Shown in pieces: positions 1 to 64,000 of a stretch of DNA of 64,000 nucleotides. The DNA comes from Tetraselmis striata (lineage: Eukaryota; Chlorophyta; Chlorodendrophyceae; Chlorodendrales; Chlorodendraceae), in NCBI GenBank assembly GCA_006384855.1, contig VCJN01000577.1, positions 62,001 to 126,000 of the forward strand. The letters are read 5' to 3'. Below the pieces are notes generated by a model. The model did not search any database. It was not told the origin of the DNA and saw only the letters and a list, made by a program, of their open reading frames with translations. The number at the start of each line of letters is the position of its first letter. The stretch's first letter is position 1. Position numbers and translations under genes: made by a program.

Positions 1-1894
1 GGGGGCGAGATGTGACAATTGTCGACGCCTTGAAGTTGGTCGTCGGACGAGATTCGGCGACTTTAAGGGCGCATCTCTCGGAGCACCTCGGCAACCAACG
101 TGGGTTCGTGTATGCGAGACGGCGAGAACCATGGCGGCGGCGAGAGATGCGGCACTAGAACCCGGAGGCCCACATTGGGGACGACGGGTACGTCCTCCTG
201 GACGTCAAAGCAGCGGTGGCTGAATCCACCGCTGGCACGACTGACGAGCAAGAGATGCGGAGGGTGGAGAGAATTTAAAGGTAGAGGGTGGGATTACCCG
301 CATCTCCGCAGTGGGGGCATATGAGCGCTCGCATCTCTCGCGTACAAACCCGTGAACTATCGCTCCTAGCTCTTGTAACGCTGCCATGTGCAAGGAGCCC
401 TTTGTCGTTGTCACGTCGCCTTGGTTCACTCACCTGAATTTGCTCCTACCGTTGCTGCCGGCCTACAAGGCGGAAATCTGTTGCGTGCAGATTCCGAGCA
501 CCTACTTGACGCAAGGGCCCCGCCCGCAAATGAACTACCTCCACAGTTTGTTGAAAGCGGGTCGTGCACCTCTCATCGCGTCAAAGCACCCAAGAAACCC
601 CGACATCAACAGACGCGCCTTGTGGTTGGTTGTCGGAAGAGATTCGGCGACTTTAAGGGCGCATCTCTCGGAGCACCTCGGCAACCAACGTGGGTTCGTG
701 TATGCGAGACGGCGAGAACCATGACGGCGGCGAAAGAGATGCGGCACTGGAACCCGGAGGCCCACATTGAAGACGACGGGTACGTCCTTGCGGACGTCAA
801 AGCAGCGGTGGCTGAATCCACCGCTGGCACGACTGACGAGCAAGAGATGCGGAGGGTGGAGAGAATTTAAAGGTAGAGGGTGGGATTACCCGCATCTCCG
901 CAGTGGGGGCATATGAGCGCTCGCATCTCTCGCGTGCAAACCCGTGTACTGTCGCTCCTAGCTCTTGTAACGCTGACCTGTGCAAGTATCCCTTTGTCGT
1001 TGTCATGTCGCCTTGGTTCACTCACCTGAATTTGCTCCTACCGCTGCTGCCGGCCTACAAGGCGGAAATCTGTTGCGTGCAGATTCCGAGCACCTACTTG
1101 ACGCAAGGGCCCCGCCCGCAAATGAACTACCTATCCACAGTTTGTTGAAAGCGGGTCGTGCACTTCTCATCGCGTCAAAGCACCCAAGAAACCCCGACAC
1201 CAACAGACGCGCCTTGTGGTTGGTCGTCGGACGAGATTCGGCGACTTTAAGGGCGCATCTCTCGGAGCACCTCGGCAAGCAACGTGGGTTCGTGTATGCG
1301 AGACGGCGAGAACCATGACGGCGGCGAAAGAGATGCGGCACTGGAACCTGGAGGCCCACATTGGGGACGACAGGTACGTCCTCCCGGACGTCAAAGCAGC
1401 GGTGGCTGAGGCCACCGCTGGCACGACTGGCGAGCAAGAGATGCGGAGGGTGGAGAGATCGAATTGACCGCCGTAAAGGGTGGGATTACCCGCATCTCCG
1501 CAGTGGGGGCAGGTGAACACCCGCATCTCTCGTGTACAAACCCGTGTACTGTCGCCCCTAGCTCTTGTAACGCTGCCCTAGGCAAGGAGCCCTTTGTCGT
1601 TGCCATGTCGCCTTGATTCACTCACCTGAATTTGCTCCTATAGCTGCTGCCGGCCTCCAAGGCGGTAATCTATCGCGTGCAGATTCCGAGCACCTACATG
1701 ACGCAAAGGCCCCTGCCGCGAATGGACTACCTCGACAGCCTGTTGAAAGCGGGTCGTGTACTTCTCATCGCGCCAAAGCACCCAAGAAACCCCGACACCT
1801 ACGGACGCGCCTTGTGGTTGGTCGTCGGAAGAGATTCGGCGACTTTAAGGGCGCATCTCTCGGAGCACCTCGGCAACCAACGTGGGTTCGTGTC
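1..1894. repeat. ~594-bp tandem repeat array
   Basis: A unit of 590-598 bp repeats head to tail: 41-630, 631-1224, 1225-1822 and a partial copy 1823-1894. The anchor I used is the segment that starts GTCGGAMGAGATTCGGCGAC in each copy. Copies differ by point changes and small indels. One frame of each unit (for example 386-724) reads as a plausible protein fragment with SPWFTHLNLLLPLLPAYK followed by an AGRA.LI..KHPRNPD stretch, and the next frame reads on into a MTAAKEMRHWN segment. I do not recognise the family. The array may be amplified transposon coding DNA or a satellite. It probably continues left of the window. Confidence 0.9.
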
Positions 1895-2060
1895 TGGTCC
1901 GTGACAAGGGATTCATGCAGCTTGAAATTCGCTGCCATAGCTCCCTGGACAATACCTCATTAATCATAATCAACTATCACAACAAATCATTCTCAACCGC
2001 AGATAAGAGTTTAATCGACTCCTGTCCGTCGATTTCACAAACCGCACTTCCTTTGCTAGC

Positions 2061-2240
2061 GCGGCCGGGGCAGCGGGGCGCCAACGCGCCGCGGCCGGCG
2101 CAGCGGGGCGCCAACGCGCCGCGGCCGGGGCAGCGGGGCGCCAACGCGCCGCGGCCGGCGCAGCGGGGCGCCAACGCGCCGCGGCCGGGGCAGCGGGGCG
2201 CCAACGCGCCGCGGCCGGCGCAGCGGGGCGCCAACGCGCC
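2061..2240. repeat. 30-bp GC minisatellite, six copies
   Basis: Six exact-length 30-bp units, each containing CAGCGGGGCGCCAACGCGCC, alternate between GCGGCCGGGG and GCGGCCGGCG starts. The unit is the reverse complement of the larger array at 11584-12362, so this is the same minisatellite family in the opposite orientation. The long open frames across it follow from the period being divisible by three and are not evidence of coding. Confidence 0.95.
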
Positions 2241-2271
2241 AACGCGCGGCGACCGGCGCATGTTGGTGATT

Positions 2272-2995
2272 CATGCAGCCCCGCATACTAAATGGTTTGT
2301 AGCCATCTAGGCAATCAAAGCATGCTTAAAGGCAGCATCTGCGGTGCAGCGCTGCAGCAATCTGCGGCGTGCCGCCAGCAAATATAACGTATTATCCCTA
2401 CTGCCCTGCAATCTGTATGGTATCGACAAGCAGGTGCGTATTCATATCCCTTCTATGCCATGCAGCCCCGCATACTAATAAATGGTTTGCAGCCATCCAG
2501 GCAATTGAAGCATGCCTAAAGGCGGCATCTGCGGTGCAGCGCTGCAGCAATCTGCGGCGTGCCGCCAACAAATATAACGTATTAGCCTTACTGCCTTGCA
2601 GTCCGTATATGTGCGTGTTCATATCCCTTCTATGCCATGCAGCCCCGCATACTAATAATAAATGGTTTGCAGCCATCCAGTCAATTAAAACATGCCTTAA
2701 GGCAGCATCTGCGGTGCAGCGCTGCAGCAATCTGCGGCGTGCCGCCAGCAAATATCAGGCATTAGCCCTACTGCCTTGCAATCTGCATAGTATCGTCAAG
2801 CAGGTGCGTGTTCACATCCCTTCTATGCCATGCAGCCCCGCATACGAAATGGTTTGCAGCCATCTAGGCAATAGAAGCATGCCTAAAGGCAGCATCTGCG
2901 GTGCAGCGCTGCAGCAATCTGCGGCGTGCCGCCAGCAAATATCAGGCATTAGTGGTACTGCCTTGCAATCTGTATAGTATTGTAAAGCATATGGG
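2272..2995. repeat. ~185-bp tandem repeat, four copies
   Basis: Units start with CATGCAGCCCCGCATAC at 2272, 2459, 2636 and 2829, so the periods are 187, 177 and 193 bp. Each contains a conserved core with GCAGCATCTGCGGTGCAGCG. Open frames occur on both strands across the array, but unit lengths are not constant multiples of three and no domain is recognisable, so I do not call a gene. Confidence 0.9.
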
Positions 2996-3331
2996 CAATT
3001 AAATCCCCTTTTTGTCATAAAAATCCTCATACTGGAAGGTTGCCGAGCCGGCTCTTTACTCCACCGTCTTGGTCGACGACCGCTACTACCAGGTCGTAGC
3101 GGCGCCGCGTCAGGCTGGCGGGTCCTCTAAGCCCGCATCTCAACCACCGCCACCGGGGTCCGGCGGAGATGGCTCCCAAGACGGCGCTGCAGCAGGTCTC
3201 TTGATAGAGCTTCGAGCAGCTCCGCCCCTCCCCCGAGCAGGCTTGGTCCCTCGGAGACTGCCAAGCCGCCGAGTGAGCCTCAGCCTTCGAGTGCGACGAA
3301 GCGCCCGCACGGTGCGTTGAGCACGGGAGGC

Positions 3332-4205
3332 AAGACCAGCTTGTCGCCCATTAAGCTGCGCAAAAAGCATTCCAAGAAGCGCGGGCCGAGTCCTCCTTCA
3401 AGATGGCGATAGAGTTGGAGGACGACGACCCCTTCCAGACGCCTAAGCCGAAACGCGAAGCCACGTCAAGCCGTCAGGCGCCTTCGGGTGCCGCTGGTGG
3501 GAGTCGCAGGGCCACATCTTCCCGTGGCGGTGCCGCATCTCCGCCTCCCCGACCCGCATTTCCACCTATGGAGGCAAGAGCAGCAGCTTGTAGCCCAATA
3601 AGCTGCGCAAGAACCATTTCAAGAAGCGTGGGCCGACTCCTCCTTTAAGATGGCGAAAGAGTTGGAGGACGACGACCCCTTCCAGACGCCTAAGCCGAAA
3701 CGCGAAGCCACGTCAAGCCGTCAGGCGCCTTCGGGTGCCGCTGGTGGGAGTCGCAGGGCCACATCGTCCCGTGGCGGTGCCGCATCTCCGCCTCCCCGAC
3801 CCGCATCTCCGCCTATGGAGGCAAGAGCAGCAGCTTGTCGCCCATTAAGCTGCGCAAGAAGCATTCCAAGAAGCGTGGGCCGATTCCTCCTTTAAGATGG
3901 CGAAAGAGTTGGAGGACGACGACCCCTTCCAGACGCCTAAGCCGAAACGCGAAGCCACGTCAAGCCGTCAGGCGCCTTCGGGTGCCGCTGGTGGGAGTCG
4001 CAGGGCCACATCTTCACGTGGCGGTGCCGCATCTCCGCCTCCCCGACCCGCATCTCCGCCTAAGGAGCCCTCATCTCGGGACGCGAAGCCCGCACCGCCG
4101 CCTGCGCCGACATCTCGCCCCAACGCCGCGTCGCTGTCAGCAGGGTTCAGAGGTAGCATCTCGTTGCGACGAACACAATCTCTGAGGTCGGCGATAGACT
4201 CGTAG
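3332..4205 (+). repeat. 247-bp tandem repeat with coding-like units, three copies
   Basis: Three nearly identical units place ATG at 3403, 3650 and 3897, exactly 247 bp apart. Each opens a frame beginning MA(I/K)ELEDDDPFQTPKPKREA and then enters a Ser/Arg/Pro-rich stretch. Since 247 is not divisible by three, the frame shifts at each unit boundary and each unit ends in its own stop. The third unit runs on to 4205. The sequence between units carries a basic SPIKLRKKHSKKRGP-like segment in another frame. This may be an amplified fragment of a disordered transposon protein. No family is recognised. Confidence 0.8.
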
Positions 4206-5160
4206 GCCCGGGGCGTCTTCTCTGCGCGAGTGAGGCTCGATTTCCAGGCTCGAAACGCTTGAAACGCAGTCGCCATGCCTCCGCGTCCGCAATCTTCCAA
4301 GGTGAGGCGGATAGCACTTTACGCGACTGAGGGCGCGAAGAGGACACGCCGATGTGCCATTTCTAGTACTCTCGTATAGTATTGCATTGCACCTGAAATG
4401 TGACCGAAAAATGGGTACATATCCCAGCCTAAGCGATCACGTGGGGGGCACATTTTTGAGTCCAGGAATTGGACCGTTTTGACTCAAAAATGTGCCATGT
4501 ACCCGGCGCAGAGCATTGGCAATTTTGTGCGGTTGAACATATTGTTACATGTGTGACACCCACGGGACCGCCGGTATGGGACACGGACTGAATAGGCGTG
4601 GTAGGGGACTGGGATGAGTCACGGCGGTTAGCAGGGCGGGGGCGGGCGGCGGCACGGCCGCGGGGTGATGCCGCCGCCGCGCTGCTGGCGGTCGTGCGCT
4701 GAGCCCCTCCCGATGACACCGGAACGCCACCCTCGCCGGTATTCACGACTGCAGGCTCCGCGGCTGGCTCCGCCGCATCCACACTCGTTGGTATCGTGGG
4801 AGAAGAGTGTATGGTTTGGTGAGGCGAAAGTGGTGTGGCAGTGTGTGATGTGCCTTGCGGATCTCCTTCCAGCATCGTGGCGTCCGGCAGCCGTCGGCAA
4901 GTCAATTGCGCCAAAGATAACATAAAGATTATACCAAACCGATAATAACATATTATGATACGAATTCAATCGTTTTGCACCGGCCGTACATATATTGCAA
5001 ATTATCACGTCAATACAAGCTAATCTACTGATAGGGGCTATTCTATACTATCCCCCACACATCTGGGCCATATACGGCTACGCCACGTAGGACACCCTAA
5101 TGGGCGGCAGGGAACAAAATGTCTACGGATTCGGACTATTCAGAGGTAGTCAGTCATGTA
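4206..5160. other. No convincing gene; one perfect 16-bp hairpin
   Basis: Open frames on both strands here are low-complexity and I do not support any as a gene. The only clear structure is an inverted repeat with arms at 4447-4462 and 4481-4496 (GGCACATTTTTGAGTC and its complement) around an 18-nt spacer. It could be a small transposon relic or an RNA hairpin. Confidence 0.5.
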
Positions 5161-5179
5161 GCCGCTCCCCGGACTTAAA

Positions 5180-5310
5180 CTCGTATTTTCAAAGGGACTT
5201 CACATAGGGGGTATTCAGGCCATTTCCGGGAAGTATTCAGGCTGAACTGAATTCAGCTGAAGTTGGGACTTCAGGCTGAAGTACCCTGAACTGCAAGCCC
5301 GGCAACGCAA
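5180..5310. repeat. Fragment of dispersed foldback repeat family
   Basis: This segment carries GGGGGTATTCAGGCC, TATTCAGGCTGAACT and a run of alternating CAGG/CTGAAG words also found at 49568-49830, 50933-51300 and in both arms of the palindrome at 52972-53804. It is a diverged partial copy of that family. The stretch from here to about 5780 shows no gene. Confidence 0.65.
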
Positions 5311-5779
5311 CCCTGGTCGAAACGTCGAGACCCAGTCGTTACTTCAAAAAATTAGGACTAAATACTAATATAGCGACTCCAGCAGGAGTGGAGTCGTCGT
5401 CGCATAAATCCTCGCATGTATATGTAGCGCCTATATATCGTATGAAGTAACTTGACAGTTGAATCAGCGATGCGTCGATTTTTCAGAAATTTGTAAAGGA
5501 ACGGGTTCTATATCAGTGGCATACAGTTCCATGAATTGCATTGCCACGCTTTGAAGTACCAGCAGCGAGCGTTTGCATTGCCAGCGCTTTGAAGTATCAG
5601 AGTTTTTTTCCATTAATGATTACATGAGCTAGACGCAACATTCAAGAAATCCACACAGAAATCCAGAAGGAAATCCAGAAGGAAATCCAACTACGGGCCA
5701 ACAGAGGCGGGAACCGCCATGGTAGCCTCCGACCAGGCATCGCCACCAGCCAGCCGCCGCTCCACGCAGTAGGGACGCT

Positions 5780-5965
5780 CTCCCCAGCACACAATCCCGG
5801 GCCACTCCAATAGCGGCACTAGGCCGAATGTAATGTGAAGGCGCCGACAGGAAAGGAGCTTCGAAGTTGAGGTCTCGCAGCAAGGAGCGGAAGTGGGGGG
5901 GTCCAACCCAGAACGGGACGCCACGGGCGTCACTGTGAGATTCAGATGTGACATACAGGTGACGA
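5780..5965. repeat. Interspersed repeat shared with 13725-13895
   Basis: The word CCCGGGCCACTCCAATAGCG and its surroundings, including a nearby TCTGAATCTCACAG-type segment, recur at 13725-13895. The two copies are diverged, and their flanking words are not in the same order, so this is an old mobile repeat and not a tandem duplication. Between here and about 6840 I see open frames and long G/C runs but no recognisable gene. Confidence 0.55.
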
Positions 5966-6842
5966 AGCACTACTACTAGCGACTATTATTTATCCGTGAA
6001 GGCTGCTGCTGGTGGCGGCACGTCCATCCAGTTACGTGCGAGTACATCCGGCGTTATTGCCGGCGGGCGATAAATCCTTTTTGTCATCATTCTGGTAGTC
6101 GTACCAGCCCGGTGAAGCGTACATGGCACTGACGTACAAGGTACAATGTTGTCCGTGTAGTGAGGATATATCCTATACCCTCACTAGCCCTAATCATCAT
6201 AGCACATTAGGCGCGTAGCGCGCGCCCGTCAGATGACGGGCTGCGCCCGCGCCCTGTCGGCCACATCGCGCCGCCTGATATATCAGGCACGGCGCCTGTC
6301 GGCCTGTAATCAGATCATACTTGACCACCACCATAGCGGAATAGCCACCACCAGCGCACATTCCCTCACAGTAGTACCGGGTAGTACGCGATATATTTAT
6401 TACGCCGGTACCGGGTATCTAGTACGAACCCTAGTCGTCCTGTGGATAACTACGACTACTAGTACATGGGAGCGCAAATCGCAGCCGTACGTACTTGGTA
6501 ACACTAGGGAATTTGTAGTACTAGTACTGCTGATCGGGACTGCCAGCCGTCCGATCAAAGGTCATCAGATAGGCGGTTTGGCTGCCATGTTTTGCCAAAG
6601 AGTGCTCACGTTACATAAATATTCGCGAGGGGGAGGGCGGGGGCAGGCAGCGGTTTGCCGAAGAATGTTTGAATTACAATATTCGCGACAGCTGCCATCG
6701 GGGGATGTGGCCCGGGGGGGGGGGGGGGGGGGGGGTGCGGGGGCGGGGGGACCACGCCCGCCCCGCCCCCCCCCGCCCCCCCTCGCCGCCAGCCGCTCCC
6801 GCCTGGGGGGGGGGGGGGGGGGGGGGGTAAAGGGGGCGGGGG

Positions 6843-7589
6843 CTACTGCTTGTTCTTGTTCTTGCGTGCCGGGGGGACCCTCCGCTTCGACGATCTCGCT
6901 GCCTCCGCCTCCGCCTCCGCCTCCGCCTGCGCCTGCGCCTCCGACTCCGCCTCCGACTCCGCGACCGTCAGTTTCTTACCTCGGCGTTTCTTCACTGGCC
7001 TCTTCCGCTTCTTGTCATCCGTCAGTGTCTTCACCACCCCGGGAGGCTGTGCCGTCGACGACGCCGCCATGAGCTTCCTTACCTTCGCGTCGGGACGCCC
7101 CCTGTGCCCAGACACCCACAACAAGCCACAATCGTTTCGCCTTTAAGCGGCTGAGGATGCGGCCTCCTCGGCCACCACGAGCTGCGCCGCTGGCACTGTG
7201 GAAGCCTTGGCGTTGAGGTGGGCCTTACGGCGCTCCCGGACGAACCTGCGCGCGGCACAAGTTAGCCACGAGTGGGTGCGTGCTAATGCGGAGGATGGAG
7301 TGTTTTGTTGCGCGCCCACCTTGTCACGGGTTTCCTCATGTCTTTCTCGTCCTCCTCGATGCCGGCGGCGCGGACACGCGAGACAACAAGGCTCGCCGCC
7401 CACTTTTGCCCGGGGGGGCGAGGTCGGCCATGGCGCTGTGAGCGGTGAAGGGGGGGGGGGGGGGGGGCGGGGGGGGGGGGGGGGGGCGGCCGAGGTGGAG
7501 AAACTAACACCCAGTCGACGACCGCCTTCCGCAGCAGTCAACGACACATTGGAGGCGAGGAGCAGCGCGCCACTACTATTTATATGCAC
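6843..7589 (-). pseudogene. Decayed basic protein, possible transposon N-terminus
   Basis: Two minus-strand open stretches, 7589-7143 and 7124-6843, are in the same frame and separated by one TAA at 7143-7145. The first ends with an Arg/Ala-rich stretch (ARRFVRERRKAHLNAKAS). The second carries a Lys/Arg cluster that looks like a nuclear localisation signal (KKRKRPVKKRRGKK) followed by an Ala-Glu repeat encoded by a CCGCCT-type hexamer. A long C run (G run on the plus strand, 7450-7486) interrupts the 5' part, and the frame changes around it. The basic segment after the finger region recalls the BED-finger remnant at 12741-13262. I suggest a related transposon protein, without homology proof. 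Confidence 0.35.
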
Positions 7590-7720
7590 GTATTGTCAAG
7601 AGCTAGTCGGTGCGGCATTGTGTCGGTGTAATTTCGCAATGTTTATTGTTGAAGTAGCACGGCGTAATGGATACGGCGAGTGAATCCGGGATAATGTGTG
7701 CGTTGAATGTGCGCGCGCAG

Positions 7721-7767
7721 CGTTGTGCGGCGGTGTGCGGCGGTGTGCGGCGGTGTGCGGCGGTGTG
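7721..7767. repeat. 10-bp GTGCGGCGGT-type microsatellite
   Basis: About four direct copies of GTGTGCGGCG lie just upstream of the 370-bp array. Confidence 0.9.
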
Positions 7768-7884
7768 CACCGATGTTAATATAGTGTGAATATTATATCG
7801 GCCGTAGACGATCAGGTCTGGCAGCACCGCCCGTGCTTGTAAATAAGCGACAATGGGTCTAGTCTCCCGCTAGTCTGTGCACCG

Positions 7885-9030
7885 CAAGTGCACTCCGCAA
7901 GCCTCGCCTCCATCCGCGTCGGAACCGGTAGTAAGTGTTGTTGTGTGCGCACATCGTGACAACATTACACGGTGGCAATTGCAATTATTAGCGGTGGATA
8001 ATGTGAAGGCGTTTTCGAAATCGACAGAGAATGAGGCGGTGCTGGCGGAGTGCATTGGCGGTGCACAGAATAGCGTGTTGCTGGGGTTTTGGCTGCATCG
8101 GACGCCGTATTCCCACCCATCCGGCACGGAATGTCCGGTTTTCACACATTTGTGTGTTAATAAAGCAGTGTGAATATTACGCGTCTTTTACGCCGGGTGG
8201 ATGGGCATCCGGCGTCCGATGCACCCCAATTATTTGCAGCACGCTACTCTACGCACCCCCAACGCACTCCGCAAGCCTCGCCTCCATCCGCGTCGGAACC
8301 GGTAGTAAGTGTTGTTGTGTGCGCACATCGTGACAACATTACACGGTGGCAATTGCAATTAGCGGTGGACAATGTGAAGGCGTTTTCGAAATCGACAGAG
8401 AATGTGGCGGTGCTGGCGGAGTGCATTGGCGGTGCACAGAATAGCGTGTTGCTGGGGTTTTGGCTGCATCGGACGCCGTATTCCCACCCATCCGGCACGG
8501 AATGTCCGGTTTTCACACATTTGTGTGTTAATAAAGTGTGAATATTACGCGTCTTTTACGCCGGGTGGGTGGGCATCCGGCGTCCGATGCACCCCAATTA
8601 TTTGCAGCACGCTACTCTACGCACCCCCAACGCACTCCGCAAGCCTCGCCTCCATCCGCGTCGGAACCGGTAGTAAGTGTTGTTGTGTGCGCACATCGTG
8701 ACAACATTACACGGTGGCAATTGCAATTAGCGGTGGGTAATGTGAAGGCGTTTTCGAAATCGACAGAGAATGAGGCGGTGCTGGCGGAGTGCATTGGCGG
8801 TGCACAGAATAGCGTGTTGCTGGGGTTTTGGCTGCATCGGACGCCGTATTCCCACCCATCCGGCACGGAATGTCCGGTTTTCACACATTTGCGTGTGAAT
8901 ATATATATTGTGAATATTACGTAGGCGTCTTTTACGCTGGGTGGATGGGCATCCGGCGTCCGATGCACCCCGAATCTCACCAACACGCTACTCTACGCAC
9001 CCCCAACGCATTCCGCCAGCCCCCCCTCTT
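7885..9030. repeat. ~370-bp tandem repeat, three copies plus partial
   Basis: The word CACTCCGCAAGCCTCGCC starts units at 7891, 8265 and 8633, and a diverged fourth start lies near 9007, giving periods of 374, 368 and about 374 bp. The frame stays open for most of each unit on both strands, but the frame changes between units. I recognise no protein family. Two long G runs follow at 9125-9153 and 9241-9262. Confidence 0.9.
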
Positions 9031-9925
9031 TCCGCGCAGGTCCTACGTTCCATTGTATGTATATACATACGTACATGTACTGCTCCGAAACCAGCCCAAA
9101 CTTAATGAGTGCACAAGTGTAAATGGGGGGGGGGGGGGGGGGGTGGGGGGGGGATGTGGCGGCGGGGCATCCACTCACACATACCCCGGCGATGCATGAC
9201 AAATATTACATGCCGTGGCGGGTCGGCGGGCCGACCCGGCGGGGGGGGGGGGGGGGGGGGGGCGTCTATTCAACTACACGTGCGACAGTGTCGTTTCGTG
9301 GAGCAGTATATGTGCCCGGCCTCATTTATACCGCCCCCTACCTGCGCTGCATGGTCTACCCCTAAGAATTACTTAGCACAAACCGCCATTACTTAATAGG
9401 AACCTAGCACAGCCAGGCTTATATGCCCGCTTTTTCCCGATCAACTTCTACGCACTTTCCGTCCCTCAACCGCCGGACATGGGGGTTAAGCCGCCAGCCT
9501 CGGCAGTTGCTTAGCCAGACTTGGCATCCCGTACCGTGTCCATGGCTTCGCAGCTCTGCCGCTGGCACACGCCGAGTCCGGCGCTTGCTGCCGCGGGGTT
9601 GCGCACGCATGCACGCACGGTAATACGCCGCCGACGCCGCCACGCTTACTTCCACCACCTTCGCCAGCCGCAGCTTCGCACGCCTTTCCGCCGACATACG
9701 AAACGCACGAATCCCCCCCCGTCCCCGCGTCATGTATATTATATTCGAGGCGACTATGCGGGGCGCAGCACACGCCGCGGCGTGGGTCGGCGGAGCGACA
9801 GGCGGCGGGAGCCCTAATGGCCGGGCAGTATCCACACCCACACAGGCACCGCCGCTCACCTCCGACGCGGATGAACCGCCTCCCAAAGGAAACATGCCGG
9901 TTGGTGGTAAGCCCAGCAGGCGTGC

Positions 9926-10627
9926 GTGGGGTGCCGGTGCCGGTACTGGTGCGACGGAGCTGTCGCGTCAGGAACCGCACCGCATGTGGAGCAACACATG
10001 GCGGTGCCGGCCCCACCTATGTCTAGGGCCACCTCCTCACAACACCCCGCCACGACGGCGTCGGCCACCGCCGACGGCGCCGTTGCGGGGGGGGGCGCCC
10101 TGCCAGGCGACGATGATGCGCCTGGTGCGCCGCGTCAGGAGGCGGAGGAGGCCGTGGTCGAGGCGACTGATCGGGCTGAGGGGGTTGTCGAGGCGAGCGA
10201 GGCTGCGCTCGCGCCACCCGCCCCGCAGCCACCTGCGGGACATGCCGACTTGCTCGTCGCCATGTTGACCGGAGCACTACGAGCAGTGGCGGGAGGCGGC
10301 CACATGCACTATCATGTGCGTGTCCTGGCCGGACGCCCGTCATGCGTGGACTGCGGCCAACGGACGGACTGGGAGTGTTGCTGCGACGGCACCCCGGCTT
10401 TGTGCGGCCCCAAGTACCCATGCATGGCGACCCATCAGCGGGCAGTCCCCTGCCCGACCACGGCCACGAAGAGGGCGGAGTTCCGCCATGTCAGGGACGC
10501 GTTCCACGACGCGACTCGCGCCGCCGTGTGTGAGGCTTCCGAGAAGGCACGCGCGGCTGGTAGGGTGCGCAGGGTGAGGCGGCGGACGGCCCAGGAGCTG
10601 AAGGAGAGCGAGACATGCCGTCAGTGA
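9926..10627 (+). CDS. piggyBac-like transposase C-terminal fragment
   Basis: The 233-residue open frame is Ala/Pro/Glu-rich for its first half and ends with a Cys-rich module at about residues 138-170: SCVDCGQRTDWECCCDG, then PALC and CMATH. This C-x2-C ... C-x-C ... LC ... C-x3-H pattern matches the C-terminal cysteine-rich zinc domain of piggyBac-family transposases, which binds the transposon ends. A basic tail (RVRRVRRR) follows before the TGA. No DDD catalytic core is visible upstream, so this is a terminal exon or a remnant. Frame 1 overlaps it with another open frame that I take as a shadow. The family call is by motif only. Confidence 0.5.
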   Translation: MGCRCRYWCDGAVASGTAPHVEQHMAVPAPPMSRATSSQHPATTASATADGAVAGGGALPGDDDAPGAPRQEAEEAVVEATDRAEGVVEASEAALAPPAPQPPAGHADLLVAMLTGALRAVAGGGHMHYHVRVLAGRPSCVDCGQRTDWECCCDGTPALCGPKYPCMATHQRAVPCPTTATKRAEFRHVRDAFHDATRAAVCEASEKARAAGRVRRVRRRTAQELKESETCRQ

Positions 10628-10654
10628 GGTCGGGCGCAATGTCATTGGGTGGGG

Positions 10655-10995
10655 CACACGGACGTGTAACACTTGCACTTTGCGCGTACTGCTGGGTTAC
10701 ATCCAGGCTGCGTCACACTATGCAACCGGAAAGGCTGCGTTGCTACTGCAAACAATGCGACGCCTCACTCTGTAGCAACCGCTGCCGCGCCTATCCCACA
10801 GCCGCTGCCCCCCCCCCCCCCCCCCCCGCGCGGGATCCCCGCCATCAGCAGCTTGCACTTGCACTTTGCGCGTACTGCTGGGTTACATCCAGGCGGCGTC
10901 ACACCGGAAAGGCTGCGTTGCTACTGCAAACGATGCTACGCCTCACTCGGTAGCAACCGCTGCCCCGCCCATCCCACTCGGGATGCTGAGAGCAG
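10655..10995 (+). pseudogene. Two tandem piggyBac-like zinc-domain copies
   Basis: A ~190-bp segment is duplicated head to tail, at about 10663-10800 and 10856-10985, with a C run at 10810-10827 between. The first copy reads LCAYC, then RCYCKQCDASLCSNRC in the same frame, a second example of the piggyBac-type C-terminal Cys pattern. In the second copy small deletions break the frame and lose the pairing of the motifs. The reading frame before and after is not continuous with the 9926-10627 frame, so this is a separate relic. Confidence 0.45.
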
Positions 10996-11583
10996 CTAAA
11001 GGGCACCGGGGGCGGGGCAAGAGGGAGCAGGGCCAAAGATTGTGGAAGAGCGGGGACCCGCTTGCATGCCATCGTATTATATCTTGCACAATATCTGTTG
11101 CTGCACTCATATCTCACATCACTAGCTTAGCTATAGTGATTCCCCCCCCCCCCCCCCCCCCCCCCGCACCGCGTACGCACAAGCCTGGGTATACGCATCA
11201 ACTGCCCGCCGGGATGAGAAACTGGTATTGGTAGTGTGTCTGTGGGGTGGAGGGGGGGGGGGGGGCAAAAGAGCTGCCAATTGCTGCCAAGCTGGTGCGT
11301 TACATTGGGGCAGGCGCTGGGCAGACAATTGGGGCTCGCTTCAGAGCATTGTCTAGTGCCTATGCGGCTGCGCCGCCTCCGCCGCATGCAGACTCTGCGG
11401 GCTCACCAGCACCGCCACCTCAGTCATGCGGCCCTGCATCCCGCACCCCGCCGCCGTCAGCCAGATCAGAGGTATCCAGAAGCCAGTGCTGGGGTTGTTG
11501 CGGCATGACCGCATAGTTTTCAGCGGCTGCCGTCCACAGCTTGTAATGCATCCCTTTCCGCCGATTCCGCTGTATGCGCTGTC

Positions 11584-12362
11584 TTGGCGCCGCGCTGCCC
11601 CGGCCGCCGCGCCTTGGCGCCGCGCTGCCCCGGCCAAGGCGCCTTGGCGCCGCGCTGCCCCGGCCGCCGCGCCTTGGCGCCGCGCTGCCCCGGCCAAGGC
11701 GCGCTGCCCTGGCCGCCGCGCCTTGGCGCCGCGCTGCCCCGGCCGCCGCGCCTTGGCGCCGCGCTGCCCCGGCCGCCGCGCGTTGGCGCCGCGCTGCCCC
11801 GGCCGCCGCGCCTTGGCGCCGCGCTGCCCCGGCCAAGGCGCCTTGGCGCCGCGCTGCCCCGGCCGCCGCGCCTTGGCGCCGCGCTGCCCCGGCCGCCGCG
11901 CCTTGGCGCCGCGCTGCCCCGGCCGCCGCGCCTTGGCGCCGCGCTGCCCCGGCCGCCGCGCGTTGGCGCCGCGCTGCCCCGGCCGCCGCGCCTTGGCGCC
12001 GCGCTGCCCCGGCCGCCGCGCGTTGGCGCCGCGCTGCCCCGGCCGCCGCGCCTTGGCGCCGCGCTGCCCCGGCCGCCGCGCCTTGGCGCCGCGCTGCCCC
12101 GGCCGCCGCGCCTTGGCGCCGCGCTGCCCCGGCCGCCGCGCCTTGGCGCCGCGCTGCCCCGGCCGCCGCGCCTTGGCGCCGCGCTGCCCCGGCCGCCGCG
12201 CCTTGGCGCCGCGCTGCCCCGGCCGCCGCGCCTTGGCGCCGCGCTGCCCCGGCCGCCGCGCCTTGGCGCCGCGCTGCCCCGGCCGCCGCGCCTTGGCGCC
12301 GCGCTGCCCCGGCCGCCGCGCCTTGGCGCCGCGCTGCCCCGGCCGCGCGCCTTGGCGCCGCG
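11584..12362. repeat. 30-bp GC minisatellite, about 26 copies
   Basis: A 30-bp unit (CCTTGGCGCCGCGCTGCCCC plus GGCCGCCGCG) repeats across 780 bp with a few variant units (AAGGCG or GCGTTGG). Because the period is divisible by three, very long open frames appear on both strands (Arg/Ala/Pro-rich). No codon-position bias is apparent and I treat them as artefacts. It is the reverse-oriented relative of the array at 2061-2240. Its right end abuts a hAT-like remnant. Confidence 0.97.
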
Positions 12363-12399
12363 CGGGTATTGAGTCCTCCCCTCCCTAGTGAGCGCGTCC

Positions 12400-13262
12400 A
12401 CCTGCGCCTTGCGCTCGGGGCCGTCCTCCTCCGTCACCACATTCTGCAACCCCCACCGCGTGACGAACCACGCAGCTCCTTGCATGCGCTTGTACATGTG
12501 CCCAAGCACCGCCTGGGGACGCGAAGCTCCTTCTCGGTCATGATCGCCTTCACCCGGGCCTCCTCGAGCAGCGGACCGGCGTTAAGAATGGAAAACGTTT
12601 CCATGTGGTGCAAGCAGTCCTCCATGACCCAGCCGGACTGCACCGTCACCTTGCCTGACCCTGCAGTCATGGAGGGGAATGCCGTCACGCCCACGCCCAC
12701 GCCCACGCCCACGCCCACGCCCGGGGGGGGGGGGGGGGGGTTACCTTTCGATTCTTGGACACAGCAAACGAAGGGCGCAACCGTCCATACCGTCTTCGCC
12801 AACGGGGTCCTCCCCCACGCCCATCACATCGTCCACCTTCGAGCCGCCGTCGTCCGAGACCGGCGCCGGCGGGCCGTTTCCGACGGCTGCAGCTACTCCT
12901 GCTGCCGCGCTTGTTGCTGCTGTTGCTGTTGCTGCTGCTGCCGCCCCTGCTGCTGCTGCTTGTGATAAGGCGGCCTTGCGGCGCAACTTAGCCGCACGCT
13001 TCAACGAGTGGCTACAGTTCGGGTATTTCCGGAAGTGCCGCTCTCGCGCCGTCCTTTCACTACTACCCGTCACGATGCCGTGGCAGTGCTTGCATGTGTA
13101 CACGCCATCCTTCGACACACTCGCTATCCATCCCCTTGCCGGCATGCCTGCTGCCGCGCGCGGGGGGCGGGGGGGGGGGGGGGGTTGAGAGTTGGGGTGG
13201 ATGTAACCCACCACCGGCAGGCAACACAGATGCGAGTGCGCGGCTGTCCGCGCTTGATTCAA
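12400..13262 (-). pseudogene. BED-finger/hAT-like transposase remnant
   Basis: Reading on the minus strand, the 13262-12741 frame has W45, C57, C60, H76 and C83 in a segment with DGVYTCKHCHGIVTGSSER, which fits a BED-type zinc finger, the DNA-binding end domain of hAT transposases. A basic KRAAKLRRKA stretch and an Ala-rich linker encoded by CTG/GCT repeats follow. After a C run and a CGCCCA microsatellite (12688-12740), a second frame (12802-12434) carries a helical segment LLEEARVKAIMTEKELRVP. It then continues only in a different frame with LGHMYKRMQ, which resembles the hAT region around DxxPxLGxVY. The frame break near 12515 and the microsatellites mark it as dead. The downstream end runs into the 30-bp minisatellite. 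Confidence 0.5.
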
Positions 13263-13299
13263 CGGTGAGCGGCGGTGACCGTGAGGCGACCCCGTACTT

Positions 13300-14520
13300 C
13301 ATGCGCGTGCTGGGGCGTTACACAATCATCAGCAGTTAGGGCGGCTGCATTAAAACGCGCACCTACGAACACCACCTACCGCCTACCACCTACCGTACCA
13401 CCTACATCCGCCCACACCTCCGCCCGTCGTGCCGCACATCGCGGCACACCGCGGGGTCAGCGGTCAGCGATGTGCGGTCAGCGATGTGCGGCGATGTGCA
13501 ATGAGTGCGTACATCCGCCTGTACTTAGCCCGGGTGCTCCGCGTCGGCGGGCGACACGCGAGCCCGCGTGCGCATATCAATTTGATGAAATTATGGAAAC
13601 GAGAAATTCATATAGTACTTTACAGGTCGCGCGCGATAGTCGTCGCTACTGGGTATGAAATCCACGTCCCTCGTCCGTCCCGTATCGTCCCCGTATGTCG
13701 TCGTTCGTCACCAGTAGGGCACATTTACGTCACATCTGAATCTCACAGTGCGTGCAACAGACGCAGGCCACCCAACGCCAGATGCGCCGCCAGCTCGGTC
13801 GCGTCCTTTTCCGCCAAACGTAGAACGCCTTCCCCAGCACAACATCCCGGGCCACTCCAATAGCGGCGCTGAGCCGAATGTGATGTGATTTTTTCCATTT
13901 ATACCAGCAACGAATAGCGAGTACCTGTACCTGGTACCAGTACGAGCAGTTCTACAGGGAACTGCCCTTTTGTAATTCACACCAGTACCAGCAGTACCAG
14001 CAGCGAGTAGCGAGTACCATTACGCTTTGAAGTAGTCGCTACCAGAGTTTTTTTTCCCATTACCAGCAGCGAGGAGCGAGTACCAGTACCAGTACCTCCC
14101 AGCCGTGAGATCGTAATCGGACGGCTGTGTAATTAAGGACCGTGGGCGGGCGGGTGGGTGGGTGGATTATAGTACTTAGTAGTACATGCCAGTAGATAAG
14201 CGCTTAGTCATGCACCCATAGGCCCGATCCGCTGCTCTATACGTATACCCGTAAGGCAATAAAGCTCACCGCCAAAAAATCGACGCTTCGCTGGATTAAC
14301 GACATATTCGATGGGGTAGAACATCTAGTTTGCGGCCCATAGTAGACGACCGGGTTCAGAAGGGTAAACGCGCCATTGAGGCGCTCAATTCAGTACTAGT
14401 GGGTGGATGGAACATAATCCCTATTAATGTGCGTGTGTCAGTCTAGAGTGTATAGTGTATAGTGTTGTATAGTGCCAGTTCTAACTTACTGCTGTGAAGT
14501 ACGGGGAATAGATAGAACTA
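13300..14520. other. Repeat-rich intergenic DNA, no gene seen
   Basis: 13430-13510 holds short direct repeats (CAGCGATGTGCGG). 13725-13895 is the second copy of the repeat at 5780-5965. 13955-13985 carries GGGAACTGCCCTTTTGTAAT, the same terminal word as the hairpin element at 50312-50457. 13980-14100 is rich in AGTACCAGT words. I see no supported coding region. Confidence 0.5.
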
Positions 14521-15057
14521 GCGGCTGAAATGAATTTCAAACCGTACTCAATCAGTACTTGCGGTACCTTAATGGGAAGGGTAAAACTCCCCAGGGGTGG
14601 CCACTGCGCCGATGATGCGGGAATTGTATATAGCGCCCATAGAGGCTACGGCCGCTGCGGCACGGGCTCGAGCGTTCCTGAAAGTATCCGACTTAAATGC
14701 ATGTATAACCAATTTTATAGATCAGTCAAGTCGGGCGCGCCCTACCCACGTGGACGTCGGGGGACTGTGCGGTACTTAGATCGACTAGCTAGGGCGGAGG
14801 TAGGGCTAGCTAGCTGAGGGGCGCCCATTATCCCACTTGAGCGGAGGTCACTAGCCGCGCGCGATATGCCGCTAAACTAGGCATCGGTGTGGGCGCGTTA
14901 CGAATCATCGGCAACAGACTTCTCACTTTCCCGCCGGCCCTTAACACCGGGCGAAGTACTGCTTATGTACTAAATCCGGGCGAGCCGGCGCGGCTCTACT
15001 GGTGATGATAGTGTACTCCTGTGCAACGGGGGAGCGCCCGACGACCGGACGACCCAC

Positions 15058-16395
15058 CACCAGGCCAACTGACGGCCAGCGCCCACAGAGGCGTGAAGAG
15101 CAGGCTCCACAGGAAATCATCACTACCGCCACCATGGAGATCAACAGACCCGAGGAGCAACAGAAGACCGTGGTCGGCGCCGCTCTCGATGCGCCGCGCG
15201 GCGGCAAGCAAGACCCAACACCCTAAGATCCGAACCGCCATCGCTGCGGAACAAATCGCAGGCACCAGACTTCCACTTGCTGCCCGCCCCAGGCCAACTG
15301 CCGGCCAGCGCCCACAGAGACGTGAAGAGCAGGCTCCACATGAGACTACCACAACAGCCAACATGAACATCACCAGACCCGAGGAACACTAGGCGGCCGA
15401 GGTCGGCGCCACCATCGACGCGCCGCGCAGCGGGAGAGCCGTACCCCCCAAGAACTTAGCAAACATTGCCGCGAAAAACTTCACATACACCCGCCTCCCA
15501 CCCGCTGTCCGCAGCCCCCTCCGCGTTTCGAGCCGCCAGTCCCGCCAGCCCCCAATCGATCTTTCCCTTGATACCGACTGTGCCACGCAAGTCGCTCTGC
15601 TATTCGGCAATCCGGCGTCCCGCAACCGTGCGACCCAACCTCCCAAGATCCGAACCGCCATCCGTGCGGAACAAATCGCAAGCACCCGACTTCCACCGGC
15701 TGCCCGCCCCAGGCTAACTGACGGCCAGCGCCCCCCGCGGCGTGAAGAGCAGGCTCCGCAGGAGACTACCACAACAGCCAACAAGAATATCAACAGACCC
15801 GAGGAAGACCAGGCGGCCGAGGTCGGCGCCACCATCGATGCGCCGCGCAGCGGCAGAACCGAACCCCCCAAGACCCCCAAGATCGCGACTGCTCACCATC
15901 CGGCACCGCATACGGCCGACCAGTCGGCGATGCACCACGGCCAGCTCCCCCAAGAGCTCCAGCCACCACCAATTATCCAGCTACAAATGGCCCACGCCCC
16001 GGCCGCGGCAGCCCCTCAAGCCACGGAGATGGACAGCGACGAGCGACTCGCCACCGGCAGTCGAGCAGCCGGCGACAAGCGTCGATCCAGCCCCGCACCC
16101 AGAGCCGGCTCCACCGGCCGCAGCCCAAGCCCCCACCGTGACAAGAGAGGCCTCGGAGGCCACCAACCCCTCGAGCATACCCCCACATCTAGCACGCCAG
16201 CCCAGGCGTCCCGCCTGGCCCAGCTCGCGGCAAAGGCTCATCGCCTTCGCCGCCACCCGCGCCGGACGGCCCCCTTGCAGCCGCAGGTGGATCGTATGCG
16301 GATGCTCCGCAGGCAAGGCACCCAACCCAAGCTGGAAGCACGCCCGAGACTATCAGCGCCGCCATCCAAGAACTACGGACGTTTCTAGCCCGGAA
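15058..16395 (+). pseudogene. Repeat-bearing remnant of an unrecognised protein, possibly Gag/ORF1-like
   Basis: A segment starting AGGC(C/T)AACTGMCGGCCAGCG occurs at 15062, 15290 and 15711. In one frame each copy reads R-EEQAPQE/H-TTTTAN-I-RPEE, then A--DAPR-G. The frame is broken by stops in the first two copies. From the third copy it continues open through a Pro/Gln/Ser-rich region (about 15741-16388) with SRLAQLAAKAHRLRRHPRR. Near the end a +1 frame carries a compact segment AAIQELRTFLARNAFFEF that looks like folded protein. The composition recalls Gag or LINE ORF1 proteins but no diagnostic motif is visible. Confidence 0.35.
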
Positions 16396-16925
16396 TGCAT
16401 TTTTCGAATTTACCGCACTATTCCCCGCAAGTGTTACAAACAGTGTATCGCCCGACCCGCGGGCTTGGTACCGGTACAGGCACGAGACGAAGTCATCATG
16501 CCATTAAACGCAGTATACTGTGCCAAAAAGAAAAAATGTATATTTGAGAAATGGAGGGCATTGTAGCCCCCACCCCCCCAAGTTAGCCGGCTTAGCGGTA
16601 CATAGATACTGAGCACCATATAGCTATTCCGGTTGGCTCCCCTCCCCCATCACACCTCAGTAGCAGCAGGCGGGACGCCTCTGGCTGCCTTAGCGTGCCT
16701 GCTGAGCTCTGGATGGGATGGGTCTGACTTAGGTAGGGACAACAGGGGGGCGCTGTTGTCTTAGCTATAGCCCACTGAAAGTAAGGAGGAGGGGCTAGGA
16801 AACATTGGAGGATGGCCGGTAGCTTGAGCTGTGATAACACTTCGTGCTCCCCACTGTGGTTAGAGATAGCATGCCCTAAGAACAACTCAGTCTGAGCGAG
16901 TGGATGCAGCAGACTAGACGTTGTA

Positions 16926-17022
16926 ACGTTCAATTTCAATTTCAATTTCAACTTCAACTTCAATTTCAATTTCAATTTCAATCTCAATCTCAATCTCAAT
17001 CTCAATTTCAATTTCAATTTCA
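16926..17022. repeat. TTCAAT hexanucleotide microsatellite
   Basis: About 16 copies of TTCAAT with TTCAAC and TCTCAA variants. It encodes a Glu-Ile or Lys-Leu repeat on the minus strand only as a by-product of the period. Confidence 0.97.
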
Positions 17023-17059
17023 TCGGCAACGTTAGCCCGTACTGTAACATGGGGTGTAT

Positions 17060-18060
17060 ATATATGTCCATGCGTCTTATGCGTTAATAAACCCGCCGTT
17101 GCCACAGCACGGTGCGGGTGTAGCCCCCGCGGGGGTTGTGGCCGGGCTGCACATTATGATACAATTACGCACCCCAGTATTTACCACTGCCCGCAAATTG
17201 CCTTGGATTCATGCCATGCCTGAGCGGTTCCGAACACTGTCGTGCATGTGGCAGAAGTGAATCTGAAACTATCGAAATATGTTGGTTGAGGGCCCGCGGT
17301 GGGGGAATCACCGCCGTCATAACTTGGGGTTGTTAGTTCCAGAGTTAGAGATTTTATTAGGAGTAACGTTATTGCGTCAACACTTGAGGACCTAACTGCC
17401 TTAACTTTGGGTGGGGATCCCTCCCTCCCTTCACGGCGCCCTGGATTTTATTGGGAATGGGAAAACTTTCCAGCTATGGCGTCGGGCCCTCCCTCACATT
17501 GCCTTTTTTGTTGCACTTGTATCGCACGACTCCCAAAATGCTTTGCTCCGCGGGGTAAGGCTTGCCCCAACTCGCATTGCCCGGATGGGCCGACGCCCAA
17601 ACGGGTAGGGCGGACCTTTCGTGGTCAGTGCCGGGTATTTTGATGGCAGTGTTTTAGACGGTGATCAAATATTGTTTGAGATTCCGTCACTAATAGACTC
17701 TAATGCTTCGGACAGTAGTTCAAAACATCAAATATTTGGTTGTTCACTTGTGACAGTAGCTTGTCCGTTGAGCAATTTTGCAAGAAATTCTTAAAACGCA
17801 TGTTTTGAAATGAGAATTGCACTCAACCTTATTGTGCGCTTGTTTGTCCGCTCAAAACGTGCAAAATTGGGCTTTGCGCTGCACGGACGCAAGGAATGTC
17901 CGTTGTTTGGACACGCGCCACCCCATCATTTCATTGTTAATGACGGCGTATGATTGTGGGGCAGGCGTGCGAGGATAAATGCATGACGTGTCTAATAGTT
18001 ACAATGCTCAAATCGCACTCAATTGTCTAAACGGCACGTGCACTATAGCCATCTGTCGCA
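17060..18060. other. No gene recognised
   Basis: The longest frames (78 and 65 residues near 17410-17640) show no domain. 17640-17960 is AT-rich compared with its surroundings. No inverted repeats longer than about 12 bp were noticed. Confidence 0.4.
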
Positions 18061-18090
18061 TACTTGCCCCCTTCCCCCGCCCCACGTCCC

Positions 18091-19480
18091 CTACAAAACG
18101 TGGGATACGTACCGCACCACTATCGTCATATTGTCAACATGTCCAAAACGTGGGATAGTCGGCGTAGTCGGGATCTCTGCCGGTATCAAGGCGGCTAGCC
18201 AGTTGTCAAGCTCCGTAGTGGTAGACTCGGGCCAAAACGCTTGGAAAAAAGAGCGATCCATGATCTCCAATTCACATAGCGAAGCAAATTCCTCCTCCCA
18301 TCCTCGCCTCTCATCCGAGGAGAAGTGCCACATGTCTGCAACGTTCCAAATCTCTTTCATCTCCATCACAACGAAAAGCCTTGGCCGGGTCAGCCTTGAA
18401 GTGGTAGAGGGGGGTGAGACGCAAGGTACGCCGGAGCGCCCTCGGGGACGCCGCGAAGAATGAACTCGGGAACATGCTCCGGGTATCGGACTAATGACTA
18501 AAAAACATAGCGCTGCGTACACCTCCGACCACCGGCTCCGACTGCATGATGACGAACGTGTTACAAGTCACCGTGTTCAACACATGACCTTGTCTTGGAA
18601 GACAGTTGCCAAGCCACATCTTGATGTCGAGTGCTCCCTCAAGCTCTATGAAGTTGCATGTCTGTGTGAAAGCTTGATGAAGCTCTGCAAAAGCTGAGCC
18701 TTGGTGAATGCGGCGTGGTCATCAAGCCACACGGAGAATTTTGAGAAGACGTGGTCCACGCGCTCATCGTGGGTGTGGCTGGATGGACATTGTGTCGTGC
18801 AATATAGTAAGTAAGCACCCACTTGACGACTCATCATGTTCACGTTGACTGTTTTGTACTGTCTTATTAACGACATCGTATTTAGTTTGGGAGCCGGGTG
18901 GGTGGGTGGGTCGGGGGGGGGGGGGGGTGGCTTACCCTGCTGGAAGGAACGAGAGACGGACTTCTTTGCGCATATGTGCACGAGCCATTGGCAAAAGCAC
19001 ATGACCTACTCGTTCTTCACGGCAAGTGTTGTCGAGGTGGAACCATACAGTGCGTAAATGCCTCGCCACGCCTCTCGATCTCCTTCTTGACAGTCTTGTA
19101 CATGTCGGTGACGGTGTTGCTACTGTTAATATGAGCAGGGAAGCAGTCGAAAAGGTAGTACACATAATCCGGCTGGCTCCCGTTGTACTACTTGACGCAT
19201 GACAGATGACATTGCATGCGCATGGGGCTCTTCTCCACATCCTTGTCCCATGGCACAAGATGCGGAAGACGGCTCTTGTCTTGACCCATGCCGTCGATCT
19301 CGCAAACAAAGAGGTCTCTGTATTGGCGGGATTATTGCAAGGCCAATTCGAGGAAATGCCTCTGACTCCTGCATGACCCTCTCTAAATGTTGCTCTTGCA
19401 CGCGCTCATATCGACGTACGGCGCTGTCGACATGGTCCTTGTTGCACCTAGTTAGTATGTTTGCAACAACATCAATTCCA
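18091..19480 (-). pseudogene. Unrecognised minus-strand coding remnant, frames broken
   Basis: Protein-like segments lie in sequence on the minus strand but in different frames. These include DMYKTVKKEIERRGEAFTH near 19100; VDHVFSKFSVWLDDHAAFT followed by KAQLLQSFIKLSHRH at about 18760-18650; IELEGALDIKMWLGNC continuing to about 18490; and a last stretch (18400-18091) with MEMKEIWNVADMWHFSSDER, an acidic EEEFASLCELEIMDRSFF helix and FWPESTTTELDNWLAALIP. The fragments may be exons of one gene or one frame-shifted pseudogene. A G run (18915-18928) sits between two of them. I do not recognise the family. Confidence 0.35.
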
Positions 19481-20295
19481 CAGGTTAGTTACCGCATTCA
19501 AAGATAGTAATTTCGTGCTCGAACTTTGGCTTAACCAACAGCGCGCCAACACTAGCTTCCCGGCCCCACCTCATCGAAGAACATTAGCTTAACCAACACA
19601 CCGTCCAATACACCGGGAATGAGGTTGTCGCCGTATCGCAAAAACCCGAAAAACCCTAAAAAGCAAACTGCGCCAAATTGCCTAATCGGCAATATGTATA
19701 AGTTGACTATTACCGAGCATCGACTACCCAGGGCTTTCCGGAACTGGATCGCGCTGCCTAACTAAACGGCCGTCGTAGAGACGCTGCAAGGGTTTCACTG
19801 GTGCCAGTCCTGTCCCCTGGGCGGAAAAAAGTATCAGGAACTTTAGCGATTCATGTACGAAATCTACGAAATATATTTACGACTACCACCCGTATAGATG
19901 TATGATAACAATAAAATATGCGAATCGATGAATCATAGACAGGGATCAGGGCCCAGCCTCCTTTTCTCTAAGTGGCGAAGCGTCTACAATTTCCATATTC
20001 ACGGACGTTTATTTAAATGCCATATGTATACATATATATCATACATCTATACATATACGTATAATACACTTATACGGTATTTTTTCCTTCACGTAACGAT
20101 ATCGTATAATTATAGTCGCTAACTACCGCCCGCCGTAGCGAACGCTCAAGCAGGACGCGAGGAACGCAGCGCGAACTGGTGTCATGGCGTAATCCTTAGT
20201 CGCTACATATCGCAGCGCAGTGTACAGGTAGGTACCTGTACCCCACTGCTAGCCAGCCATGCTATGCTTTAAGGGGCGTCGTCGGCGGGACGCGA

Positions 20296-20335
20296 TATAA
20301 GACGAGAATGACACTCCGTTCAGTCTCGTCTTATA
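20296..20335. promoter_or_regulatory. Perfect 12-bp inverted repeat upstream of oxidase gene
   Basis: Arms TATAAGACGAGA (20296-20307) and TCTCGTCTTATA (20324-20335) flank a 16-nt spacer, 133 nt before the ATG at 20468. It could be an operator-like site or a 5'-UTR stem-loop. The left arm also offers a TATAA word. Function is inferred from position only. The 900 bp before it show no gene. Confidence 0.4.
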
Positions 20336-20467
20336 CCCCGCCGCACAAGCGGTTCTGCTCGACGGACCAATTGTGGAGGTGCAACTGACCGGTGGCCTGG
20401 CGCCGCCGTGCGCGACACCAAATAGCATCAAGTCGCTGCGGGGCGCGTCCTCGGCTAGCCCAGCGGC

Positions 20468-23279
20468 ATGGCGGCTACAGCGGCGTCACCTGACAACAGA
20501 GCCAACGGCGGAATTTTGGAGGAAGTCAGCACGCGCTCGTCCAAGACGAGCGCTCGGCTCAGCAGCGTCAAGGGGCCCCCGTCTCGCTGGCAAGCGGCAC
20601 GCTGCACCCTGCTGCGCTTCTGGCAGCTGAAGCTCGCGCAGCTGCTCTGCGGCGTTTTCGGCCTGGTGGTCAGCTTCAGCCCGCCGCCGCTGGGCCTGCT
20701 GGACACCTCGACCCACACCATAATCGACCCGCTGCACCCGACATACACCGAGCGCGGCTTGATTGCGACGCCCACGGGCGACCTCCGCCCGGTTGTCGCC
20801 CGGACCCCGCTGGAGCTGGCCAGCCTGGCCGTCTCGAGGGCGAGCGCATTCTCCATATTCCCTGTCCTTGTCTTCGTCTTCTTCTCCAAGTGCAAGGCGC
20901 TCGGCGCGGCGCTTGATCGCACCCCCATCGGCATGTTCACCTTCAACGACTGCCACGCCGTCCACGCGTATTGCGGCCAGTACATCGCTTTCGACGTCTG
21001 GCTCCACATGAGCTTCCACCTCGTGCGGTGGGGCAGCGGTGGCTTGCTATCCCTGCTGTGGACCACCACCTGCGGCGCGACCGGCCTCGTCGCCGTCGCG
21101 TGCGTCGCGCTCATCGCCTTCCCCATGATGTACTTCCGGAACCTCAAGTACGAGCGCCGCAAGCTGCTGCACTTTTTGTTCGTGCCGATGGCGGTGGCGC
21201 TCTGCTACCACGTCCCGACATCCGCTTTCCCCAACGGCGGCTATCTGCCATATGTCATGGGTTCGAGCGTGTGCCTGTACATGCTGGACTCCCTGTACGT
21301 CCTCATCTGCATGACCGAGAAAGTTCCAACGACGACCTTCCACGTCCTCTCCAGCGGCGTCCAAATCACCATGGATGTGTCGATAGACTTCCAGCGGCGG
21401 AGCGCCACCATGCAAGGTGGCTACGCCAACCTGTGTCTCCCCTGGGTCGACCGCACGCAGTGGCACGCGTTCTCCCTGTACGAAATTCCAACCGAACCGT
21501 CAAAGCGGCAGGTACGCGGCAGCTCTCTCGTCGCGTCTCGCCGCAGTATCCAACGTACCCCTACGCCCCGAATCAACACCTGCTTGCACCCGCATCCGCC
21601 CAGTTGCTCACCTGCCCTGCACCGATATTTTTTTTCTTAGATGTTCATGCTGAAGACCGGAGACTGGACGACGGCGGTGCACACTGCTCTCCAGCGGAAC
21701 ACTGTCCGCCCAGCGTGGATTCAGGGCCCATTTTCCAGCCCCTTCAACTCCGCCATCATGTACGACAACCAGATTCTCGTAGCGACGGGCATTGGCATCA
21801 CCCCCGCGCTATCGGTCATCAGCAACCAAAAGGCCTCGCGGCGCGTGAACCTCATCTGGGTCGTTCGAGACCCGGCCATGCTGGAGTTTTACCTCGAGCG
21901 CCGCGAGCTGGACGAGGACGCGTGGAACCTCATCTACTACACAGGTGCGAGCCAGGCATCCGGCCTGTGCTCACCAGCTGCCGCTGCGCCTGGGCCATGC
22001 TCTTCCCCATCGAACACCCGCGTCTCACGCCAGCCGGCCACCTGATGCGCACTGACTTCACTCGACGTGGTTGCTGTACTACACAGGGACAGCGCCGCTG
22101 AACCCCGCCGTGACGACCGACCTGAGGCCCAACACCATGATACTCCACCGGCGACCCAATCTCCACGTTGCCATCCCCAACATCGTCTACGGCATCGAGA
22201 GTGGGGCAGGGCTGCCTGAGCAGCACACACGAGAGAATGAGGTGCGGCTGGAGCTGGCGAGCCTGGCCGGGAGGCTGGCTGATGGGGAAGACATGACCAG
22301 CGCGGCAAAACTGAAGGCGCTCAACCGCGAGGCACAGCGGCGGGGGTACTCCCTGTCGGAGCTCGTCAACCCAACTCGCCATGTGGAGACCAAGGAAGGC
22401 CAGCGGGGGTCCAGGGAACAGCTGCCTCTTCTGGTGCGTGTTGCGCACACCTTGATGCTTGATCCCCATCATGTTTAGCTCGCGCCGTCACCATCACGGC
22501 TCTACCCATTTGCCAGGAAGCCTGACAGCTCACATTGCGATCGTCCGGTCAAGCATGGGGTGTCATGCCGCTCACCGGCAATGCTGATAATCAGCATTGT
22601 GCATGTGCTGATGCTCGGCGCCCAGGAGTTATCGGATCGCGGCGTCAAGGCACGGGAGTCCCTCGACATAGCGATGCACAGCTTTTCACAAGCAACTGGC
22701 ACCGCTAGGGGTGCCTGCCACGCACCGCTTAAAGTTCGCGACAGCTGCGATGAGTTTGCAAACGCGGTGACAAAACTGCCTGGCGAAGTTATGGTAGGCG
22801 GCAGCGTGTGGTTTCAGACCGGTGCCAAGGGAGCGGACGGCAGCAGGTGCCGCAGCGGCCTTGCTCGGCTGTCGGAGTGCGACGAGGGAGGGGCAGGTGC
22901 TGGTGGCATCGAGGGCGAGGAGGACTGCTTGATGCCGGCAAAGAGGAGCCCCACTCAGATGATCGTCGGCGTGCAAGAGGGGGGCAAAGTGATCAAGCAG
23001 AGGCGGGCGTCGGCCAACCCCACCACCCAGGAGCTGGAGTCAGCCACTCAGCGTGCCAGCCTTGAGGAGTCCATCACGATGATGGCCGCGCAACAGCCAG
23101 GGTTTCTTGTGCACAAGGCAAACGCCTGTGCGCGGGACTACGTGCTGAGCCTGGAGCCCGCAGTGCTTGGCACCTGGGGCATCATGTACTGCGGACAATG
23201 CGAGCCGGTGACAAAAGCTCTGCGTGCCATCTCCGAAGAGTACAATATCATGCTGTCTGCGGAGACATTCATGTGGTAG
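20468..23279 (+). CDS. NADPH oxidase / ferric reductase-like membrane oxidoreductase
   Basis: Proposed exons are 20468-21511, 21641-21944, 22087-22433 and 22818-23279; the joins keep frame and give about 718 residues. Exon 1 has several hydrophobic segments. One pair of histidines lies in HAYCGQYIAFDVWLHMSFH and another in HFLFVPMAVALCYH, the two-by-two spacing that ligates two haems in the ferric reductase/NOX transmembrane domain. WHAFSLYEIP is the likely FAD-binding HPF-type motif. Exon 2 has the NAD(P)H-binding loop ATGIGITPALS. Exon 4 ends with GIMYCGQCEPVTKAL and a terminal FMW, the usual NOX C-terminus. A long charged insert (exon 3 to early exon 4) separates the two halves of the nucleotide-binding fold. 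No EF-hands are seen. It should move electrons from NADPH across a membrane to oxygen or ferric iron; which one cannot be told. A candidate TGTAA signal lies at 23541. The exon 4 acceptor is the least certain join. Confidence 0.8.
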
Positions 23280-23540
23280 CCACCCGTTTGGGCCTTGCAC
23301 CACTAGGTAGCCTGTGTACGCCAACGCAGGGCGGGTCTTAATCACATTTAGTTTTCTGAAGGGATCACGAGGGAATGGTTTGGTAACACCACAGGGTCGC
23401 TAACGCTTCAATGATTGGGGTGCTCTACTGCTCGGCCCTGGATTCATGCCCTTTCTGCAACGAAAGTCTGTGTGAGTGCATCCTGCTAGCTGAGTTGCCT
23501 AGAATGTAAGCAAATATTCACAGGAATAAACATTGTTGTT

Positions 23541-23545
23541 TGTAA
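23541..23545 (+). terminator. Candidate TGTAA poly(A) signal of oxidase gene
   Basis: TGTAA, the usual chlorophyte polyadenylation signal, lies 262 nt after the stop codon. It is a short word and could occur by chance. Confidence 0.4.
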
Positions 23546-23599
23546 TGGTCTGAATGCATTCCTTCAGCACGGCAAGGTTTCCATGTCAACGGTATGTCA

Positions 23600-24560
23600 G
23601 GCGGGCAACGATAGTATACAATAAAGCTGCATATATTCTGTACAATGTCGGCTAGATTGGATCCGTATTAGGATGAAAATAATGCCCCTCAGGGTAGAGC
23701 TATTCATCAAAACGAGAATGGCATTTTATTAGAGGTATATGATGATGGCCCGACGCACCAATTCAATGATATGTGGTGGTTTTCCGTTACACATGACATC
23801 GAAAGTGGGCGCTGGAGAAAGGACAGTGCGCCGCTTATCATTATTGCAAGATGACCACAAGACACCCAGCATCACATTCCGCCTGCCTTGTGCACTTTGA
23901 TTCCATATTCCCATGTTGAATCATCGTTCATCAATGGCATTGCCACCGCCTGTGAATTATTGCTATGTTTTTTTGTATAATAAGGAAACGCCGTGTATCT
24001 GATATTACTATTAGTATTATACCCTTGTGTAATTAGTACTACACCCACCCTCGTCCACATAAGTATGCTGGGGTTCGCGGATTCAACTGACATGCCCATT
24101 TTACGTTGCAACATTGAGGCTGTGCGTGTGTTTGTGTCTGTTGCTCAGAATCGTACGGCTTGGGAAAATACTGTGATATAGCGCGCGTTAGCTAGACTCT
24201 ATATTGTCGCGTGGTAGTCGATGCCATCCGCAGTTCATGCGGCTCTACGAGCAGCGCACCTCAACCCAGGCTTTTATGGAAATGTGTACGACATGTATGG
24301 AAGCTATATACTATATGCGCTGCTCGCTGTGATGATACTCATCGCGTCGTCGTCCGCGCCAAGCTCCTCCGCGCGCGCTCTCGCGCCGGAGACCATAAAT
24401 CTATCACCAGATACCAGGAGATACCAGAAACAAGTATATACATATCACAAATTATAACAGAAATAATAATAATAATGATGGTGATGGTGATGCTGCAGGT
24501 TCGGCCCACCCTCAGGTCACTATTGTTGTTGCTCGACAGGACTTCTCTTGAAGCAACACA
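23600..24560. other. Intergenic, no gene recognised
   Basis: Short frames at 24211-24618 have no domain. Convergent genes end on either side (oxidase at 23279, CTC1-like at 24967). Minus-strand TGTAA words at 24568-24572 and 24585-24589 (read as TTACA on plus) are candidates for the 3' end of the CTC1-like transcript. Confidence 0.4.
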
Positions 24561-24966
24561 CATCAGTTTACAAGTATTCTATTGTTACAAGGATGGGTGC
24601 TGTCATCCCGGAAGGTAAGCGCGTGGCACGCTGTGGCAGCACTGGGCCCCAGCTTGTGATTATGAGCTTCCTGCGGCGTCAGTGGCGGGTGTGCCTCAGC
24701 ACATGCCGGCGGACAGGCTCTATTCATGCTATTGATATCGTGGTAATGTATTCTAGCGACTGTCGGGCCCGGCCGACAGCGATCCATACTTCTTATTCGA
24801 CTCGTCGCTTTCGGCTTGTCGACTTCATTGCTCTCGGCTGCTGCCAGCACAACTCCGCTCTTTCTGCGTACTTTCACGTCTCAACGGCGGCGGCGCGATT
24901 CCCCCCGAGACTAACCCCCGGAGATTTTACTTTTCTTTCTTCTGCTGGTACCTCCGGTGGCCTACG

Positions 24967-27900
24967 TCATGTCGACTTCTGCCGCATGCTCTGCAGCAGC
25001 ATGCGCGCCTGCGCTGCGGCGGGCGCCGGCAGAACAGCGAGGACGCGCAGCCGGGTGTACGAAGAAGTCGGCTCTGCAGCAGAGCCCGCAGACGCGGCGA
25101 CGGCGCGCGGCGCGCGCTTGCAGTGCAGCGCGCGCACCGGCTGCAGCGACGCGCGCTTGAGCAGCAGCGACAGCCAGCGGTAGCCCTCCGGCCCCAGCGG
25201 CGCGCCTGCTGGGGCGCCGGGCGTGCTGACGTCGAGCAGGAACCCAACGCCGGCAGCCTCGGCGTCATCGTCCTTGAGGCAGCGCACTCGCGCGTGCAGA
25301 AGTCCCTGCCGCGCCACGAGGTCCATCACCTGCGCGCCGAGCAGCAGGTCAGTGCAATTAAAAGCGCACACCTAGGCAGGCCGAATTGCAATTGGCGATA
25401 GCTTGTATGAACAGCAAGCAAGTTATCAATCACCAAGGCACATATGGTCCGCATCACAGTCAACGCTCCTCTATATGTGGATACACACGCACGCGCGCGC
25501 GCACGCACACACAAGCAAGGACGCGCGCATGTTGTGACATTCAGCACATGAAATGTTTCCCACTGCTATGCTCTGCTTTTGCGGCCTTTGGCGTGTCAAG
25601 AGCGGCAGGTCCGAATACTCTCACTACTGTTACGTGTACATAGCCGTACTGGACGACCAGGAGACCCAACGCACCAGGCGCTGCATTCAACAATGTGTCT
25701 AGCGGTTCATGGGACATCGGGCCATGATATGTTGATTTCCGGTGAAATCATCGTGGGTGCATGACGCTGTGATGCCACAGCTGCACTAGTATTTGGGACT
25801 ATTCCGCGATTGTATTTACGTATCATCGATTAGAATGTGCATTCACTTCTCTCAGTTGGCGACGCCCTGATGGCCAGCGGGAGAGGCCGAAAGGTGGACA
25901 GGAAAGCTGCATGGAGGGGAGAAGAGTAATAGGGGGGGGGGGGGGGCAACCTCCTGCATCCCGACCTTCTCGTCCACCTCCTCCGCAGAGTACCTGCACA
26001 ACACAATCACGCAAGCGCACAAGGCCGGGGCGCTCCGCAGTTAGCTAAGCCAAGCAGACACGAGCACACGCCCTCCCCCCCCCCACCGTGGTTGGTAACG
26101 CGCGGTTGCAAGCCCTTGACGCGACCCTTTGCTACCCTTCATACAACCTAAAAATCAATCGGGCCAGACGGCACTGAAACGAAAAGCCACAGATAAGCAA
26201 TCCAGCTCGGGTTTGGGGACCTGAAGACTATTTTTTTGGTTTCCCGGCATCGAGTCAGACTCCCCGTGCACCCAATACAGAGGTACCCAGTTTTCCGCCC
26301 TCCACGTGGGGGCAAAAACAACAAGACATTTGGAGCCTGAAGCAGCCATGGTTGCACGACGGGGGCCGTGCATTCAGTATCTTCAAACGCCTAGCACGCA
26401 TCCGAATTCACATAACACGCAGTACCACTTGGCTGGCATCTACAGTCGCCAACATGACCCACCACTCAGTGGTCAAAGGGGGAGGGGCGGCTGACGGGGG
26501 AGAGTGGGGCGGGGCACCCATAGGCGCGCCCCTTTGCCCAGCCATCGCCGTCCCGGGCCCGGGCGGCAGCGTCCACGGCGCGCCCGCACGCCCCGGCCAG
26601 CTGCGCGGCGAGCGGTCCCATCCCCAGCAGCTCCCACGCCACCTCCCCCTCCGCCCAGCACTCCGCCACGCCAGAGCCGTCCTCCAGCAGCACCTTGCAG
26701 GAGACCGCCAGCGGGCGGCCCGTCGACCCCTCCCCGGTGGCACTGCCGGCGCGGGCGCGCTGCAGGGGCGTCAGCCGCAGGTCCAGGCACTGCACGGCGC
26801 GCACTCGTGCGTGGAGCTGCACGCTGCGCGGGTCGCCCGCGGAGTCCGGCGGCGCGCTTGCCAGCACGGCTAGGCAGGTGGGCGCCTCCGTGGGCACGTG
26901 GGGCGGGTGGGCAGGGAGAGCGCGGGCGAGAAGTGGCAGAGGCGGTGCGCCGCGGCAGGTGAGCGGACAGGGGTGCCCCCCTGGGAAGCGGCCGAGACCG
27001 GTCACTGTCAGCCGCGTGCTGGGCAGCGCCTTGAGGTACGCCTTGCGGCTGCCGGCGGAGCGGCACAGACGGGCGCCGTGCACGGTGAGCAGCGCGCCAG
27101 GCACGCACGGCGGGGGCAGCGGCACTGTGGATAGCGAGAGGTACATGTCCACCTGGGAGGATGCAGGAGATGGAGGACGTAAGTTTGCCGGCAACTGTGC
27201 TCGGGCAGCCGTGCGCCGCCCGTGACCTGGGTTCGATGCCCTACGGATCCATAGCAATTTTACTTCACTCAGATGGTTTCGGAGCAGCGATGATAGATCA
27301 TGGTACTTGGAGCCCACACAGGCTCAAATGCCAAACAATATTCGGACCGTGACACGAAATTCGGAGCAACTGGTGTGGCGTGATTTTGTCGCCATGATCT
27401 TCACTGATTTGGGCGCATGGTTTCGGAGCGAATGATCTCCTATGGTTTTGGAGCTATTATCTGCACTGGTTTCGGAGCGAATGATCTCCTGTGGTTTAGA
27501 GCCATTATCCACACTGGTTTCGGAGCGAATGATCTCCTATGGTTTTGGAGCAATTATCTGCACTGGCTTCGGAGCGAATGATCTCCTATGGTTTTGGAGC
27601 TATTATCTGCACTGGTTTCGGAGCGAATGATCTCCTATGGTTTTGGAGCAATTATCTCCTATGGTTTTGGAGCGAATGATCTCATGGTTTTGGAGCTATT
27701 ATCCGCACTGGTTTCGGAGCGAATGATCTCCTATGGTTTTGGAGCTATTATCTGCACTGGTTTCGGAGCGAATGATCTCCTGTGGTTTAGAGCCATTATC
27801 CACACTGGTTTCGGAGCGAATGATCTCCTATGGTTTTGGAGCAATTATCTGCACTGGCTTCGGAGCGAATGATCTCCTATGGTTCTGGAGCCATTATCCG

Positions 27901-30575
27901 CACTGGTTTCGGAGCGAATGATCTCCTATGGTTTTGGAGCAATTATCTGCACTGGCTTCGGAGCGAATGATCTCCTATGGTTCTTGAGCCATTATCTGCA
28001 CTGGTTTTGAAGCGAATGATCTCCTATGGTTTTGGAGCCATTGTCCGCACTGGTTTTGGAGCGAATGATCTCCTATGGTTTTGGAGCTATTACCTGCACT
28101 GGTTTCGGAGCGAATGATCTCCTATGGTTTTGGAGCCATTATCTCCTATGGTTTTGGAGCAAATGATCTCATGGTTTTGGAGCTATTATCCTCACTGGTT
28201 TCGGAGCGAATGATCTTCTATGGTTTTGGAGCTATTGTCCGCACTGGTTTTGGAGCGAATGATCTCCTATGGTTTTGGAGCCATTGTCCGCACTGGTTTT
28301 GGAGCGAATGATCTCCTATGGTTTTGGAGCCATTATCCGCACTGATTTCGGAGCGAATGATCTCCTATGGTTTGGAGCAATTATCTGCACTGGCTTCGGA
28401 GCGAATGATCTCATATGGTTTTAGAGCCATTATCCACACTGGTTTTGGAGCGAATGATCTCCTATGGTTTTGGAGCTATTATCCGCACTGGTTTCGGAGC
28501 GAATGATCTCTTACGGTTTTGGAGCCATTATCCGCACTAGTTTTGGAGCGACTAATCCTGTATGTTTTGGAGCTCATATCCGCACTGGTTTCGGAGCGAA
28601 TGATCTCCTATGGTTTCGGAGCTATCTGCACTGGTTTCGGAGTGATGGCCTCTGGTATGGTACTGGAGCCTCGTTATACACTGGTTTCGGAGGATGTGTA
28701 TGGAGCTTGATGATTTCGCAAGGTTCTGAAGCTGCGATATGCAATGGGTGCGGCCCAGTTTCGCGACAATCGCTGCTGTATTGTTACGGCCGGGATCTGC
28801 ACTGGTTTGGAGGTATTACACTGGCATGGACAGTCAACATGCCCTTGCAGTGATTGATCTCAAATGATCGTCTCGATTGATCTCATCTCAAATAAATGAA
28901 TGATCTCGAATGATCAATTTATCGATTATTGAGCCATGGTATTCACTGGTTTCGAAGCACGGCATCGGAGCGGCTGTTCTTGCATGTTGTTCACAAGCCG
29001 ACTATACTGCCACACACTACTACGTGCACATCCTCACCACTGCCATGGCGGCGAGACTTCGGAGCAATTTAATCTCAGGTTGATGGTCGCGAAAATTTGG
29101 TCGTACCTCTTTACTTACCGGGTAAAATACTGGGTGTATTTTCCGGGTGTGTTCTGAGAAGTGCATTGATAAACCAAAAAAGCGGGTGGGTGGGGGGGGG
29201 ACTCACCCGGTCAGAGGAGCAGCAGTCTCCAATGGCGATTTTAACTTGCAGCTGCGCACAGGACAGCCCCTCCTGCTGGGGCCCCGCGCCCACCTGCCCC
29301 CGCAGCGCTGCCACAAGCTTCGCCCCATCCGGCGCCCCCGGTTTCGCCTGCCGCGGCTGCAGCTCGTATGCCACAGCAAGCACGACGCCATGGAAGGAGC
29401 GCACCAGCGGGGCGAGCTCCCCTGGCTGCGACGGCTCCAGCAGGTCGCGTACCCGCTCGCCCCCGCTGGCCGCCCTCAGCCGGCTGCCCACCAACCCCGC
29501 CCCTGCCTTCTGCCAGCTTGCCAGAGAGGCTTCCAGCTCCCGCAGCTCTGCGGCGCCCAACAGGAGTTTCCAGCCCCCGCACGGCGCTGCTGCTCCTGTT
29601 GACAAGAGGCGCGGAAAGGTCAGTGAGTCTGCTGGGGCCTGGAAGGGTTGCCTGCAGGAGGGTCTGACGGCCGCAGAGTGTGGCATCTCACCAACGGACT
29701 CCCCCACTGCCTCCTCCGATGTCATCAGCTCCACCAGCGCCGCGCCCTCCCCCAGCCCTTCCTGGCCACCCGCGCCCGGCAGTGCATCCCCACCGCCCGC
29801 GGCCCGCAGTGCCAGCCACTGCCCCGGCCGCAGCCCCGCGCTCGCCCAGCACGCCCCCAGCCCCAGCACCATCGCCTGCCCACTTGGCAGCGGCGCCTGC
29901 GGCTCCAGCAGCGCGCCGCCGGGCGGGGCACCGGGCACGGCAAGCTGGCAGCGGATTGCCCCCGGCGGAATGGCGCAACGGTCGGCAGAATCGGCATGCG
30001 GGTGGAGCAGCAACGGCAGCCGGGCACCGCGCAGGACTGCACCGCCCGCCTCCAGGACCAGAAACATCTCGTGAGCCCCCCCAAGGTCCTCACGGCTCAA
30101 CGGTGGCGCACCGCCGGGCCGTGAGACGACCGACACGCGTGTTGCCTCCGCAAACAGCACCGCGCTGTGCAGCAGGCGCACCGCCTCGCCAGGGATCGCC
30201 GTGCGCTGGTACGCGACCCGCGGGGCGCGCAGCAGCACCGCGGCGCCCACCAATCGCGCCACCTCGCCCAGCGCCGCCTCCAGCACCACCTCCACCGAGC
30301 CCGCGTCGTCCCGCAGCCACAGCCTCCCGCCTGCGAGCCGCCCCCGGGGGCCTGTCCTCAGTGCCGATCCATGCAACTTCGACCCCGCATTCATTGCACG
30401 GGTGCAGCCTCCAAAAGTCAAAGTCGATCCCAGGGAGACAACTCCCCACCATCCGGGCAGGCGACACACCACACGGTGACTCTACCGGTTGCACACCGAG
30501 AGCTCGTCCGCAACTCGTGAGGGGTGGGTGTGTAGAGGCTAGTGCCAGCGACAAAGGCATGGCAGCGGTGACCGA

Positions 30576-30607
<32 letters not shown>

Positions 30608-31600
30608 GGGGGGAGAGAGCATATAGCATAGGCTCTCTCACATCGGTCTTGGGCGTAAGCATGGAGTGTGCACGATGTTAGGGTGGGACACCCCCGATGA
30701 AAGAGAGGGAGGAAGGGTGGCCCACCTCTGCTGCCAAGCACGCCCAGGCAAGCTGTGTCATCGGGGCACGGAAGCGAGGCGACCCCCGCCTGCAGGACGC
30801 ATGGCCCCAATACTGCCGCCGCGGGCTCCCCGCCGTCCACCCCCTCCGCCGCGGCCACGAGATCCACCAGCGACAGCAGCCGCGGGATGGCGGTGGCGGG
30901 GCAGGTGTGCTGCGCCAGCGCAAGGGCGGCGCGCGGGGAGAAGAACTCGTCGTAGATGCTCGCGGCGCGCGCGGGTAGCGGCGAGTAGCCGACCGTTTGT
31001 AGCAGCGCGCTCAGCGGGGAGCCTTCATCGTGCAATGTAAGATGTTCACGGCGATGGTACTCGTTGCCGACCGCATGCTGTACCGTATGCACGGCCGCCC
31101 CGAGCGCCAGCTGCGCAAAGCGGGGGGGGGGGGGGGGGGGGGGGGGAGGCACAACAACTCAGCAGGCGCAGCGAGGAGCCTGACCGCCTCATTGGCGTTT
31201 TGGTGGGTGAGAAGGTATAATGTTGGTCAAGTTGGCGGCCTCCATGACCTTCAGAGAGGAGCGCAAGCCCTCATGTTTTTGGTTGCTGTGTGTGTGTGGG
31301 GGGGGGGGGGGGGGGGCACCATGTGATGCGCATCGTAGAAGCTGAGCCGCTCGCAGCGCACACGGAGCGGCCTCAGCTCCGCCGGCATGGCCCAGCTCAA
31401 CGGTGGCCCCTCCCCCGCCGACGCGCGCACCACCGCCAACGTGCTTGCGGCGCTAGCGGCCAGCAGCAAGCTTCCGGGCCGCGGCGCCACTGGGTACAAC
31501 CCACGAAATAGCACCTGCGCGGGGGGCCGCCGGAGGGGGGGGGGGGGGGGTCAAGCCATCACCAGTCATCAGCCAGAGCTTTGGCCCATCATGGGCAACT

Positions 31601-31632
<32 letters not shown>

Positions 31633-33792
31633 TGTCAGTATCCCGTAAAGATCAATTGATTCGTGGGGCGGAAATATAACGAGTTGCTTCATACCATCGA
31701 GTTAGAGACTATGTCATGTATTCGTGGTGTATTGTGATAGATTTCCACGTGAACATGGCTTTTCCTCTTTTACGAGGGGGAACAGGACACCATTATACTG
31801 CTGACCCAAAGCGTGGTTGCCATAGTACCCGACCCCCCCCCCCCCCCTATTTTTTCGCACACTCACTCCCACACATTCACACACACACACACACGAGTGC
31901 TGATCCCGCCGCACCGTGGCGCCTGGCCGGAGCCCGGGCAGCTGCGTGACGGGAGCATGCAGCATCAGCAGCCGCACGCCCGGCGCGCACACCAAGAACG
32001 CGCCCGCCGGCTCCGCCGCCACCGCTATGCCCAGAAAGTCCACCGCACCGCGCGCTGCAGCCGCCGTGCCGTCCTCCGCGGCTGCACAGAACTCCGCCCA
32101 GGAGCAGCCGGCCGCTGGGCCGCCGGGCGCAAACACGCGGCCCTCCGCCGCCCCTGCTGGCGGGGTTCTCGGGCAGTGCGGCGCCGGCGGGAGGGGGGCG
32201 CCACGTGGGACAAAGGGCGCCACCTGCGTGCTCTCCGTGTCCGCCAGCACCCGCCGGCCGCCCAGCCGCGCGCGCCGCAGGCCAGTGACGGCCACGTTGG
32301 CACGCGCCGCTGCAGCCGCCAGCAGCAAGGGGTGCCACTGCATGGCCGCCTGCCCCGTGAAGATCAGGTCCGCGCCCTCCGCGGCCGCCCCGCGCGCGCG
32401 TTTGCCGGGCGGCCGTCCACCTGTGGCGCCGCCCAGACGCGCCATGAAGAGCCAGCAGCCGCGGATGCGCAGCGGCGCGCTGACGGCCGCGACCGCCCCG
32501 CTGGCGGACGTGCGCACCGGGGGCGGGGAGGGCGCCTGCGTGAGGGCGCCGCAGGCTGGGCTGCTGCCCGAGGGGAGCCGCCCTGGGGCGGACGGCAAAG
32601 TGGAGGGCAGGGCGGGGGGGCTGCGGGGCGGCGCCGCGAGCTGGTGCGCCTGCAGGAGCTGCTGCCATGCGCCTGGCGGCAGTCGGGTCAGGCTGTGGAT
32701 CTGTCGCGCGTAGCACGCGGGGGGGGGGGGGGGGGGGGGGGGGTCAGCCTCTTTATACCACGCCATCCGAGCGCATCAGACCCTCTGGCTGACCCTCCTG
32801 ATAGCGACTCTAATCTGCCCTCCCATAAATGAACCTTGGCATGCAGTACCCCCCCCCCCCCCCCCCCCCCCCGGCCAATGTGCCTTCTTGTTTGTCTCTG
32901 GGCATGTGGCGCCTGTGGAGTGAGACAGATTCTCGGCTTCATGGGATGGGGGCATAAGGGTACTTGGTGGCGCGGTGGCCGCCCCACCTCCAGCAGGTCC
33001 GGGGGGCGGCCCTCTCCCCCCGCAGGTTGGCAGCGCCCCGGTACAAAGGTCCAGCAGGTGAGCGCCACCTCGCAGCCCAGCAGGTCCGGCGCGGCCTCCG
33101 GCAGCAGCACGTGGCAGCGCTCTGGCGCACACGCATGGTGAGGAGGGAAGAGGGGGCAGAGTTAGATTCGCGAGAAGAGAAGAGAGGAGGCGCTGAAGTG
33201 GGAGGGGGAGCTGACCCATCAGGAAGCTGGGAGGCGCACCGTGGGCAGTCTCAATGTGCCACAGGTACGGCCGGTGCGCTGCGCCGCCGGAGTCGTCCGG
33301 CAGCCCGCCGCCGCGAAGGATGCCCACAATGACCAGCATGGCGCTTCGCTCTTCACCCCAGCACACCCTGCTGCCAGGATATACACCCCTCACGCCGCCT
33401 ACCTTCACTTGCCTTGCATTATTCTTAGAGTTCCAAATACCAATAATAACTTCGATGTAATGCTCGTACGCTGTAGTCTAACATCGCAGTGAGGCTTTCG
33501 ACGATGTCGCCAGCTCCTTTTCGGTGCTGTCCCTCTCCGATCGGTGCAGAAAGGCAGGCAGGCTACCCCGGGGCCCATACGGTCGGAAAGGTCTGGCGCA
33601 CCTGCGGCCGCGCTCACACGGCTGAGCGTGCGCACAGCAGGACCATAGGCTTAGGAGGCCGGCATCGCTCGGGTCCTCCTTGGCGAGGGCCCCCAGGGCG
33701 CCGTACAGTGGCAGCGTGGCGGCGGGGTGCAGCGCCCCGGGGCCCAGAAGCGCGGCTGCGGGCAGGCTCGTCGCCGCCACTGGTGTGCTCAT
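24967..33792 (-). CDS. CTC1: CTC1-like CST-complex subunit, multi-exon
   Basis: A series of minus-strand open blocks joined by GT-AG sites gives a large OB-fold-type protein. Approximate exons are 33792-33610, 33383-33216, 33121-32963, 32700-31915, 31514-31320, 31110-30726, 30351-29692, 29595-29207, 27152-26520, about 25990-25950, and 25329-24967. Plant-CTC1-like features include LTCWTFVPG near the N-terminus, LIFTGQAAMQWHPLLL followed by VAVTGLRRARLGGRRVL in exon 4, and VDMYLSLSTVPLPPPCVPGA followed by VLLEDGSGVAECW in exon 9. The last are the strand patterns of the C-terminal OB folds. CTC1 works with STN1 and TEN1 at telomeres and in DNA polymerase alpha fill-in synthesis. Introns carry long G/C runs and one holds a 49-bp minisatellite. 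The start lies only 18 nt after the stop of the STMP1-like gene. Family call is by pattern; exact exon ends are unproven. Confidence 0.6.
27425..28700. repeat. ~49-bp minisatellite inside CTC1-like intron
   Basis: About 25 degenerate copies of a ~49-bp unit containing GGTTTCGGAGCGAATGATCT, ATGGTTTTGGAGC and TTATCYGCACTGG. The array lies between the proposed exons at 29207 and 27152, so it would lengthen that intron to about 2 kb. The decay at the right end (28640-28830) still shows GCACTGGTTT words. Plus-strand frames of up to 129 residues across it follow from the repeat. Confidence 0.95.
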
Positions 33793-33810
33793 CGCCGCTG
33801 TCGGCGGTGC

Positions 33811-34121
33811 TCACTTGCGGTGCTCCCGCTCCAGCTGCTTTGCTCGCTCCAGCGCGCTGCAAGGGCGAGCAGGCGGCAGAGGGGGGTTCGTCATCCGACT
33901 GTCGGCATTCAGCGCCGCGCTCGACGAAGGTAGGGGGGGGGGGGGGGGGGGGGTGCAAGAGCGCTGTTGCACCTCGTGGCACTCGTCGCCAGGTCGGGCA
34001 GGGCGTAGGTCTGCTCCGCCCACATGCCTACCACCACGCCGCCGCCGAAGATGAGGAGGTGGCGGTTGCTGCCGAGGAAACCCCCCAGCAGGCCGCCCGC
34101 AAGGCTGCGGAGGAATGCCAT
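33811..34121 (-). CDS. STMP1/DUF4535-like mitochondrial micropeptide
   Basis: Exon 1 (34121-33973) and exon 2 (33856-33811) join at AG|GTGCAA and TTGCAG|C to give a 65-residue protein. It starts MAFLRSLAGGLLGGFLG, has a glycine-rich hydrophobic span ending GGGVVVGMWAEQTYALPDL, and ends with a charged helix ERAKQLEREHRK. The pattern hydrophobic span, G-x-YxAQNYxxPNL, then a Lys/Glu helix is that of the short transmembrane mitochondrial protein 1 / DUF4535 family, found in plants and animals and linked to respiratory complexes. An in-frame ATG at 34136 would add five residues. The intron holds a C run (33937-33952 as G on plus). The stop is 18 nt upstream of the CTC1-like ATG with no room for a poly(A) signal. 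A divergent promoter region of about 800 bp separates it from the hydrolase gene. Confidence 0.7.
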
Positions 34122-34139
34122 TCCTGGATGCGCCACGCC

Positions 34140-34960
34140 GCCGGCAGCCTATATTCGGGGTGACCGCCTGTGCCAACTCTGCCGCCCGTCGGTGTTAATG
34201 CCTCAGGTGGCTGGGCAACCGCGCTCGGCTCGGGGGGGGGGGGGGGGGGGGTTCGCGCTAGATGGCAGTGCTGCCGGTCCTGAAGCGTCGCACAGCCCAG
34301 TGAAGAAGTCGGGCTTTGTATACAGCAGTATCGGTACCATCAGGCAGGTGAGCGGCGTCCATTGAGAGCGCCCGACGCAGTCCGCCGCGCTGTCTGCCAG
34401 TCAACCCCTCCGCGCCAGCGGCGCTCTGGCCTGACAGCCCTATTTGTCATTTTCGATTCGGTTTTATATATCTATTCATATGGGCCTCAGTACAGGGTAA
34501 TGCGCAGCGCCCCAATGCTTGCGCCCCGCTGTTGTGCCGAGTCGCCGCGCGAATAGTCGCTAAAAGCGTAGTCGACGTCTATCGGGAGCTTCTACGCTGT
34601 CCATAATTTTACGTACTGAAATGAAGCCAGGTGGACAGCTAAGTCGCACATTACCATGCCACGAAACGTCTTCAACAGGACTCAATAGAAGTCTTGGATT
34701 CATCATCGTATTAATTGTTTTTTCAAAGGCGAAGAAAGTATCTCCGCACCGTTCATATGCGCACCTGGCTGTTTGCTGCAAACCTACGCCAGAAGGGCGC
34801 GCCACCCCACCCGCCAGAGTGGCATCGCTCGTCCTTCCGATCAACCGCAAGTGAAGCCACTCGGAACTGACACGCTTGTCGAGCATCCTCTGCCCGTGCG
34901 ACCCCCCCGCCCCCCCCCCCCTCCGTGCCTATCCGTCCCTCCCCCGACACGAAACCGGTC
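34140..34960. promoter_or_regulatory. Divergent intergenic region between STMP1-like and hydrolase genes
   Basis: The two flanking genes are transcribed away from each other, so both promoters should lie here. The region includes a G run at 34232-34250 and an AT-rich patch at 34455-34485. No gene is seen. Confidence 0.45.
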
Positions 34961-34962
34961 CT

Positions 34963-35301
34963 ATGGCGATGGCTCAGATGGTGGTCGCCAACACGGGCGT
35001 GCGCGCCTCGGCGGCGCGCCCCGCCGGCAGCAGCCGCGTCTCTCGAAGCACCGTTGGTCGGCGCAGCAGCGGCCCACTGCCCCGGCGCACCTCCCGGCAG
35101 CCTGCACGTCGCCAGGGGGTGGCGGTCATGGCTCAGATGGAGGAGGTGGATCCCGTGACGGGCGAGATTCTAGCCTCTGCGGCTCGGGCGCCCGCTGCAA
35201 GGTGAGGTGGTGGCCAGGTGCGCGCGGCGCAAGGGCGCGCGCACGGGAAGGGGGGGGGGGGGGGGATTGTCTCGTGCTCGGGACGCCCTATCCACCGAGC
35301 G

Positions 35302-35334
<33 letters not shown>

Positions 35335-38192
35335 GCCCGACACACACATACATACGCTCTTACTTCCACCCGCTCATGGCTGCTCGTCGCAGCGAGTCGC
35401 TCACCGCCGGCGGCCTCACCTGGGCCTACCGCAAAGGCGAGACGGACGAGGCGGCCGCCGTCGGGGTGGACTGCCCGCCGATCTTGCTCCTCCACGGCAT
35501 CGGCAGCTCCTCGTACAGCTACAGGTGGGTAGCCGCAGGCTCAAGCGCAAGAAGCGGCTCGCCTGTATACCCCCTGCAAGGCTGCCGGTCGCAGCCGCAG
35601 CTAGTCGCCATCAGTGTCGCTGATCACGTCGTGTGGGAGCAGGGTCACCCTCGAGCTGCTGGCCGGAGCAGGCTATGAGGCCTATGCGCCAGACTTTATT
35701 GGGCATGGCTCCTCCAGCAAGGTGCGCTCCTCCTCTCCCCTTGTCCCCTTTGCATGCACACACACACGCGCGCGCGCGCGCGCATTCGCACATATGCACA
35801 CACAGTATACGCATGTGCACTCATAATGTCCTGGATGGCGCGTTCTCATGCGAACGATCATTCCTTCCGCATGCTCAGCCCTCCCCCTCCAGCTTTGCGT
35901 ACGATGGCGCTGCGTACAAGGCTGCGCTGGGCGATTTCATGCAGGCGGCACCCTTCAGCAAGCCGGTGGTGCTCGTGGTGCAGGTAGGCCAACTGAAGGG
36001 GCCATCATGCACTCAAAACCCACTGCAATGCCGAACCAGCTTCAGGGAAGAGTCACAAAGTCCCCCGCCCCGGCCCTCTGACTCATATCACCGGGCCCCT
36101 TGGCCTGCAGGGCTTCATCCTGGCGCAGTATGCGCTGCTCTGGGCGGCGGAGAACCCCGACATGGTCGAGAAGCTTGTCATCCTGAATACACCGCTCAGC
36201 CCCAAGACCAAGCTGCCGCCGTACCTGGCGCCCTACAAGAACCCCATCTCCTTCATGCGCCCCAAGGCGCGCCCTTTACCCTGCCGTCCCGACCGCCCCG
36301 CAGCCCCTGCACTGCAGTACTGGCCAGCCTCCACTCTCCAAGCAGGAGCTGACCCCCCCCCCCCCCCCCCCCCGGCCTTGCGGCCACCACATCATCGCCA
36401 CCGCCATCAGGGCGCCTTTGCGGCGGACATGCATAATGCCGGCGGCTCTGCATACATCATGCAGTACAAGGACGCAGAGGTCGGCCCCCAACCCGCACCC
36501 ACCCCTGCCTGCTCAACACATCCAGCGGCAGCCCCGCTGAGCTCACGCCTGCACCTCAACACAGGTGTACAACGCGCCTTATGTGGAAGACCAGGGCGCC
36601 AACGAGGCGCTGGTGGCCACGCTCGACAAGGTAGGGCAGATTGGAAGGAAATAGCGACGCTGATAAGGTGCTCTCCTGCTGTAGGGCGCTGAACTGATAT
36701 CTCCTCCCTTTTCTCCCCCTCCTTTGATCCGCGCGGCGCAGTGTGACCTGAAGGAGCTGGTGAGCACTGTGGACGAGCTGTACGAGAGCTGGCGCACCGA
36801 CACGCTGGTTCTCTTTGGCGGATCCGACAGCTACATCACGCAGCAGAGCGCGTTTGACTTCCTGGAGACCAAGCGCACCTGCATCAAGATCCAGACCTTT
36901 GAGGCCAAGGTGCGCTCCCCCCCCCCCCCCCCATCTTCCTCGTACGCGCCCGCATCGCTCTCCCCACTGGGCGATTTCCTCTGGTAGTGCAAGATTCACT
37001 TCTCATGTTTGGATTGCAGCTTCATTTGCAGCCCCTTTGCGGTGCTCTTTTCAGCATCGCTTGTCGCTCGTGATGCAGCTCATTGCGGAAGGGGCTTCTA
37101 GTGAGATGCAGTGGTCCGGGGGGGGGGGGGGGGGGGGGGGGGGGCTCCGCGTAAACATTGGGGAATGCCATGATGAAGGGGCAGGGGCTTTTACAATGGC
37201 ACTAGTCACGCACAACGCTACCCAAGAGACGCGTGCCAGCCTGCAGTCTTTGCTGAGAGATCTCTTTAATTGATGTACATTGTGTCATTATGCTATTGGG
37301 AGCACCCATCCATACGTGTATATGTTAAATGTCCCGATGTTGCAGCTACACCAGTCCACAAACATTCATCAGGTTGGTTGCCGGTGCAGGATGTGTGGGG
37401 GCTTGTGCAAGGGAGTGCGTGCGATGTTGCTGGGCACCGTCTTACTCTGCATCGCTGAAGGCGTCTGTCTCATGGGGTGCTGCAAGGCGGCTGGTTTCGT
37501 CCCGGTGCAAACCAACAAGGGATATGAACGCACACAATAGGTACAGCGGCTAGGCATCATCAGGGACCAATGACTATATTCCCCCCTCCCTCCCGTTTCG
37601 CCCCTCCAGGTTGGACACATGCCGCAGGAGGACTATCCGGAGGTGCGACTCTGTGGTGCCGAATTAGAACCCCAGCAAACCCACAGATTACACCCTATTG
37701 AACCCTACCACGGATACCTACGATACCCGTGCCGGACCTTGCGTCCCTGAACGCATGCCCTGGAATGTACTTCCGATTAAACTCCCCGTTATGTTCTGAA
37801 AAATAAAACATCCGCACAGTAATGCAGCAGCACGGCCATTTACCATGCATTCTCTGCCCTAAATGATCCCCACAAGTACGATGTTCGAGCCTTGAACCCT
37901 AGAAGACTACACCCTGTCCATAAGAATCCCATCTGCCAGACAGTTCAACATTATGGACCCTGCTAGTGAAGCTCCTATCCGACCTCACTTCCCGCCGCCC
38001 TGCGTTGAACCACCGCTGCGTGATGGCTGAGGTTCAAAAGCAGATAGCCGGCTGATGACGCGTGTCCTCTGTTGTACGGCGACGCAGATTCTGGTGAAGA
38101 AGCTGGTGGGGTACCTGTCTGGCCAGGAGCAGAAGGCGGTGTCACCCGGCACCCGCATCCCCGGCAACTTCACAGACAGCAAATCGGCATGA
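34963..38192 (+). CDS. Plastid-type alpha/beta-hydrolase-fold protein lacking the nucleophile
   Basis: Ten exons (34963-35201, 35393-35524, 35643-35721, 35879-35983, 36111-36266, 36411-36479, 36565-36630, 36742-36909, 37610-37642, 38088-38192) sum to 1152 nt in one frame, 383 residues. The first ~55 residues are Ser/Arg/Ala-rich like a plastid transit peptide. The core has PPILLLHGIGSSSYSYR (oxyanion loop), YAPDFIGHGSSSK, LVILNTPL, an acid loop VLFGGSD and GHMPQEDYPE with the catalytic-type His. Where G-x-S-x-G is expected the chain reads VVVQGFILAQ, so the Ser is absent; plant homologues of this kind are known to me with a similar change. It may bind rather than cleave its ligand. Intron 5 would use a GC donor at 36267. 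Introns hold long G and C runs. The last exon is duplicated at 44483. Confidence 0.75.
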
Positions 38193-39002
38193 GCTCCCTA
38201 GAGATGGCAGAAGGGGGGGGGGGGGGGGGGGCAGACGGGGCGCAGCACTGGTGGGCTGAGGATGGGCGGCCCTTCGGGACGCGAGATTCATAAAGACCGG
38301 TGTATCGCGACCATGTCATGACGGTGTCACCGCTGTCGAACAGCACCATAGCTGTCAAACGTGGGAGGGCTGAGGCGTATGGGACGTATTGCAGCTGTAA
38401 GACCAACTGCTGCATTTTGTGGCGCTAAGATACATCACAACAAGCAGCCAGTACCAATCAAAACATCCTACCAGCGCCCTTTGCAAAAATACCGACATCA
38501 CCGTTGCGTGGAGGGTGCAATACCAGACAAAAGTCATGTCGCCAGGAGTGCCTTGTTGTTTTGGTAGCTGTGGGTAGGCTTTACTTCAGGCATCACACTC
38601 TCGTCTCCAGCATCGACATACAGCAGGCCACAAATTCTCTGCATGTTCTATGGGTGTGATTTCGCTTGGATCGCTTCCAGTCGATAATCGCATGCAGAAC
38701 CTATGCCGTTGCGGTCATTGCCGGGAAACTCGTGAAAGGGTGTGCGCATGGTGTGGTAGGGTCAATGCGACACTGTGCGGTGCGCGCGCGGCATTTGACA
38801 TGTGGCAATATGCGTGTAACATGATGGGGCCCGAGATAATTATTGCTGCCGCCAGTAGTAGTACTTACTTTGCCTTCGCCCGACTCAACCCCGTGTAATG
38901 AAACCCATCATGTATGATCGACATATATAATTGATGTAGTGGACGGGTTCCTATTGCCTTTTGGGGTGGTTTCCTAATCGCACTTCGCAGCTAGCTCATT
39001 TT

Positions 39003-39519
39003 TGGAGTTGGTGCAGGTTGCCTTGGAGACAAGCAGCAGCTGCGGGTGGCTTAGAATCGGTTACAGTTCTCAGGGCTCAATAGAGCCCTTAGTACTATCA
39101 GCAGCTACACCTGCCGGCTACGAGCTCAGCTGGGGATGCTGGCTGGCGCACCTTGGCACTGCTGTATTCTAGTGTATAAAGCCTGTTGAGCCACTATTCT
39201 GGCAGCCCCTGTCTCTAAACTACTGGCTGAGGTGGCGCCCAGAGTTGCATGACCATCTGAGGTCATTCTAGAGTGGGCATGTTCACCACATGCCTGCTGA
39301 TGGCGCTCTAGGAAGTGTACTCCTCGCGTAGCTCTCAGCTCCTTAATATATTATGCCATATATGTACTATACCTAAGTACTAGCGTCTAAGTACTGAATA
39401 TCGGCGCAACACATCCAACTCCCAGTGGGCAGTGCAGTCTGCCTAACACTGCAGCTGGTGGTCTTACAGTCAGATCAGTAGATCAGTAATAGACCAGCGT
39501 AACCTATTACTACTCAACA
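39003..39519 (-). repeat. 3' LTR
   Basis: 517 bp, TGTTGAGTAG...CCAACTCCA on the minus strand, adjoining a polypurine tract on its inner side. It aligns along its length with the 5' LTR and the solo LTR and has a ~26-bp segment near 39490 that is missing from the 5' LTR. Confidence 0.85.
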
Positions 39520-39606
39520 CCCCTCCTCACTGGTTGCTGCAGCTTTCATATGAGTCATGACCTCATCGCTGAGTGCCTCAAATTGAGGTCGTGGCAGTGC
39601 TTTGGT

Positions 39607-40894
39607 TCAGAATAGCGTGCCACGTCGTGCGGTGGAGCCCAATTTGTGCGCTCGTGCGAGCATGGGCTGCCCAAGGGCTGCGCGGATCTGTGGTGTTCGA
39701 GCTGCGCCAGTGACATTTTCCACCACATAGTTGAGACCGTGCGGCTGTTTGCGCTGGATCTCATAAGTGAGTCTGGTTACCGGATGGGATGCCTGTGCTC
39801 GGTCGTCTCGCAGGCCTAGACCGAGCCCCGCAGCAGAGAACAGTTGACACGGTGGGGAGCTGACCACCAGGTCGACAGGTGGCAGAGATTGGAAGTCCTC
39901 AGCCGAGAGTTGGTTGACATCTTGTGATGGGAAGCGATCGTCAAACGCATTGTCCACGGCCGCACGGGGCAAGCTGTGAGACCATTTGTTTTGTAGAGTA
40001 TGTAGGTCTGACTGAGCTGCGGCTGCGATTGCACGGTCGTTCTCCACCAGCGTCACCATACCGAAACGATGCCCTAATGAGCACAGCTCACCAAGGATGG
40101 CGAAAGTTGCTCCGCTGCAGAGGCCATCGTAGTGAATAGGCTGTGACTTGCTGAAGGCTGTGCTATCGGGCTTCAGGTGTTAAATCTCCGCGAGAGGGCC
40201 AATGCTGTCCTGAATGTCTCGCTCTCGGTGTTGGCATGCAGCCCATGCTGACAATTGGTCTGCAGCGTCAGTGCGGGTGCACCAATGCTGCGCGCGGCGG
40301 CGAGCTCGGCGGCGTTGACGCTGTGTGCGGCGTCGCCATTGTTGCTTGGTATTGCGGTCAATCAGCCCCTTGTCATGGTGACGGGCTTCATCGTGATGTA
40401 CTGCTGCGAGCGATGTCAGCGCACCCCTCATGTAAGCACCTCCAGGAGAGTCATCATCGTAGTCCGTATCACTGCTGTCATCGGTGGAGTCGGGAGCGAG
40501 AGACGGCATGTCTCCCTTGGTGTGCTCGGTGTGGGCAGAGCGCTTATGCTCATCCTAATCAGAGTCATCTGATGTGTCAGAGTTGGACTCGAGGTCAGGC
40601 ATGTCCCCATCATGGTCTGTCTGGTTAGTGTAGGTATTGCTGACATGTATCGGGTTGCCTAGGCCTGGAGTGCTGCGCAACCGTCTGGGGTGCGTTGACA
40701 GTGGATTCCGTGTCGGGCGCGGGATGTTTATGGCGGATGCTGAGCGCATTGGATCGCCTCTCGGCTGTCTCGCGAGCAAGTGAGAGCCATAGAAGTCGAA
40801 GACATGAGGTGTGCTATGAAACGCTTCCACAGCCGCAACTGTAGCCGAGCTCTCCATCTGCTCTGTAGTGTTAAACTGGAGAGCCAGATGGGTC
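39607..40894 (-). pseudogene. ORF2: acidic/basic region plus C5-cytosine DNA methyltransferase, decayed
   Basis: One minus-strand frame runs from 40894 to 39607 with stops TAG (40555-40557) and TAA (40180-40182) inside and a TGA at its end (39607-39609). The first part has no known domain but holds an acidic Asp/Ser stretch and an Arg cluster. The last ~190 codons show C5-methyltransferase motifs: DGLCSGATFAILGEL (motif I), LVENDRA (II), VDLVVSSPPCQLFSAAG (IV, with the catalytic Cys at 39849-39847) and LNYVVENVTGA (VI, ENV), then LGSTARRGTLF like motif VIII. The domain is shortened after that and reaches the 3' LTR. Such enzymes methylate cytosine in DNA. The frame is offset from Gag. This copy should be inactive as it stands. 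Confidence 0.7.
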
Positions 40895-40898
40895 TTGT

Positions 40899-42965
40899 CT
40901 AGCTAAGCAGGCGTCCTGGGGGGGGGGGGGGGGGGGGGGGGCGTCTGCCCCGCATGCGGCAGGAAGCCTGACACATCCGGCGCTTGGTGCGACGGCCACT
41001 CGGCGGGAGCGCCGGTCGCTGCGGCGGTGCGGCTGGTACATGCTTGAGGTAACACTCATACACGTACTGATGTAGCCATTTGAGCTCGTTGTTCCGGCGT
41101 TGCGAGGGGCTGAGGATTGCCGGCTCCGAGACCAACTCCTCGATTTCCATGACATGTGCTGCGGCCACCTCCTCCATCGCGGCTTGTGTGGCCCGTTCTT
41201 CCACCGCGAGGGCATGTGCTCGCGCGAGTGTCTCACGCTGACGCACAAGGAGAGGCTCTTCGTCAGGGCCACCAAGTGGACGCCCTCCTGCCAATGCTTG
41301 GCACGGGTGGACTGTGGTCGCCGTCAGCGGAGTGGTGACCGCGCTTGTCACGCTGATGTTGTGACGAGTCTTGGTGGGTACCCACTGCCACATGAATGCA
41401 TCCCCTCCAAGCGCGCTGAGACTGCGCGCATCGGGCATGTGCGTCGGACCTTTGCCTTTGGCACGCGCTGACAAGTGACGTGGCACAGGAGGGCTCAAGC
41501 CCGCACATATTGGCTCGGGTGTGGGTGAGCGGGCTGGTGGAGAAATCATGAGCGGTCTGCTCTCGTCGACAAAGGTGAGAGTGACAAACCGGCCCCGAGG
41601 CACGGACACTGGTGGGCTGCGCATCGTGACACCGCTGCTGTCAACCGACCAGGCTTGGGGTGGCATTGGGGGCAGTGGAGTCTCAGCAAGAGGGACAGGC
41701 CTCGCATCATCTGCAAGGAAGCTGAATGACAGTGCACCAAAGTCCTGAGTAGATGAGGTAGCTGCTGGAGCAGCGATCGCTGCAACATGGGCCTTGGCAC
41801 GACATTCTGATTCACTGTGCCCCTGAGGCCCGCAGGTCCAACACTTGCCAGTGAACGGACGAGAGGTGCGGGGGCCACTAGGACCTGTGTGGCGGCCCCG
41901 GAATCTGCTGATTTCCTGTGACTGAGCTAGGAGCTGAGTTTGCATCTGCTCCAGCTTCGCCATCAGGGCGGCAATGTCATCTAATGGAACGGTCGGCGGT
42001 GATGGAAGGGCTGCCAAGGGGGGCGCGGATGTCTGAGCATACACTGCGGTGAAGGCTCCAGTCGGGTCCGTGCTGGGACTTGGGAGTGATTGGAAGAGCG
42101 CTGCTTTGTAGCGAGCAAAAGAGGTGAGTGAGGTGTTTATGCGCATTGCAACGCGGTACATCTCCATATCGGGATTCATGCCATGTTTGAAGAGGGTCAA
42201 TATTTCACGATTTATGATGTGACCACTTGCATCCAAGAGCGCACTGCGGCACTGCTCCACGCGGCGAGCGTAATCACGCACCGACTCGATTGAGCGCTGC
42301 TTCTCATCCATGTCACGACGCCGCCCGAGGGCTTCACCTTCATGACTCGGGATGAACTCGAGGCGCAGAGCTTCCAAACAGTGGTAATAAGCTTCCCGAC
42401 CAGTGGGCCTAGCATCCTCACGGGCTGTCAGAATCGCATTAACTGCGATGGGGTGCTTATCAAGCAGTGACAAGAGCAGCTGGGAGACCTGCTGGTGGTG
42501 ATACGTGCTGCAGGTATCATCAGCATCGGTGGGCTCAAAGATGGTGCGATAGCCAGGCAGATGCTTGATGGATTGCTTGAGATGCACGAGGAACGTGCGG
42601 CACGCTGAGATATCCTGACAGTCCGACACTTGGAGGTATGTGAAGTGCTTGGGCCTGAGTTCAGCGTCACGGCGCAGATAGCGGTCATTTGCTGCAGCTT
42701 GGGCAGCAGCCACGGCACGAGCTGCAGTAGTTGCCGCATGAGCCTCTGCAACATCAAGAGCGGTGGCAACATTATTAGGCGGGGTTTGTCGCATGGCTGC
42801 GTCGGCAGCGGTAGCAAGAGCCTGGTGATGTTGCGCGGCAGCCTGGGCCTCCGCAGCAGTGACAGCAGCGGCTGTGTCAGCAGACACATAGTGTTCTGCT
42901 CGAGGCGCAGCACCACCAGTGATGATGCCACTGGTCGCAGGTGCTGGCGGGTCAGCGTCCGCCAT
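40899..42965 (-). CDS. gag: Gag-like protein with CCHC zinc knuckle
   Basis: The 688-residue frame starts 432 nt inside the 5' LTR. Residues 1-130 are Ala-rich and helical. Residues about 130-330 form the retrotransposon Gag-type capsid region (HFTYLQVSDCQDISACRTFL; LEALRLEFIP; a charged MDEKQRSIESVRDYARRVEQ). Near residue 391 the knuckle CWTCGPQGHSESEC fits C-x2-C-x4-H-x4-C, the nucleic-acid-binding motif of Gag. The C-terminal third is Pro/Ser-rich, ends in a coiled-coil-like stretch and a Pro run coded by a C tract (40919-40941), where slippage could change the frame. The intact frame suggests selection or recent activity on gag while the downstream frame has decayed. Confidence 0.8.
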   Translation of the reverse strand: MADADPPAPATSGIITGGAAPRAEHYVSADTAAAVTAAEAQAAAQHHQALATAADAAMRQTPPNNVATALDVAEAHAATTAARAVAAAQAAANDRYLRRDAELRPKHFTYLQVSDCQDISACRTFLVHLKQSIKHLPGYRTIFEPTDADDTCSTYHHQQVSQLLLSLLDKHPIAVNAILTAREDARPTGREAYYHCLEALRLEFIPSHEGEALGRRRDMDEKQRSIESVRDYARRVEQCRSALLDASGHIINREILTLFKHGMNPDMEMYRVAMRINTSLTSFARYKAALFQSLPSPSTDPTGAFTAVYAQTSAPPLAALPSPPTVPLDDIAALMAKLEQMQTQLLAQSQEISRFRGRHTGPSGPRTSRPFTGKCWTCGPQGHSESECRAKAHVAAIAAPAATSSTQDFGALSFSFLADDARPVPLAETPLPPMPPQAWSVDSSGVTMRSPPVSVPRGRFVTLTFVDESRPLMISPPARSPTPEPICAGLSPPVPRHLSARAKGKGPTHMPDARSLSALGGDAFMWQWVPTKTRHNISVTSAVTTPLTATTVHPCQALAGGRPLGGPDEEPLLVRQRETLARAHALAVEERATQAAMEEVAAAHVMEIEELVSEPAILSPSQRRNNELKWLHQYVYECYLKHVPAAPPQRPALPPSGRRTKRRMCQASCRMRGRRPPPPPPPPGRLLS

Positions 42966-43397
42966 GATTACGGTGGCGAAGGTTAACGAGTTACGCAGAC
43001 TAAGGGATTCTTGCTAATATATGCCCGCAAGGTGAGGTCTGGTGCCACTGCGCCCGCCTCTCTGTAAGACTTGGGCACCTTGATCCGACACAACCAGCTA
43101 GAAACACCCTAGTGCCGAAGCACTGATGTCAGGGAGGGCTCGAAAATCGCACACCCAAAGGGGTTCAGACAGCTGCACAGAAACCTTCCTAGGAGTGTGA
43201 CCGACACACACCTCAGCACACCGGTGCTGGAAACGAGAGCGCCACCAGCGCTCGGAAAACCGAGAGGGGCAACCGAAAAGGCAGCCCACAAGGGACCAGG
43301 TGGGGGTAGCCAAGGCAGCACCCACGCGAACAGAGCGACGCGCCCACAGAGGAATGTCAGGAAGGCAACTCCGGCGTGGAGGAAGCCAAAAACGTCT

Positions 43398-43888
43398 TGG
43401 AGTTGGTGCAGGTTGCCTTGGAGACAAGCAGCAGCTGCGGGTGGCTTAGAATCTGATAAAGTTCTCAGGGCTCAACAGAGCCCTTAGTACTATCAGCAGC
43501 TACACCTGTTGGATATGAGCTCAGCTGGGGATGCTGGCTGGCGCACCTTGGCACTGCTGTATTCTAGTATGTAAAGTCTGTTGAGCCGCCATTCTGGCGG
43601 TCCCTGTCTCTAAACTACTGGCTGAGGTGGTGCCCAGAGTTGCATGGCCATCTGAGGTCATTCTAGAGTGGGCATGTTCACCACATGCCTGCTGATGGCG
43701 CTCTAGGAAGTGTACTCCTCGCGTAGCTCTCAGCTCCTTAATATATTATGCCACATATGTACTATACCTAAGTACTAGTGCCAAATATAGGCGCAACACA
43801 TCCAACTCCCAGTGGGCAGTGCAGTCTGCCTAACACTGCAGCTGGTGGTCTTACAGTCAGGTCAGTAGATCTATTGCTACTCAAGACA
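43398..43888 (-). repeat. 5' LTR
   Basis: 491 bp. Its outer end reads TGTCTTGAGTAG on the minus strand instead of TGTTGAGTAG, the same as the solo LTR, consistent with the duplication history. The neighbouring interior (43100-43397) is untranslated leader with no recognised tRNA-complementary site. Confidence 0.85.
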
Positions 43889-44241
43889 CCACTAGCCTCA
43901 TCACTATCGAGGTCACACATGGCAACGCAGCGCTTGGAGAGGGCGGCTTCGGCTCGCATCTGGGTGAATGCATTCTTCTCTCGCTCCATGTGCAGCTTCA
44001 GCTCCAGCAGTGTTGACAACAGTGGCCCCGCCTTGTATCGCCTCATGAGTGCCTTGCTGCCGCGGCGCCGCGCTCTCTCTTCTTCGTCTCGGGCAGCCAT
44101 GACAAAAATGTCCCCAGGACAGACGCGGGGGTCCACCAGCGTTGCTAGTACCTCATGTTGACGGCGGCGGCGGCATGCTCTCTTCGTTGCCGGCGGCTTG
44201 CATATCGACTTCGGCCTCCGCATCGCCGGCCTCCGAGGCAA
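43889..44241 (-). CDS. Unrecognised protein fragment, copy Y1
   Basis: The minus-strand frame reads HEVLATLVDPR, PGDIFVMAARDEEERARRRGS and a helical LELKLHMEREKNAFTQMRAEA. It runs into the LTR, so the element inserted in or next to this coding region. The charged C-terminal helix recalls SANT/Myb-type DNA-binding proteins of transposons, but this is weak. A near copy is at 46180-46530. Confidence 0.45.
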
Positions 44242-44440
44242 CTTGCGCGGCTTCCACAGTCAGCTTGAGGTGGGGGGGGGGGGGGGGGGGGGGGGGGAAG
44301 GTGGCTGGGCGTAGGTTTGAGAGTTGACACTTGGAGTGCTGTAATTGTGCGCCGTTTTGTGATGCTGTATTCCGTATGCCTTGGCGGCGGGCGGGCGCCC
44401 GCCAGCGTTGCTGCCCCACCAAGGCATACAGCAAGTGCAG

Positions 44441-44600
44441 GATGACGCGTGCTGATGACGCGTGTCCTCTGTTGTACGGCGGCGCAGATTCTGGTGAAGA
44501 AGCTGGTGGGTACCTGTCTGGCCAGGAGCAACAGGCGGTGTCACCCGGCACCCGCATCCCCGGCAACTTCACAGACAGCAAATCGGCATGAGATCCCCTA
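44441..44600 (+). pseudogene. Duplicated last exon of the hydrolase gene, frameshifted
   Basis: The intron end and exon (44483 onward) match 38040-38192 almost base for base, including the acceptor GCGCAG. One G is missing in CTGGTGGGTACC (CTGGTGGGGTACC in the parent), so the frame shifts after about nine codons although the original ending PGTRIPGNFTDSKSA is still readable in another frame. It lacks the other nine exons and cannot encode the enzyme. Confidence 0.85.
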
Positions 44601-45413
44601 AGACGGCAGGGGAGGGCAGACAGGGCGGGCAGACGGGGCGCAGCACTGGTGGGCTGAGGGTGGGCGGCCCTGTGGCGCCAACGCAAGATTCATAGGGACC
44701 GGTGTATCGTGACCATGTCATGACGGTGTCACCGCTGTCGAACAGCACCATAGCTGTCAAACGTGGGAGGGCTGAGGCGTATGGGACGTATTGCAGCTGT
44801 AAGATCAACTGCTGCATTGCATGGCGCTGAGATACATCACAAGAAGCAGCCAGTACCAATCAAAACATCCTACCAACGCCCTTTGCAAAGATACCGATAT
44901 CACTGTTGTGGGGAGGGTGCAGTACCAGACAAATGTTGCCAGGAGTGCCCTGTTGTTTTGGTAGCTGTCGGTAGGCTTTACTTCAGTCATCACACTCTCG
45001 TCTCCAGCATCGACATACAGCAGGCCACAAATTCTCTGCATGTTCTATGGGTGTGATTTCGCTTGGGTCGCTTCCAGTCGATAGACCCATGCAGGGCCTA
45101 TGCCGCTGCGGTCATTGCCGGGGAACTCATGAAAGGGCGTGCGCATGGTGTGGTAGGGTCAATGCGACAGTGTACGGTGCGCGCGCGGCATTTGACATGC
45201 GGCAATATGCGTGTAACATGATGTGTGGAATCCGAAGGGGGCCCGAGATAATTATTGCTGCCGCCAGTAGTAGTACCTACTTTGCCTTTGCCCGACTCTA
45301 CCCCGTGTAACGAAACCCATCATGTATGATTGACATATATGATTGCTGTAGTGGACGTTTCCTATTGCCTTTTGGGGTGGCTTCCTGATCGCCCTTTGCA
45401 GCTAGCTCATTTT

Positions 45414-46164
45414 TGGAGTTGGTGCAGGTTGCCTTGGAGACAAGCAGCAGCTGCGGGTGGCTTAGAATCTGTTACAGTTCTCAGGGCTCAACAGAGCCCT
45501 TAGTACTATCAGCAGCTACACCTGCTGACTAGAGCTCAGCTGGGGATGCTGGCTGGCGCACCTTGGCACTGCTGTATTCTAGTATGTAAAGCCTGTGAGG
45601 ACCTTTCTGATTGTCCTTTTTTTTTAATGGTGATTTTCTGATATCGCCTTCTGCTGCTAGCTCATGTAAATATGTACACGCTGAGCGGAGCGAACAGTAG
45701 CGACTCAGGACTAATCCTAATAATAATATCCTTATTACTACCCGTACGAATATAGTGAGGACCTTTCTGATTGTCCTTTTTTTTTGGTGATTTTCTGAAA
45801 TCGCCTTCTGCTGCTAGCTCATGTATATAAAGCCTGTTGAGCCGCCATTCTGGCGGTCCCTGTCTCTAAGCTACTGGCTGAGGTGGTGCCCAGGGTTGCA
45901 TGACCATCTGAGGTCATTCTAGAGTGGGCATGTTCGCCACATGCCTGCTGATGGCTCTCTAGGAACTGGCCTCCGGGGGGAGCTCTCAGCTCCGTGATAT
46001 ATTATGCCACATATGTACTATACCTAAGTACTAGTGCCAAATATTGGCGCAACACATCCAACTCCCAGTGGGCAGTGCAGTCTGCCTAACACTGCAGCTG
46101 GTGGTTTTACAATCAGATCAGTAGATCAGTAACAGACCAGTGTAATCTATTACTACTCAAGACA
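45414..46164 (-). repeat. Solo LTR interrupted by a 70-bp-repeat insertion
   Basis: The LTR runs 45414-45594 and resumes at about 45828, ending at 46164. The insertion (about 45595-45827) consists of two direct copies of the 70-bp dispersed repeat (45597-45668 and 45755-45827) around 85 bp of unrelated sequence. Flanks on both sides match those of the full element. Confidence 0.8.
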
Positions 46165-46179
46165 CCACTAGCCTCATCA

Positions 46180-46530
46180 CTATCGAGGTCGCACAAGGCA
46201 ACGCGGCGCTTGGGGGGCGGCTTCGGCTCGCATCTGGGTGAATGCATTCTTCTCTCGCTCCATGTGCAGCTTCAGCTCCAGCAGTGTTGGCAACAGTGCC
46301 CCCGCCTTGCATCGCCTCATGAGTGCCTTGCTGCCGCGGCGCCACGCTCTCTCTTCCTCGTCACGGGCAGCCATGACAAAAATGTCCCCAGGACAGAAGC
46401 GGGGGTCCACCAGCGTTGCTAGTACCTCATGTTGACGGCGGCGGCGGCATGCTCTCTTCGTTGCCGGCGGCCTGCATGTCGACTTCGGCCTCCGCATCGC
46501 CGGCGTTATGTTCGTTGGCCTCCGAGGCAC
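46180..46530 (-). CDS. Unrecognised protein fragment, copy Y2
   Basis: This paralogue of the Y1 frame keeps the HEVLATLVDPR and LELKLHMEREKNAFTQMRAEA segments and starts MPRRPTNITPAMRRPKS. It has an extra in-frame segment near the N-terminus, ends differently near the solo LTR, and is followed upstream by a G run at 46557-46575. Function is unknown. Confidence 0.45.
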   Translation of the reverse strand: MPRRPTNITPAMRRPKSTCRPPATKRACRRRRQHEVLATLVDPRFCPGDIFVMAARDEEERAWRRGSKALMRRCKAGALLPTLLELKLHMEREKNAFTQMRAEAAPQAPRCLVRPR

Positions 46531-46732
46531 CTTGCGCGGCTTCCATAGTCAGCTTGGGGGGGGGGGGGGGGGGGGGAGTGGCTGGGCGTAGGTTTGAGAG
46601 TTGAGCCTTGAGAATGGAGAGTGGAGTGTTGTGATCGTGCGCCGTTTGGTGATGTTGTATTCCGTATTCCCGCCTCGTTGCCGCCCCACCAAGGAATACA
46701 GCAAGTGCATGATGACGCATTACAAAAACTAA

Positions 46733-47236
46733 AAACACCGTTTAACACTGCGCAATATACTATTGGCGCACCACCACGTACTATATGCCGCATATGTGGG
46801 CCCGGTACGGATGCAGCAACGTGCGACACCTGGGGCGATTATAGTACAATTTCTCTGCGGATTCGGACATGCCGGGCGCAGCAAGCCACAAGCGGGAATG
46901 TTGAAGGCGACGACACGCCAGCGGGGTGCACCCACGGGAAGGCGGTCGCCAGTACGGCCGGGAATGAAGAGGTCGTGACGCGGCTTCCAGGAGCGCGTGT
47001 CGGAGCACATCTCCGAGAGGAGCGGGTACCAAGCTTTGTCAGGCCAATAGGGAACAATGACGATGGCTGGGGCATTGTTGGACTCCAGTTGGGAGACAAG
47101 ATCGCCGATGAGGTTCCATGGAGGGTTACACCAGTTACGTTCGCAACGCCATGCAGCGTCGGAGAGGCGCAGGCGGTGGACGGCCTCGCACCGCGGGTCA
47201 CGCCAGGCAACTTCAAGGCAACTTTGGGATTCGAGC
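46733..47236 (-). pseudogene. Retroelement fragment with NPPWNLI/VPYWPDKAWYPLL motifs
   Basis: The minus frame (47352-46729) reads NWCNPPWNLIGDLVSQLES and IVIVPYWPDKAWYPLLSEM, then HDLFIPG. These motifs occur in the segment after RNase H in DIRS-like and some Ty3-like polyproteins. No RT or RNase H catalytic residues are inside the window. It abuts the plus-strand integrase fragment at about 47230, so two elements are joined head to head. Confidence 0.5.
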
Positions 47237-47926
47237 CGACTACACATGCTACTACTCAACTCGCAACCGAGCCAACTCGAGCTCTTCCGGAACACGTCAA
47301 GTATGTACAGGAGCTTCATCGCTTCGCGCATGATTGCGTATTGGAGGCTCAAACTCTTATGCAGACTGCAGCTAATCGTAAACGACTACCCATACCATTC
47401 AAGACCGGCGACAGAGTTAAGCTGAAAGCGTCTCATCTGAGGTTTATTCAGCAACCCTGTGCTAAGCTACGCGATCGCTACGTGGGCCCCTTCGTCATTA
47501 CAGCGCAGATCTCACCAGTTGCTTTCCGATGGCAACTACATGCGGGCGTACGAGTCCACGACGTGGTGCACGCGAGTATGCTGGAAAAGTGGTATGACGA
47601 CCCTGACCAAGCAAAAGACGAAGCCTGAACGAGCACCGATTGTCCATGACGCAAACCGATTCCATGTTCAAGACATACTCGATGTTGTTTTCAACAACAA
47701 TGGCACTGGACTACTGTTTCGAGTACGATGGGCGTTCCCGTACAACGTACCAAGCGAAGACACCTGGGAGCCCCTACGCGGAGTCAAACACTTGGACATT
47801 TTCCGGTCGTTCTTACTGCTGTCTAAACCATGCCGACACTTTACTGCGAGCCCAGACTTCATTCGGTTCCGTAATCGCTACCCAAGCCGAGTACCTTCCG
47901 CCTGGACTTCAAGACCAAGACTGTAG
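47225..47926 (+). pseudogene. Ty3/gypsy chromovirus integrase C-terminus and chromodomain
   Basis: The plus frame ending at 47628 has LPIPFKTGDRVKLKASHL, CAKLRDRYVGPFVI and HDVVHASMLEKWYDD, the GPF/Y module at the C-terminus of chromovirus integrase. A one-base frameshift near 47620 moves to the frame ending at 47926, which reads FHVQDILDVVFNNNGTGLLFR, RVRWAF, SEDTWEPL and DIFRSFLLLS, a chromodomain (used to target insertion to chromatin). Integrase core, RT and protease are absent. It is a 5'-truncated dead copy. Confidence 0.75.
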
Positions 47927-47999
47927 TTTACTGTATTTCTGTGACGCCTGCACAGCGAGGACGCTTGTGCCTAAGGTGAGAGAGTGTTATACTCCATTT

Positions 48000-49400
48000 T
48001 CCCTTTATTAGCTATAATGTTCTGCCATACTAGCAGGTATCATTCCCCGCTAAAGTATTAGTACGACTACGCATCCGCGGAGTCGCTGTTTATATTAGTA
48101 TTGCGGGTATAAATACTAGTAGTATAAGGCCGAAGACTGTTCTGGAATTCTCTAGAGTTCTCTGACTCAAGCCTTACGTGGCTACCACAGCAAGGGTATC
48201 CCACGACACCCGGCTAACATAGCACAGGTATGACCATGACCTCGGCGGATATAAATACCGCCTCGGACAAGTCTACCAGGTAGAATTCAGAGACAGACTA
48301 TAATCCAGGGACCCCTGCCTGTAACCAGAAGAGATTGGCAGATTGGTCATACTTTCTAAATCCATCCGCTGCATCCGAAAGGACCTAAAGAATAGGCTTA
48401 AGCTAGAGCCTAACAAAGCGAGCCAATTCATCGTCCACAAACTCCAGTTGGGCAGGAGTAGCATCCCTCATTGAGAGCCCCTGATAAAAAGAAGGTGGGG
48501 CAAGCCCGTCCAAGAAACGAACGCGTACACCTCTTGAGATCTAGTTGAGAACACTACGACTCGCACCAGCGGCTTGCCAGTTGCCGATATTACGACGGAC
48601 GCGATGTCTCATAAAGGGGAGTCGGGAGTACGGGAATTGGCGCGATGGATGTCGCGAGGGGGGCGAGTAGAGCGCCTTGCTTGTCACTCTGCTGGCCCTC
48701 TCCGTGTCGGCGTCAGAGTCCACGGTGCGCGGCACAGTAGGAGTGCCGCGGCGTGGGAGTAGCTATGTGCCACTGGGCGCTGGCTTGGCCACTGGCAGTG
48801 TATGTACTGTCACTTTTTTCTCGAATCTGTACTAGACGACGGGCACGCGTCGGCATACGACCCAGTCGGAGCATATCGCGACACTTACGCCGCATAGGGG
48901 CCAGTACGGATCGAGCCATGCCCACACGGGAGGGGGCAGCCAGGGGATTCTGTTGGTCGACACTGGTCGAAGGGCTTGGACCTTGTTCCACTGAATGGGG
49001 AAGCGCTGCGGCTTCGTCCTCTCCTCGCGTTGAGCGAGTAATCAGCATCTCGTTCGCGGGTAGTAGTTAGCACGTGGCAAGCGGCGCGCGTCCATTAACC
49101 ACACAAACCATAACGGGTTTCTCCCAGGGGGGGGGCCTGAAAGGCTTCGCTCGCTCACTGCACATGGTACGATGGCGGAAGACCGGCACCTTGCGCGGCA
49201 GAATTGCCGCGACTTTGTTGTGGTGCGCTCGATGGAGCGTGCCACAGCAAATAAAGGAGAGTGACCGGTCGGTTCGCCGTGAAGGCAGGTGGTGGCCCTG
49301 ACCGGCCCCCGCAATCGTGCGCGCGAACACGCGCGCTACGGGCGCCGCGCCAGCCAGGGCTATCTCGTACAATAAGTAGAGAAAAAAAACCAAAAACTGA
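48000..49400. other. Intergenic, no gene recognised
   Basis: 48541-49393 has open frames on both strands with no domain. Probable leftovers of retroelements, but no motif supports it. Confidence 0.35.
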
Positions 49401-49567
49401 TCCTTAGTTTAGAACATATCAGAGCGAACGGGTTCGCATCATGTCTATAATGTTCAGAGCGAATAATAGATATGAGCGAATAATAGATATCGGAGCGAAT
49501 AATATGTAGTAGATAATTATAGAGATCAGAGCAAATAGATTCTCCTGCTGGCCGCTACACTGAAAAC

Positions 49568-51300
49568 TCGTACGGTCATTAGATGGACTTCAGGTAGGGG
49601 GTATTCAGGCCATTTTCGCTAGGTATTCAGCCTGAGCTAAATTCAGTTGAAGTCGGGACTTCAGCCCGAAGTGGCCTGAACTGAAGCGTCTTCAGGGCAA
49701 CCCTAGAGTATGTACGAGCCTCTCGATAGCGGCGAGTCTGAGCCGTCGATGGAGGGCGAACAAGGAAATCCCTGTGCACGTCATTATGATGAGTTCATAA
49801 CGAGTGACCGGAAGGATCTATCAGCATGAATAAAGCCTTTAATTTTTTTTGGGTGATTTCCGATATCGCCTTCTGCTGCTAGCTCATGTAAGTCGCTAAT
49901 ATATGGCCAAGTCTGATGCGTGTGCTCGTGCCCACTCCACGTCTTCTCATGTTACTGCTTCCACCCCGCAGTCGCTGTAGAGGACCTTTCTGATTGCCCT
50001 TTTTTTTTGGTGATTTCCGATATCGCCTTCTGCTGCTAGCTCATGTAATTAATAATCTAGCCCTGATGCGAGTACTATGGAGATACTCGTATGTAAGCGT
50101 AGTACAGGTACGGGTAGGGACAGGTTGAATGTTGCAGCTACAGTAGTAGCACATTATTATTAAATAATAAGCAGTACTCGGGACGGACATGGAAGTTTCC
50201 GCACCAATATAAATCCCTAAATACCCGGAGCTAAGTTCTCCTTTAATTAAAATGTAGCGACAAATGGGCTTTTTCCTTCCTGAGCACTACTGTCCGCGGT
50301 CGTGCATTCCCTACCGGTGTGAATTACAAAAAAGGCAGTTCCCCAGAATTAGAAAATCAACACAGCAAGCCACCTAAAAGCGGCCTCCTACCGGTACTCT
50401 AGGCTGTGTCGATTTTCTAATTCTGGGGAACTGTCCTTTTTGTAATTCACACCGGTACTCCAGGCCCCCGGCCAGAAAAATCCGAAGGGACGAAGGCCCC
50501 GCTCAAAACTCGTGTGAATTACAAAAAGGGCAGTTCCCCATAAAATGAAATCAACACAGCAAGCCGCCTAAAAGCGGCCCGCATCCCGCATAAGGCGGGA
50601 TGGATGAGTGATGCGCACCCGGTTCAGAGTCCGGGCCACGCATGCACGCGTGTGTGTGGGTGATCCTCGGACGTGCTGTGCAGCTTCAGCAACGGGATGG
50701 CAGACGAATCTGCGCCGTCTGATGAGGCAGCGAGCGCGCTCTCGAGCGGCCACCAAGCTCAGGTCCCCGAGGAAATCTCTTGCGAGCAAGACCTCCTGGT
50801 GAGACCGGGTGATGCACCGAGTGCCCCGCGATGAGAGGGCACCCCGATCCGCAGCCAAGCATGCGATACCACGCACTGTGCGGTGCATCCCCTTGCTCAA
50901 AATCAATCTATTACATCATGGCTTTCCCCTTGCTCAAAACTCGTACGTTTAGAGGGACTTCAAATAGGGGGTATTCAGGTTTTCGCTAGGTATTCAGCCT
51001 GAACTAAATTCAGCTGAAGTCGGAACTTCAGCTCGAGGTGGCCTGAACTGAAGCCCCTTCAGGGCACCCCTAGAGTAGCGACTATGTACGAGCCGAGATA
51101 GCGGCGAGTCTGAGCCGTCGATGAAGGGCGAACAAGGAAATCCCTGTGCACGTCATTATGATGAGTCCACAACGAGTAACCGGAAGGATAAAAATTACAT
51201 GAGCTAGCAGCAGAAGGCGATATCGGAAATCACCAAAATAAAAGGCAATCAGAAAGGTCCTCTACATCACGAGTAACCGGAAGGATAAGATCTATCAGCA
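49568..51300. repeat. Copies of ~400-bp foldback repeat family and 70-bp repeat
   Basis: Partial copies of the palindrome arm family lie at 49568-49830 and 50933-51300 (words GTATTCAGGTTTTCGCTAGG, GAGTCTGAGCCGTCGATG). The 70-bp repeat occurs at 49833-49889, 49980-50047 and, inverted, 51187-51266. It has the consensus GAGGACCTTTCTGATTG...ATCGCCTTCTGCTGCTAGCTCATGTAA. Other copies lie at 38939-39000, 45351-45412, 45597-45668, 45755-45827, and inverted at 57203-57260. Confidence 0.8.
50312..50457. mobile_element. Small hairpin (MITE-like) element
   Basis: Arms 50312-50366 and 50404-50457 are near-perfect inverted repeats carrying GGTGTGAATTACAAAA and CAGTTCCCCAGAATTAGAAA. A single further end occurs at 50511-50560 and another at 13955-13985, so the family is dispersed. 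Confidence 0.7.
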
Positions 51301-51360
51301 TGAATAGCCCTGATGCGAGTACTACTCGTATGTATGCGTAGTACAGGTACGGGTAGGGAC

Positions 51361-52704
51361 TAGTGCCTCGTCCAGATATGTTGTATATATACAAAAAATG
51401 TTGTATATATACAACAGAAAGTATGGGTCCAGTACTATGGGCAGAACTGGCATGATGACCGCTAGGGCGTCAGGAGAGGTCCAGAGGGCCCCAAATAGGA
51501 TACTTACGTTGGTCCGGGACCGATCGGGTCGGCTGATCGGTCAGTGCAAAGCGGCCACCGTTCCCAACCCACCGATTCACCATGAGACAACCTATTCCGC
51601 TTAAAAGCCGTGTAGCCGCCCGTCGTGGGCCGTATCAAGCCCCTGCCTCCGGAAGATTACGCCAACACAGGGCTATGAGGTTTGGAGAAGTTGCGGAGTC
51701 TGTCGTGAACAACACATCCCGCATCAGGTGGGACGACGCCACCTAGTCTCCCGAGGCCTCAAACGTGCTTAAGCTGCAAACCACCGGCGCCGGAACCCTG
51801 CCTCAGGTATGAATCAAATACCACCCAACACTCGTCTAATGCCTTGCCTGGATGACATGTCGTGGGCATGTGATGATTGTGTCGACACGTGTGGGCGGCG
51901 CGGCCCTGCGGTCGCGTCTGGCTGTTGAATCAAAATTCTTTTTTTATTGAAATATCACAACAATGGCTGACTGACTTGCGCCCTGCAGGTCAGTCAGCCC
52001 TGCCTACCAGCCCCGTTCCGGATTCGAGGCAAGCTACGCCATGCCCAGGACCTCACGTGACTCTAGGACATCTCCGACAGTGCCATGGTCGCAGCGCCAG
52101 CGGTCCCTGGTGTCCTTGGGCCGAACCACGCTGGTCCGACCGCCATGCCTCCGTCGCGTTTCGCCGCCGCTACTGTTCCATCCGACTGCGACAACTTGGC
52201 AATCGCCCCGGCAGCAACAATGCCAATGAGTCCGTTCGCTGCACTATGTGCCGTGTTGAAGACGACAACGTTGGCTGGATCTACTGCAAGTGCCCGGAGT
52301 GTGACATACCTCTGTGCACCGCGAGCAAGAGGCGCAAGGGCGCCGCGTGATGGAGCCGCCACCGCCACATTACCGCCCAGGAGGTCGCGGCGTACGGGGT
52401 CCACCGCCGCACGCACTAGGCCGTAGCCGGACAACCCTCCCGTTCCCAAACCCGAAACTTCAAGACCTTCCTACCCTGGTCGGTTGTCGGCTGATGGTTG
52501 CTCCTCCGCAGTGCCCTGGCCGGAACAGGTGGTGTAATGCTGGTTCAGCGAGCTACAGCATCTTAGAGGGCGACGCTTCTGTTAGGAGCGCGCCCCGCGG
52601 AGTATTAGTAGTATTTAATCAAAATCCGTCAATAATGCCGACGCGACCCGTGTTGTATGATCGTGTTGTGTATATACCATACAACATATCCGGACGAGGC
52701 ACTA
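51361..52704 (+). mobile_element. TIR transposon with piggyBac-like zinc-domain remnant
   Basis: Ends are inverted repeats TAGTGCCTCGTCC(A/G)GATATGTTG over about 28 bp. GGGAC flanks both sides (51356-51360, 52705-52709), a likely 5-bp target duplication. A related repeat at 50105-50150 reads GGGTAGGGACAGGTTGAATG and gives the empty site. Inside, the plus frame ending at 52350 has RCTMC, YCKCPECDIPLC, the Cys pattern of piggyBac C-termini. PiggyBac elements usually duplicate TTAA, so either the ends or the protein belong to different elements. Confidence 0.65.
52190..52350 (+). pseudogene. piggyBac-like C-terminal zinc domain
   Basis: The last ~50 codons of the 51877-52350 frame read ESVRCTMCRVEDDNVGWIYC then KCPECDIPLC, followed by a basic KRRKG end. 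The C-x2-C, C-x-C-x2-C, LC spacing matches the modules at 10.3-10.8 kb. No transposase core is visible. Confidence 0.45.
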
Positions 52705-52971
52705 GGGACTAGGGATTCTGCAGCTATAGTATGCACATTAAATAATAAGTACTCGGGACGCACATGGAAGTTTCCGCACCAATATAAATTGGTAGCCGCC
52801 CGTCGCGGCCCGGAGCTAAGTTCTGCTTAATGAAATAAGCTTTTTCCTTCCTGAGCACGACTCCTACCGCTACTGTCAGCGGTAGCGACTAGTGCATTCC
52901 CTACTCTAGGCCCCCGGCCAGAATAATCCGAAGGGGCGAAGGCCCCGCTCAAAACTCGTACGTTCAGAGGG

Positions 52972-53804
52972 ACTTTATAGTAGTTAATGTGCTACTCGCT
53001 GCAAAATTCAACCTGTCCATCCCTACCCGTACAGGTACCTATACTACGCTTACATACGAGTGGTACTCGCATTTATATAGAGTAGTACTCACATCAGGGC
53101 TTTATTCACGCCTTATCCTTCCGGTTGCTCGTTATGATTAACTCATCGTAATGACGTGTACAGGGATTTTCTTGTTCGCCGTTCATCGACGGCTCAGACT
53201 CGCCGCTATCGCGGCTCGTACCATCATAGTGGCTACCAGGGTTGCCCTGAAGGGGCTTCAGTTCAGGCCACTTCGGGCTGAAGTCCCGACGAATTTAGTT
53301 CAGGCTGAATACCTAGCGAAAACCTGAATACCCCCTAAAACCCTAATTTGAAGTCCCTCTGAACGTACGAGTTTTGAGCGGGGCCTTCGCCCCTTCGGAT
53401 TATTCTGGTTCAGAGGGACTTCAAATTAGGGTTTTAGGGGGTATTCAGGTTTTCGCTAGGTATTCAGCCTGAACTAAATTCGTCGGGACTTCAGCCCGAA
53501 GTGGCCTGAACTGAAGCCCCTTCAGGGCAACCCTGGTAGCCACTATGATGGTACGAGCCGCGATAGCGGCGAGTCTGAGCCGTCGATGAACGGCGAACAA
53601 GAAAATCCCTGTACACGTCATTACGATGAGTTCATCATAACGAGCAACCGGAAGGATAAGGCGTGAATAAAGCCCTGATGTGAGTACTACTCTATATAAA
53701 TGCGAGTACCACTCGTATGTAAGCGTAGTATAGGTACCTGTACGGGCAGGGATGGACAGGTTGAATTTTGCAGCGTACTCGTAGCACATTAACTACTATA
53801 AAGT
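52972..53804. repeat. Large palindrome with ~390-bp arms
   Basis: Left arm 52972-53363 and right arm 53409-53804 are near-identical inverted copies around a 45-bp spacer. The spacer is itself the reverse complement of 52919-52963, so the left repeat appears in both orientations. Arms belong to the foldback family seen at 49.6 and 50.9 kb. The right arm begins with AAATTAGGGTTTTAGGGGG. It lies about 280 bp upstream of the next gene's ATG. Confidence 0.9.
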
Positions 53805-54081
53805 ACTCGGGACATACATGGAATTTCCGCACCAATATAATTTGGTAGCCGCCCGCCGCGGCCCGGAGCTAGTTCTGTAACAGGCTTTTTTCTTCCTGAG
53901 CACTTTCCGCGGTCGTGCATTCCCTACTCTAGACGCACTGCTGCTCTATATTGATTACTCGCTAAGAACCCAACAGTACCCAGAGCCCCACCCCGTACCA
54001 CCAGCAGTCCGTGAAGGCTCGCTGCCAGCGCACGACCACCTACCCTGCATAGCATAATCCGTGGTAAGACATCAGGCAGCC

Positions 54082-57000
54082 ATGGGCTGCTCTGCATCGA
54101 AAAGCCTCAACAAGGTGAGACACCGCGCATGCTTGGGTACCGTATCTTTTTCCAGTGCCCGAAGTCCGGCATGCCTGCAGGTTCTTGCGCGCCGCCGCCA
54201 GCACCCGCCCAGCGGGAAGGGGACGTGTGCGTACCTACAAACCTTTACTCCTTTTGTAGAGGATGCTGAACTGTGGCTAGTCGTCCCCCGTCTGCACCTC
54301 GAAAGTGCGCTACTTGGACGAAACCCCAAAATGCGAAACAGCCCGAACATGCCGTAGTATTACCGACTTGCAGAAAAGGGCACACCGTGATAGCAGCCTC
54401 CGTCACCCGGGTTGGACAGGCGACTTAAGTGCAGAAGGTGTGGCCGGTAGCTCCAATTCATGTGCACCGCAACCATCTGTCGCCAAGTATGCGGAAGGAA
54501 ACGATTCGCTGTGTTTCCACTACACCTTACAAGTATGTCAAGTGCTCAACTGCGGCTTGCCGACTCTCGCATGCCGTGTCTCGGAAGTGTGATAATATTT
54601 GGACGAAACCCTAAAATCCGAAAACAATCCGCACTTGCCTTACACTGAGGCTGAATTGCAGAACTTGGCATAGCAGCTCCGTGTTCCCGCCGTAGACAGA
54701 TGATTTAGTAAGGGACGGCCTTGAGATAGAGCCAGGTGCCCATTTTGGGCCGGCTGTTGCCCTTTAAAAGGTACCCCCATGCCTGAGAGCTGGTCGGGCT
54801 TACCTGTACTATACTATAGGGACGGCAAAGTGGGGACGGTGGGTCAGCCGCGCCACTTATTTGTCCTCGCCAACAAATAAGGTCACAAGCGCCGCCCGGT
54901 ATGAGTATGCAGACATTGCTCAGCCCTGGTGCCTGTCGCACACTGGTCTGGGTGTTCAGCAGGTGGTGCAGCCGGACAATGCGCCCAACAAGCCAAGCAA
55001 GAGCAGTGCTGGCGACCAGCAAACCACTCTCCCACAGCAGGTAGAACCTTCAGGGGCAGAGCCTGCGCTGACGCCCTCACCGAGTAACACTGTGCACCGC
55101 CTGCTTGTTTCAACATACAATATCTGCACTTGATGGGTCACGCCCGAATACCTCTGTTGGTCCGTCACGCCTGCACTCACTGTGCTGGTGTCACTTTCCT
55201 GCGGAAGGCGGTTGCCGACAGTGGAGGTGCTGCAGATAACGTGGTTGCCCACAACGCCCCTGCCACTGATGAGGGGGGCACCGTTGAGCAGGTGCCCTCA
55301 GCCCCCTCGCACCTTGCTGCCGGCTCCCCTGGTGTAGCACCTCCCTGTGCCCGGCGTAGAAAGACTATTTGCTGCACTCACTGTGCTGGTGTCACTTGTC
55401 TGCAGAAGGCGGTGGCCGACAGTGGAGGTGCTGCAGATGACGTGATTGCCCATGACGCCCCTGCCACTGATGAGAAAGGCACAGTTGAGCAGGTGCCCCC
55501 AGCCCCCTCGCACCTTGCTTTCTGAACCATGTGTGCCGCCGGTGTTGTCACTACTCGTACCCTGCCAGAACATAGCCCGTCAACATCGCTGACCAGCTCA
55601 AGTATATTAAGCAACACGTATCTATCTGTATCGGGGTTGCGGCGTGAGGGGAGCGTATGGGGACTTTTTTAAGTTTGACATAATTTGCTTAACTGCGAAG
55701 TTATGTATTTGGGCACGGGCGCTACCTCAAGCGCTCATTATGCAGCTTTTATGCAACTTATAGCTGGTGCTAGGGGAATATACATATATACGGAGCATTA
55801 TTGAGGTTTGGCCATGTTAAGGACGGAACTGCCCCTCTAAAAGAGGTTCAGCATGATGCCCCTCGGGCAATAGGGCTTGGAAAGGTTATCTGCAGGGCTA
55901 TCTGCTGCGTGTCGTACGGCCTGATTTGACCACCGGACGGTTATGTTCCAGCCGGTCACAAGTGGGTGGGTCGTGCATCGCCAAAAATATCGGTTCGCAG
56001 GGTTTGGTCACACTTGTATACCGCCACCACAGCAGCACATGGGCGCTCCCGCCCTGTCCCACTCGCCTCGCTGGGCAACCGTGAGCGTCACCCCCGTCAA
56101 CCCAAACTGTTATTTATAGCCCGTAAGCCTTGTTCACGCTCGGCACGTCTAGGCTGTGGCGCGGAGAGCGGGTCCGGGGACGAGCGTCGCTAGGCATCGG
56201 CGGTCGGCGGGCAGTTGGTGATGTCCAGCAGTGGAGCACGACGTGCGACCGCCGCCGCGCCACGACGTCTGGTCGCCTATAGTTTCGCTGCCTTGCAGAA
56301 CGCCTCCCTCGCCGCGGCCAGAAGTGCTGAGATCGCTGCCCTGTCCGCGTGTGGCGAGGTATATTCCACTTGGTAGCAGTCGCCTTTAGGTTACTCCAGG
56401 TGCGGGTTTTTCGAACAGGCAGCCTCATCGAGTTCTGTGAGCGAACACTCCATGTGCTCCTCACTCCACTGATTGTACGAACCACGACCATCGTCGGCCG
56501 GCTTTCGACGGCCTTGACCGAAGCTTGCCTTAGCTGCTGCTTTGGCTTTGGCTCGGGCCCGGCTTTTAGTGCGAGCATGCTTCTTGGCTTCTTGCGGCCG
56601 ACGGCGACCAGCACCAGAAGCGGCACAAAAATAGCAGAAAACTCACGCTGTAAAACGGCACGCTCATCGGCCCGCCACGCACCGAATGGGGCGGTACGCG
56701 ACGAGCAATAGCTCTGCAGACACCTCAAAAGTGGTCTGCGATGGGCGGAGGGGTCGGTGGCGAGCATAGAGGTCGGCCAGGTGGTGCGAGTGCTTAACGA
56801 TTTGTCGATTTTTAACTCGGATCAGCTGACATCGGGCCGGGCTGCAGACCGCAGCCGGCCGGTCAGCGGCCCGATTCCAGATTTGAAACCATCCCCGGAA
56901 AGCTGAGGAGCTGAGGAATCCGAGGGTACCATAGGTAAGGGGCGAATTCGTTGTCCTTACATAGCTATTCAGTGAAAACTAAATTTTATGGCCTATTCTT

Positions 57001-60000
57001 GGTGTGGCCATTTAGGTGACAATATTGCATATGCTCCTTGCATGAATACAAAAAAATTTATGTAATTAATATATGAATACCATGCGAGGAGTCGGTGAGT
57101 CTGTCTGTCGCCGACTTTCGGAACTTTTTCGCATAGATTACAATATAGATCGACAATGTATCCGTTGTCATAATAACCGTCGCGCAGGCCAAAATAATAT
57201 GATTACATGAGCTATAGCTGCAAGAGGCGATCATGGGATCACCCGCCCAAAAGGACATTAATAGGAAAAGTCCGCAGGCCAAAATAATCGTCGCGCTTTA
57301 TACTGCTGACTTCCTGTACTTGCACCCGCCGCGTGCACCGGACCCGCACGCCTGACGCTGTTTTTCGTTCGCCACCGGACGCCGGACGACCGTCGCCCGT
57401 CCGCCTCGCCGTCCGTCCGTCGACGGTAGCCGGGCCCTGGGTCGGCGGGTCGGCGGACGCGGGGCTGTACAGTCAGGGGTACCTCTGGTACAGCGTAGCG
57501 ACTTCCCGAACCAAGAATGATTCTTGCGGCTTTCGTCTGGATTCCACACTCCTGAAACAGGTCTACAGTGACGCGGCGCACCCTCCCGGTGTTTAAAATC
57601 GGCGATATAGCGCGCGTACGGCATCTCATGTATCCGTGCAAGGACCACCCCCATCCCACCCCCGAGTGGCCCACTAGAAGTGCACACGACTTGAACGAGA
57701 GCCTCTAAACCACCGCCCATGGGCCCTTATGGGCATGGGATGTGCTTATGGAATGGGATATGGGCCGAGTCGTTTGGAATTTGGTGAGGTACTGGTGAAG
57801 AATCGTGCGATTCATGCCGTGTCTCATCTCGTCCCGATTACCGTATTTTCGCTATTATTCAAGGCGATCACAGCTACCCGTCGCGCCATCGGCTTCCGGT
57901 GCACCTATAAGCAGACAAATCGTCCCATATTGTCTCTATCATTAGCATATGGGTATAGTGGCCTTCGGCTGGGGTAGATAGATGGGTGGTGCGTCTATCA
58001 CTCATCTACGGGTGGTGGTTGGCCGGCCGCCCATTCAGCCTGTTTATCTAAATCTCGGCTCAAAAATATGGGGGGGAGATGGGGCACCGCGCACCGACCA
58101 ACTCATGGGCCACTCATGGGGTCTACCGCACCCCTAGAAGCTAGACCATGGGGCGGTACACGTGCGGCGGGCTAAATAGTTAGCTGCAGATGGCAAGCGA
58201 TGCCTATGCGGGAGAGGGTCGAGAGCGCGAAAAATCCGGGTAGGTCGGGGCCATCGGGCCGGCATCGACTGAGATTGACCGCAAACTGACCGCCAGCGGA
58301 CGTCAACTCTGCGTATGGGCCTCTACTAGTGCTCATGCGATAGGTAAGCACAGCTACCTCAGCCGCCCCCACGGAGGGGTTGAGACCGGGGGTGTATTTC
58401 TGAAAACGCGGGTTCCAAGATCGGACGGCATCTTGAATCGGGGGGACAAGGAGCACCGTCTCTATAGCCTCCGACCTCTAGCTCATTTTTTCCATAGCAT
58501 CCTGACGAGATGGGCCATGGACCTATTTTATTTTCAGGGCAGGTGGTGCCCGTTCGGCTCAGTCATGAGGCCGTGAACATCGCCCCCCTCCGTGAGCCGA
58601 ACGGGCACTGCCCGTCCGCGGTTGCGGCCGACAGGAGGCCGATTTTGAGCACTGCTACGCAGCACACGAGCGGAATATATCGCGGGAAATAAGCGAGTAA
58701 CACGATTGACTATTCTAGAGTACTAAACAACTTACGCGACATCGTATGTATATTACGCTGTATATCCGACTAGGCACCCGCTGGGTGCGCCGTGGCGTAC
58801 TTGTATTAATAACAAGGTTAATAGTCAATCTGTGTCTGTCTGTCTGTCTTTCGCCGACTTTCTTGGCGGTTTCGCATTGATTATTTGATACATTTATCCG
58901 GTATAGATTCCGTTATAATTCCGCGCAGTCAAATAACCATCGCGCTTTCTACCTGCTGACTACCTTCTTTATTTCTACTCTCTACTTTCCTTGTACTTTT
59001 TTCTTCCCGGTAGTCGCTACTTTCCGTGCATTCTCTGGACGCACTCTGTATAAACCATCATCATTACATTAACTTGTGGGCCAAAAAACTACGGGTACTA
59101 CCTCTACGGGTACCGCCCACCCGGCCGCCGCCGGTCGGGCGGGCGGTAGTCGTCGCCGTTCGTCAGGTCTACGGGGCGGGTATGGCACGAAGCGCCGAGC
59201 CCGCCGCGTGCACCGGACCCGGACGCAGGACGCCGTTGTTCGTTCGTCGCTGGACGCCGGACGACCGTCGCCCGTCCGCGTCGCCGCCCGTCCGTCGACG
59301 GACGCCGGGCCCTGTGTCGGCGGGTCGGCGGACTCGGGGCTGTACAATGTAGCGACGACTACCACAACTGATCCTTGCGGCTCTCTGCATTCCACACTCC
59401 TGCAACGGGTCTACTTGCATACATATATTTGTTTGTATATGTATATATATGAATGAACAATGTATATAAATAATTAGAAAATAAATGGAGTAGTTAATAT
59501 ATTCCATTGCATATGTATATGTGTGTGTGTGTGCGTGTGTGTGTGTGTGCGTGTGTGTTTGCGTGTACGTGTGTGTGTGTGTGTGTGTGCCCGCGTATGT
59601 GTGTATGTGTGTGTGCACGTGTGTGTGTGTGTGGGGGGGGTGTCTATGTACCTACTGCACGCCCCTAGTACAAGCTAGCTGACCAAAACCATTACCTGAC
59701 AGCGGCCATTGTTGACGATTGCCGCCCAGTATATCGTGTGGATTTGTATATGTGCACACATCCCTGGTGCACTACCATAGGCGAATGCACATTGAGGCAA
59801 TCTTTAAGGACACTGGTTCACCAATGTTTAGGCATCTGACACACCAATCGCTAATGCACACCAGGTTTGTCACTGCGCACAGACTCCCCTGGCTTAATAC
59901 TAACGCACCGCACACCCATAGCAGCTCCACAGCCGTATGCACCCCCCTTGCACCCAGCTCGACTCAAATGAGGCTACACCCGAAACTTCCCACTACACCC

Positions 60001-63000
60001 TGACATTCCCACTACACCCTAGTGAGGAGAGTGCTCAATTGTGGCTTGCCGATGCCAGCATACATTCTCTCAAAAGTGTCATAGTTGGACGAAACTTGGA
60101 CAAAAGCCCAAATCCGGAAACGGCATGCTTGCTGGTGGCCTGTTGGCCAGGGCCACACCAGTTTTCTGCAGATGAAGGATGAGGCAAAAAAGCTCAAGAT
60201 CAAGAATTATCACAAAAAACGTTACAATGATTACTTACAATGATCAGTACTCGGTCGTTGGATCCGTGAAGGGACCCAACTGCGCCAGCAGACCTGGGGC
60301 TGCTCCCGGGGCTGTCTAGACACGCGTTGCGTTTGTGAGAAACTCGGGGGGCAGCCCGGGCTGTACCTCACAACAGCCAGTATTTTCAGCATCTTCCCTC
60401 CCTTGCCATATCCTGGGGCTGAATTGCAGAACTGGGCATAGCAGCTCCGCGTGCACTGTGCAGGGAAAAACTATTTAGTTAGGAACGGCCTACAGCCTGG
60501 CGCCCATTTGGGGCCTGGTGATGCTCTTTAGTAGCTACCCCCATGCCTTAGAGATGGGTAAGCCTCTGACATTCCCACTACACCTGTACCATACCATAGA
60601 GACCGCAAAGTGGGGACGTTGGGCCAGGGGCTCGCGCCTGTTGTGCTCGCTGCCAAGTAAGGTCACAAGGGCTATGAATATGCAGACATTGCTCAGCCTT
60701 TGTGCCTGTTGCACACTTGTCTGGGTGTTTACCAGGTCTTGCAGCCGGAGAATGCGCCCAACAAGCCAAGCAAGAGCGGTGCTGGCGACCAGCAAACCGC
60801 TCAGCCACAGCAGGTAGGGCCCTCAGGGGCAGAGCCTGCGCAGACGCCCTCACCGAGTAACACCGTGCACCGCCTGCTTGTGTTGACAAACGTCATCCAT
60901 CTATATTTGAGTCACGCCTGAATGCCTCTGTTGGCCCTTCATACCTGCACTCACTGTGCTGGTGGCCCTTTGGTTTGCGGAAGGCGAATGCCGACAGTGG
61001 AGGTGCTGCAGATGACGTGGTTGCCCACGGCGCCCCTGCCAGTGATGAGGGGGGCACGGTTGAGCAGGTGCCGGCCCCCTCGCACCTTGTCAGCTCCACG
61101 GCCACCACTAGCGCTATCCCGATGTGAACTGCGCATTTGGGGTTTTCACCGCCCATGTGTGCTGCCGGTGTTGTCACTGCTCGTACACTGCCAGCACGTA
61201 CCCCGTCACCATTGCTGACCAGCTTTTAGTATACTCAGCAGCCGTCCGATACAAATATGCAGACATTGCTCAGCCTTTCTGCCTGTCGCACACTGGTCTG
61301 GGTGTTCAGCAGGTGGTGCAGCCGGACAATGTGCCCAGCAAGCCAAGCAACAGCAGTGCTGGCGACCAGCAAACCACTCGCCCGCAGCAGGTAGGGGCCT
61401 CAGAGCCAGAGCCTGCGCTGACGCCCTCCCCGAGTAACACCGTGCACCGCCTGCTTGTTTCAACACCCACTATCTGCACTTGATGGGTCACGCCTGAATG
61501 CCTCTGTTGCCCCTTCATACCTGCACTCACTGTGCTGGTGGCCCTTGTTTGCGGAAGGTGGTTGCCGACAGTGGAGGTGCTGCAGATAATGTGGTTGTCC
61601 ACGATACCCCTTCCAGTGATGAGGGGGGCACATCAGCTGAGCAGGTGCCAGCCCCCTCGCACCTTGCTGTCAGAACCACTGCCACCACCAGCGCTGTCCC
61701 GATGTGAAGTGCGCATTTGGGGTTCTCATCAGCCATATGTGCTGCCAGTGTTGTCATTGCTTGTACCCGTCACCATTGCTGACCAGCTTTAGTATACCCT
61801 GGACTACCTATCTTCCTGTATCGGAGTGGAGCGTATGGGGGGATGGGCATTAGTAGGGCATTTCTTGCTGCACCCCAAAGTAGAGAGTACTTGGGCACGG
61901 GCGCTACCTCAGGCGGAAGTATACAACATTAGGCGGCTATGTGCGATGTACCTAGTGTGTGTCCCTATTTCAAGCTGGCCCACCAAAGCCATGAATGCCA
62001 TTCGTGAGTGTTGCCACCATTTTATGTCATGTGTAATCGCACATGTGCACAGATCCCTGCTGCACCACCATACGCACTTGCACATTGAGGCAATCTTTGA
62101 CAGTGCTCATTCGTGTGCCTGTCGCACATGGCCTGGCTGTTTAGCAGGTGGTGCAGCCGAACAATGCGCCCAACAAGCTCAGCAACAGCAGTGCTGGCGA
62201 CCAGCAAACCACTCGCCCGCAGCAGGTAGAGCCGTCAGGGGCAGAGCCTGCGCAGCCGCCCTCACCCATTACCAGCATGCACCGCTTTCTCGTGTTGTCA
62301 CACGTCATCCATCTATATTTGAGTCACGCCTGAATGCCTCTGTTGGCCCGTGATACCTGCACTCACGGTGCTGGTGTCACTTGTTTGGGGAAGGCGACTG
62401 CCGACACTGGAGGTGCTGCAGATGATGTGGTTGCCCATGACGCCCCTGCCACTGATGAGGGGGGCACATCAGTTGAGCAGGTGCCAGCCCTCGCGCACCT
62501 TTCTGCCCGAAACATGTGTGCTGCCGGTGGTGTCACTGCTTGTACCCTGCCAGCACGTACCCCGTCACCATTGCTGACCAGCTCTAGTATACTCAGCATC
62601 ATCTATCTATCTGGATGTGGGTTGCGGGTGCGAGTGGAACGTACGGGGTGCTGTGCATTAGTAGGTCATAATTTGCTGCACCCCAAAGTAGAGTAACCGG
62701 GCACGGGCGCTTGATGCAGCATGATGCAGCAATTTATAATGCAACATTAGGCGACTATGTGCGATGTACCTAGTGCGTGCCCCTATTACACGCTGGCCCA
62801 TTAACGCCATGAATGCCATTTGTGAGTGTTGCCGCCTTTTTATGTCATGTGGATTTGTATATGTGCACAGATCCCTGCTGCACCACCACACGCAAATGCA
62901 CATTGAGGCAATCTTTAAGGACACCGATTCACCCATAATTAGGCACCTGATACACCAATCACTAATGCACACCATATTTCTTACAGGCTCCCCTGGCTTC

Positions 63001-64000
63001 ATGAGAACGCAGCGCATAATACTCCATAATAATCGCACACCCATATCCGCTCCTCACCCGTACGCACCGCCCTTGCACCCAACTCTGCTCACCTCCTCCC
63101 CGCTGCTCTGAAGCCCCCCCCCCCCCACCAATTCTGTTGTCTATCCTGGCAGATCCCTTCGCACCTGCGGGACACCCTCGCGAAGCGGTACCCCCTGCCA
63201 CCGCACCCCTCCAGCCGGGGCGTCCCGGTCAGATGGCTGCTCGATGTCTTTGTGCCGCTTGTCGAGACGCACCTCGGCGGCAAGCTGGACGACGAGCTGC
63301 ACGACACCACGACCAAGGAGGTGGTGGAGGGCGTGGTGAAGCCTTTCACTGCCAGCAGCAAGAGCACCGTGGTGGAGGGCATCGACTGCTGCCGGCCGCC
63401 CCAGTTCTTCATGTCGCACACCTGGCACCGCCCCTTCCGCGAGCTGGTGCAGTGCCTGAGGAAGCACTTTGAGAACGCGCTGGACACCGTCGTGTGGCTG
63501 GACATCTTTGCCTTCAACCAGCACCTGAGTTTCGAGGACATGAAGGCGGACCTGGGCACGCTGGCGGAGACGGTGAGGCGCACGGAGCGCACGCTGGTGG
63601 TGATGGACCCCAAGGGCGTCTGCTTCACGCGTGCTTGGTGCCTCAAGGAGCACCACGAGGCGGTCAAGGCCGGCGGCGGCGGCCAGGACGACCCCGGCAA
63701 GCTGGAGATTCTGCCGTACTGCCTGGACACCAGCGAGGTGGAGGAGCTGGCGGAGATGATGTACAACCTGCAGGTGGAAAAGTCGACGGCGTTCAAGCCA
63801 GAGGACAAGGACATGATCCTGGCGGAGATTCGGGCGCACGAGGGCGGTGCGGCGCGCTTCGACACGGTGCTCAAGGGCGCGCTGCGGCGCGCCGTGGCGG
63901 CGATGGTGGGCCTCCTGGAGACCGGCACGAAGGAGCACACGAGCCTCATGGATATTGCGGGCCAGCTTCTGGTGATGGGCGGGGATTATGCCGCAGCGCA
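54082..64000 (+). CDS. Putative acylated TIR-like/TPR protein with repeated phase-0 exons (partial)
   Basis: Proposed exon 1 is 54082-54114 ([11 protein letters not shown] then AAG|GTGAGA); Gly2 and Cys3 fit N-myristoylation and palmitoylation, which would tie the protein to a membrane. Type A exons, each 78 nt, lie at 54963-55040, 60736-60813, 61313-61390 and 62148-62225 and start V(V/L)QP.NAPNK after CAG and end PQQ before GTAG. Type B exons, 84 or 87 nt, lie at 55208-55291, 55409-55492, 60984-61067, 61558-61644 and 62394-62480, with GGAAD.V..H..P..DE and EQ before GTGCC. All are phase 0 at both ends, so every join stays in frame with the next proposed exon at 63153. A and B peptides look disordered, probably a linker. 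55.5-60.7 kb is filled with repeats. Linkage is inferred; the gene continues past the right edge. Confidence 0.5.
56277..56582 (-). pseudogene. Unrecognised transposon-like protein fragment in the exon-array intron
   Basis: The minus frame starts with an Arg/Ala-rich [20 protein letters not shown], then [19 protein letters not shown] and, after an in-frame [32 protein letters not shown] recalls the start of helix-turn-helix domains of pogo-like transposases, but the match is too short for a call. It lies between exons B2 and A2. Confidence 0.3.
57085..57590. repeat. Interspersed repeat, copy 1 (pairs with 58825-59420)
   Basis: Both copies start near GTCTGTCTGTC.GCCGACTTTC, contain CCGGACGACCGTCGCCCGTC and end near TTCCACACTCCTG. 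They are separated by 1.7 kb and diverged, so they are two insertions of one family. Copy 1 also holds an inverted 70-bp repeat at 57203-57260. Confidence 0.75.
58825..59420. repeat. Interspersed repeat, copy 2
   Basis: Counterpart of 57085-57590, with a 5' part rich in GTCTGTCT and an additional C/T-rich tract at 58960-59010. The Arg/Pro-rich frames on both strands come from the CGACGG-like words and are not supported as genes. Confidence 0.75.
59517..59640. repeat. (TG)n microsatellite
   Basis: A 120-bp near-continuous TG tract with CG and CC interruptions, ending in a G run. It lies in the intron between proposed exons B2 and A2. Confidence 0.97.
63153..64000 (+). CDS. TIR-like exon with start of TPR-like repeat (runs off window)
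   Basis: After the acceptor CTATCCTGGCAG the plus frame is open for 848 nt to the edge. It has [15 protein letters not shown], then [12 protein letters not shown] and [17 protein letters not shown], the succession of a TIR-like fold seen in chlorophyte proteins that carry kinesin-light-chain-type TPRs. The end reads [13 protein letters not shown], which looks like a first TPR helix. The family is thought to bind nucleotide or act in signalling; function in algae is unknown. This is the most secure part of the right-hand gene. The long minus-strand frames opposite are its shadows. Confidence 0.7.
   Translation, partial: MPSHLRDTLAKRYPLPPHPSSRGVPVRWLLDVFVPLVETHLGGKLDDELHDTTTKEVVEGVVKPFTASSKSTVVEGIDCCRPPQFFMSHTWHRPFRELVQCLRKHFENALDTVVWLDIFAFNQHLSFEDMKADLGTLAETVRRTERTLVVMDPKGVCFTRAWCLKEHHEAVKAGGGGQDDPGKLEILPYCLDTSEVEELAEMMYNLQVEKSTAFKPEDKDMILAEIRAHEGGAARFDTVLKGALRRAVAAMVGLLETGTKEHTSLMDIAGQLLVMGGDYAAA

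Follow-up and report, generated by a model that had tools for sequence, protein, structure and literature searches.

The window analysed here is a 64,000-nt stretch of Tetraselmis striata DNA on contig C454, and coordinates refer to it unless a contig is named. The locus consists of a short first exon, nine small exons of two types and a long terminal exon, all on the forward strand:

54082..54114, + strand: exon 1 (E1), 33 nt, donor GTGAGA; putative myristoylation/palmitoylation tip
54963..55040, + strand: linker exon A1, 78 nt, phase 0-0, AG/GT, no stop; A-type exon also in C1641
55208..55291, + strand: linker exon B1, 84 nt, phase 0-0, AAG-only acceptor
55409..55492, + strand: linker exon B2, 84 nt, phase 0-0, CAGAAG tandem acceptor
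55493..60735, + strand: intron of 5243 nt that carries repeats as well as a GT-rich simple repeat, separating the proximal A-B-B from the distal array
60736..60813, + strand: linker exon A2, 78 nt, phase 0-0
60984..61067, + strand: linker exon B3, 84 nt, phase 0-0, AAG-only acceptor
61313..61390, + strand: linker exon A3, 78 nt, phase 0-0
61558..61644, + strand: linker exon B4, 87 nt, one extra codon, phase 0-0, AAG-only acceptor
62148..62225, + strand: linker exon A4, 78 nt, phase 0-0
62394..62480, + strand: linker exon B5, 87 nt, one extra codon, phase 0-0, AAG-only acceptor
63153..64000, + strand: terminal exon M, TIR-like domain followed by kinesin-light-chain-type TPRs

Each of the nine A/B exons has AG upstream and GT downstream, is divisible by three in length and is free of stops, which confirms the nine phase-0 exons of types A (four) and B (five) described in the initial annotation; the extra codon reported there for B4 and B5 is real. 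The TIR/TPR exon begins at 63153, preceded by ...TATCCTGGCAG, comprises 866 codons in all and runs beyond the window to a stop that ends at C454:127753. Because there is no Met before residue 87, the TIR frame needs an upstream start, and a start just 5' of 63153 was rejected. An MGC or MDC exon is present upstream in all six close family members, in support of the single gene, from MGC exon to TIR/TPR exon, that had been proposed.

The 33 nt of E1 are identical in five of the six close members (the window included) and read MGCSASKS, an N-terminus of the form MG(C)xxS(K) which we take to be a putative N-myristoylation/palmitoylation motif. E1 of C1947 reads MDCSASKS and would lose the glycine because MDC replaces MGC; MGCSASKT and MGCSASKG occur in the relatives C1641 and C2091. 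With all nine small exons included, the linker of the window is 246 aa in length, contains no F, W, Y or C and has a net charge of -29.

The predicted structure matches a TIR fold at about residues 81-265 and has extra N-terminal helices, so that the TIR-like domain claimed earlier is supported at the level of fold. The prediction used is based on an 11-sequence alignment (pLDDT 89.2), a 3-sequence version (pLDDT 47.5) having been set aside. In the fold comparison the VIA rows, 50 among the matches listed, are TIR-containing entries. No Pfam TIR model matches the 282-aa stretch at E<=1, the only match being COG2_C below its cut-off, and no ncbifam profile matches the TIR stretch; the absence of a curated profile match argues against a close TIR subfamily but is no argument against a TIR fold. 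Across the 11 aligned proteins, glutamate E166 (in WCLKE) shows almost no variation, and it may correspond to the catalytic TIR Glu. The TPRs, typed from relatives, all reside in the single 866-codon exon.

Exon copy number in related loci

The comparison from E1 to M covered six close family members (window included) together with C1641 and C2091; a further 15, more distant loci among the 49 TIR-family matches were viewed in their 1.5-kb upstream flank only. The six close members have corresponding start and terminal exons and differ in the number of A/B exons, which ranges from 0 to 13. C444 is the simplest member with A/B exons (E1-A-B-M), and two of the six have none at all, which counts against the reading of these exons as a tether that is developed below. 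The array is split by a long intron (about 5 and 15 kb) also in the two array-bearing C2562 copies. The arrays of C2562@18k and C2562@86k are three B units apart, and units paired by eye differ at 0-4 sites; because the paired units are near-identical, the change of array length appears to be recent. Between C18k_B1 and window B1, 6 of 84 sites differ; five of these change the amino acid and the sixth, at a third position, is silent. By comparison, 0/446 sites differ in A1, B2 and two introns next to it. C18k_B1 has five of the six differing states in common with C18k_B5. The Fisher test picking out B1 (p 0.0024) is post hoc. No protein closer than 71% was present among the matches of two protein searches with the TIR subfamily; therefore, all six close members may lack annotation or expression.

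C1641, with a TIR region 80% identical to that of the window, has an E1 of 27 nt, an A exon of 72 nt, a B' exon of 93 nt and a B exon of 87 nt as well as M; every exon is in phase 0 with CAG and GT. Three window segments compared with C1641 by blastn gave short weak matches only, and the best two for the window A-B segment fall inside A and B. In a shuffle test, A of C1641 resembles A (p 0.002, the test floor) and its B resembles B (p 0.022); the likeness of B' to B is not significant (p 0.24). C2091 is the only annotated relative, and its E1 (30 nt) is followed by small exons of 78, 90, 78, 105 and 84 nt, all in phase 0. One gene model, whose supporting evidence is not stated, joins all the small exons and merges two tandem units, the second with small exons of 81 and 72 nt. 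The C2091 exons resemble A/B weakly (p 0.03 and 0.12), and we make no claim that exons 5 and 6 of this locus are orthologous to A and B. An MGC start exon is also located upstream in C1641 and in the first C2091 unit; none was found in the 4.4 kb preceding the second C2091 unit.

Coding character of the A and B exons

In a crude neutral simulation of six A-B units, with an intron tree length of 0.51 substitutions per site, about eight stops, frameshifts or splice-dinucleotide losses were expected and none is seen, an outcome reached in ~1e-4 of 20,000 runs. Variable sites in six A-B units amount to 36/165 exon columns versus 59/169 intron columns (Fisher p 0.011). Stops are absent from all 9 A and 25 B copies of the family, a count in which w_B4 and w_B5 were taken without the extra codon, both having been checked separately at full length. 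An open frame is unremarkable at such length, as the other frames often lack stops as well; frame 1, for example, has a stop in 3/25 B and 3/9 A copies.

The two exon types differ in their coding signal. For A, the codon score of its own frame beats the other two, whereas for B the own frame (-0.55) is worse than frame 1 (-0.15), and dN/dS is ~1.0 for B (16 unique copies) versus 0.43 for A (6) and 0.34 for the TIR exon (6). Positive selection on B is not claimed, since the ratio is ~1. The 30 nt directly 3' of B are conserved like B itself (0.086 versus 0.096) and, like the codon score, the dN/dS and the AAG-only acceptors of B, count against the tether; this conservation extends ~24-30 nt beyond B, and the duplicated units comprise intron DNA and exons together. 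GC3 is 0.55 in B versus 0.88-0.93 in the TIR stretch. However, the annotated C2091 small exons are likewise low (0.36-0.54), and low GC3 was therefore dropped as a sign that B is non-coding.

Two other exon boundaries for B were rejected. The gap between B1 and B2 is in frame and open, but reading of B through its donor is not a general mode because 11 of the family's 16 spacings between adjacent B exons measure 215 nt, a length not divisible by three (the other five are 201 nt). Use of an acceptor within B (GCTGCAG) would leave 56 nt, break the phase and misfit C1641.

Use and evolution of the exon array

On balance, we consider it probable that the protein combines an acylated tip, a flexible acidic linker whose length is driven by exon copy number, a TIR fold and a long TPR array. 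The linker would be encoded by the small phase-0 exons of types A and B. Because every A/B exon is symmetric, unequal exchange within introns would add or remove them with the frame intact, and both the length and the local sequence of the tether between the membrane tip and the TIR domain could evolve through exon copy number. Most likely, the exons are mostly joined in order and the weaker B exons are sometimes skipped. Such a protein may act in signalling.

There is a smaller chance that splicing is combinatorial, with differing A/B subsets joined to give many linker isoforms per locus. All 512 ordered subsets of nine phase-0 exons are in frame, but duplication alone would also leave such neutrality. 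The B acceptors are weak, with purine-rich AAG-only sites in 12/25 family copies, including four of the five in the window, beside CAGAAG in 13/25, and this mixture is a plausible basis for differential inclusion. Splice variants are also reported for brown-algal LRR exon arrays (PMC11378527). However, the sole annotated relative, C2091, joins every small exon. Inverted pairs of at least 14 nt number 0 in 54900-56000 and 3 in 60600-63200, none arranged as a selector series, so that docking/selector-type inverted repeats are not evident in the two exon-bearing stretches; other modes of splice choice are unaffected by this result.

It is unlikely that most copies are dead duplicates, such that an ancestral E1-A-B-M gene uses one or a few pairs and the remaining copies are rarely spliced in. 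The single A/B pair of C444, the intron that travels with the exon in duplicated units, the dN/dS of B and the weak acceptors of the window would all fit such a history. However, none of the 9 A and 25 B copies has acquired a stop or lost a splice dinucleotide, and the six simulated units show zero losses where neutrality predicts several. Similarly improbable is an extension of the tether reading in which exon copy number, a combinatorial choice among strong and weak B exons and exon-limited exchange between copies, as the differences at C18k_B1 would suggest, would together make the tether tunable or hypervariable. Least probable is that E1 always joins 63153 directly, with A/B being intronic repeats maintained by conservation or conversion: the two members without A/B must make this join if expressed, and the dN/dS and GC3 of B and the conservation past its 3' end would agree, but C1641 has A- and B-type exons in the same order and reading frame, flanked by splice sites, low GC3 recurs in C2091, and dN/dS of A is 0.43.

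If the exons are used, a single genome would contain a natural series of linkers, 0 to 360 aa long, that connect an acyl tip with a TIR domain, and how tether length influences TIR signalling would be directly testable. Symmetric exons and unequal exchange would provide a simple route for lengthening a linker without damage to the frame. Algal exon arrays would also be extended from brown to green algae and from folded repeats to a disordered linker.

Comparison with known systems

In Dscam-type animal clusters, mutually exclusive exons encode parts of folded domains. The cluster of homologous in-frame exons described here is similar; however, its exons encode a linker and show no sign of exclusivity. 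Among brown algae, NB-ARC-TPR genes reportedly undergo exon shuffling and alternative splicing and are candidate immune receptors (Teng et al. 2023, cited in PMC11378527). These are likewise TPR-bearing proteins with exon arrays, but the arrayed exons there are reportedly TPR units, whereas here the TPRs lie in one exon and the array lies in the linker. The arrays of brown-algal receptors code for folded recognition units, LRRs or TPRs; the A/B exons code instead for the linker without F, W, Y or C. The window TIR differs from those of SARM1, plant TIR-NLR and bacterial TIRs in being too divergent for Pfam, in its extra N-terminal helices and in its fusion to kinesin-light-chain-type TPRs.

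No exon array in a green-algal TIR gene was found among the titles and abstracts of the matches listed from open-licence PMC texts. Tetraselmis and a TIR domain co-occur in at least one paper among the matches listed, on NAD-ADPr systems in viruses. The initial annotation gives a few animal genes as the known cases of such arrays, which is incomplete, since arrays are also described for brown-algal LRR-ROCO genes in PMC11378527, which builds on Zambounis et al. 2012, and, judging by a title cited there, for NB-ARC-TPR genes. LRR-ROCO is a candidate signalling/immune family with tandem 72-bp phase-2 exons, each encoding one LRR, which are called shuffled and vary in number; the paper reports both splice variants and sites under positive selection (PMC11378527). 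Both systems are arrays of near-equal exons in the same phase (9/9 in phase 0 and 78-87 nt in the window), but the brown-algal exons are in phase 2 and code for LRRs, whereas those of the green alga are in phase 0 and code for a disordered-looking linker.

The array gene and its close relatives

All nine small exons of the array gene and both of its end exons lie where the initial annotation had placed them, on contig C454 of a 224-Mb assembly of Tetraselmis striata. Between an MGC start exon and a terminal TIR/TPR exon, small linker exons of type A (78 nt) and type B (84 or 87 nt) are arranged, each of the nine being preceded by AG, followed by GT, a multiple of three in length and free of stops. 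The implied introns measure, in order, 848, 167, 117, 5243, 170, 245, 167, 503, 168 and 672 nt. The terminal exon comprises 866 codons, ends beyond the window at C454:127753 and contains a TIR-like stretch followed by TPRs of the kinesin-light-chain type (type taken from relatives). Other features of the window are:

11353-12965: long tandem repeat with a PGQRGAKARR unit, several frames open
39607-40179, reverse strand: open frame containing the motif SSPPCQ and resembling a C5 DNA methyltransferase
40899-43013, reverse strand: 704-aa open frame that contains a CCHC-like knuckle, CWTCGPQGHSESEC, and has the look of a retroelement gag
46612-47926, forward strand: open frames with a chromodomain-like tail, resembling a Ty3/gypsy-type pol end
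about 51360-52706: multi-copy element with at least dozens of genome matches of 84-98% identity among the matches listed, a 98% copy lying upstream of the C2562@18k gene

A protein search of the TIR stretch against its own genome returned 49 matches, six of them (window counted) at 94-100% identity; the next are the more distant relatives C1641 (80%) and C2091 (two matches, 78%). In 6/6 close members a start exon precedes the TIR exon on its own strand, at a distance of 1.1 to 19.5 kb.

Order of A and B exons between the start and TIR exons in the six close members
C444: A-B
Window: A-B-B-A-B-A-B-A-B
C2562@18k: A-B-B-A-B x6
C2562@86k: A-B-B-A-B x9
C2562@60k and C1947: none

The intron of C2562@60k and C1947 shares homology with the window's intron at both ends and lacks the A/B part. 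The window and both C2562 array genes have proximal A-B stretches of 98-99% identity (351 nt), and an upstream repeat element is common to the window and C2562@18k (98%). These three genes are thus recent duplicates or alleles that have since come to differ in array length. The arrays of C2562@18k and C2562@86k are three B units apart, and within each of ten unit pairs, matched by eye, 0 to 4 sites differ.

Exon status of A and B

Type A is very probably a real exon and type B a likely one. An open frame alone says little, since many A and B copies are open in further frames too. Stops in the exon frame are absent from all A (0/9) and B (0/25) copies, and AG and GT are kept in every one. Six A-B units, with an intron tree of 0.51 substitutions per site in total, were compared with a crude Poisson simulation of neutrality. 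It predicts 2.1 stops, 4.1 losses of a splice dinucleotide and 1.9 frameshifts; none of these was observed, and only about 1e-4 of 20,000 simulated runs were equally loss-free. Variable columns in these units are fewer in exon (36/165) than in intron (59/169; p 0.011), and mean pairwise difference is 0.097 for A and 0.096 for B against 0.161 for the A-B intron.

However, several measures count against exon status. The dN/dS of B is about 1.0 (A 0.43, TIR stretch 0.34). GC3 reaches 0.88-0.93 in the TIR stretch but 0.69-0.81 in A and a mean of 0.55 in B; values as low (0.36-0.54) occur in the annotated small exons of C2091. By codon score, frame 0 is the best frame of A, but in B it falls below frame 1. 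The acceptor is AAG only in 12/25 B copies, where the small exons of C2091 and C1641 have CAG. Conservation also extends about 24-30 nt beyond the B donor (difference 0.086). The sequence 3' of B exons reads GTGCC(CTC)AGCCCCCTCGCACCTT with small variations (for example window 55292-55316) and is similar to the opening of the TIR exon, ATCCCTTCGCACCT (63153-63168); our guess is that a B unit formerly bordered on that opening.

Linker exons that are small, symmetric and in phase 0 recur in the TIR family, as both distant relatives have them. C1641 retains the order start exon (27 nt), A (72), B' (93), B (87) and TIR exon; its acceptors are all CAG, its donors all GT, and phase 0 holds at every junction. 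Three window segments gave only short, weak blastn matches to C1641, the best two of the A-B segment falling inside A and B. Its A is recognisable by shuffling (p 0.002, the lowest value that 500 shuffles allow) and its B less strongly (p 0.022), while the likeness of B' to B is not significant (shuffle p 0.24). In the deposited C2091 model a 30-nt start exon is followed by small exons of 78, 90, 78, 105 and 84 nt, every one in phase 0, and the second C2091 unit adds two of 81 and 72 nt. This model, TSEL_030337 (loci L030, L029 and L056), fuses two tandem TIR-TPR units into one protein of 1467 aa and would represent a possible double-unit gene. The public protein P0004 (eukprot:jgi/Tetstr1/442187/TSEL_030337.t1) is encoded at C2091 of the assembly: its first 156 residues are found as exact peptides in six C2091 exons, and both its TIR-TPR halves read like open frames there.

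Start tip, linker and array turnover

The MGC tip, a putative myristoylation/palmitoylation signal, recurs as MGCSASKT in C1641 and MGCSASKG in C2091. C2092 carries an MGGCCSKG tip, in a frame that fits the start of protein P0008 and runs unbroken through the linker to the TIR start. MGC starts, perhaps of the same genes, also lie within 1.5 kb upstream at 5 of the 15 more distant family loci looked at (L036, L038, L039, L046 and L047), and none was found in 4.4 kb upstream of the second C2091 unit. Judged from these sequences, the acyl tip may be general across the TIR family. The start exon of C1947 (L053) reads MDCSASKS, which would lose the glycine needed for myristoylation, though its TIR stretch is still 94% identical.

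If the window gene uses all nine exons, its linker has 246 aa, lacks F, W, Y and C and carries a net charge of -29, a composition that we read as a flexible acidic spacer. With every small exon included, the other close members would have linkers of 0, 0, 54, 276 and 360 aa, C1641 one of 84 aa and C2091 one of 145 aa.

Symmetric phase-0 exons would allow an array to grow or shrink by unequal exchange with the frame unharmed. In the simplest use, exon number would set the length of a tether into which most of the exons are spliced in sequence; the sole annotated relative (C2091) is modelled with all small exons joined in order. Partial skipping is plausible because weak (12) and strong (13) acceptors are mixed side by side among the 25 B copies. 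B1, chosen post hoc, differs between the window and C2562@18k at 6/84 sites, five of which alter the amino acid, while no difference is seen at the 446 sites of A1, B2 and the two surrounding introns; five of the six differing states occur together in C18k_B5, a pattern that hints at exchange between exons.

Comparison with known exon arrays

The initial annotation had such arrays known for a few animal genes, a list that is incomplete, as brown-algal LRR-ROCO genes have exon arrays too (PMC11378527). In these genes each LRR is encoded by one 72-bp phase-2 exon, and splice variants and positively selected sites are reported; among the references of that source is a 2023 study on NB-ARC-TPR genes. 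Like the LRR-ROCO genes, the Tetraselmis array consists of exon units that share one phase, in a family with a candidate role in signalling. In contrast to them, its unit is not a folded recognition repeat, its host is a green alga and its splicing is a prediction.
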